From Synergistaceae bacterium (lineage in GTDB: Bacteria > Synergistota > Synergistia > Synergistales > Synergistaceae): a stretch of 34,437 nt of DNA. The translations under genes were made by a program, and so were the position numbers. This document shows positions 1 through 34,437 of the stretch, one piece after another. The notes under the pieces were generated by a model that saw nothing but the letters and a program-made list of their open reading frames with translations, was not told the origin of the DNA and ran no database searches. The DNA lies in assembly GCA_031289955.1 (NCBI GenBank), contig JAITOL010000132.1:1-34437 (forward strand), written 5' to 3'. Positions within the stretch are counted from its first letter, which is position 1; every line of letters begins with the position of its first letter.

Positions 1-1028
1 ACGTCTTCAAGGCCGCCGGCAGCGTCGCTAAATATATGGCTTCGAGATCCATAGCCTCCGAACGCGGAACGGATATCGTGAGGCATTTTGAAGATATCTC
101 GTCCGATGGCCCATGGACCGGATGGGAACAGGTGATGATCGCCTCGAAATGGATGTCCTCTCTCGGCTTTAAAACCCAAATATACTGGGCTCAATCCATT
201 CCCGCCGGGTCGGATGGCCCGGCGTCGCCCAAAATCTGGCGGGAGCCCATCCTCCGGATATCGGATGCGGGCGGGCGCGAAATTTACTATAAAGCCGGGC
301 AGAACGGCAACTCTGAGACGATGCATCCCTCTTTGTTCGGCCAGACCCTCTACAGGATCGGTAACGCCGGAATAGAGAGGCTGACGCTTCCAAGAGGCTT
401 TGCGTCGGATCATATAATGCGCCAGAACTGGAAGACGTCGATAAATGAAAACGGAACGGCGACCGGCACGTTGGAGATCACCCTGACGGGGGCGTGGCTG
501 GACGTCTTCGCAATAGATATCGACAACCTGCCTTCGGACATGACGGGCGTCATTCTTGAAGCTATGCGTTTCAATGTCCCCGGAATAACCTTTGAGACGA
601 CATCGGTGAAGCTTGTTGAATCCGGCTGCCGAATTATCATGTCGGTGAACGCGGCGCCCGGGATCGTATCAGGGAGCAGCATGCTCCTGAAACTCATGGG
701 GGGGATACCGAACTGTTTTGAAGAAATTCCGACTGGCGGCACAAAATACACGCTGCGCTTCCCGTTCATCTTCGAGATCAATTCGTCCATATCCACGCCA
801 AAAGGATACAGGGCGCTCGATCTTCCCGGCAAGCTCCAGGCGGGGAGTTCCAGCGAAATGCTGGAACAGTCTGTTGTGCACTGGCCGAAAAGGGCGCTTG
901 CGGAGGCGACGTGCCGATGGACGGTGAGGGCCCCCGAGATCGACGAATACACGTCGGGCAGAGTGTCGGATCATATAGCTATGGTCAACGGCTGGCCCGA
1001 TGTGACTGTGCCGCTTAGAAAGCGGTAA
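1..1028 (+). CDS. C-terminal part of a hypothetical protein (possibly DUF3857/transglutaminase-like), 5' end outside window
   Basis: The reading frame is open from base 3 with no stop before the first ATG at 36, so this is most likely the 3' end of a longer gene cut by the window edge. The visible 341 codons end in TAA just before argS. The segment around residues 25-60 of the ATG-based frame (PWTGWEQVMIASKWMSSLGF, then a beta-like IYWAQ) resembles the helix-strand part of transglutaminase-like domains next to DUF3857, in which a thiol-protease fold is followed by a long beta-rich tail. I see no catalytic Cys at the start of that helix. The remainder is beta-rich with Gly/Thr turns and no membrane helix, and could be periplasmic. 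Family assignment is weak; 'hypothetical protein' is the safe name. Confidence 0.6.
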   Translation, partial: VFKAAGSVAKYMASRSIASERGTDIVRHFEDISSDGPWTGWEQVMIASKWMSSLGFKTQIYWAQSIPAGSDGPASPKIWREPILRISDAGGREIYYKAGQNGNSETMHPSLFGQTLYRIGNAGIERLTLPRGFASDHIMRQNWKTSINENGTATGTLEITLTGAWLDVFAIDIDNLPSDMTGVILEAMRFNVPGITFETTSVKLVESGCRIIMSVNAAPGIVSGSSMLLKLMGGIPNCFEEIPTGGTKYTLRFPFIFEINSSISTPKGYRALDLPGKLQAGSSSEMLEQSVVHWPKRALAEATCRWTVRAPEIDEYTSGRVSDHIAMVNGWPDVTVPLRKR

Positions 1029-1051
1029 ATCGCCTGGAGGTTTTAAATATA

Positions 1052-2728
1052 ATGGATAAAAGCAAAGAATCGATAACGCGAATAATATCCGACGCTATAG
1101 AGCGCGCCGCAAAAGAGCGAGCCGTCTCGCTGCCGGATGATTTTTCGGTATTGCTGGAACGTCCTAAGAGGGAAGGGCAGGGCGACTGGGCAACGAACGC
1201 CGCGATGAAGCTGTCGAAGCTGTTCGGAATGAAACCTGTCGATCTTGCCGCGAAGATTTTGGATTTTGTCGAAAAGGGCGGCATTATAGGGGATATGGAA
1301 GTAGCGCCGCCGGGCTTCCTAAACTTCACCCTCACGAGAAATTGGATATCGGATACCATAGAGACCATCCTGTCGAACGGGGAGCGATACGGTTCCAACA
1401 ATATGGGCGAAGGCAGGAGAGCGCAGGTTGAATTCGTCAGCGCGAATCCGACGGGGCCGCTGCACTTGGGACATGGGCGAGGCGGCGCTGTCGGCGACGT
1501 CATGGCGTCGATCCTCGCGTTTTCAGGATGGAATGTTGAACGCGAATATTATATCAACGACGCTGGCCTTCAGATGGAAAATCTTGGCAAATCGACGCAG
1601 TCGAGATATTTCGGGCTCCTGGGGCAAGGCGATAAGGCGCCGTTTCCGGAAGACGGATATCCCGGAGACTATATCGAAGATATAGCCCGCGGCATCGCGG
1701 ACGAACACGGAGACGAGTTCATATCGAAACCGCTGGATGAGACCGCGCCGTTTTTCAGGGACAGAACGTGCGAACTTGTGCTGGACATGATAAAGCGCGA
1801 CATGTCCGAATTCGGCATAGAATTCGACGTATGGTTCTCCGAGAGATCGCTGTATGGGGACGACCTCGTGGATCGGACGATCGAACGCCTGAAATCGAGG
1901 GGATACGCTTACGACCAGGATGGCGCGATCTGGTTTCGCGCCACTGAGTTCGGCGACGATAAAGACAGGGTTATGATCAGGAACAATGGGGCGCCGACGT
2001 ATTTTACGTCGGATACGGCTTATCTGCTCAATAAATACGAGCGGAAATTCGACTTTCTGATTTATGTGTGGGGGGCGGACCATCACGGATACGTACCACG
2101 TATACGCTCCGTCAATAAAGCTCTGGGCGCCGACGACGGAAGCCTCGAATTCATGCTCATTCAGTTCGTCAGCCTGCTTCGCAACGGAGAGCCTGTCGCT
2201 ATGTCGAAAAGGGCCGGCACGTTCGTAACGCTCAGGGAGGTTATGGACGAAGTTGGACGCGACGCTACACGGTTTTCCTTCGTCAACAGGAAATGCGATA
2301 CCCACCTCGATTTCGATCTGGAGGTCGCGAAACAGACTTCATCCGACAACCCGGTCTATTATGTGCAGTACGCGCACGCGAGGATATGCAGCATCCTCAG
2401 GGAGGCAAAGTCGCGTGGAGTCGCGAAGCCAGACTTATCGTCGGTCGACCTGAATCGTCTCGCCGAGCCATGCGAGGTAAGGCTGACGAAAGAGCTGTCG
2501 CGATTTCCGGAGGAAGTGGCAAAAGCCGCGTCGAACCTCGAACCTCACCGTATAGCATTTTACGCGACCTCGCTTGCCGAGGCCTTCCATGCTTTTTACA
2601 ACACCGAGAAGGTCCTTGGCGAGGCTGCGGAGATTATGAACGCCAGGCTGGCGCTTGTGGAGGCTTCCAGGATAACCATTTCGAACGCTTTGAAGCTGAT
2701 AGGAGTTTCCGCTCCGGAGAAGATGTGA
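1052..2728 (+). CDS. argS: Arginyl-tRNA synthetase (class I)
   Basis: Charges tRNA-Arg with arginine in the cytoplasm. The 558-residue length is normal for bacterial ArgRS. The HIGH signature is present as HLGH at residues 138-141 inside the conserved block SANPTGPLHLGHGRGG, and the KMSKR-equivalent loop appears as MSKR at residues 384-387. The N-terminal Add-1-type domain (GDWATNAAMKLSK) and the C-terminal all-helical anticodon-binding (DALR) domain (YVQYAHARI, then AFHAFYN) are both present. The ATG at 1052 is preceded by GGAGG about 11 bases upstream. The next gene starts one base after the stop, so argS and the FtsB/DivIC-like gene are probably co-transcribed. Confidence 0.97.
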   Translation: MDKSKESITRIISDAIERAAKERAVSLPDDFSVLLERPKREGQGDWATNAAMKLSKLFGMKPVDLAAKILDFVEKGGIIGDMEVAPPGFLNFTLTRNWISDTIETILSNGERYGSNNMGEGRRAQVEFVSANPTGPLHLGHGRGGAVGDVMASILAFSGWNVEREYYINDAGLQMENLGKSTQSRYFGLLGQGDKAPFPEDGYPGDYIEDIARGIADEHGDEFISKPLDETAPFFRDRTCELVLDMIKRDMSEFGIEFDVWFSERSLYGDDLVDRTIERLKSRGYAYDQDGAIWFRATEFGDDKDRVMIRNNGAPTYFTSDTAYLLNKYERKFDFLIYVWGADHHGYVPRIRSVNKALGADDGSLEFMLIQFVSLLRNGEPVAMSKRAGTFVTLREVMDEVGRDATRFSFVNRKCDTHLDFDLEVAKQTSSDNPVYYVQYAHARICSILREAKSRGVAKPDLSSVDLNRLAEPCEVRLTKELSRFPEEVAKAASNLEPHRIAFYATSLAEAFHAFYNTEKVLGEAAEIMNARLALVEASRITISNALKLIGVSAPEKM

Positions 2729-2729
2729 A

Positions 2730-3032
2730 ATGCCTAAACTGCGCTGGGTCATAATATATGCCCTGACAACTTTTATTATGGCCGTCACGGTCGCCACATT
2801 TTTTCGGGAGATCGGCAGGATAGAACGCCTCTCCGACGCGTTGGAGGCGAGAATGGAGGAGCTCGTCGAACTCACGAGGAAGAACCAGGAGCTTCAGGAA
2901 AAAATCAGCTATTACACGACCCCGGCGGGAGTGGCGTATCTTGCGAGAGAAGAGTTCAATCTCGTAAAACCAGGCGAAAAGATATACAGGATCGAGATAA
3001 TTTCTGAGGACATATTGCGAGATGGGCAATAA
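2730..3032 (+). CDS. Septum formation initiator, FtsB/DivIC family
   Basis: A small bitopic cell-division protein of 100 residues. One membrane helix lies at about residues 5-24 (WVIIYALTTFIMAVTVATFF). A charged heptad-rich coiled coil follows at about 28-62, and then the typical distal segment (YLAREEFNLVKPGEKIYRI), which matches the conserved 'AREE.g.vkpGE' block of FtsB/DivIC. Family members join FtsL and FtsQ/DivIB in the divisome on the outer face of the membrane. Whether this is the FtsB or the DivIC form cannot be decided from sequence. The start is one base after the argS stop. The promoter for rpsF overlaps the 3' end of this gene. Confidence 0.88.
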   Translation: MPKLRWVIIYALTTFIMAVTVATFFREIGRIERLSDALEARMEELVELTRKNQELQEKISYYTTPAGVAYLAREEFNLVKPGEKIYRIEIISEDILRDGQ

Positions 3033-3043
3033 AAGTATATAAT
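3015..3043 (+). promoter_or_regulatory. Sigma-70-type promoter for rpsF-ssb-rpsR
   Basis: TTGCGA at 3015-3020 and a perfect TATAAT at 3038-3043 are separated by 17 bp, followed by AT-rich sequence. Transcription would start near 3050, about 80 bases before rpsF. The -35 box lies inside the last codons of the upstream division gene, so the ribosomal operon can be expressed independently of argS. Confidence 0.75.
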
Positions 3044-3060
3044 TAAAGTTCGTTATCCCT

Positions 3061-3080
3061 GCCTCTTGTGCGCAAGAGGC
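3061..3080 (+). promoter_or_regulatory. Perfect hairpin in the rpsF leader
   Basis: An 8-bp perfect stem GCCTCTTG/CAAGAGGC with a TGCG loop lies about 10 bases after the predicted transcription start. No T-run follows, so it is not an intrinsic terminator. A second short stem (CCC at about 3088-3090 with GGG at 3097-3099) lies before the Shine-Dalgarno sequence. In many bacteria the rpsF leader binds the S6:S18 complex for feedback control; whether this leader has that motif cannot be settled by eye. Confidence 0.5.
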
Positions 3081-3129
3081 CAAAGAGCCCGCTATAGGGT
3101 TCATAGTCCAAAGGGAGGAGGTGAAATAC

Positions 3130-3414
3130 GTGCGACTTTACGAATTGACGGTAATTCTCACGGAAGGATTGGAAGACCACAAAGCGTCCGCGGAGGAAAT
3201 TGCGGAGGTCGTGCGCGGATTGGGAGCGGAGGTCGACAAGATAGACCTCTGGGGCAAGAAACATCTTGCTTACCCGATCAAGAAACAACTGGAAGGTTTC
3301 TACGCGCTCATCACATTTAAAATCGATCCGGATACAATCAGGGAACTTGACAGAGTGCTCAGTCTGCGCGCTTCGGTGTTGCGGCATCTTGTCGTATCCA
3401 CCGATGAAGAGTAG
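3130..3414 (+). CDS. rpsF: 30S ribosomal protein S6
   Basis: S6 binds 16S rRNA with S18 on the platform of the small subunit. I chose the GTG at 3130, giving 94 residues starting (M)RLYELTVILTEGLED, because a perfect AGGAGGTGA Shine-Dalgarno (3116-3124) ends at the right distance from it. A GTG at 3121 lies inside that Shine-Dalgarno sequence and is unlikely. S6 features seen: the N-terminal YELTVIL strand, the LWGKKHLAYPIKKQLEGFYALITF block, and the C-terminal helix/strand ASVLRHLVV. Unlike many S6 proteins there is no long acidic tail. It is followed 9 bases later by ssb. Confidence 0.95.
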   Translation: MRLYELTVILTEGLEDHKASAEEIAEVVRGLGAEVDKIDLWGKKHLAYPIKKQLEGFYALITFKIDPDTIRELDRVLSLRASVLRHLVVSTDEE

Positions 3415-3423
3415 GTAGCGGCC

Positions 3424-3981
3424 ATGTCGAGAGGTTTCAACAGAGTAGTTTTGATGGGCAATCTCGCGCGGGATCCGGATATCAGGCATACCCCTAACAA
3501 ACAGAAGGTAGCGCGGATAACGGTAGCGGTCGGACGTCAGTGGAAAAACAAGGCAACGGGCGAGCTTCAAAGTCATACCGATTTCGTGCCGGTCGTCGCC
3601 TGGACTTTTCTGGCCGACATATGCGACAGATATCTGCGCAAGGGAAGGCCGGTTCTCGTGGAAGGCCGCATACAGGTGCGGGAATACGAGGACGCGAAAA
3701 GCGGCGCCCGCAAGTGGGCCACGGAAGTTGTCGCCGATAACATAGTTCTTATGTCGTCGGGGCGGAAGGAAGACGAAGGCTACGGAGAAATTCCGGCCCC
3801 GCGTCCGGCTCAGGCCGCGCATCAGCCGCCGAGACAAAGTCCTTCCTATCCTGCCGCCGGAGGAGACGTTGGAAGCCTCAGGGACGATATAAATTTCGAG
3901 GAGGATTTCCCGCTCGATTTCTCCGAACTGGGCGATTCGTCGGAAACGGAAAGCGACAATGAAGTGGACGTTCCATTTTAG
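3424..3981 (+). CDS. ssb: Single-stranded DNA-binding protein
   Basis: Binds and protects single-stranded DNA in replication, repair and recombination. It has 185 residues with an N-terminal OB fold (about 1-112): NRVVLMGNLARDPDIR, a TDFVPVVAW strand, and LRKGRPVLVEGRIQVREYED. A flexible Pro/Gln/Gly-rich linker (about 118-150) leads to an acidic tail ending DVPF, the tip that recruits partner proteins. ssb lies between rpsF and rpsR, as in the classic rpsF-ssb-rpsR operon. The ATG is preceded by GTAGCGGCC, a weak Shine-Dalgarno, so translation may be coupled to rpsF. Confidence 0.97.
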   Translation: MSRGFNRVVLMGNLARDPDIRHTPNKQKVARITVAVGRQWKNKATGELQSHTDFVPVVAWTFLADICDRYLRKGRPVLVEGRIQVREYEDAKSGARKWATEVVADNIVLMSSGRKEDEGYGEIPAPRPAQAAHQPPRQSPSYPAAGGDVGSLRDDINFEEDFPLDFSELGDSSETESDNEVDVPF

Positions 3982-4016
3982 ACGTAGTTGGACAATACAG
4001 GGGAGTTGAATTATAG

Positions 4017-4253
4017 ATGGACAATCAGTTCAGGAAGCGTCGTAAGCGTCGCCCAAAGGTCTGCCATTACTGCGTGGATAAGGTTACACACATAGATTAC
4101 AAGGAATCCGAGAAACTGCGCAGATATATCACCGACAGGGGCAAGATAGTCCCCAGGCGCGTGACTGGTACATGCGCCAAACATCAGAGGCAGCTGACGA
4201 GAGCGATAAAAAGGGCGCGTTTTCTGGCTCTTCTTCCTTTCACATCGGATTAA
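4017..4253 (+). CDS. rpsR: 30S ribosomal protein S18
   Basis: Partner of S6 on the 30S platform; 78 residues. Diagnostic features are a basic N-terminus ([11 protein letters not shown]), a C-x2-C pair (KVCHYCVDK), the [22 protein letters not shown] core with [22 protein letters not shown], and a C-terminal LALLPFT. The CxxC pair plus the later Cys and His suggest a zinc-type 'C+' S18. GGGGAG about 11 bases upstream serves as the Shine-Dalgarno. The gene is followed directly by an intrinsic terminator, so it closes the rpsF operon. Confidence 0.96.
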
Positions 4254-4260
4254 GCTACCA

Positions 4261-4286
4261 GGGGAGGGCGGACGCTCTCCCCTTTT
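4261..4286 (+). terminator. Rho-independent terminator after rpsR
   Basis: GGGGAGGGC at 4261-4269 pairs with GCTCTCCCC at 4274-4282 (9 bp including one G-T wobble) around a 4-base loop, and is followed by TTTT. The short T-run suggests possible partial read-through into the YybS-like gene, for which I see no clear separate promoter. Confidence 0.75.
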
Positions 4287-4332
4287 CGATTTTCCGGGAC
4301 TTTACGCGGCTGATATCACACGGGAGAGATAG

Positions 4333-5250
4333 ATGTTTTTTGTCCGGTTTAGAGATTGGTTGATATGCACAGCGACATGCCTGCTGATGTTTTCCATCGG
4401 ACTGATGTCGCCTGTTGTGGCTTTGCCCCTCGCTCTCATATACTCGTTTCCTGCGGCATTCCTGGCGTTTGAGCGAGGAGCGGGCGCGGCAATTTCGAGC
4501 GCGCTCGCCTCCGCGTGTATAATGAGCATTGTTATGCCGGGAATTTACAGCGTCATGTATTTTTTCATGTTCGGACTGTCCGGGGTTTTAATAGGCCTGG
4601 CGGCAAAATCGGGGGTTGCGGGCGGCAATCTTCTCGTCGCCTCATCCAGCGTTGAATTTGCCGGGAAACTATTTGCTGTGGTCATATGCTTCAGGGTGAC
4701 GGGCGTCAATTTAATGTCGCCCGACGCAGCGGAGATCGAGACGGTTCTGGCGTCGTTCGGCGGAGCGTCCCTCGATCCGGGGATTATGCGCGTCTTCATA
4801 GATAACATGATTTTGCTGATACCATACAGCATGATTATGTTCGCCGCCGTCGAGGCTATGGCGTGCGTCATGCTCGTGTCGTACATTCACAAAAAACGAA
4901 CGGGCGAAGCGTTTTTTCACATGCCATCCTTCCCCGAGTGGTCTTTTCCGAGAAGCCTGCTCGTCGCGCTTATAGCGGGTTTCAGATGCGGGGAGATAGC
5001 GTCGGGCAGGCAGGATGCCTACATGTTGCGGCAGATCGGCGCAAATCTGAGTGAAATATCGAGAACGCTTTTTATCCTGCAGGGCCTCAGTTGCGTATAT
5101 TTTTTCATGGAACTCAGACATATACCGAGATTCCTTCGTATTACAACCGTTATTTTAGCGCCTTTTCTGCCTATAATCGGAGCGTTGCTGGCAATAATCG
5201 GCATAGCTGATATGGGGTTTGATTTCAGACATCGAGTGAGGGGGACTTGA
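4333..5250 (+). CDS. DUF2232 (YybS-like) polytopic membrane protein
   Basis: A 305-residue hydrophobic protein with about eight predicted membrane helices (for example about 10-40, 50-72, 74-90, 103-122, 153-180, 208-225, 245-262, 268-295). Its position between rpsR and rplI-dnaB, its size, and the pattern of an N-terminal paired helix followed by a long loop with [20 protein letters not shown] match the YybS/DUF2232 family found in this same context in Firmicutes and Synergistota. Some related families resemble ECF-transporter S components, but the role of YybS is unknown. The start ATG has GGGAGAG upstream. The stop TGA is separated by one base from the TTG start of rplI, indicating coupling. 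Confidence 0.8.
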
Positions 5251-5251
5251 A

Positions 5252-5698
5252 TTGAAGGTCATATTGGTCCAGGACGTCAATAAAGTTGGAACAAAGGGCG
5301 AGCTGTTGGACGTATCCGACGGATACGCGAGAAATTTTCTCTTTAAAAAAGGTCTCGCGATAGAAGGTACGGAAGGCAAGATAAAAGAGTGGGAGGCCGC
5401 CCAGAAAGCAAAAAAGAACCGCGAGGCAAAACTGGAGCATGAAGCGATCGAAGTGAAGAAAAAAATAGGCGGCAAAAAAGTGACCGTGAAGGTGAACGCG
5501 GGCGATGAGGGCAGGCTGTTCGGAAGCGTGACAACGAGTCAGATAGCGGAGGCCATATCCTCGCAGCACGGAGTTTTGGCGGACAAACACGGCATAAAAC
5601 TCGATGAACCCGTGAAACAGGTGGGTTTATATCCGTTCAGGGTAAAGCTGTATACGGGCGTCGAGGCGGAATTGACTCTCGAAGTGAAGGCTGAATAG
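5252..5698 (+). CDS. rplI: 50S ribosomal protein L9
   Basis: L9 binds domain V of 23S rRNA at the base of the L1 stalk. The 148 residues show the N-terminal domain signature [29 protein letters not shown], the long connecting helix (about 45-75, rich in Lys/Glu) and the C-terminal domain with [16 protein letters not shown]. The start is TTG at 5252, one base after the preceding stop; GAGGGGG upstream (about 5238-5245) is the Shine-Dalgarno. dnaB starts two bases after the stop. Confidence 0.96.
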
Positions 5699-5700
5699 AG

Positions 5701-7053
5701 TTGCCCGCGATCGAGCTCTCGGACAGAATTCAACCCAACAACCTGGAGGCTGAACGCGCGGTTCTGGGATCGGCGATCCTCGACAGAAATGCCCTCATGA
5801 CGGCGGTCGAGCTCCTCGAATCCGAGGATTTCTATGAACCGAGGCACGCGACGGCCTTCGATGTCATAAAGGGCATGACCCGCAAGGATAAGGCCGTGGA
5901 CGCCATCACGTTCGAGGAGGAAATGACCCGCCAGAACCTCTGGGACGGAGTCGGCGGCCCCTCGTTTACAGCGACGCTCTTCGAAGCGGTAACCACGGTC
6001 GCTAATATAGAGCACTACTGCGTGATAGTGCGCGAAAAATCCGTGCACCGCGCGCTGATAAGGGCCGGAGGCGAGATAACCCGCGACGGATACGCCGCCG
6101 CGCTGGATTCGTCCGAGGCCATGTCGAACGCTGAGCAGAAAATTTTCAAGATAGCCACTCGCGGCGCCAAATCGTCCATCAAAGAAATAGAGGACGTGGT
6201 GACGAACGTATTCAACCAGCTCGAACGGAGCGGCCAGGATGGAGCTTCGGCAAATTCCGTAATGACGGGCTTCTCGGATCTCGACGGTCTCACGGGGGGA
6301 TTTCAACCGGGCAGTCTCAATATAATAGCCGCCCGTCCCTCCGTCGGTAAAACCGCTTTCGCGCTGAATATAGCGACGAACGCCGCAGTCATTGACGGCG
6401 CTCCCGCTTTGATATTCAGCCTTGAAATGTCGGCCGAACAGATAGCTTCCCGAATGCTCAGCTCGATAGCCAAGGTGAATATAAAGGAAATGGAGCGGAC
6501 CCGCAACTTCGACAACGCTCAGTGGACCGACCTTACCGACGCCGCGTCACAGCTCTGCAACTCCCCGATATTCATAGACGACAGCTCCATGCTCACGACG
6601 TTCGAACTGCGCGCGAGATGCCGCCGGTTTATGTCGCGGCATCAGGGAGAAAAATGTCTTGTAATCGTCGATTACCTTCAGCTGATGTCGTCAGACGCCA
6701 GGAGAAACGACGGCAGAAACCAGGAAGTGGCCGACATATCGAGGATGCTCAAGGGCGTCGCCCGCGAGTTCGAGGTTCCGGTTATAGCTCTTTCGCAGCT
6801 ATCGAGAGACATAGAAAAACGAAAGGACGGCAAGGGGCCCATGCTGTCCGACTTGAGGGACAGCGGGGCGATAGAACAGGACGCCGATATAGTGGCGTTT
6901 CTTCACAGAAAATCATATCAGAATCTCGATTCGGAGGACAACACGGCGGAATTGTCGATTCAAAAGCACAGAAACGGCCCGACAGGCAAAGTCGATCTCA
7001 TTTTTTACCGGGAATTTTCGAGATTTGAGAGCAGCGCAAGATTTAAGATGTGA
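5701..7053 (+). CDS. dnaB: Replicative DNA helicase
   Basis: Hexameric helicase that unwinds DNA at the replication fork and recruits primase. The 450 residues comprise an N-terminal DnaB domain (about 10-115, starting QPNNLEAERAVLGSAIL) and a RecA-like C-terminal domain. Walker A is ARPSVGKTA with the lysine at residue 217; Walker B is VIVDYLQLM with Asp324. The later motifs ALSQLSRDIEKR, DLRDSGAIEQDADIVAFLHR and KHRNGPTG are intact. No intein is inserted. The start is TTG at 5701, two bases after rplI, with a poor Shine-Dalgarno, so translation probably depends on rplI. Confidence 0.97.
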   Translation: MPAIELSDRIQPNNLEAERAVLGSAILDRNALMTAVELLESEDFYEPRHATAFDVIKGMTRKDKAVDAITFEEEMTRQNLWDGVGGPSFTATLFEAVTTVANIEHYCVIVREKSVHRALIRAGGEITRDGYAAALDSSEAMSNAEQKIFKIATRGAKSSIKEIEDVVTNVFNQLERSGQDGASANSVMTGFSDLDGLTGGFQPGSLNIIAARPSVGKTAFALNIATNAAVIDGAPALIFSLEMSAEQIASRMLSSIAKVNIKEMERTRNFDNAQWTDLTDAASQLCNSPIFIDDSSMLTTFELRARCRRFMSRHQGEKCLVIVDYLQLMSSDARRNDGRNQEVADISRMLKGVAREFEVPVIALSQLSRDIEKRKDGKGPMLSDLRDSGAIEQDADIVAFLHRKSYQNLDSEDNTAELSIQKHRNGPTGKVDLIFYREFSRFESSARFKM

Positions 7054-7133
7054 TTCGCAGGCTTTTTATGTTATATTTCTTTATATGATCCGCATGCCCG
7101 CGCGGCTTATAGTTATACTCGGGAGGCATAATC

Positions 7134-8324
7134 GTGGCTGACAAGATGTGGGACATACTCAATTTTTTAAAGAATCCGGGCGGCGAAGCCCCCAAAGAAA
7201 CAAGCCACCCGGATAGCGCGGATACGATTAAACGCCGGATCGACGCTCAGCTCGAGGAGGCCATAGAACACCCCGAGCGGGAGTCGCGAAATTCCACGAA
7301 AAATAGCGCCGCGGATGCGCGCCGCCAGAATGAACCGCCCGGGAGGTCTCCGGCATATGATGAGGGCGACGCCGATATTCCGGCGAAACAGGATGATACC
7401 GCGCCGGAACCGCTGGACAGTTCCGAGGTAAAACCGAAACCCGACCCCCAAAAAGAGGCTGAAACGAGCCCCTCTGTTCCGGAGGAATCGGCGGCGGTTC
7501 CAAGTTTCGGAGTCTCAGAGGGAAGGCTCATCGATATAGACGTGACCTCGGTCAGGCCGAATCCCTTCCAGCCTAGAAAAGAGCTTGGGGAGCAGGAGAT
7601 ATTGGAGCTTGCCGATTCGATCAAAGAGTTCGGCGTGCTGCAGCCCATACTCGTAAAACGCCTCGAAAACGGTTACGAACTGATAGCAGGCGAGAGGAGA
7701 CTTCGGGCCGCCACTCGAGCCGGTTTTGCGTCGATACCGTCCATAGTCGTTGAAACCGAACCTCTCAATCAGCAGATAATAGCGCTGGTCGAGAATATAC
7801 AGAGGAAAAACCTGTCGTCCATCGAAGAGGCCTCGTCCTTGCAGGATATACTCTCGAAGACAGGCTGGAGCCAAACTGAACTCTCCCGCCGGATGGGGCG
7901 TTCCCAGGCTTCGATAGCGAACAAACTGAGGCTGCTCCGTCTGGATCCGGCGGTACAGCGGCTTGTGCTCTCCGGAAAATTGGGCGAACGCCAGGCGAGA
8001 TCTCTTCTGTCGCTATCGTCGGAGGAGCAGAGACAGCTCGCTCAAAAGGCTATAGACGAAGACCTGAGCGCAAGCGCGCTCGAAGCGATGACCGAGAACT
8101 GGGGCGAAAAACCCAGGCCGTCCCGCTCGAAAACTAATCGCGGCGCGTCGGACGCCCCGGGCGGCGAGCTGCTTGGAGATATCGCGGCTTTGGTGAACAG
8201 GCACAGGGGCCTCGGCACTGCCGCGCAATGGAAGGTGAAGCAGATGAATCAGAGTTCACTTATTGTTGAGATAACGGTCGATCTGCTAAAAAGCGACGCC
8301 GATGAAATTGGCGGTGAAAATTGA
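7134..8324 (+). CDS. ParB/Noc-family CTP-dependent DNA-binding protein
   Basis: A 396-residue ParB/Spo0J/Noc-type protein. From about residue 133 it has the ParB N-terminal domain (VRPNPFQPRK), the CTP-binding GERRLRAA box at 186-193, ENIQRKNLSSIEEA, and a helix-turn-helix (WSQTELSRRMGRSQASIANKL). The C-terminal dimerisation region follows. Residues 20-125 are acidic, Pro/Ser-rich and probably disordered. The extreme N-terminus (MWDILNFLKN) could form a short amphipathic helix, as in Noc, which uses such a helix to bind membrane. No parA is adjacent, so a Noc-like rather than ParB role is possible. The GTG start at 7134 has GGGAGG seven bases upstream. The stop overlaps the start of the next gene. 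Confidence 0.85.
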   Translation: MADKMWDILNFLKNPGGEAPKETSHPDSADTIKRRIDAQLEEAIEHPERESRNSTKNSAADARRQNEPPGRSPAYDEGDADIPAKQDDTAPEPLDSSEVKPKPDPQKEAETSPSVPEESAAVPSFGVSEGRLIDIDVTSVRPNPFQPRKELGEQEILELADSIKEFGVLQPILVKRLENGYELIAGERRLRAATRAGFASIPSIVVETEPLNQQIIALVENIQRKNLSSIEEASSLQDILSKTGWSQTELSRRMGRSQASIANKLRLLRLDPAVQRLVLSGKLGERQARSLLSLSSEEQRQLAQKAIDEDLSASALEAMTENWGEKPRPSRSKTNRGASDAPGGELLGDIAALVNRHRGLGTAAQWKVKQMNQSSLIVEITVDLLKSDADEIGGEN

Positions 8325-10174
8325 GAGGCATGTCCACATCGAAAGGAATAAAACAAAAAAATAAAGATGCTATAAATAAAATAGTTGAATCCAACGGAGC
8401 GGAAAAGCCCCTTGTGCCCAAGTGGCTCTATTATGGGGCATTTATGCTGTCGTTTACGCTGCCGAACCTTGTATATTCGGGTCTAGCCTGGTTTGATACG
8501 CTTCACATAATGAAATGGTTTGCCACGATGGCCCCCATCGGCGTTATCACGCTCACGGCTGGCGTAACTCTTTGCGTCTTCGGCGCGAAGCGGACAAAAT
8601 TCACGCTTGATCCGTTCGCCATGGTGTGGCTCCTCTTAATGCTTCTCGTAACCGCCCAGCCGTTATTTATCAAACTGACTTCAGCGTCGACGTTCCTTAA
8701 AGAGTGGTTTTTCTTCGTGACGCTCATTGGAGTTTATATATTGGCGTACAACCTGCGGCCGCACGGAAAGCTTTTCATGGCGATCCTGTGGGGCAGCGCG
8801 GTCAATGCCGCGATCAACGTGCTGTTCGCCGAGCTTTTGATAAGGAATATGAACTCTGAAATACCATTTATCCGTCAATTCATAATGGACGTTCCCGGAA
8901 ACTACATCGGAAACACCGGTCAACAGGAGATGTTCGGCCTGTGGATGGCGATAGCGGTCTTCAACAGCCTGTTCCTTCACACGAGGTACTCGGGCGATTG
9001 GAAAACAAATATAAAATCGGGTCTTCTGATAGTGGCAAACATGTTCCTTCTCGCTGTAAACTCTTGCGGACTCTGGCGTTCCACAGCCAGAGGAGGGATT
9101 TTGGCGCTCGTCGTCGCAACCGTAGTCCTTCTCGCTATTATGCTCAGAAACAAGGAGTATAAAGCTACGAAAAATATCGCCGCAATGTTCGGGGTCGTCT
9201 TCGTATTCTTGGTTCTGGTCATGACCTTCAATTCCTCGTCCGGAACAAACAGAGGCGGAGAGCTCGCCAATAAGTTCATCGATATGGCGCGAAATCCCGG
9301 GACATTCGGGGGCAGAATCGCGATATGGAGGATAAGCAACGAGATTTTCCTCACAAAACCCATCGAGGGCGTCGGTCTTGGAAATTACAAATGGCATTTC
9401 CTCGACGGGCAGAGGATATTCTACGAAAAGCATCCCGAGCTGCTGGGAACTGAAGGATACAACTGGCAGTACACATACTGGGCTCACAGCGAATACCTGC
9501 AGTGGCTCTGCGAGACCGGCATCATTGGGGCATTGATCCTGGCTGCCCTCGGATTATGGTGGATTTACAGATTCTTGAAGGCGCTGATCGAGGGCAAACC
9601 GTTTACGCCCGAAGCCTTGTGGGGCTGTGCGGCTATTTTTCTGCTCTGGTTCGACGCGATCTTCAGCAGGCCGTTTCACAGGATAGAAAACGCCGTCTGG
9701 ATGTCGCTGGCGTTCGCCCTCGCCAATAGAACGCTTATGCCCGACATGCCCAAATGGATGGAGCGGGATAACGATTTCATCTACAGAGCCTTCGGCTGTT
9801 TCATGGTCGTTATCTCACTGAGCGGCTTTATCTTTTTAGGCGGGGGAATGATGGGAGATCAGATACTCCGGGAAGCGGTTTATGATTCCTCTCAGAGCGT
9901 AAAACGTGATATGGCGCGCGGCGCTCAGCGTTTCCCCATGTCGAGGGACGACGCTGTCGAACAGGCGGCTATTTTGGATATTTTCACCGGCAGACAGAAT
10001 GGCGATACCGAGACGTATATCCGAGGGGCGAGGGGACTCTACAACGCGTTCATGGCGCGACCGAATTCGGAGCGTCTTTACAGGTTGTTCGACAGCGCGC
10101 GGGAAATGCAAAACATTGAGCTCATGAAAGCTCTGCTTCCTTACCTTCCTCCCGGAACCGAGTCTATCGAGTAG
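8321..10174 (+). CDS. O-antigen ligase / polymerase-like membrane protein (Wzy_C family)
   Basis: A 617-residue protein with about twelve membrane helices (residues about 35-490) and a soluble helical tail (about 510-617) reminiscent of the TPR-like tails of some family members. The long outer loop contains the Wzy_C/WaaL hallmarks: a RSTARGG segment before a helix, then ARNPGTFGGRIAIWR, GVGLGNYKWHF and YWAHSEYLQWLCETGIIGALI. The family transfers or polymerises lipid-linked glycans in the periplasm; it includes WaaL ligases, Wzy polymerases and the pilin O-oligosaccharyltransferases PglL/PilO. Its place directly before pseudopilin genes makes a protein-glycosylating role plausible, but this is inference. 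The TTG start overlaps the parB stop; an ATG at 8330 is the alternative start. Confidence 0.75.
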   Translation: MRGMSTSKGIKQKNKDAINKIVESNGAEKPLVPKWLYYGAFMLSFTLPNLVYSGLAWFDTLHIMKWFATMAPIGVITLTAGVTLCVFGAKRTKFTLDPFAMVWLLLMLLVTAQPLFIKLTSASTFLKEWFFFVTLIGVYILAYNLRPHGKLFMAILWGSAVNAAINVLFAELLIRNMNSEIPFIRQFIMDVPGNYIGNTGQQEMFGLWMAIAVFNSLFLHTRYSGDWKTNIKSGLLIVANMFLLAVNSCGLWRSTARGGILALVVATVVLLAIMLRNKEYKATKNIAAMFGVVFVFLVLVMTFNSSSGTNRGGELANKFIDMARNPGTFGGRIAIWRISNEIFLTKPIEGVGLGNYKWHFLDGQRIFYEKHPELLGTEGYNWQYTYWAHSEYLQWLCETGIIGALILAALGLWWIYRFLKALIEGKPFTPEALWGCAAIFLLWFDAIFSRPFHRIENAVWMSLAFALANRTLMPDMPKWMERDNDFIYRAFGCFMVVISLSGFIFLGGGMMGDQILREAVYDSSQSVKRDMARGAQRFPMSRDDAVEQAAILDIFTGRQNGDTETYIRGARGLYNAFMARPNSERLYRLFDSAREMQNIELMKALLPYLPPGTESIE

Positions 10175-10181
10175 GTTCCCT

Positions 10182-10784
10182 ATGCGGCGGAAAAATGCGT
10201 TCACGCTCGTCGAGATAATGATCGCGCTCGCGATAGCCGGGATAATTCTGGCTGCCGGAATAGCTCCTCTTCTCTATACTTCCAGGCTCATCGCGTCGAC
10301 ACGGGAGGAGTTCGCGAACGCGAATCGGGAACGCGCGGCGGTGGGCAGAATATTTCAGGATGTCCGGGAAGCTTCGCTGCTCAATTCCGCCTCCCCGCTC
10401 AGAATAGTCGCGGCGGATACCCTCGCGTCGGGAGAGAATGATCTTTTGATCGTATGGACCATGACCCCGTCATACACACTGCGCCCGATGGGAAGCGTCG
10501 TATGGGGAGTTGCCGGAAAATCCACATTGAACGACGGTCTCGCTGGCGGCATATACAGGCTCGTCATCTCGGAGGATATAGAACCCGCTTCCGTGAAGCG
10601 CGAAGAGCTCGACTTCAGCAAAGCGGCTTTGATGTTGCCGGACGCCAAGGGAATCACTTTTTCGGCGCTCGATGACTCAGAATGGAAAAAAGAATACTCC
10701 GGCGCTTCTCCGAGAGCGCTGAGAGTGACAATAATCCACGAATCCGGAGAAATGATCTATGAGGACATACTGCCAAACTTCTAG
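10182..10784 (+). CDS. gspJ: Type II secretion pseudopilin GspJ-like
   Basis: A 200-residue minor pseudopilin. The type III signal peptide is NA/FTLVEIMIALAIAGIILAAG, with the conserved Glu at mature position 5 and a hydrophobic helix to about residue 28. The residue before the cleavage site is Ala rather than the usual Gly. The GspJ/PulJ assignment rests on length, the RAAVGRIFQDVREASLLN segment after the helix, the beta-rich C-terminal half, and its position before gspK. GspJ forms the tip complex with GspI and GspK. The ATG at 10182 has a poor Shine-Dalgarno and starts 7 bases after the preceding stop. Confidence 0.8.
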   Translation: MRRKNAFTLVEIMIALAIAGIILAAGIAPLLYTSRLIASTREEFANANRERAAVGRIFQDVREASLLNSASPLRIVAADTLASGENDLLIVWTMTPSYTLRPMGSVVWGVAGKSTLNDGLAGGIYRLVISEDIEPASVKREELDFSKAALMLPDAKGITFSALDDSEWKKEYSGASPRALRVTIIHESGEMIYEDILPNF

Positions 10785-11673
10785 GGGATTCATCCTCGTC
10801 GTAGTGCTTCTCGTATCGACGCTCTTCCTCAGCGCCGCTGTTTCTTTCGCGTGGTTCGCGAGACAGGAAATGAGGAGAGTATCCAGTGACGAATTCGCGA
10901 CCACGTCGCGAGGGCTCGCTGTAATGGCAGCCAAAGAAGCTTCCGGCTGGATAGCGGAGGACAGCGAGGAATACGACTCGCGCCACAGGCCTCTTTATTC
11001 CGGAACTATGCCGATCAGGATGGACTATGGAGATTTTCTCGTCTCTTTATCCATCTCTCCGCTCGACGATAAAATCCCCATAAACGGTATGTTCCTTCCC
11101 GACGGCGCCACCTTGAAAAACGAATACGCCTATCCATGGGCGCGCGCCTGGGGCAATATCGATCCCGAATTGGCGCCGCTTGTGCTCGATTTTATGGATC
11201 AAGACCGCGATATACGCCCGGGAAGCAGGGAGGACGACTCATTTCCCAACAGATCAATCTCGGATCTCGGAGAATTGCTCTGGATGCCCGATATGACACG
11301 TCTCGAAATTTACGGCTCGAGTTCTTCGGAGCTGGCCGCGGACAGATATTTCACAGTATACGGCGCCGCCGGAATAAATATCAACATGGCCCCGCCGGAG
11401 GTCTTGGCAATTCTGGACCCTGGAATTGGCGACGACGTCATAGAACGCCTCGTGGAGTTCAGGAATCAAAATAACATAAAAAACGCGGACGATCTTTCTA
11501 AAATAGCCGGTTTTTCCAGCACATCAGTAACACGGCTTAAAAACGTGATAAACTATAAAAGTGAATTTTATCTCGTCTCGATAAATGTCGCAAAAACCGG
11601 CGAGGAAAGAAACTTCGAGGCCGTATTGCGGCGCAAAGGCGACGGATGCGCTGTCGTCAACTGGAGGGAGTAA
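10759..11673 (+). CDS. gspK: Type II secretion pseudopilin GspK
   Basis: A 304-residue minor pseudopilin that caps the pseudopilus. The N-terminus SRG/FILVVVLLVSTLFLSAA is a prepilin signal without Glu5, as is usual for GspK. The periplasmic part shows ISPLDDKIPINGMF, FMDQDRDIRPGSREDD (calcium-site-like acidic cluster) and the YGAAGININMAPPEVLAIL block, followed by a helix-hairpin-helix-like segment (VIERLVEFRNQNNIKNADDL). These are characteristic of GspK. The ATG at 10759 overlaps the end of gspJ by 26 bases, indicating coupling. Confidence 0.88.
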   Translation: MRTYCQTSRGFILVVVLLVSTLFLSAAVSFAWFARQEMRRVSSDEFATTSRGLAVMAAKEASGWIAEDSEEYDSRHRPLYSGTMPIRMDYGDFLVSLSISPLDDKIPINGMFLPDGATLKNEYAYPWARAWGNIDPELAPLVLDFMDQDRDIRPGSREDDSFPNRSISDLGELLWMPDMTRLEIYGSSSSELAADRYFTVYGAAGININMAPPEVLAILDPGIGDDVIERLVEFRNQNNIKNADDLSKIAGFSSTSVTRLKNVINYKSEFYLVSINVAKTGEERNFEAVLRRKGDGCAVVNWRE

Positions 11674-11683
11674 CGGAACTGTA

Positions 11684-12841
11684 ATGAAGGAGAAAACCGG
11701 ATCCTACAGATTCAGAACGGATGATTCAGCGTCCGGCGACGTTGCCGGTCAGGGCAATGTCATACTGCTTCGAAGTTTCAGAAATCTCTCCGCTCACGAG
11801 TTCTCGTTTCCGTTCCAGGGAATGTCGAAGGCAAGGGACGCCCTCAAGATACAATATAAGCCCCTTCTGGGCGAAGGCACGCATCATGTGGAATTCATAC
11901 CCTTTTTCACAAAAGTTTCGAAAAAATCTTCCTCAGGATGCGTTTTCCTCCGGAACAAAGAAGAGGCGACCCCGCCCGACGAAACGGCGTCCGCGTTTGG
12001 GCGCGGCCGCACGATATGGCCGGTTCCTCTGGCGTTCGCGGGAGAAGTGGGCCCGAACGGACTGCTGATATGGACGGATGAAAAACTGATCACGAGCGTA
12101 TGGATAAAGGACTGGACCCCGGTATTCTATAAAACGACGCCATCCGAGGCGACCTCGCCGGAAGATGAGGAACGCGGCGCGCTGGAATACATCGAGGGCA
12201 TCGGGGGCAACGCGGAAAAAATACTTATCGTGGACGCAAAAGACGTGACGGACGAGGATATGGAAAGGTGCGGGCTTAAAACCATCGCCGCCTGCCCATC
12301 CTACGCGAACCTCGATCTCTCCGGCGCAGGAACGAACATGCGGGAGCATCGGGAGCGCCTGCTCTCGGCGCTCGCTGCGACATCGCGCGCGGCCCTTTGT
12401 TCAGGAATACTGTTTCTGATCGCCGCGTCCGTCATGTTCGCCAGACAGTCTTCCATAGAGTCGCGTGTCGCGTCAAACAGTATCGAGCTTTACGAAACGG
12501 CGTTCGAGGAGCGTTCGATGCAGCCCCTCGTATCCGCTGCCGCAAAACTCCGCTCGTCCGGCGAGATTGTGCGGGATGACTCTATAACCTCATTTCTGAG
12601 GGATATATCATCCGTATGGGAAAAACTCGGCGACGAATCCGGCATAACGATAGAAACGCTGAGGTACGGTTCTGAGAACGCCGATATTCAAGGAACGGCC
12701 GACGGCAACGAGCCCATACAGAGGCTGCGCTCGCGTCTCGAAGAGCTCGGATACTCTCTGCGCGTCGATAATATCCAGTCGATCCCTGGGGGCGGTATGC
12801 GTTTTTCCATGAACACATCGAAAGGCAGGTCGGTTGAATGA
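11684..12841 (+). CDS. gspL: Type II secretion inner-membrane platform protein GspL-like
   Basis: A 385-residue bitopic protein. A cytoplasmic part (about 1-230) would correspond to the divergent actin-like domain that binds the GspE ATPase. A membrane helix (about 236-254, ALCSGILFLIAASVMFA) follows, then a periplasmic coiled/ferredoxin-like part (SIELYETAFEER, then IQRLRSRLEELGYSLRV and RFSMN) typical of GspL. The start was set at the ATG at 11684 just after the gspK stop; the frame is open further upstream inside gspK, but that region has no good start signal. Position between gspK and a GspM-like gene supports the call. The cytoplasmic part is divergent. Confidence 0.75.
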   Translation: MKEKTGSYRFRTDDSASGDVAGQGNVILLRSFRNLSAHEFSFPFQGMSKARDALKIQYKPLLGEGTHHVEFIPFFTKVSKKSSSGCVFLRNKEEATPPDETASAFGRGRTIWPVPLAFAGEVGPNGLLIWTDEKLITSVWIKDWTPVFYKTTPSEATSPEDEERGALEYIEGIGGNAEKILIVDAKDVTDEDMERCGLKTIAACPSYANLDLSGAGTNMREHRERLLSALAATSRAALCSGILFLIAASVMFARQSSIESRVASNSIELYETAFEERSMQPLVSAAAKLRSSGEIVRDDSITSFLRDISSVWEKLGDESGITIETLRYGSENADIQGTADGNEPIQRLRSRLEELGYSLRVDNIQSIPGGGMRFSMNTSKGRSVE

Positions 12842-13308
12842 CCCTTATACGCGAGATCGCGTCCGATAGGGAGTTTCGCAGGCCGCTCGCAATGTGCGCT
12901 CTAGCTGTTTTCGTATGGGTCGTTTTTTTCGCGATAATGGCTTCGTTGCTCGCGTCGACCTCCAGAGTCGGATCGGATATCGCGTCGGGCGGCAGGGTGC
13001 TCGATTACGCCATGAAATACAGGGCGCTCCCGAGAAAGGGGATCGACGCGCGGAATACCGACGATCCGCTCGGAGCGCTGTCGCAGATAGTCGACGCGCT
13101 CGAACTGAGGGACAGGATGCGGCAGCTCACCTCAAATCAATCGGGCGTGTTGATACAACTCGACAAAATTTTCGGCGGCGAGATGAGGGAGTTTCTGGCT
13201 TCAGCCGAAAACAGAGGCCTCTCCATAAGAACGGCGGAGATAAGGGCGCTTCCGAGCGGCGGAGGGCGCGCGCTAAACGCCACCTTTATGCTGGAGCCGC
13301 TCAGATGA
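12838..13308 (+). CDS. gspM: Type II secretion protein GspM-like
   Basis: A 156-residue bitopic protein. One membrane helix at about 18-38 (AMCALAVFVWVVFFAIMASL) is followed by a helical region (about 70-105) and a small alpha/beta part ending in a strand (ALNATFMLEPL), as in the ferredoxin-like periplasmic domain of GspM. It starts on an ATGA overlap with the gspL-like gene and ends on an ATGA overlap with the next gene. GspM partners GspL in the inner-membrane platform. Sequence similarity alone is weak; the assignment depends on gene order and topology. Confidence 0.68.
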   Translation: MTLIREIASDREFRRPLAMCALAVFVWVVFFAIMASLLASTSRVGSDIASGGRVLDYAMKYRALPRKGIDARNTDDPLGALSQIVDALELRDRMRQLTSNQSGVLIQLDKIFGGEMREFLASAENRGLSIRTAEIRALPSGGGRALNATFMLEPLR

Positions 13309-13916
13309 AATTTCTCAGGTACGCGTGTTATCCCGCCATATTCATAGCGTCCGTTTTCCTGGGACTGTTGATTTTCGCCCCGTGGAAAGAAGCAGGGCTT
13401 TACGCGTTCGACAGACTGAGACTGGAGGCCTCCCGAAAGGGTTATTACGTGACGTGCGACAGCATGGAACAAGTCGGATTTTTTCGTCCGTCATACAGGA
13501 TGAGCGGTTTAGATGTGGAAGGCCCAATGGCCAGAGCGTCGTTATCCGACGTCGCCGTGTCGTTTTTTCCGGCGTCGAGCATATTTTCACGCGGCGCGCG
13601 AATTCGAACCGAATTCAACGACGCGCTGGTGATGTACATTCCCAACAATAAACTGAGCCTCATTAACGGAGAAGCGAACCTGTCCGCCTCGCGAAACACA
13701 ATATCCATCTCCGACGCGATTATTGAAGGAGACGTCAAAATGACGGGCGGCCTCGTTTTCGACGTTCAAAACAGAACCATCACGGAAAGCACAGCCGTAT
13801 TCAGTGTGCCTCCGCTCATAGGGGCAATGCTGGGAACCCCGGTTTTGAGTCGATTCGTGGAACCGGCGGGACAGGGTGAATGGAGAATCAGGGAAAATGC
13901 GCATCAGCGTCAATAG
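13305..13916 (+). CDS. gspN: Type II secretion protein GspN-like
   Basis: A 203-residue protein with an N-terminal membrane helix (about 8-24, YPAIFIASVFLGLLIFAPW) and a beta-rich periplasmic part. The alternating pattern (VTCDSMEQVGFFRPSYRMSG, then AIIEGDVKMTGGLVFDV) and the final GEWRI segment resemble GspN, an accessory T2SS component. The true start is the ATG at 13305, which overlaps the preceding stop (ATGA). The reading frame stays open upstream inside gspM, but that part is a shadow. Confidence rests on context and the repeated beta pattern. Confidence 0.62.
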   Translation: MKFLRYACYPAIFIASVFLGLLIFAPWKEAGLYAFDRLRLEASRKGYYVTCDSMEQVGFFRPSYRMSGLDVEGPMARASLSDVAVSFFPASSIFSRGARIRTEFNDALVMYIPNNKLSLINGEANLSASRNTISISDAIIEGDVKMTGGLVFDVQNRTITESTAVFSVPPLIGAMLGTPVLSRFVEPAGQGEWRIRENAHQRQ

Positions 13917-14799
13917 AGTGGAAATACTGCGTGTATCGGCAGCAATAGCGCTGGGGCTGCTCGTTTCGTTCGTCTTGTGCGCCGGGGCAAAGGCGTTTAT
14001 GGCGTCCCGTTCCATGGCCTCTCAAAAAGAGCTCGCGGCCATTGTATCGCAAAGACAACCGTCGATTTTTTACGCGGGGGCCTCGCAAAACCGTGAAAAA
14101 ACTGATATTTCCTTCGCTTCGTTCGGCGTTCCGGACGCCGACCCGGAAAAACGCGCGCCCCTCGCCGTCGCTCAATCCGCTCCAGTCGGCAGTATAAAGG
14201 ATTTCAAACTCTTCGGAACCCTGCCGTCCATAGGAGTTTGGATCGAGACGAAATCAGGCTCTTCGTTCGTCCTGAAAAATGGCGGGCATGACGGTTATAT
14301 TCTCAGCGACATAGCGCCGGACATGGCAATTTTTACCAGAGACGGCGAATCATTCCCGCTGTATCTGACATTTTGGTCTCCCGCCGATAAACGTCCCGCC
14401 GCGGCGGCCAGAGCGATGCCGCGAGCTCCTGATCCCGCCCCGGTGATCGAGGCGCCGAATCCCGAGTCCGGGATTGTTCTTGCGGAGGCCAACGGATCGG
14501 ACGGCACGATAACGAGGGAGCTCCTCAACGATCTGTTGACGAACCCGCTGAATGAAGTGCGCAAAATGAGGCTGGTGCCGGCTGACAACGGAATGATGAT
14601 AATGGGCATGAGATCGGACAGCCTGTTTTCGAAGCTTGGGATGCAGCCAAACGACGTGATAACGAACGTCAACGGCATCGGCATAGACGATGTGGGCAAT
14701 GTCTCGAACGTCATCAGCTCGATGCTCTCGGGCGCGCGTCTCGACTTTCAGGTCGAGCGCGAGGGAGAGCCGCTGAAACTCGGTTACGCGGTGAAATAG
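13897..14799 (+). CDS. gspC: Type II secretion protein GspC-like with PDZ domain
   Basis: A 300-residue inner-membrane protein that links the platform to the secretin. A short cytoplasmic N-terminus is followed by a membrane helix (about 12-32). An HR-like region lies at about 87-165 (IKDFKLFGTLPSIGVWIE, then YILSDIAPDMAIFTRDG), then a Pro/Ala-rich linker, and a C-terminal PDZ domain with LFSKLGMQPNDVITNVNG. The ATG at 13897 was chosen because GGAG lies about 11 bases upstream and it gives a normal short N-terminus; a GTG at 13876 is in frame and possible. The start overlaps the end of the GspN-like gene by 20 bases. Confidence 0.85.
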   Translation: MRISVNRVEILRVSAAIALGLLVSFVLCAGAKAFMASRSMASQKELAAIVSQRQPSIFYAGASQNREKTDISFASFGVPDADPEKRAPLAVAQSAPVGSIKDFKLFGTLPSIGVWIETKSGSSFVLKNGGHDGYILSDIAPDMAIFTRDGESFPLYLTFWSPADKRPAAAARAMPRAPDPAPVIEAPNPESGIVLAEANGSDGTITRELLNDLLTNPLNEVRKMRLVPADNGMMIMGMRSDSLFSKLGMQPNDVITNVNGIGIDDVGNVSNVISSMLSGARLDFQVEREGEPLKLGYAVK

Positions 14800-14805
14800 A
14801 TAAAT

Positions 14806-15228
14806 ATGACAAAGGGCTTCACGATGATCGAAACAATGGTGTCGGTTCTTATTTTGGGGCTTGTGGTGACGGCGTCGCTGAAACTCGTCGCGTTGTCGCA
14901 AAGAGGCCTCTGGGAAGCGAGGGCGCGAGAAGAGATCCTTCGCGAGGCGTCCATACTTCAGATCAAAACGGCGCAAAATCCGCTCGATATATTCGGAACC
15001 CTCGGCGACGTGGATTGGAAGGTGACGGAGGAGTCATCGCCTCTTTGGAAGGACGGCGGCATCGACATAGCGTCGCTCGGTTTCTCGAATGAGGCGAACG
15101 CGGAATTGGAGAGTTTCAAAGCGCGCGCTAAAAAATGGCGCGAAATAACCGTCACGAAAAATGGAAAAACAATAAAACTTTTTTTGCCTCCAAAGAGCGA
15201 ATTGGTTTCATCTGGCGACAGGATGTGA
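14806..15228 (+). CDS. gspI: Type II secretion pseudopilin GspI-like
   Basis: A 140-residue minor pseudopilin. The prepilin signal is very short: MTKG/FTMIETMVSVLILGLVV, with Gly at -1 and Glu at +5, followed by a hydrophobic helix to about residue 24. Size and the helix continuation (KLVALSQRGLWEARAREE) suit GspI. It starts six bases after gspC and is followed by a 72-base gap before gspD, the longest spacing within the run. GspI would form the tip trimer with the GspJ and GspK proteins encoded upstream. Confidence 0.8.
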   Translation: MTKGFTMIETMVSVLILGLVVTASLKLVALSQRGLWEARAREEILREASILQIKTAQNPLDIFGTLGDVDWKVTEESSPLWKDGGIDIASLGFSNEANAELESFKARAKKWREITVTKNGKTIKLFLPPKSELVSSGDRM

Positions 15229-15300
15229 TTTAATACTCTGGTATTTCCATGTATTCAATTTCCCGCAACTGTATTTAAACTAGACATTGAGGTGAAGCGA

Positions 15301-17376
15301 ATGGGCAGACGAACCATCGCGGTATTTTTTACAATCATGCTGATTATTTCGATAACGCTCTTGGCGAACGAAACGCGCGCGGCTGAACCGCAAACTCCGG
15401 AGGATCCCGAACAGAACGAACAGAACCTCGTTTCCGCCGCGCGGGCCATGCGCGCGTCGGGCAAAGTGCAGTTCAACTTCAAGGATCTCGATATGATCCA
15501 GTTCATACGCTTCATGTCGGAATTGCTCGGAGAGAACATAGTCGTGAGCCCAGGGGTGAGGGGAACAGTGTCGGTGGTATCGCCAAAGGCCGTCTCCATA
15601 CAGGAATCCCGCCTCGTAATGCTCTCCGCGCTCGAGATGAACGGGCTCTCCCTCCAGAACATGGGCAGCTACTCGAAAATCGTTCCCGCTAACGCGGGGC
15701 CCTCCAACAACAACGAGATAGTGAAGGGACAGAACCTCGTCGTTCCCGGCGAGCAGCTCGTCGTTCAGATTGTTCCCCTAAAATACGTCAAGGCGGGTTT
15801 TGTGATAGATCCCATCAAGCTTGGAGTCCCCGGAATCAACATGGCGCCGTTATCCGGCGGCGCCTCGGTGCTTCTGAGCGGCAGAGCCGTCATGCTGAAC
15901 CGGGCGATGAGCATAATAAAGGCGCTGGACGTGCCCGACAGCGTCAGAAGCGTCAAAACGATAGCGCTCAACTACGCCTCGCCGAAACTTGTCGAGAGCC
16001 ATCTCAACGCGCTCGCCAAAGAAGCGACGTCGCGTATGGCCTCTCTCATAGCCATAGGGGATGAACGGAGCGGAAAAATCATACTCGTCGGCACGAAAGA
16101 CTCTCTGGCGGAAGCGGAGCTGCTTCTGACCGAGCTCGACGTCCCCGCTACCTCTTCCAACTTCCACATATACAGACTGCAAAACGCCGACGCGACATCC
16201 GTCGCCGAGCAGCTCAGCCAGATACTCGCCGTCGCGTCCCGCCTCCAGGTTCAGCAGAGGGGCGGCGGACAGGGCGCTCAGGGCGGCGGCGGAGCGGCGC
16301 CGGCGATGCCGACGAGCGTCGTCCCCGACGTCCCCACTAACAGCCTCATCCTCACGGCGACCCAGGAACAGTTTTCGGCCATAAAGGATATCATCGAGGA
16401 GCTGGACGTACAGCCCAAACAGGTGCTTCTTCGCGGCTTGATAGCCGAGATAAACCTGACGAAGCTCAACAGCGCGGGGATAGACTGGTCCGCGTGGGGC
16501 GGCGACGCCGGAAATAATCTTTTGATCGGAGGCAACGCTCAGTTGGGCGCTACAGGACTGCCGGCGCAGTTCATGCAGTGGTTCACCGAGATGACGCAGG
16601 TTGAGGAATACCGCGTCGATGCTAACGGAAACGCCTACACAACAAGCAATACACAGGGTATGGGGCTCGTCTACGCGTACATAAAGATGCTCAACCAGTA
16701 CAACGCGATAAATGTCCTCTCTATGCCGCGCCTCATGTGCACGGACAACATGGAGAGCGCCCTTCAGGTCGGTCAGGTGATCCCCCAGTTGAAGGGTCAG
16801 ATCACCGATATATCGAACCCGGCCGCCATGCAGAGCAGCTACGAGTACAAGGATACGGGTCTCATCCTCAAGGTGACGCCCCATATCAGGAGCGGAAATC
16901 TCGTGGCCCTCGACATAGAGCAGACGATAGAGGATGTCCTGAGCACGCCCGGTTCCACGACTCCCGTGACCTCGAAGCGCCTCATCAAAACGAACGTAAT
17001 GGTGGCGAACAACGAGACGATCATATTGGGCGGACTCATAAGGGAAGTGGAGCGCACGTTAAAAAACCGCGTTCCAGGCATCTCGTATATTCCAATCCTG
17101 GGGAACCTCTTCACGTCGAGCGAGCGCCAGAGGGAGAAGATAGACCTGATGGTCTTCCTGACGCCGCGCATTATCGAGACCCCGCAGCAGGCGACCGAGG
17201 CGACGATAGAGGTGACGACGGGCGCGGACGGTTTGAGCCTGGGCGAACGCGAGACAATAATAAAATACTACGATGAGTTCAAAAAATCGGGAGCGCGGGA
17301 GGGCGTCTCTCAGGATATTATGCGACTCCGGCGCGAGGTATCGAGCGGCGATGTCGCCCCCGGCGGGGGACAATAA
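15301..17376 (+). CDS. gspD: Type II secretion secretin GspD
   Basis: Outer-membrane channel of the T2SS; 691 residues. A signal peptide (about 1-28, cleavage near TRA/AE) is followed by an N0 domain (VQFNFKDLDMIQFIRFMSEL, about 57-130), N-domain repeats with FHIYRLQNADATSVAEQLSQIL and a Gly/Ala-rich insert, then the secretin core (QVLLRGLIAEINLTKLNSAG; PRLMCTDNMESALQVGQVIP; VMVANNETIILGGLIREVE). The terminal VPGISYIPILGNLFTSSERQREKIDLMVFLTPRI is the classical secretin signature. The ATG at 15301 is preferred over a GTG at 15292 because GAGGTGA (15289-15295) is a well-placed Shine-Dalgarno. The presence of this gene shows that the organism has an outer membrane. Confidence 0.95.
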   Translation: MGRRTIAVFFTIMLIISITLLANETRAAEPQTPEDPEQNEQNLVSAARAMRASGKVQFNFKDLDMIQFIRFMSELLGENIVVSPGVRGTVSVVSPKAVSIQESRLVMLSALEMNGLSLQNMGSYSKIVPANAGPSNNNEIVKGQNLVVPGEQLVVQIVPLKYVKAGFVIDPIKLGVPGINMAPLSGGASVLLSGRAVMLNRAMSIIKALDVPDSVRSVKTIALNYASPKLVESHLNALAKEATSRMASLIAIGDERSGKIILVGTKDSLAEAELLLTELDVPATSSNFHIYRLQNADATSVAEQLSQILAVASRLQVQQRGGGQGAQGGGGAAPAMPTSVVPDVPTNSLILTATQEQFSAIKDIIEELDVQPKQVLLRGLIAEINLTKLNSAGIDWSAWGGDAGNNLLIGGNAQLGATGLPAQFMQWFTEMTQVEEYRVDANGNAYTTSNTQGMGLVYAYIKMLNQYNAINVLSMPRLMCTDNMESALQVGQVIPQLKGQITDISNPAAMQSSYEYKDTGLILKVTPHIRSGNLVALDIEQTIEDVLSTPGSTTPVTSKRLIKTNVMVANNETIILGGLIREVERTLKNRVPGISYIPILGNLFTSSERQREKIDLMVFLTPRIIETPQQATEATIEVTTGADGLSLGERETIIKYYDEFKKSGAREGVSQDIMRLRREVSSGDVAPGGGQ

Positions 17377-17382
17377 CGGTTC

Positions 17383-18882
17383 ATGAGCGAAACAGGAACC
17401 CCGAACAGGGCGCCGTCCGCTGAAATAGTGCTCGGCCTGATACCGGAGGGAGTCAGCATCGACGTATTGAGGGAGAAGGGAATAATTCCCATAGCCGCGG
17501 AAGACGGCCTCATGACGGTGGCGGCTCACTCGGCGGCGGCGGCCATGGACGCTCAGCTGCTGGCAATGGGCGCGGGCATGTCCCTGAAACTTGAAATATT
17601 ACCTCAAGGTCAGATAACTTCTGTAATCAGGGCTCTTTACGACCTCAAGAGCGGAGTGGAGCAGGATACGCTGAACGCTATAGAATCGGTGAACGACCTG
17701 TCCGAGCTCGCCCGCCAGGAAGTGATGAGCGACACTGTGGACGCCCCGGTAATCAAGCTCGTCAACGGGGTGTTGCTCGAGGCAATAAAAGAGCGGGCTA
17801 CCGACATCCACCTCGAACCGTTCGAGGACAAGCTGCAGGTTCGCTATAGAATAGACGGGGTGCTGAGCGACCGTTACGAATTGACAAAGGGACACCAGTC
17901 TCCCGTCACCAGCAGGATAAAGGTAATGGCTCACATGGATATCGCCGAACGATTCGTGCCTCAGGACGGCAGGATCGGAATCACTCTTGGGGACAGGGCT
18001 GTGGATATAAGGGTCAGCTCGCTGCCGACCCAGCACGGCGAGCGCATCGTCATGAGATTGCTCGACAGGGCGCGCGGCTTGCTCTCACTGGAGGAGCTCG
18101 GCATGAGAAGCGAGGAGCGCGACAGGCTCGAACATCTCATCCACAGCCCTCACGGCATGATACTTCTGACAGGGCCCACGGGCTCCGGCAAAAGCACGAC
18201 GCTTTACGCGATACTGCAAGCCCTCCGCAGGCCCGAAGTCAACATAATAACGGTCGAGGATCCGATCGAATATGACGTGCCCGGCATAGGGCAGGTGCAG
18301 GTGAACGAAAAAGCCGGAGTGACGTTCGGAACGTCGCTCCGTTCCATCCTCCGTCAGGATCCCGACATCATAATGATAGGCGAGATGAGGGACTTCGACA
18401 CCGCTCATATAGGGATTCAGTCGTCGCTTACCGGACACCTCGTCTTATCGACACTGCACACCAACGACGCGCCCAGCGCCATTTCCCGCCTCGCCGACAT
18501 GGGAGTCGAGCCATATCTGATAGCCGGTTCCCTGCGCGGGGTGGTGGCGCAGCGGCTCGTCCGCAGGATATGCCCAAAGTGCAAAAAATCAATTCCGGCC
18601 CCTCGGGCCATGGAGAATTTATATGGCTTGAAACGAGCGTTCGTGGGCGAGGGATGCGACGAATGCGCGCACACGGGCTACAAGGGAAGGTTCGGGCTCT
18701 ATGAGCAGTTCGACATAACGCCTGAGATCGCGAACGCGATATCCTCTCAGGCCCCTCTTGCCACTCTCAGGACAATAGCCAGGCAAAACGGACTGCGCAC
18801 CCTCGTCGAGCTTGGGTTGGAACGCGTGGCGGCGGGAGACACGACGCCGGAGGAGATGCTCCGTGTCGTCGGAGAGGAATAA
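17383..18882 (+). CDS. gspE: Type II secretion ATPase GspE
   Basis: Cytoplasmic hexameric ATPase that powers pseudopilus assembly; 499 residues. An N-terminal MshEN/N1-like domain is followed by the GspE core: RATDIHLEP, VRYRIDGVL, Walker A GPTGSGKSTT (Lys270), the Asp-box region ITVEDPIEYDVPGIGQVQVN, Walker B DIIMIGEMRD, the His-box GHLVLSTLHTNDA, and a zinc-binding CxxC pair at 397/400 with a second at 425/428. The zinc motif separates GspE/PilB from retraction ATPases such as PilT. It begins six bases after gspD and ends directly against gspF. Confidence 0.95.
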   Translation: MSETGTPNRAPSAEIVLGLIPEGVSIDVLREKGIIPIAAEDGLMTVAAHSAAAAMDAQLLAMGAGMSLKLEILPQGQITSVIRALYDLKSGVEQDTLNAIESVNDLSELARQEVMSDTVDAPVIKLVNGVLLEAIKERATDIHLEPFEDKLQVRYRIDGVLSDRYELTKGHQSPVTSRIKVMAHMDIAERFVPQDGRIGITLGDRAVDIRVSSLPTQHGERIVMRLLDRARGLLSLEELGMRSEERDRLEHLIHSPHGMILLTGPTGSGKSTTLYAILQALRRPEVNIITVEDPIEYDVPGIGQVQVNEKAGVTFGTSLRSILRQDPDIIMIGEMRDFDTAHIGIQSSLTGHLVLSTLHTNDAPSAISRLADMGVEPYLIAGSLRGVVAQRLVRRICPKCKKSIPAPRAMENLYGLKRAFVGEGCDECAHTGYKGRFGLYEQFDITPEIANAISSQAPLATLRTIARQNGLRTLVELGLERVAAGDTTPEEMLRVVGEE

Positions 18883-20043
18883 ATGCCCCTCTACAAAATA
18901 GCCGCTTACGATCCAAAGGGCAATCACAAAAACCTCAGGAGGGAGGCCGCTAACGAGGACGAGCTTCTCAAAGGCCTGAGCCTCGACGGTTACATCCCCA
19001 TTTCCATCAAAGCTGAAAGTGAAAATGTACATGACGCCCGCCGCGTCAAAAAACTCAGCGCCGACAATCAGCATATGTTTTGCACTATGTTGTCGGCCTT
19101 CCTGGAGAGCGGATTATCCCTCACGGAGGTGCTCGGCATACTCCAAAAACAAACCCGCGACAAACAGCTCCTGTTTGTCTACAGCTCTCTTCGCGAGTCG
19201 GTCGAATCGGGAAGATCGCTCGCTTCCAGCATGAAAACGCAGGGGGTTTTCAGGGACTCGATAATAGGAATGGTGGAGGCGGGGGAGAGATCGTCAACGC
19301 TTCCGGCAGTATTGGACAGCGCCGCGGCGTTTCTCCAAAGCGAAATAACGCTCAAAAGAAGGATACAATCAGCCCTCACATATCCGATTCTCATGCTGAT
19401 CGTCGGGACGTTCGTCGTGGCGTTCCTCGTGACTTACGTCGTGCCTCAGATGACGGATATCGTGGTAAAGGCGGGACGCGAGCTTCCTTTGGCGACAAGG
19501 GCGCTGCTCGGCATATCGTCCCTCGTCAGGATAGGAGCGATACCGACTGTGCTGCTGTGCGCAGCCGCGTATATTTACATGAAACGGCGCGGTAAAAAAA
19601 TATCGTTTCCGTTCTTTAAGGGGACGCGAAATCTGCTGACCGTGTCGATCGTCTTCTCACAGCTTGCCACCCTGATAAAATCCGGCGTTCCTCTCGTGCA
19701 GGCCATAGAGATGTCGGAAAGCATGGATCCGAAAAAAGGCAGGATGAAATTTCTTGCCGGAGAGGTCAAAAAAGGCTACAGGTTTTCCCAAAGCCTGGAA
19801 CGGGAGGGCTCTTTCACCGAAGACGTAATAGCGATAGTGCGTATAGGGGAGGTCGGAGGAAATCTCCCCACCTGTCTCGAACGAATATCCGCCAACGCAT
19901 GGAATTTCGTCCAAAACATGATGCAGAAATGGTCGAGCCTGGCGGAACCCATAATAATCATCATCCTCGGAGTCGTGGTTGGCTTCGTCGTCCTCGCGGT
20001 ATTGCTCCCGATATTCAACCTTTCCGACATAGCCCAACTCTAG
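18883..20043 (+). CDS. gspF: Type II secretion inner-membrane protein GspF
   Basis: A polytopic platform protein of 386 residues with two T2SSF domains (about 65-185 and 265-385) and three membrane helices (about 165-190, 215-235, 353-378). The first domain has FCTMLSAFLESGLSLTEVL and GRSLASSM, and the second has FSQLATLIKSGVPLVQAIEMSE and RIGEVGGNLPTCLERI, which are typical repeats. The ATG abuts the gspE stop. This is the last gene of the secretion run; I see no intrinsic terminator after it. Confidence 0.94.
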   Translation: MPLYKIAAYDPKGNHKNLRREAANEDELLKGLSLDGYIPISIKAESENVHDARRVKKLSADNQHMFCTMLSAFLESGLSLTEVLGILQKQTRDKQLLFVYSSLRESVESGRSLASSMKTQGVFRDSIIGMVEAGERSSTLPAVLDSAAAFLQSEITLKRRIQSALTYPILMLIVGTFVVAFLVTYVVPQMTDIVVKAGRELPLATRALLGISSLVRIGAIPTVLLCAAAYIYMKRRGKKISFPFFKGTRNLLTVSIVFSQLATLIKSGVPLVQAIEMSESMDPKKGRMKFLAGEVKKGYRFSQSLEREGSFTEDVIAIVRIGEVGGNLPTCLERISANAWNFVQNMMQKWSSLAEPIIIIILGVVVGFVVLAVLLPIFNLSDIAQL

Positions 20044-20077
20044 CGATTCCCCAAGAAACCGCTGATTATCCCAGATT

Positions 20078-20120
20078 TGTTGTAAATACAACAGACCTGC
20101 CGGCGGCGGCAATATATTAT
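20078..20120 (+). promoter_or_regulatory. Predicted activator-dependent hcp promoter
   Basis: A perfect dyad TGTTGT-AAAT-ACAACA lies at 20078-20093, with its centre at 20085.5. A -10-like TATTAT lies at 20115-20120, with no recognisable -35 hexamer at the correct spacing. If transcription starts about 7 bases after the -10, near 20127, the dyad centre falls at about -41.5, the standard position for a class II CRP/FNR-family activator. Regulators of this family (HcpR, DNR, FNR) control hcp in many anaerobes. The specific regulator is not identified. Confidence 0.55.
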
Positions 20121-20202
20121 GATGCCGTGAATCGGGAGGCGCAAAGAGCGAGTTGTATGACACAGGTTCGGATCAACGATACCTAAGAGGGAGTGGGACG
20201 CA

Positions 20203-21777
20203 ATGAGTAATATGTTTTGTTTCCAATGCGAAGGGACCGCGGGCGGAAAGGGTTGCGCGGGGCGTCAGGGTGTTTGCGGCAAGAAAGACCGCACGGCAAT
20301 TTTGCAGGATGAATTGACCGGAGAGCTCGTGACCCTGGCTCGCGCCGCTTTGAAAAATGAGCCGACCGGGCGCTCGGATATCCTTATCATGGAAGGGCTC
20401 TTTATGACAGTCACGAATGTCAATTTTAGCGACGCGGATATAGAGCGGAAAATCAGCGAAGTACGGCTGGAAACCCGCGCGATGGATCCAAATTCGAGCG
20501 ATTCCTCCGGATTTGACATGACGAAACTCTGGGAAGCGGATGAGGACATCAGGTCGCTGAAGTCCCTGGTTTTATTTGGAATACGTGGGATAGCCGCCTA
20601 CGCCTATCACGCCTTCGTACTCGGCAGAAGCGACGAAGAGATCGCCGCGTTCTTCCGCAAAGCCCTTGCGGTTGTGGGAAACGACGGCTATGGTATGGAA
20701 GAACTCCTGCCCATCGTCATGGAAACGGGCAAAATAAATTTCAAATGTATGGAGCTGCTTGACGGGGCTAACACTGAAACTTACGGAACCCCGAACCCAA
20801 CGACGGTATCGCTCACAGTTGAAAAAGGCCCATTTATCGTCGTCAGCGGACATGATTTACACGACCTGAAGCTGCTGCTCGAACAAACGAAGGGAAGCGG
20901 GGTGAACGTCTATACTCACGGCGAAATGCTGCCCTCTCACGGTTATCCCGAGCTGAAAAAATATCCGAGGCTCAAGGGGAATTTTGGAACCGCATGGCAG
21001 AATCAGCAAAAAGAATTCGACGGGATCCCCGCGCCGGTGCTCTTCACCACAAATTGCCTGATGCCGGTGCGGGAGAGTTACAGCGATCGGGTATTCACAA
21101 CGGCGATGGCGGGATATCCGGGGCTCGTTCACATCGGGGACGACAAAGATTTCAAGCCCGTGATCGATAAGGCGCTCGAACTCGGCGGATATGCGGAGGA
21201 TCGACGCATGACCGGCACCAACGGAGGAAGTGAAGTCGTGACCGGCTTTGGTCGCGCAGCGGTGCTCTCGCGCGCGGAAACTGTTATAAACGCCGTTAAA
21301 AGCGGCGCTATAAGCCATTTTTTCCTCGTCGGCGGGTGTGACGGAGCTGAGGCGGGACGCAATTACTTCACGGAATTTGTGAGGCGGACTCCGGGCGACT
21401 CGATAATACTGACGCTCGCTTGCGGAAAATATCGCTTCAACGATATGAATCTTGGGGAAATAGGCGGGCTGCCTCGCGTCATGGACATGGGGCAATGCAA
21501 CGACGCGTACTCCGCGATCAAAGTGGCGCTCGCCCTGGCGGAGGCTTTCGGCTGCGGAGTGAACGACCTGCCGCTCTCCATGGTGTTGTCGTGGTATGAA
21601 CAGAAGGCAGTCAGCATCCTCCTGACTCTGCTTTGCCTGGGCGTCAAAAACATACTGCTCGGCCCCAGTCTGCCGGCGTTCGTGTCGCCAAACGTTCTGA
21701 ATTATCTCATCAATAATTTCAATATAGCTCCTATCAGCGCTCCTGAACAGGATTTAAAGACGATTCTGGGGAAATGA
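20203..21777 (+). CDS. hcp: Hybrid cluster protein (hydroxylamine / NO reductase)
   Basis: A cytoplasmic Fe-S protein of 524 residues linked to nitrosative stress; family members reduce NO or hydroxylamine. The N-terminal cluster motif is C6-x2-C9-x8-C18-x6-C25, close to the class I spacing expected for a [4Fe-4S] cluster in anaerobes. All hybrid-cluster ligands can be placed: His217 (SGHDLHD), Glu241 (THGEML), Cys285 (TTNCLMP), Cys379 (VGGCDGAE), Cys407 (LACGKYRF), Cys432 (MGQCNDAY), Glu466 with Lys468 (WYEQKA). GGGAGTGGG upstream of the ATG serves as the ribosome binding site. The gene is flanked by its own predicted promoter and a strong terminator, so it is monocistronic. No hcr reductase is adjacent. 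Confidence 0.96.
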   Translation: MSNMFCFQCEGTAGGKGCAGRQGVCGKKDRTAILQDELTGELVTLARAALKNEPTGRSDILIMEGLFMTVTNVNFSDADIERKISEVRLETRAMDPNSSDSSGFDMTKLWEADEDIRSLKSLVLFGIRGIAAYAYHAFVLGRSDEEIAAFFRKALAVVGNDGYGMEELLPIVMETGKINFKCMELLDGANTETYGTPNPTTVSLTVEKGPFIVVSGHDLHDLKLLLEQTKGSGVNVYTHGEMLPSHGYPELKKYPRLKGNFGTAWQNQQKEFDGIPAPVLFTTNCLMPVRESYSDRVFTTAMAGYPGLVHIGDDKDFKPVIDKALELGGYAEDRRMTGTNGGSEVVTGFGRAAVLSRAETVINAVKSGAISHFFLVGGCDGAEAGRNYFTEFVRRTPGDSIILTLACGKYRFNDMNLGEIGGLPRVMDMGQCNDAYSAIKVALALAEAFGCGVNDLPLSMVLSWYEQKAVSILLTLLCLGVKNILLGPSLPAFVSPNVLNYLINNFNIAPISAPEQDLKTILGK

Positions 21778-21792
21778 ACGACGGATAAAACG

Positions 21793-21839
21793 AAAAAAGC
21801 GTCGACGCCTTGAAGCAATGGCGTTGACGCTTTTTTTTT
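21793..21839 (+). terminator. Strong rho-independent terminator after hcp
   Basis: GCGTCGACGCC pairs with GGCGTTGACGC (11 bp with one G-T wobble), extended by A/T pairs at the base. The loop TTGAAGCAAT can close by three more pairs. A run of nine T follows. It isolates hcp from the PadR operon. Confidence 0.93.
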
Positions 21840-21875
21840 GCGCTCCGAAGGTTATTGAATCAGCGGTTCCTAAAC

Positions 21876-21903
21876 TTGACGAACTGATATATTGCTTTAT
21901 AAT
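21876..21903 (+). promoter_or_regulatory. Strong sigma-70 promoter of the padR operon
   Basis: TTGACG at 21876-21881 and a perfect TATAAT at 21898-21903 are separated by 16 bp. Transcription should start near 21910 and drive padR, the VIT-domain gene and the exosortase gene, which are linked by ATGA overlaps. Confidence 0.8.
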
Positions 21904-21906
21904 ATA
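21888..21906. promoter_or_regulatory. Candidate PadR operator overlapping the -10 box
   Basis: An inverted repeat TATATT-(7)-AATATA spans 21888-21906 and covers the -10 hexamer. PadR-family repressors commonly bind AT-rich dyads over their own promoter, so this could be an autoregulatory operator. The repeat is AT-rich and could also arise by chance from the promoter itself. Confidence 0.4.
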
Positions 21907-21963
21907 CCGCAATGTAAGATACTTGTCCGGGAATGAATACCTGAGGAAACGGAGAAACGGTCA

Positions 21964-22005
21964 ATGAAAATATCGAACGGGAGCCGATTTTTGCGTCATG
22001 GGTGA
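21964..22005 (+). CDS. Possible 13-codon leader peptide overlapping the padR start
   Basis: ATG at 21964 has a GGAG Shine-Dalgarno nine bases upstream, better placed than the one for padR. It encodes MKISNGSRFLRHG and stops with TGA at 22003-22005, overlapping the padR ATG (21998) by eight bases. This arrangement would allow translational coupling of padR to the leader. It is too short to be supported by anything but position and ribosome binding site. Confidence 0.3.
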   Translation: MKISNGSRFLRHG

Positions 22006-22360
22006 GAACGACGACATCCGGGTATGGATATCTCAGCTTCGCAAGGGTCTTGCCGAGCTGTGCGTGCTCGCGTGCCTTCGCGACGGAGAGGCCTACGGAT
22101 ATGAACTTCTCCGCAGGCTCAAAACATATCCGTGGCTTTCGGTGACGGAGGGGACGTTGTATCCAATATTGAACCGCGCCGCGGACGCGGGGTGGGTGGC
22201 GCTCGAACACAGGGCGTCGGTAACCGGGCCGCCACGGCGATATTACAGCATGACGGAAGCCGGAACGAAACGCCTCACTGGCATGATAAAGGCCTGGCAC
22301 GAAATAGGAGCTTCAGTGGAAGTTTTATTAAATGATAATAATTCGGGGGGAGAACTATGA
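21998..22360 (+). CDS. PadR-family transcriptional regulator
   Basis: A 120-residue winged-helix regulator. The PadR core is clear: LRKGLAELCVLACLRDGEAYGYELLRRL, then VTEGTLYPILNRAADAGWV, and the wing PPRRYYSMTEAGTKRLTGMI. The C-terminal helix is short, as in PadR subfamily-2 proteins. These proteins are usually repressors, responding to small molecules or membrane stress, and often sit next to genes for proteins with a HAAS (DUF1700-like) domain, as here. The stop overlaps the start of the next gene (ATGA). The effector is unknown. Confidence 0.92.
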   Translation: MGENDDIRVWISQLRKGLAELCVLACLRDGEAYGYELLRRLKTYPWLSVTEGTLYPILNRAADAGWVALEHRASVTGPPRRYYSMTEAGTKRLTGMIKAWHEIGASVEVLLNDNNSGGEL

Positions 22361-25083
22361 CGGATTACAATCTGCCGGAGAGGCTCCGGCAATATCTCGC
22401 TTCAGTCGACGAGGCGCTCGCCGGAAGCGGCGTGGACGCCCTTGTTCGAGCTGGCATAATCAGGGATATAGAGGCGCAGATAGCCGATATGCGCTCCGAA
22501 GAAGGGAGGACGGAAGATGATATACTCTCCCGCCTCGATCCTCCCGAAGCATATATCGATCCATCCTCCTTTGTGAGCGTCACGGGGAAATCGCCGAAAC
22601 AACGCATAGTTGACGGGGCGGAAAACCATTCGAGACCGACGCGCGTTCTCGAAATATGCCTTTACGTCATTACTGTGATCGGCGCGGCGGCCGCGATCAT
22701 CACGGAAGCCGTATTCAAGCTATGCAAGAGCGGCTTGGGCAATCCGATTCCGACGGAGGCACATCTGGCAGCCCTCCTGGCGACGCCGATTATAATCATA
22801 TATACCGCGATTTCCCTTCGCAAAAACCGGGCGCGCGTTCACGACAGGACGCTCGCCTTCATGAACGGATTTCTTCTGGTGGTCGCAATATCGTACTCGG
22901 CGGCTTTTGCGCCGCTCGACGCCATGCTGTTGTATCACGGAATGTCCCGTCCGGTATATATATTCGCCACTCCATTGATCCTTCTATGCCTGCTGCCTCT
23001 ATCCCCATGGCTCGCTCTCTTTTCGGGCTGCGCGCAGGGACTCCGGCTTCGCGAATATTTCAGGAATAACGATCATCGCCCAAAGATCGGGCGATGGTGG
23101 ATCGGAGGGCTGACTCTGGGGCTGCTGATAATAGGGGGATGGGAAGGTTACGCGGCTTTGCGGGAACAAGCGGTCGATAAAGCCATGATGGGGGAGGGCG
23201 CCGCCCGTCAGGCCGGGATCGACATGCTCCGGAGGCTCCACGCCGAGCCGGTGATATTGCGAAACTCCTATGCCCGGGACTTTGCGCCTGATGGCACGAT
23301 ATTCTTCTTTTACATGAAAGGCCGCAACAGGATGTACAACTCGGCGGCATATCAAACCCTTTATTACCGTATGACGGGGAGGGACTACCGCGACGCATCG
23401 AGATCCCCGAGCGCCGAACGCATCGAGGAGACCATGGACAACAATTCTCAGATAGGCGGCGACATTGTCGGCTCTTCGGTTCGTCGGTTGTCGCTGAGGA
23501 GCGCGGCTCTCGATATAAGCGCCTCCAGCTCCCAGGATGGGAGAGATTCCGGACCATCCGCGGCGTACGCCGAACTCATGCTTGAATTTCTCAATGAGGG
23601 CGGCGGCGCGCAGGAAGCAAGATGCCAGATAATCCTGCCGCCGGGCGGAGTGGCGAGCAGGCTCACTCTTTGGATAGACGGAGTCGAGCAGGAATCAGCT
23701 TTCGGCGGAAGATCGACGGTCAAAGAGGCATACCGGGATGTGGCTGTCACACAGCGCCGCGATCCGGCGCTCGTTACCACAAGCGGACCGGACAGGGTGC
23801 TGCTTCAATGTTTCCCGGTGCGGCCGAACATACCAATGAAGGTGAAGGTCGGTTTCACGCTGCCGCTGATACCGGACGGCGATAAATCGTCCCTCGTATT
23901 GCCATACATAGCGGAGAGGAATTTCGCTTATGCGCCCGGACTCGAGGTGGCTGTCTGGGCTGAGAGCAACGCCGCGATTACGACCGAAACCGCCGGATTG
24001 ATAAAGGAGGCGATTACCGCGACGAAGAGAACGGGCGAAGGTCTCGTCGACGCCTCCCGCACGCTTTACGCCGTGCGAGGCAAAGTCGCGCCGAACGCCC
24101 TGGCGGATTGCGCGCTATACCAACCCGCCAATCCCGGAACCGTAGCGTATCGCGCGGAGCTTTCCGGAGTTGTCGGTTATAGTTCGCTCGTCCGCGCCGA
24201 ACCATACAAGGAAAGGCTGGTCGCCGTCGTGCTCGACACATCGGTTTCGATGGCGGCAAAACTCAAGGGCTCAGGAGAAGGTTTCCAACTGGCAAACGCT
24301 TTGCGCGCCGCGCCGGACGGGGTAAAAATAGCGTTGTTCGCCGGTAGTACGGCTATACCGCCAATGACTGCCGCCGAATCCATGGATAAGTGGCCGGCGA
24401 TATTGAAGAACATCAGGTTCGAGGGCGCGGATGAACAGACGGGCAATCTCGAACGGGCCTGGGATTTGTGCGCCGCGCAACCCAACTCGGCCGTTCTGTG
24501 GATACACGATAAGCTCCCTGCGGATATAGCGGACATGACCGGGATTCAACAGCGGATTCGCAGACGCGCGGGCGAGGCGTCTCCCGCCATATTCTCCCTC
24601 CAATTGGCCTCTGGAGCGAACAGGATCGAGGAGAAAATCCCCGCGATAAAACGCCTGCCGGCCTATTACGGCCTTCCGCTCGAAGAGAGGCTGTCCCGCG
24701 TGCTTTCCATGTCGCTCTATCCCAACATGACGAACCGCGAACAGATTTTCTCGACAGACGCTCCGGCCATGTTCACCGCGCAAGGATCGCCCCATATAAC
24801 GCGTCTGGCGTACGCCGGATATATCTCCCAAAAAACCAATTCCGGCGGGAGCGTCACCGAAGACGAAAGGGAACGCGCGCGCGAAATACGCATAGTCACG
24901 GAAGCGACCGGCGCCGTCGTGCTGGAGAGCGCCGCGCAGTACAAAAGCCACGATCTGAATCCCGCGTCGAACTCGAAAAACATTCCGACGATACCGGAGC
25001 CGGAGGAATACGCGATCATGGCCGTGGTCTGCGCCCTGCTCGTCATTATCTGGAGGCGGCGTTTGGATTGCCGCGCGAGATGA
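22357..25083 (+). CDS. HAAS / five-helix / VIT / vWA membrane protein with PEP-CTERM-like sorting tail
   Basis: A 908-residue protein. Residues 5-67 form a HAAS-type helical domain (ERLRQYLASVDEAL, then DDILSRLDPPEAYI), usually paired with PadR. Five membrane helices follow (about 97-119, 136-154, 166-186, 199-224, 246-262), placing the rest outside the cell if the N-terminus is cytoplasmic. Residues about 372-520 resemble a VIT domain: a beta-sandwich with FLNEGGGAQEARCQIILPPGG, KEAYRDVAVTQRRDPALV and FPVRPNIPMKVKV. A von Willebrand A-like domain starts near 620, with a MIDAS DTSVS at 627-631. The C-terminus reads PEP (880-882), a short hydrophobic helix (885-899) and RRR (900-902), a PEP-CTERM-like sorting signal. 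The adjacent exosortase is the likely processing enzyme. GGGGGGAG precedes the ATG. Confidence 0.82.
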   Translation: MTDYNLPERLRQYLASVDEALAGSGVDALVRAGIIRDIEAQIADMRSEEGRTEDDILSRLDPPEAYIDPSSFVSVTGKSPKQRIVDGAENHSRPTRVLEICLYVITVIGAAAAIITEAVFKLCKSGLGNPIPTEAHLAALLATPIIIIYTAISLRKNRARVHDRTLAFMNGFLLVVAISYSAAFAPLDAMLLYHGMSRPVYIFATPLILLCLLPLSPWLALFSGCAQGLRLREYFRNNDHRPKIGRWWIGGLTLGLLIIGGWEGYAALREQAVDKAMMGEGAARQAGIDMLRRLHAEPVILRNSYARDFAPDGTIFFFYMKGRNRMYNSAAYQTLYYRMTGRDYRDASRSPSAERIEETMDNNSQIGGDIVGSSVRRLSLRSAALDISASSSQDGRDSGPSAAYAELMLEFLNEGGGAQEARCQIILPPGGVASRLTLWIDGVEQESAFGGRSTVKEAYRDVAVTQRRDPALVTTSGPDRVLLQCFPVRPNIPMKVKVGFTLPLIPDGDKSSLVLPYIAERNFAYAPGLEVAVWAESNAAITTETAGLIKEAITATKRTGEGLVDASRTLYAVRGKVAPNALADCALYQPANPGTVAYRAELSGVVGYSSLVRAEPYKERLVAVVLDTSVSMAAKLKGSGEGFQLANALRAAPDGVKIALFAGSTAIPPMTAAESMDKWPAILKNIRFEGADEQTGNLERAWDLCAAQPNSAVLWIHDKLPADIADMTGIQQRIRRRAGEASPAIFSLQLASGANRIEEKIPAIKRLPAYYGLPLEERLSRVLSMSLYPNMTNREQIFSTDAPAMFTAQGSPHITRLAYAGYISQKTNSGGSVTEDERERAREIRIVTEATGAVVLESAAQYKSHDLNPASNSKNIPTIPEPEEYAIMAVVCALLVIIWRRRLDCRAR

Positions 25084-26558
25084 AGCGCCTCGCGGCATAT
25101 TCGGGATATCTGCCGCCGATAGCCGCTGTTTCGGTCGTCTGCCTCGTAATGGGCCGATGGCTGTGGGACAGATGGTTCAGCGTGGGAGGCGAAGCGACAC
25201 AGGGTTATCTGTTCGCGCTCATAGTTGCCGCGACAACAGGGCATTTCATATCTCGAAGAACACGCGCCGCCGGTTTCGCGCCCGACTTTTTCAGTCTGGT
25301 AATCGCGGGCGTATTTTTCATATCCGTCGCGGCGGTATATCGCGGGGTTCCCCGTATGATAAGCGCATGTCTTCTGATGAGCGCCTTTTACTGGTCGATA
25401 CGATCCTCCATGTTGGAGGTCGACCGGCAAAAATGCGCCGCTTTATGGCCATTGCTCCTCATGTCTCTGCCTTACGAGCCGTCGCTGCAATTTGTGCTCG
25501 GATATCCTCTGCGATCCATCGCCGCGCGCCTTGCGGCCATGCTGCTGCCCGGCGGCGTAACCGCTTCCGGATGCGTCCTCACCGACGGCAATATAGAGGT
25601 GTTCATCGACGCGCCATGCGCCGGGGCGGGAATGTTGTCGGGGATGCTCACGCTGGCCGCCGCGGCTTCCCTGATATTCTGCCTGAACGGGCGCCGCACG
25701 GCGTTGCTTATGCTAACCGGGATAATTTCCGCGCTCATTTCAAACGCCTTCCGCGCGGCTCTGCTTTATGCCGGATACGCCGAGCTTTTGCCCGTGAAAT
25801 TCTATCAATACGAATCGTCAACAGGCATATTCTGTTTCGCGGCAGGAGGTATCTTGCTGGCGTTTGTCGCTTTCAGGCTGAGAAAAGATCACCAATGCCG
25901 GAGCGCCCCAAAAACGATTGCTCCCGGCTCCGGAGGTTTCATGGCGTCCGGCGCGAGGCGGAATGTCGTATCGGCCATTTTTTTTATCGCGGCGTGCGTT
26001 TCGTTTATTTTGGCGTCGTTATGGCCGACCGGCGCATCATCGGGAAACTTTTACACGGCTTCCGGCGCCTCATCCGTCCGATGGCCCACCGCCTGGGAGG
26101 AAAAAACGCTCATTCCGGCGCCGCCAAACGAGGCGACCGAGTTATTCCGCGCGAGGTTCCCAGGGGAGTTCCGCGAATTCCTGGCTGTCGACGCGTCGGA
26201 CATAGATGAAGGGTTATACCCCGAAACGGCGAGGGTGGTGCTGCGTTTCGTCCGAAGCGCGACCCGGCAGCTCCACCCGGCCGAGGATTGTTTCAGGGGC
26301 GCCGGATACAAAATAAATCCGCTCCCTCTCCGGCTGGACGAAAACAACAGAAGATGGAGCGGGTTTATCGGAGAAAAATCCGGTTACAGAGTCGTCGTCC
26401 GTCAGTGCGTCATATCGGCGCCTTACGGAGACTTGACATCCGCTGAAACAGAATCCCTTTCGTGGCCCGACGTTTCGAGCTGGTATTGGGACGTCGCGCG
26501 CCCTGGCGCTAAAAATCCTCCGGCCGCGCTCGCCGTGACAGTGGTGAACGAGATCTAG
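25080..26558 (+). CDS. Exosortase fused to EpsI-like domain
   Basis: A 492-residue protein. Residues 1-270 are a polytopic exosortase/archaeosortase domain with the catalytic-type Cys180 (IDAPCAGAGML) and Arg225 (ISNAFRAALL). At the place where the third residue (His or Arg) is expected I read YQYESSTGIF, so the position appears to be Glu245. After another membrane helix (about 296-314), residues 330-490 are EpsI-like (DUF3485), with the hallmark LHPAEDCFRGAGYKI corresponding to HxPxxCxxGAGW. Exosortases process PEP-CTERM tails; the upstream gene encodes one. The ATG at 25080 overlaps the upstream stop (ATGA); a TTG at 25068 is an alternative. The 3' end overlaps the convergent permease gene by 50 bp. 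Confidence 0.85.
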   Translation: MKRLAAYSGYLPPIAAVSVVCLVMGRWLWDRWFSVGGEATQGYLFALIVAATTGHFISRRTRAAGFAPDFFSLVIAGVFFISVAAVYRGVPRMISACLLMSAFYWSIRSSMLEVDRQKCAALWPLLLMSLPYEPSLQFVLGYPLRSIAARLAAMLLPGGVTASGCVLTDGNIEVFIDAPCAGAGMLSGMLTLAAAASLIFCLNGRRTALLMLTGIISALISNAFRAALLYAGYAELLPVKFYQYESSTGIFCFAAGGILLAFVAFRLRKDHQCRSAPKTIAPGSGGFMASGARRNVVSAIFFIAACVSFILASLWPTGASSGNFYTASGASSVRWPTAWEEKTLIPAPPNEATELFRARFPGEFREFLAVDASDIDEGLYPETARVVLRFVRSATRQLHPAEDCFRGAGYKINPLPLRLDENNRRWSGFIGEKSGYRVVVRQCVISAPYGDLTSAETESLSWPDVSSWYWDVARPGAKNPPAALAVTVVNEI

Positions 26559-28821
26559 CGACGGCATACATTATCACCAGGCCCGCGGCCGCACATACAA
26601 GGCATGTTATGGCAAGAACAGCGGGCGATCCGGCAATCGTCCCTTCATACGGCGAGGGAGTGTGCGTCAGAAGCCTTGATATCTCCTCTATATACTTGCC
26701 CAACGATACCGTGTCCCTGATAATCGGGGCTTGGAATTGGTAACTTAGCGGCATGCCTATAAAAAGACCTGTTATGCCCCCGAAAAGACTTTTAACGCAT
26801 ATGACGGCCCATGATTTTTTCGGCATACCCGAAGCGACTATGTACTGAAGAGCAACTACCTCTATCAAAACTCCCGCGCCTATCAGATCGGTGACGAGTC
26901 CTCCGTCTATGAGGCAGAGCGCGCCGGCAAAAGAGACTATACGGACAAACCATTCCATCGATGTGAAAAGATATCCCTCGACCGCCGAACCGATCAGCAA
27001 AACTCCGACGCAGGCGCCTATCGCCACCCGGATACCCTCGAGGAGGGGCGTGTCGATCAGCAGGAGCTGAGGAGAGTAAATAAACATATAGGGCACGAGA
27101 AAACCGGCTATGGCCAGTTTGACCGAAGCCCATCCCGTCTTCATCGGGTTTCCTCCGGACAGCCCTGCCGCAGCGAACGCCGCCAAAGCGACCGGCGGCG
27201 TCAGATTCGCGAACATGGCGAAGTAGAAAGCAAACATGTGAGCGGCAATGACCGGAATACCAAGCTTCGCGAGAGCGGGCGCCGCTATCGCGGACGTTAT
27301 TATGTACGCTGGAATGGACGGAACTCCCATGCCGAGTATCATGCAGGTCACCATCGTAAATAAAAGGGTGAGCAGCAGGCTCTTGGCGCCGAGCGTTATT
27401 ATCGCGTTCGCCATCGTGAAACCAAAACCGGTCTTCGATATGACGCCCACGACGATACCGACGCAAGCGCAGGCCATAGCCACGGAGACCGTCTGTTTCG
27501 CGCCGTCGGCGCACGCGTCCAGTATGTCTTTGAAGCTCATGCTGGTGGATGGCCGTAGCATCGATACCACTACCGTCGAAACAATGGTGACCACGGCGGC
27601 GTAGACGACCGTTTTGCCCGAGAAGAGAAGATAATAGAGCAGAACGCAGATCGGAATGAGAAGATGCCCTTTATCCCTCATTACCGCGCCAGCCTTGGGC
27701 AGCTTATCTTTCGCGATTCCGACGAGATTGAGCTTGCCGGCGCGCAGATGCACCTGGATTATTATGCCGAGATAGTAGAGAAGCGCGGGGATAGCCGCGT
27801 GAACTATTATAACGGAATACTTCACGCTCAAAATCTCGGCCATTATGAACGCCGCGGCGCCCATGACGGGAGGCAGCAACTGTCCTCCCACGGATGAAGC
27901 CGCCTCTACCGCGCCCGCGAACTCCCTGGAGTAGCCGGTGCGCTTCATGAGCGGTATTGTAAAAGCCCCGGTGGTGACGACGTTGGCAACGGCTGAACCG
28001 TTTATGGAGCCGAGCAATCCCGATGAAATCACGGACACTTTAGCGGGCCCGCCCTTGGTATGTCCTGCCAGAGACATGGCTATATCGTTGAAAAACGCGC
28101 CCATTCCGGATTTAGCCATAACCGCGCCGAACAATATGAACAAATATATGAAGCTGGCCGCCACGCTTACCGAGCTGCCGTATATGCCCTCGGTGTCCGG
28201 GAAGAGCTTATTGGAGAGCTGAAGCCAGGTGTAACCCCTGTGTCCGAAAATCCCCGGCATATAGCGCCCCCAAAGTCCATAGGCGATGAAAATTATGCTC
28301 AGGATCGGAAGGGCCCATCCCGACATGCGTCTCGACGCTTCGAGCACCAAGACGACAAGAATTGTTGCCATTATCATATCATTTCTGTTCGCGTTGCCGG
28401 CGCGCATTATGATTCCCTCGTATTCCAACCAGACATAAATCGGCGCCATCAAAGAGAGTATCACGAATATCCAGTCGAAAACGCTCACTTTTTTGTAGTT
28501 GCTCTTCTTGCTGAACGGATACATGATGAAACCGAGAACGAGCATCATCGCCACATGAATCGCGCGGTATTTCTGAACCGCCGGCGGTTTGAAGGCGGCC
28601 CAGACATGGAACATCGTTACGCCTATGCAGGCGAAGTAAAATAGTTGCGCCAGTAAAGGATTTGACAATTTGCGGACGCTCGACTCCTTGTCGAGATCTT
28701 CGATCAGTTTTTGCTGTTCTTCAGTGAGGACCCCGCCCATGGCGTTCGTGATGTCCACGTCTCTGACTTCAGCGGTGATCGGTGTTTTCTCAAAGTCGTC
28801 TTCTCTCTTAATTTCAGTCAT
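26509..28821 (-). CDS. TRAP transporter fused 4TM/12TM permease (TAXI type)
   Basis: A 770-residue permease combining DctQ-like and DctM-like parts, as is usual with TAXI-type binding proteins. About 60 cytoplasmic residues precede the first helix. The small-subunit part spans about 60-190 and the large part about 200-640, with the motifs GLLGSINGSAVANVVTTGAF, AAVEAASSVGGQ-like (residues VEAASSVGGQLLPPVMGAAAF) and LGMGVPSIPAYIITSAIAAPAL typical of DctM. Residues from about 640 onward add further helices and a basic tail, making it longer than the common 620-660 residues. It imports an organic acid or amino acid driven by an ion gradient; the substrate is unknown. The start overlaps the DUF1850 gene by eight bases. 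Confidence 0.93.
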   Translation of the reverse strand: MTEIKREDDFEKTPITAEVRDVDITNAMGGVLTEEQQKLIEDLDKESSVRKLSNPLLAQLFYFACIGVTMFHVWAAFKPPAVQKYRAIHVAMMLVLGFIMYPFSKKSNYKKVSVFDWIFVILSLMAPIYVWLEYEGIIMRAGNANRNDMIMATILVVLVLEASRRMSGWALPILSIIFIAYGLWGRYMPGIFGHRGYTWLQLSNKLFPDTEGIYGSSVSVAASFIYLFILFGAVMAKSGMGAFFNDIAMSLAGHTKGGPAKVSVISSGLLGSINGSAVANVVTTGAFTIPLMKRTGYSREFAGAVEAASSVGGQLLPPVMGAAAFIMAEILSVKYSVIIVHAAIPALLYYLGIIIQVHLRAGKLNLVGIAKDKLPKAGAVMRDKGHLLIPICVLLYYLLFSGKTVVYAAVVTIVSTVVVSMLRPSTSMSFKDILDACADGAKQTVSVAMACACVGIVVGVISKTGFGFTMANAIITLGAKSLLLTLLFTMVTCMILGMGVPSIPAYIITSAIAAPALAKLGIPVIAAHMFAFYFAMFANLTPPVALAAFAAAGLSGGNPMKTGWASVKLAIAGFLVPYMFIYSPQLLLIDTPLLEGIRVAIGACVGVLLIGSAVEGYLFTSMEWFVRIVSFAGALCLIDGGLVTDLIGAGVLIEVVALQYIVASGMPKKSWAVICVKSLFGGITGLFIGMPLSYQFQAPIIRDTVSLGKYIEEISRLLTHTPSPYEGTIAGSPAVLAITCLVCAAAGLVIMYAVARSRSPLSRRARPEDF

Positions 28822-29281
28822 TTGGCCCTCTCCTTTCTATTACGAGGCGCAATCGCCGGTGTTCGGGCAGTTTGTCCCCTCTGGTTATGAATTTATCGTC
28901 GATCATGATGTCCTGAGTCGCCATGTGAGAATTAAGCCACGCCAGCTCCTCGAATTTCTGATCTATTTCTTCCATATGGATCAAGCCGTCTTTCACGTAA
29001 CAGACTTTCCCCTTGTTCTCGGGTATGCCCGCTCCAAACGCGGGGAAAGTGATGGCGTCCAGGATGAGGTTCAAATCTTCGTCAATGTGATAGTACTCAT
29101 TCCATGGTATATGTTCGAGCGAATGAATCCAGCCGAAAAACAATTTCCCTCCTACGGAAGCGGGCGCCTCCACCAGGATTTCTCCCGTCTTCCAGTCTCG
29201 AATACGCAAAAATATATCCCCGGCCTCCGCCGGAATTCCGCGAAAAACCAGAATAGCGGAAAGCAGCGCCGTAAAAATCAC
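28814..29281 (-). CDS. DUF1850 protein associated with TAXI-TRAP transporters
   Basis: A 155-residue predicted exported protein. The N-terminus (IFTALLSAILVFRGIPAEA) looks like a signal peptide with cleavage near AEA/GD. The body has the DUF1850 pattern: FLRIRDWKTGEIL, FFGWIHSLEHIPWNEYYHI, ITFPAFGAGIPE and a final DKLPEHRRLRLVIERR. DUF1850 genes sit between TAXI binding-protein and TRAP-permease genes in many bacteria; their role is not established. The GTG at 29281 is the only usual start codon after the in-frame stop of the upstream gene, but a purine-rich AGGGAAGG lies about 20 bases upstream, further than normal. Confidence 0.75.
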   Translation of the reverse strand: MIFTALLSAILVFRGIPAEAGDIFLRIRDWKTGEILVEAPASVGGKLFFGWIHSLEHIPWNEYYHIDEDLNLILDAITFPAFGAGIPENKGKVCYVKDGLIHMEEIDQKFEELAWLNSHMATQDIMIDDKFITRGDKLPEHRRLRLVIERRGPND

Positions 29282-29328
29282 ACAGGCAGGAAAGACGCAT
29301 CGCCTTCCCTGCCGTGAAAATTCGCGTC

Positions 29329-30315
29329 TTATTTGATTACGCCCTTGTCTTTGTAATACTGAATAGCGCCGTCATGGAACTGAACGGACGTACCCACTAT
29401 GCCGCGAAGCGCTGTTTCGGGCGTTATTTCTCTCTTGGCCGTAGCGTGCGAAGAGCCGACCGCGTCGAGTCCCGCTGGGGAGTATATGTTATCGAGCAGG
29501 TCGTATACCACGTCGGCCGGAAGTTTTTTGTCGACGAGCATTATGTTCATGACCGCCGCTGTGGTCGTATCTTTCTCCGTGCCATATGTCTCAGCCGGAA
29601 TTGTGGCCTCGATATAGAACGGATATTTCGCGAGCAGTTTCTTGAGAGGCTCGCCCTCGACGGGGACGAAGGCTATTTTCTTCGTCGTGCCCAGCTCCAT
29701 TATCGTGGCGTTGCCGAGTCCGCTCGTGACGAAAGCCACGTCGCACAGCCCGTTCTTCATCTGGTCGATAGCTTCTCCGTAGCTGAGGTAGTCGACTTTG
29801 CAATCGGCATACGTCATATCGTGAGCTTCGAACATCATACGCGCGTTGAGCTCCACTCCAGAGTTAGGGGCGCCGACTCCGACGCGCTTGCCTTTCATGT
29901 CGGCGAACGTCTTTATGCCGGAATCAGCGGTCGTGACTATCTGGCAGAAGTTCGGCCAGAGGCCCATCATGGCGCGCAGATCCGCGGCCTTTGGTTTGCC
30001 CTCGTATGCGCCGAACGCATCGACCGCCTGAATGACGGAGTCCGCCATCGCGATTGCCATTTCACCCTGATCCGTGAGGAGGGCGTTGATATTCTCGGCC
30101 GTAGCTCCCGTAGCGGTAGCGGATGTCTTGTAACCGAGACTGCCAATAAATGTGGAAAATGCTCCGCCTATAGGAAAGTAAATCCCGCTTGAAGGCCCGG
30201 TGAGGACCGTGATGAAATAGTCTCCGCGTTTTACCTCAGGGGCCTCGGCCAAAGCCGCGCCGACAACCGACAGGATAAGCGCCGCCGCCATTATGGAAAT
30301 CAACACTTTTTTCAT
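29329..30315 (-). CDS. TAXI-family TRAP transporter solute-binding protein
   Basis: A periplasmic binding protein of 328 residues. A signal peptide (about 1-24, ending GAALA/EA) is followed by the TAXI core: VLTGPSSGIYFPIGGAFS, the TSATATGATAENINALL segment, EMAIAMADSV, FADMKGKRVGVGAPNSGVELNARM and CDVAFVTSGLGNATI. The start at 30315 (MKK) was chosen because GGAGGGA lies at a normal distance; an in-frame ATG 18 bases earlier precedes that Shine-Dalgarno. Characterised or annotated TAXI proteins are linked to glutamate/glutamine and similar substrates, but the substrate cannot be read from sequence. First gene of the TRAP operon. Confidence 0.94.
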   Translation of the reverse strand: MKKVLISIMAAALILSVVGAALAEAPEVKRGDYFITVLTGPSSGIYFPIGGAFSTFIGSLGYKTSATATGATAENINALLTDQGEMAIAMADSVIQAVDAFGAYEGKPKAADLRAMMGLWPNFCQIVTTADSGIKTFADMKGKRVGVGAPNSGVELNARMMFEAHDMTYADCKVDYLSYGEAIDQMKNGLCDVAFVTSGLGNATIMELGTTKKIAFVPVEGEPLKKLLAKYPFYIEATIPAETYGTEKDTTTAAVMNIMLVDKKLPADVVYDLLDNIYSPAGLDAVGSSHATAKREITPETALRGIVGTSVQFHDGAIQYYKDKGVIK

Positions 30316-30439
30316 TATATTCAATCCCTCCATAAATATATGAGATGCCTTTCGTCATTGCCCGCCGTACCAGTAGCGCCAACAGGTAATTTCCTTAGCG
30401 TATGCTCAATTCCACCTCCCTTTCCGTTCAATTTTATTC

Positions 30440-30457
30440 ATAATGCCTATAATGCCT
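30440..30457. repeat. Tandem repeat of ATAATGCCT (two copies)
   Basis: Two perfect 9-bp copies lie head to tail, followed by a partial third (AATG). They are in the leader or promoter of the TRAP operon and could be regulator binding sites or chance. Confidence 0.6.
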
Positions 30458-30492
30458 AATGATACGCGCCAGAAGATATTGTACTTTATTTT

Positions 30493-30506
30493 ATCAGATA
30501 ACTGAT
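30493..30506. promoter_or_regulatory. Dyad ATCAG-N4-CTGAT in the TRAP promoter region
   Basis: Perfect 5-bp arms with a 4-base ATAA centre, the spacing used by CRP/FNR-type dimers. It lies just upstream of, and close to, a minus-strand TACAAT -10-like hexamer (30483-30478). A repressor or activator site is possible; the regulator is unknown. Confidence 0.35.
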
Positions 30507-30612
30507 TTTAGAATAAGCAAAAATTATGAAACTTAGATGAGTATTTTTCCATTCTACACTAATAGTTTTTAACATCCAATTATTCATTTTTTATAGTAAG
30601 TTTTTTATACGA

Positions 30613-30646
30613 TTGTATCGGTTCATACTTCATGTATTATAAACCG
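30613..30646 (+). promoter_or_regulatory. Candidate gcvT promoter and overlapping dyad
   Basis: TTGTAT at 30613-30618 and TATTAT at 30635-30640 are spaced by 16 bp. An imperfect dyad (CGGTT at 30619-30623 with AACCG at 30642-30646, inner ATAC/GTAT) spans the spacer and -10. Start of transcription near 30647 would leave only about 17 leader bases before gcvT, with GGAGGG at 30652-30657. Confidence 0.45.
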
Positions 30647-30663
30647 AGATTGGAGGGATTGAT

Positions 30664-31767
30664 ATGAACATATATAAAAACGACGTAAAACAAACTCCGC
30701 TTTTTGGCGTGCATATAGAATACAAAGGCAAGATGGTTCCTTTCGCCGGTTATTCTCTTCCCGTGCAGTACACAGGGGTGATCGCCGAACATAAAGCAGT
30801 GCGGACCGCCGCTGGAATGTTTGACGTTTCCCACATGGGCGAAATTATGTTTTCCGGCGTCGACGCGCTCCCGAATCTTCAAAAAATTTTCACGAACGAT
30901 TTTTCGGGGATACCCGACGGAAAGATACGTTACTCCCTGATGTGCAATGACGACGGCGGGGTGATAGACGACGTGCTCGTCTACAAATATTCCCCCGAAA
31001 AATATCTTGTCGTCGTAAACGCGTCGAACAGGGAAAAAGATTTTGCCTGGATAAAATCCCGCTTATCGGGCGACGCGGTCGCGGAGGATATTTCCGACGG
31101 CATTGCGCAAATAGCCCTTCAGGGGCCGAACTCGCGCGACATTCTGCTCAAACTGACCCAGAAAGGGATGATACCTGAAAAATATTATACGTTCCGCGAC
31201 GAGGTCGAGGTGGGAGGAGTGAAATGCATGGTCTCTCAAACCGGATACACAGGAGAACTTGGTTATGAGCTTTACGCGGACGCTCCGATGGCCGTAGCTC
31301 TCTGGCGCGCGCTGTATGACGCGGGGCGCGAATACGGCCTCGTTCCTGCCGGGCTCGGAGCGCGCGATACATTGAGGCTCGAGGCCGGCATGCCTTTATA
31401 CGGACACGAGATGGACGAGACCGTCACCCCTTTCGAGGCGGATCTCGGCTTCGGGGTAAACATGTCGAAGGGAGATTTCATAGGAAAAGCGGCTCTCGAA
31501 CGCCGGGGCGACCCGAACCGGATACGGGTGGGCCTGCGAGTGACCGGCAGGGGGATTGCAAGGGAGAACGAAACGGTATATATGGGCGGCGAAGAAATAG
31601 GCAGGACGACGTCGGGCACGCTCTGCCCGTATATCGATTATCCGGCGGCCATGGCGTCGCTCGACGCGGAACGCTCGGCCGCGGGAACGAAGGTGGAAAT
31701 AGACATTCGCGGCAGACTGGTAACAGCGGAAGTGGTTCCGCTGCCGTTTTATTCCAGAAAAAAATAA
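30664..31767 (+). CDS. gcvT: Glycine cleavage system T protein (aminomethyltransferase)
   Basis: Releases ammonia from the aminomethyl-lipoyl H protein and passes the methylene group to tetrahydrofolate. The 367 residues show [38 protein letters not shown], the [16 protein letters not shown] block carrying the catalytic-type Asp, [45 protein letters not shown] and the C-terminal barrel with [12 protein letters not shown]. The ATG at 30664 has GGAGGG seven bases upstream. First gene of a gcvT-H-PA-PB operon that lets the cell split glycine into CO2, ammonia and a one-carbon unit, or run the reverse reaction. Confidence 0.97.
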
Positions 31768-31789
31768 TATGAAAGAAGGTATATCCATC

Positions 31790-32170
31790 ATGAACACTCC
31801 GCACGATCTTCTGTATTCAAAAACGCACGAATGGGTGCGAGAAACAGGCGAAGGAGAGGCTTACATAGGAATCACCGACTACGCGCAGCACGAGCTGGGC
31901 GATCTCGTATTCGTGAACCTCCCCGAACCGGGCGAAGAGGCGACAGCGGGTGAGCGCATAGCCGACGTCGAATCCGTCAAGGCCGTCTCAGACGTCATCT
32001 GCCCCCTGTCGGGAACGGTGAAGGAAGCCAATTCCTCCGCCGCGGACTCGCCGGAGAACATCAATTCCGATCCCTATGGAACCTGGCTGGTACTGCTGGA
32101 GCGGATAACGGGCAGGGAGGAACTCCTGAGCGCGGGGGATTACGCCATATTCTGCGAAAAGGAGGGATAA
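31790..32170 (+). CDS. gcvH: Glycine cleavage system H protein
   Basis: Lipoyl carrier that shuttles intermediates between the P, T and L proteins. The 126 residues start MNTPHDLLYSKTHEWV. The lipoylation site is Lys64 in DVESVKAVSDV. The ITDYAQHELGDLVFVNLPEPG and NSDPYGTWLVLLE blocks are typical. The ATG at 31790 was chosen because GAAGG lies at a normal distance; an upstream in-frame ATG (31769) has no ribosome binding site and would add seven atypical residues. Confidence 0.96.
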   Translation: MNTPHDLLYSKTHEWVRETGEGEAYIGITDYAQHELGDLVFVNLPEPGEEATAGERIADVESVKAVSDVICPLSGTVKEANSSAADSPENINSDPYGTWLVLLERITGREELLSAGDYAIFCEKEG

Positions 32171-32173
32171 TCC

Positions 32174-33487
32174 GTGTCGTATTACGTCCCATCCACGGAC
32201 GAAGAACAGCGCGCCATGCTCGGCGAAGTGGGGGTAAAGAGCTTTAAAGAGCTTTACGCGTCCGTTCCGGACGAACTTTTGCTGGACAAGCCAAACATTC
32301 CTCCCGGGGGCTCTGAATTCGAGGCCAGATCGACGATGCAAAACATGGCGTCGAAAAACAGGGCGTTCTCCTCTATCTTCCGAGGAGCGGGAGCGTACAA
32401 TCACTACATACCCTCTTTGGTAAAACAGATCACGAGCCGCGAGGAATTCGTCACGAGCTATACCCCCTATCAGGCGGAGATAAGCCAGGGGACGCTGCAG
32501 TCGATATTCGAATTTCAGACGATGATGTGCGAGCTGACGGGGCTCGACGTCTCAAACGCGTCCATCTACGACGGCGCGTCCGCCGCCGCCGAAGCGGCAG
32601 CCATGTGCCGGGACCGTCGCAGGAGCTCGGTCGTCATATCGGAAACCGTACACCCCCGCGTTCTTTCCGCCGTCAAAACATACAGCTGCGCCGCCGGAGC
32701 AAAAGTGAGGATAGCGCCCGCCCGTGACGGGGCTACGGATATCAGTCGTCTCGGGGAGATGCTCGACGACACGGTCGCCTGCGTCTATATCTCCGTCCCG
32801 AATTACTTCGGCGTCATAGAGAACGCCCTGTCCATCGGCAATATAGCTCACTCCGCCGGAGCGAAATTTGTCATGGGCGTAAACCCAATAGCCTCCTCGG
32901 TCCTGAAATCTCCGGCGGAATGTGGGGCCGACGTGGCGGTTGGCGAAGCTCAGCCATTGGGAATGCCTCTATCCTTCGGAGGGCCGTATCTCGGCTTCAT
33001 GACGGCAACCTCCGATATGGCCCGCAGGCTTCCCGGCCGCATCGTCGGAGAAACCGCGGACTCCGAGGGCAACCGGGCGTTCGTGTTGACGCTTCAAGCG
33101 AGGGAACAGCATATAAGGCGCGAAAAAGCGTCGTCAAATGTCTGTACGAATCAGGCTCTATGCGCGCTCACGGCGGCAGTCTATCTGACCGTCATGGGGC
33201 CGGACGGTCTGCGCGGCGTGGCGAATCAGTGCTATTCCAAAGCGCGCTACGCGGCCGCGATAATATCGAGGATACCAGGGTTCGAGCTGAGATACCGGGG
33301 CGAATTTTTCCACGAATTTGTCACAAAGTGCCCGATCGACGCAAACGACCTGATGGATCATCTGGCGTCAGTCGACATATTAGGAGGCATGCCGACCGAC
33401 GACGGAATACTGTGGTGCGTGACGGAGATGAACTCAAAAGAAGAAATAGACCGCCTCGCGGACATTTTAAAGGAGGTCGGGAAATAA
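32174..33487 (+). CDS. gcvPA: Glycine dehydrogenase (decarboxylating) subunit 1
   Basis: The alpha half of the split PLP-dependent P protein, which decarboxylates glycine and transfers the aminomethyl group to GcvH. The 437 residues show the N-terminal [77 protein letters not shown] and GGPYLGFMT. This subunit lacks the PLP lysine, which is in GcvPB. The GTG at 32174 has GGAGGG about eight bases upstream. The stop TAA overlaps the gcvPB ATG by one base, so the two subunits are probably made in equal amounts. Confidence 0.96.
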
Positions 33488-34437
33488 TGAAGCTCAGCTT
33501 TGAAAAGAGCAGACCGGGCAGATCGTTTCCGGTTCTTCCGCCTTTGGACGTAGAAAGCGCCGTCATCCCCGAACATCTCGCCAGGCAAGCGCCGATGAGA
33601 CTGCCCGAGCTGTCGCCGCCCGATATTTCGAGGCACTATACGCAGCTCGCGCGCCGCACGTATGGCGTAAACGACGGGTTTTACCCGCTCGGCTCCTGCA
33701 CCATGAAATACAACCCGAAGATCAACGACGAGATGGCGGCTCTTCCGGGTTTTACGGGAATACATCCGCTTCAGCCGGAAGAGACGGCCCAGGGTTGTCT
33801 CGAGGTCATAGCGCGGAGCGAGCGTCTGCTGCGCGAGATCACAGGGATGGACGCCATGACGTTTCAGCCCGCCGCCGGAGCGCATGGGGAATTTACCGGC
33901 ATTCTGCTAATAAAGGCATACCACGACGCGAGAGGGGACAACGCGCGCGCGAAAATAATTATCCCCGACTCGGCTCACGGCACCAACCCGGCTACGGCGG
34001 CAATGACCGGATACCAGGTCGTGAACGTGCCGTCCGATAAAAACGGGGGAGTCGACATAGAAGCGCTCAGATCCTCCGCGGGGCCTGACACGGCCGGGCT
34101 TATGCTCACGAATCCGAATACGCTGGGCCTGTTCGACCCGAACATCCTGGAGATAACGAAAATAATCCACGACGCGGGAGGCCTCTGTTACTACGACGGA
34201 GCGAATCTCAACGCCATAATGGGCATAACCCGCCCCGGTGATATGGGATTCGACGTAATACACCTAAATCTGCACAAAACATTCTCGACTCCTCACGGGG
34301 GAGGCGGTCCGGGCGCAGGGGCGGTCGGCTGCAAAGATATTCTCGCGGATTTTCTGCCATCCCCCCGCGTCGTCGCCCGAGACGGCGCATATGCTCTGGC
34401 AGCGCCCAAAAACAGCATTGGGAACGTGACAGCGTTT
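33487..34437 (+). CDS. gcvPB: Glycine dehydrogenase (decarboxylating) subunit 2, 3' end outside window
   Basis: The beta half of the split P protein, carrying the cofactor. The ATG at 33487 overlaps the gcvPA stop (TAATG), and 317 codons are open to the window edge; typical family length is about 480-500, so roughly the last third is missing. Family blocks seen: [50 protein letters not shown], and [13 protein letters not shown]. The PLP-binding Lys264 lies in [18 protein letters not shown]. It begins with the family-typical [12 protein letters not shown]. Confidence 0.95.

Follow-up and report, generated by a model that had tools for sequence, protein, structure and literature searches.

A candidate HcpR operator and class II promoter ahead of hcp in a Synergistaceae genome

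Introduction

Class II promoters that depend on activators of the CRP/FNR family carry a dyad centred at -41.5, a weak -35 element and a good -10 hexamer. One such family of regulators, HcpR, was described in 2005 by Rodionov et al. (PMC1274295) as coevolving with its operator: arginine 180 of the recognition helix was tied to G3 of the operator and residue 181 to base 6. In the HcpR/HcpR2 regulon (PMC1274295; for C. difficile hcpR, PMC12915319), a CRP/FNR-family regulator has hcp and frdX as its targets and a palindromic operator, and hcpR adjoins frdX. Nitric oxide (NO) induces hcp ~206-fold and frdX ~220-fold in C. difficile (qPCR), there is no induction in an hcpR mutant, and knock-down of hcp or frdX leads to NO sensitivity (PMC12915319). 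HcpR of P. gingivalis (9DAY, PMC12750200) is an activator of hcp with a CRP fold, in which Met68 serves as a heme ligand. HcpR1-type regulators (TTGACnnnnGTCAA; TGTGA-N6-TCACA in Desulfovibrio) do the same job at hcp promoters according to the literature, with a different helix and a different operator.

The locus described here is found in the window, i.e. the whole stretch of 34,437 nucleotides that was analysed, from a Synergistaceae genome. It shares with the HcpR/HcpR2 regulon a CRP/FNR-family regulator, hcp and frdX as putative targets, a palindromic operator, the combination of R180 with G3, a Ser181 like that of C. thermocellum and C. difficile, and an hcpR gene next to frdX. Unlike that regulon, in which GTAAC is the common HcpR2 half-site, it has the half-site TGTTGT, and its hcp is unlinked from hcpR and has its own copy of the promoter. 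In the parts of the literature on HcpR, Synergistetes and hybrid cluster protein that were accessible, a TGTTGT operator was not found outside the 2005 paper.

Results and discussion

The hcp promoter

The features of the locus, all on the forward strand of the window, are as follows.

18883 to 20043, forward: upstream neighbour, a T2SSF-family protein gene, which stops 34 bp 5' of the operator and lies outside the switch
20078 to 20093, forward: perfect inverted repeat TGTTGT-AAAT-ACAACA (TGTTGTAAATACAACA), centred at -41.5, the proposed HcpR dimer site, with its columns conserved in related sites
20092 to 20097, forward: degenerate -35 element CAGACC, 17 bp before the -10 hexamer and overlapping the downstream half-site
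20115 to 20120, forward: -10 hexamer TATTAT, 21 bp past the dyad, the spacing at which related sites have TANNNT
20127, forward: predicted transcription start (G, after C), from the geometry and from the purine/pyrimidine preference of related sites
20127 to 20202, forward: leader of 76 nt, with an unremarkable RNA fold (z -0.05)
20203 to 21777, forward: hcp, hybrid cluster protein / hydroxylamine reductase, 524 residues (NF003658, 733 bits; TIGR01703, 680 bits; PF03063)
21785 to 21845, forward: terminator-like hairpin with a T-run, 3' of hcp (z -5.35)

The dyad, the 21 bases after it (20094–20114) and the TATTAT that follows had been pointed out in an earlier note on this DNA, and both the letters and the coordinates proved exact. 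When TATTAT is set as -12 to -7, +1 falls on the G at 20127, with a C at 20126 (-1), and the centre of the dyad (20085.5) falls at -41.5. The class II activator geometry that the note had read into this arrangement is borne out: a site centred near -41.5 takes the place of a good -35 element upstream of a predicted start site, and the 21-bp spacing is kept in nearly all related sites (see below). With up to two mismatches allowed, the dyad has three matches in the window against 0.33 expected.

The same note saw no -35 box here, which is nearly right. A promoter scan, at its threshold, finds no sigma-70 promoter in the hcp operator region. The hexamer at a 17-bp spacing, CAGACC, agrees with TTGACA at three of six positions, and the G and the A directly past the dyad, at positions that fit a -35 TTGACA with this spacing, occur in 33/47 and 39/47 related sites, respectively. 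As these two bases are common in the relatives, a degenerate -35 element appears to overlap the downstream half-site, and the -35 element of the hcp promoter is likely to be degenerate, not absent. The promoter has neither the A at -19 nor the TA at -15 and -14 that are present in most frdX-type promoters, and its spacer is G+C-rich.

An inverted repeat in this position could also act as RNA, as a terminator or attenuator hairpin that ends the upstream type II secretion operon (the T2SSF-family gene is clustered with genes for a secretin, T2SSE and proteins with an N-methylation motif). The dyad lies 34 bp past the upstream stop codon and folds somewhat better than shuffled sequences (z -2.11), and terminator-like G+C stems are found on both strands just past it (20097–20112; five sites in the region against 2.3 expected, sd 1.5). 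Its own stem is AU-rich, however, there is no T-run after it, and it recurs before frdX and hcp in other contexts at a nearly constant distance from a -10 hexamer. The absence of the T-run and the recurrence at other loci make us disfavour a terminator or attenuator, which we regard as extremely unlikely.

Downstream, the hairpin and T-run after hcp suggest that hcp is probably transcribed alone, as its own transcription unit. A near-consensus sigma-70 promoter (TTGACG-16-TATAAT, 11/12) is found further on at 21876–21903 of the window, ahead of a PadR-family regulator gene at 21998.

A second copy at the hcpR locus

The source genome (2.65 Mb, 95.6% complete) contains a single perfect copy of the dyad, which is the hcp operator, and two copies with one mismatch, at C194:18231 and C53:1527. 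At up to two mismatches there are 39 matches per strand compared to 69 for the reversed control, i.e. no enrichment, so that only exact or near-exact sites carry meaning. The site at C194:18231–18246 (CGTTGTAAAAACAACA) separates a CRP/FNR-family gene from a ferredoxin gene that is divergent to it, and TATTAT follows after exactly 21 bp. The site at C53:1527 lacks a TANNNT at 21 bp in both directions, for which reason it is taken as background, and is missing from the list of composite matches with up to three mismatches. This composite pattern joins the operator to the GA, a spacer and the -10 hexamer (YGTTGT-N4-ACAACAGA-N19-TANNNT) and has two exact matches in the genome, at hcp and at hcpR-frdX, the two genes upstream of which an operator of an HcpR regulon is found. 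The next best matches, seven more, have three mismatches, which gives nine at up to three compared to six for the reversed control. The search for the 16-bp motif that the earlier note had proposed thus leads to a second copy, with the same spacing, at the genome's own hcpR-frdX locus.

The dyad is most probably the operator of the HcpR-type CRP/FNR-family activator encoded at C194, through which hcp would be activated in class II fashion. We put the probability of this reading at about 0.87, on account of the sequence, the geometry, the second site, the conservation of the site, its co-occurrence with the regulator and the type of recognition helix. In the proposed mechanism, in which binding and activation as well as the NO signal and the start site are predicted, an HcpR dimer would bind TGTTGT-N4-ACAACA at -41.5 under nitrosative stress, make up for the poor -35 element and recruit sigma-70-type RNA polymerase to the TATTAT -10 hexamer. 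Transcription from about 20127 would then lead to Hcp, a nitric-oxide reductase. HcpR would also drive frdX, whose promoter is built in the same way and runs divergently from hcpR.

The regulator

The hcpR-like gene occupies C194:17555–18217 on the minus strand, on a different contig from hcp, and is divergent from frdX. Its product belongs to the CRP/FNR family, with both PF00027 (cNMP-binding) and PF13545 (Crp helix-turn-helix) over their cut-offs; of four HTH_Crp_2 matches in the genome, it is the only one above the Pfam cut-off. The neighbouring gene encodes a 4Fe-4S ferredoxin protein and is called frdX because of its place beside hcpR and the literature. The structural model of the regulator (pLDDT 92.2) has a fold that matches the CRP family. 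The fold search does not discriminate for HcpR, however: GlxR ranks first and 9DAY 16th and 50th. Among NCBIfam models, none names the regulator, even the best ones scoring far under the cut-off. When 177,635 PDB sequences are searched with a profile built from 20 relatives, the top rank goes to Listeria Lmo0753, the second to P. gingivalis HcpR (9DAY, 63.6 bits) and the fifth to DNR (3dkw, 58.7 bits).

The recognition helix, DRSAMSSE, provides R180 and S181 (E. coli CRP numbering). It is consistent with the operator: R180/S181 is paired with the G3 present in the window site (numbered as in the 2005 paper), and at base 6, S181 is accompanied by G6, not A6. Rodionov et al. (PMC1274295) report that in C. 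thermocellum and C. difficile Ser181 occurs together with motifs that deviate. Coevolution of HcpR with its operator being known since that paper, the window site appears to be a further operator of a Ser181-kind HcpR, and a well-supported one.

The alternative is that the dyad is bound by some other regulator, of FNR, CRP or DNR type or a repressor of another family, and that its resemblance to the hcpR locus is a coincidence. In favour of this, DNR is among the PDB matches of the profile, not far behind HcpR in score, and matches to the dyad with two mismatches occur at the background rate. The half-sites of FNR, CRP and DNR differ from TGTTGT, however, and the one CRP/FNR gene over cut-off in the genome has the matching operator and spacing in its own promoter region; we therefore consider another regulator very unlikely. 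The earlier note had left a choice between an HcpR-like and a DNR-like regulator. The DNR-like one is not favoured, because the DNR/FNR operator TTGATnnnnATCAA does not match (the aligned core is GTTGTnnnnACAAC). Its statement that the half-site is not that of FNR and its HcpR-like option agree with the presence of this operator beside hcpR and frdX in the same genome and with the way in which the operator tracks the regulator.

In its sensor part, the regulator has no N-terminal cysteine cluster of the FNR type: its first 80 residues contain C11 and C28 only. The P. gingivalis HcpR, which is the second-best PDB sequence match and with which it shares the CRP fold and the role of hcp activator (predicted here), differs from it in that the heme ligand Met68 (PMC12750200) aligns with Gln64, which does not fit a heme site of the Bacteroidota type. 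A Met at this position is found in none of the 45 relatives that could be read by pattern (of 55; 10 were unreadable) and in none of 30 clostridial proteins. The replacement of Met68 by Gln64 suggests that the sensing chemistry may differ from that of the P. gingivalis protein.

In 24/55 HcpR proteins and in 20/30 clostridial ones, the long dimer helix begins with a CxxxCxFH motif, which may be a metal or redox site. There seems to be covariation between residue 185 and base 6 in the half-site: C6 or G11 is seen in 7/11 cases when the residue is Lys or Arg and in 3/48 when it is another one (Fisher p 9e-5, uncorrected for relatedness, over 59 hcpR-operator pairs preselected by a good core with TANNNT at 21 bp, with 27 of the 30 clostridial loci taken).

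Conservation of the operator and its spacing

Among 185 genomes of the phylum, 46 have an HcpR relative (E <=1e-20) and 105 have hcp (E <=1e-60). The upstream regions of 55 hcpR genes, 51 from the phylum and four from other groups, were examined over 300 bp, a length that misses the exact site of one genome (G125) at ~0.5 kb. A site with up to two mismatches is present in 28/55 of these regions, compared to 18/2,200 simulated ones, and several hcpR loci (e.g. in G120, G119 and G027) have no recognisable site within the 300 bp scanned. The gene opposite hcpR is frdX in 20/34 listed loci; elsewhere that place is taken by hcp or a flavodiiron-like gene, or no gene can be recognised there. The clostridial family is that of an uncultured Acetivibrio genome (L022), with 200 genomes of which 108 have an HcpR relative. 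Thirty of its loci were fetched, 29 of them with enough upstream sequence, and the site is found at up to one mismatch in 19/29, compared to 1/1,450 simulated regions.

The hcpR-side sites with up to two mismatches make up a pool of 49, 47 of them distinct, in which the hcp site of the window is not included. TANNNT is found exactly 21 bp past the dyad in 45/47 distinct sites. The next best spacing, 18 bp (30/47), is a secondary one due to the overlapping consensus TAGTATACT. The two exceptions are L102, with TATAAT at 20 bp, and L278. As in the window, a pyrimidine is found at -1 (44/47) and a purine at +1 (41/47). The simulated-region counts and the 45/47 are uncorrected for relatedness and come from sites that span the phylum, Megasphaera and the clostridial family. 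The hcp promoter thus resembles the known class II CRP/FNR-dependent promoters in its dyad at -41.5, weak -35 and good -10 elements, and differs from them in its half-site and in a spacing that is held across distant groups. Such a nearly fixed architecture yields start-site predictions for dozens of promoters.

At hcpR loci such as that of C194:18231–18246, the operator is often 11–45 bp ahead of the start of the hcpR match (25/28 of the loci with up to two mismatches). Its closeness to hcpR suggests that HcpR may also limit its own synthesis, and could be taken to mean that the site is mainly a repressor site here, from which HcpR departs on NO. A centre at -41.5 combined with a poor -35 element is the position of an activator, however, and HcpR of both C. 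difficile and P. gingivalis activates hcp (PMC12915319, PMC12750200). A role as mainly a repressor site is accordingly very unlikely, and activation by HcpR is preferred.

Operator and regulator across the phylum

The comparison of hcp upstream regions comprised 110 hcp genes from 99 genomes, 6/105 hcp genomes (G004, G042, G043, G080, G111 and G133) being excluded because the start of the match was missing. A site with up to three mismatches and TANNNT at 21 bp stands directly before hcp in 7/24 cases in genomes with RQ-type HcpR, in 1/5 in those with the other (KT) helix type and in 0/81 in genomes without this HcpR. A further 14 of the 24 hcp genes belong to units headed by such a promoter. 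Ten of these are downstream of the hcpR-divergent promoter (sites with 0–4 mismatches), with frdX in between in eight, and in the other four (G143–G146) the contig carries such a promoter ~2.9 kb upstream of hcp. The remaining three of the 24 lack such a site (the gene in G067 and one of two in each of G064 and G090). Exact composite sites number 15 in the 185 genomes, in 14 genomes that all have HcpR; 14 sites belong to the hcpR-frdX region, and the only other one is that of the window's hcp. Most of the phylum's composites with two mismatches are probably background, because many occur where HcpR is missing and matches to the reversed control, too, are seen in many genomes.

The operator tracks the regulator, not hcp. 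The comparison of hcp promoters across the phylum had been suggested in the earlier note, with loss of the dyad there as a point against it, and the outcome is twofold: hcp promoters in general do not conserve the dyad, and it is absent from all 81 that were examined in genomes without the regulator. It is misleading to treat these promoters as one orthologous set, because most hcp genomes of the phylum are without this regulator.

According to the 2005 paper, HcpR2 members always co-occur with hcp (PMC1274295). In contrast, hcp is missing at E <=1e-60 from 17 of the phylum's 46 genomes with this HcpR (10/29 among those at least 90% complete), and several of them (e.g. G003, G008, G125, G127 and G131) keep the operator at frdX. 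This suggests a role of FrdX that is independent of hcp, which genomes with hcpR and frdX and without hcp make directly testable.

Other HcpR types and units were observed in the phylum. In the PETLSR-helix type (G031 and G040), the regulator gene is divergent from hcp, ~0.85 kb away, and CCTTGACnnnnGTCAAGA, which is FNR-like and corresponds to the HcpR1 motif in Rodionov et al. (PMC1274295), is found 36–39 bp before it. One unit (L222, G144:C11:66000-72500), the one looked at among the four of G143–G146, encodes a cupin, a DUF2249 protein, a flavodiiron protein, a ferredoxin and Hcp and has its own HcpR-type promoter with one composite mismatch. In G067 (L091/L197), a variant of the operator is flanked by an HcpR paralogue on one side and on the other by a flavodiiron-like gene, a 75-residue piece assigned by resemblance, with no Pfam match.

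Other bacterial groups

The operator was also found outside the phylum. Two Megasphaera genomes have it at frdX-hcpR. The recurrence in Megasphaera and in the clostridial family makes the pairing of operator and helix a property of the type of regulator (with the R180/S181 helix) and not of a lineage, so the "lineage-specific" regulator of the earlier note does not hold.

It is tempting to generalise that in several groups of anaerobes HcpR of the R180/S181 type governs an NO regulon through a nearly rigid promoter (TGTTGT-N4-ACAACA, 21 bp, TANNNT), by means of a sensor without the known heme ligand, that it controls frdX in many genomes without hcp, and that FrdX is itself an NO-defence protein. 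We offer this tentatively, as a picture that is possible and for now somewhat doubtful. At the level of the single locus, an inverted repeat is matched with a regulator that has a name, and the resulting pair offers a means of finding genes for NO defence in anaerobes that have not been cultured. Two further Megasphaera promoters are of this kind: in M. paucivorans (L234) the exact dyad precedes a Pfam-confirmed flavodiiron gene, with no TANNNT at 21 bp, and in one Megasphaera genome a cupin-hcp unit is preceded by a variant of the dyad that has one mismatch and is followed by TATAAT at 21 bp.
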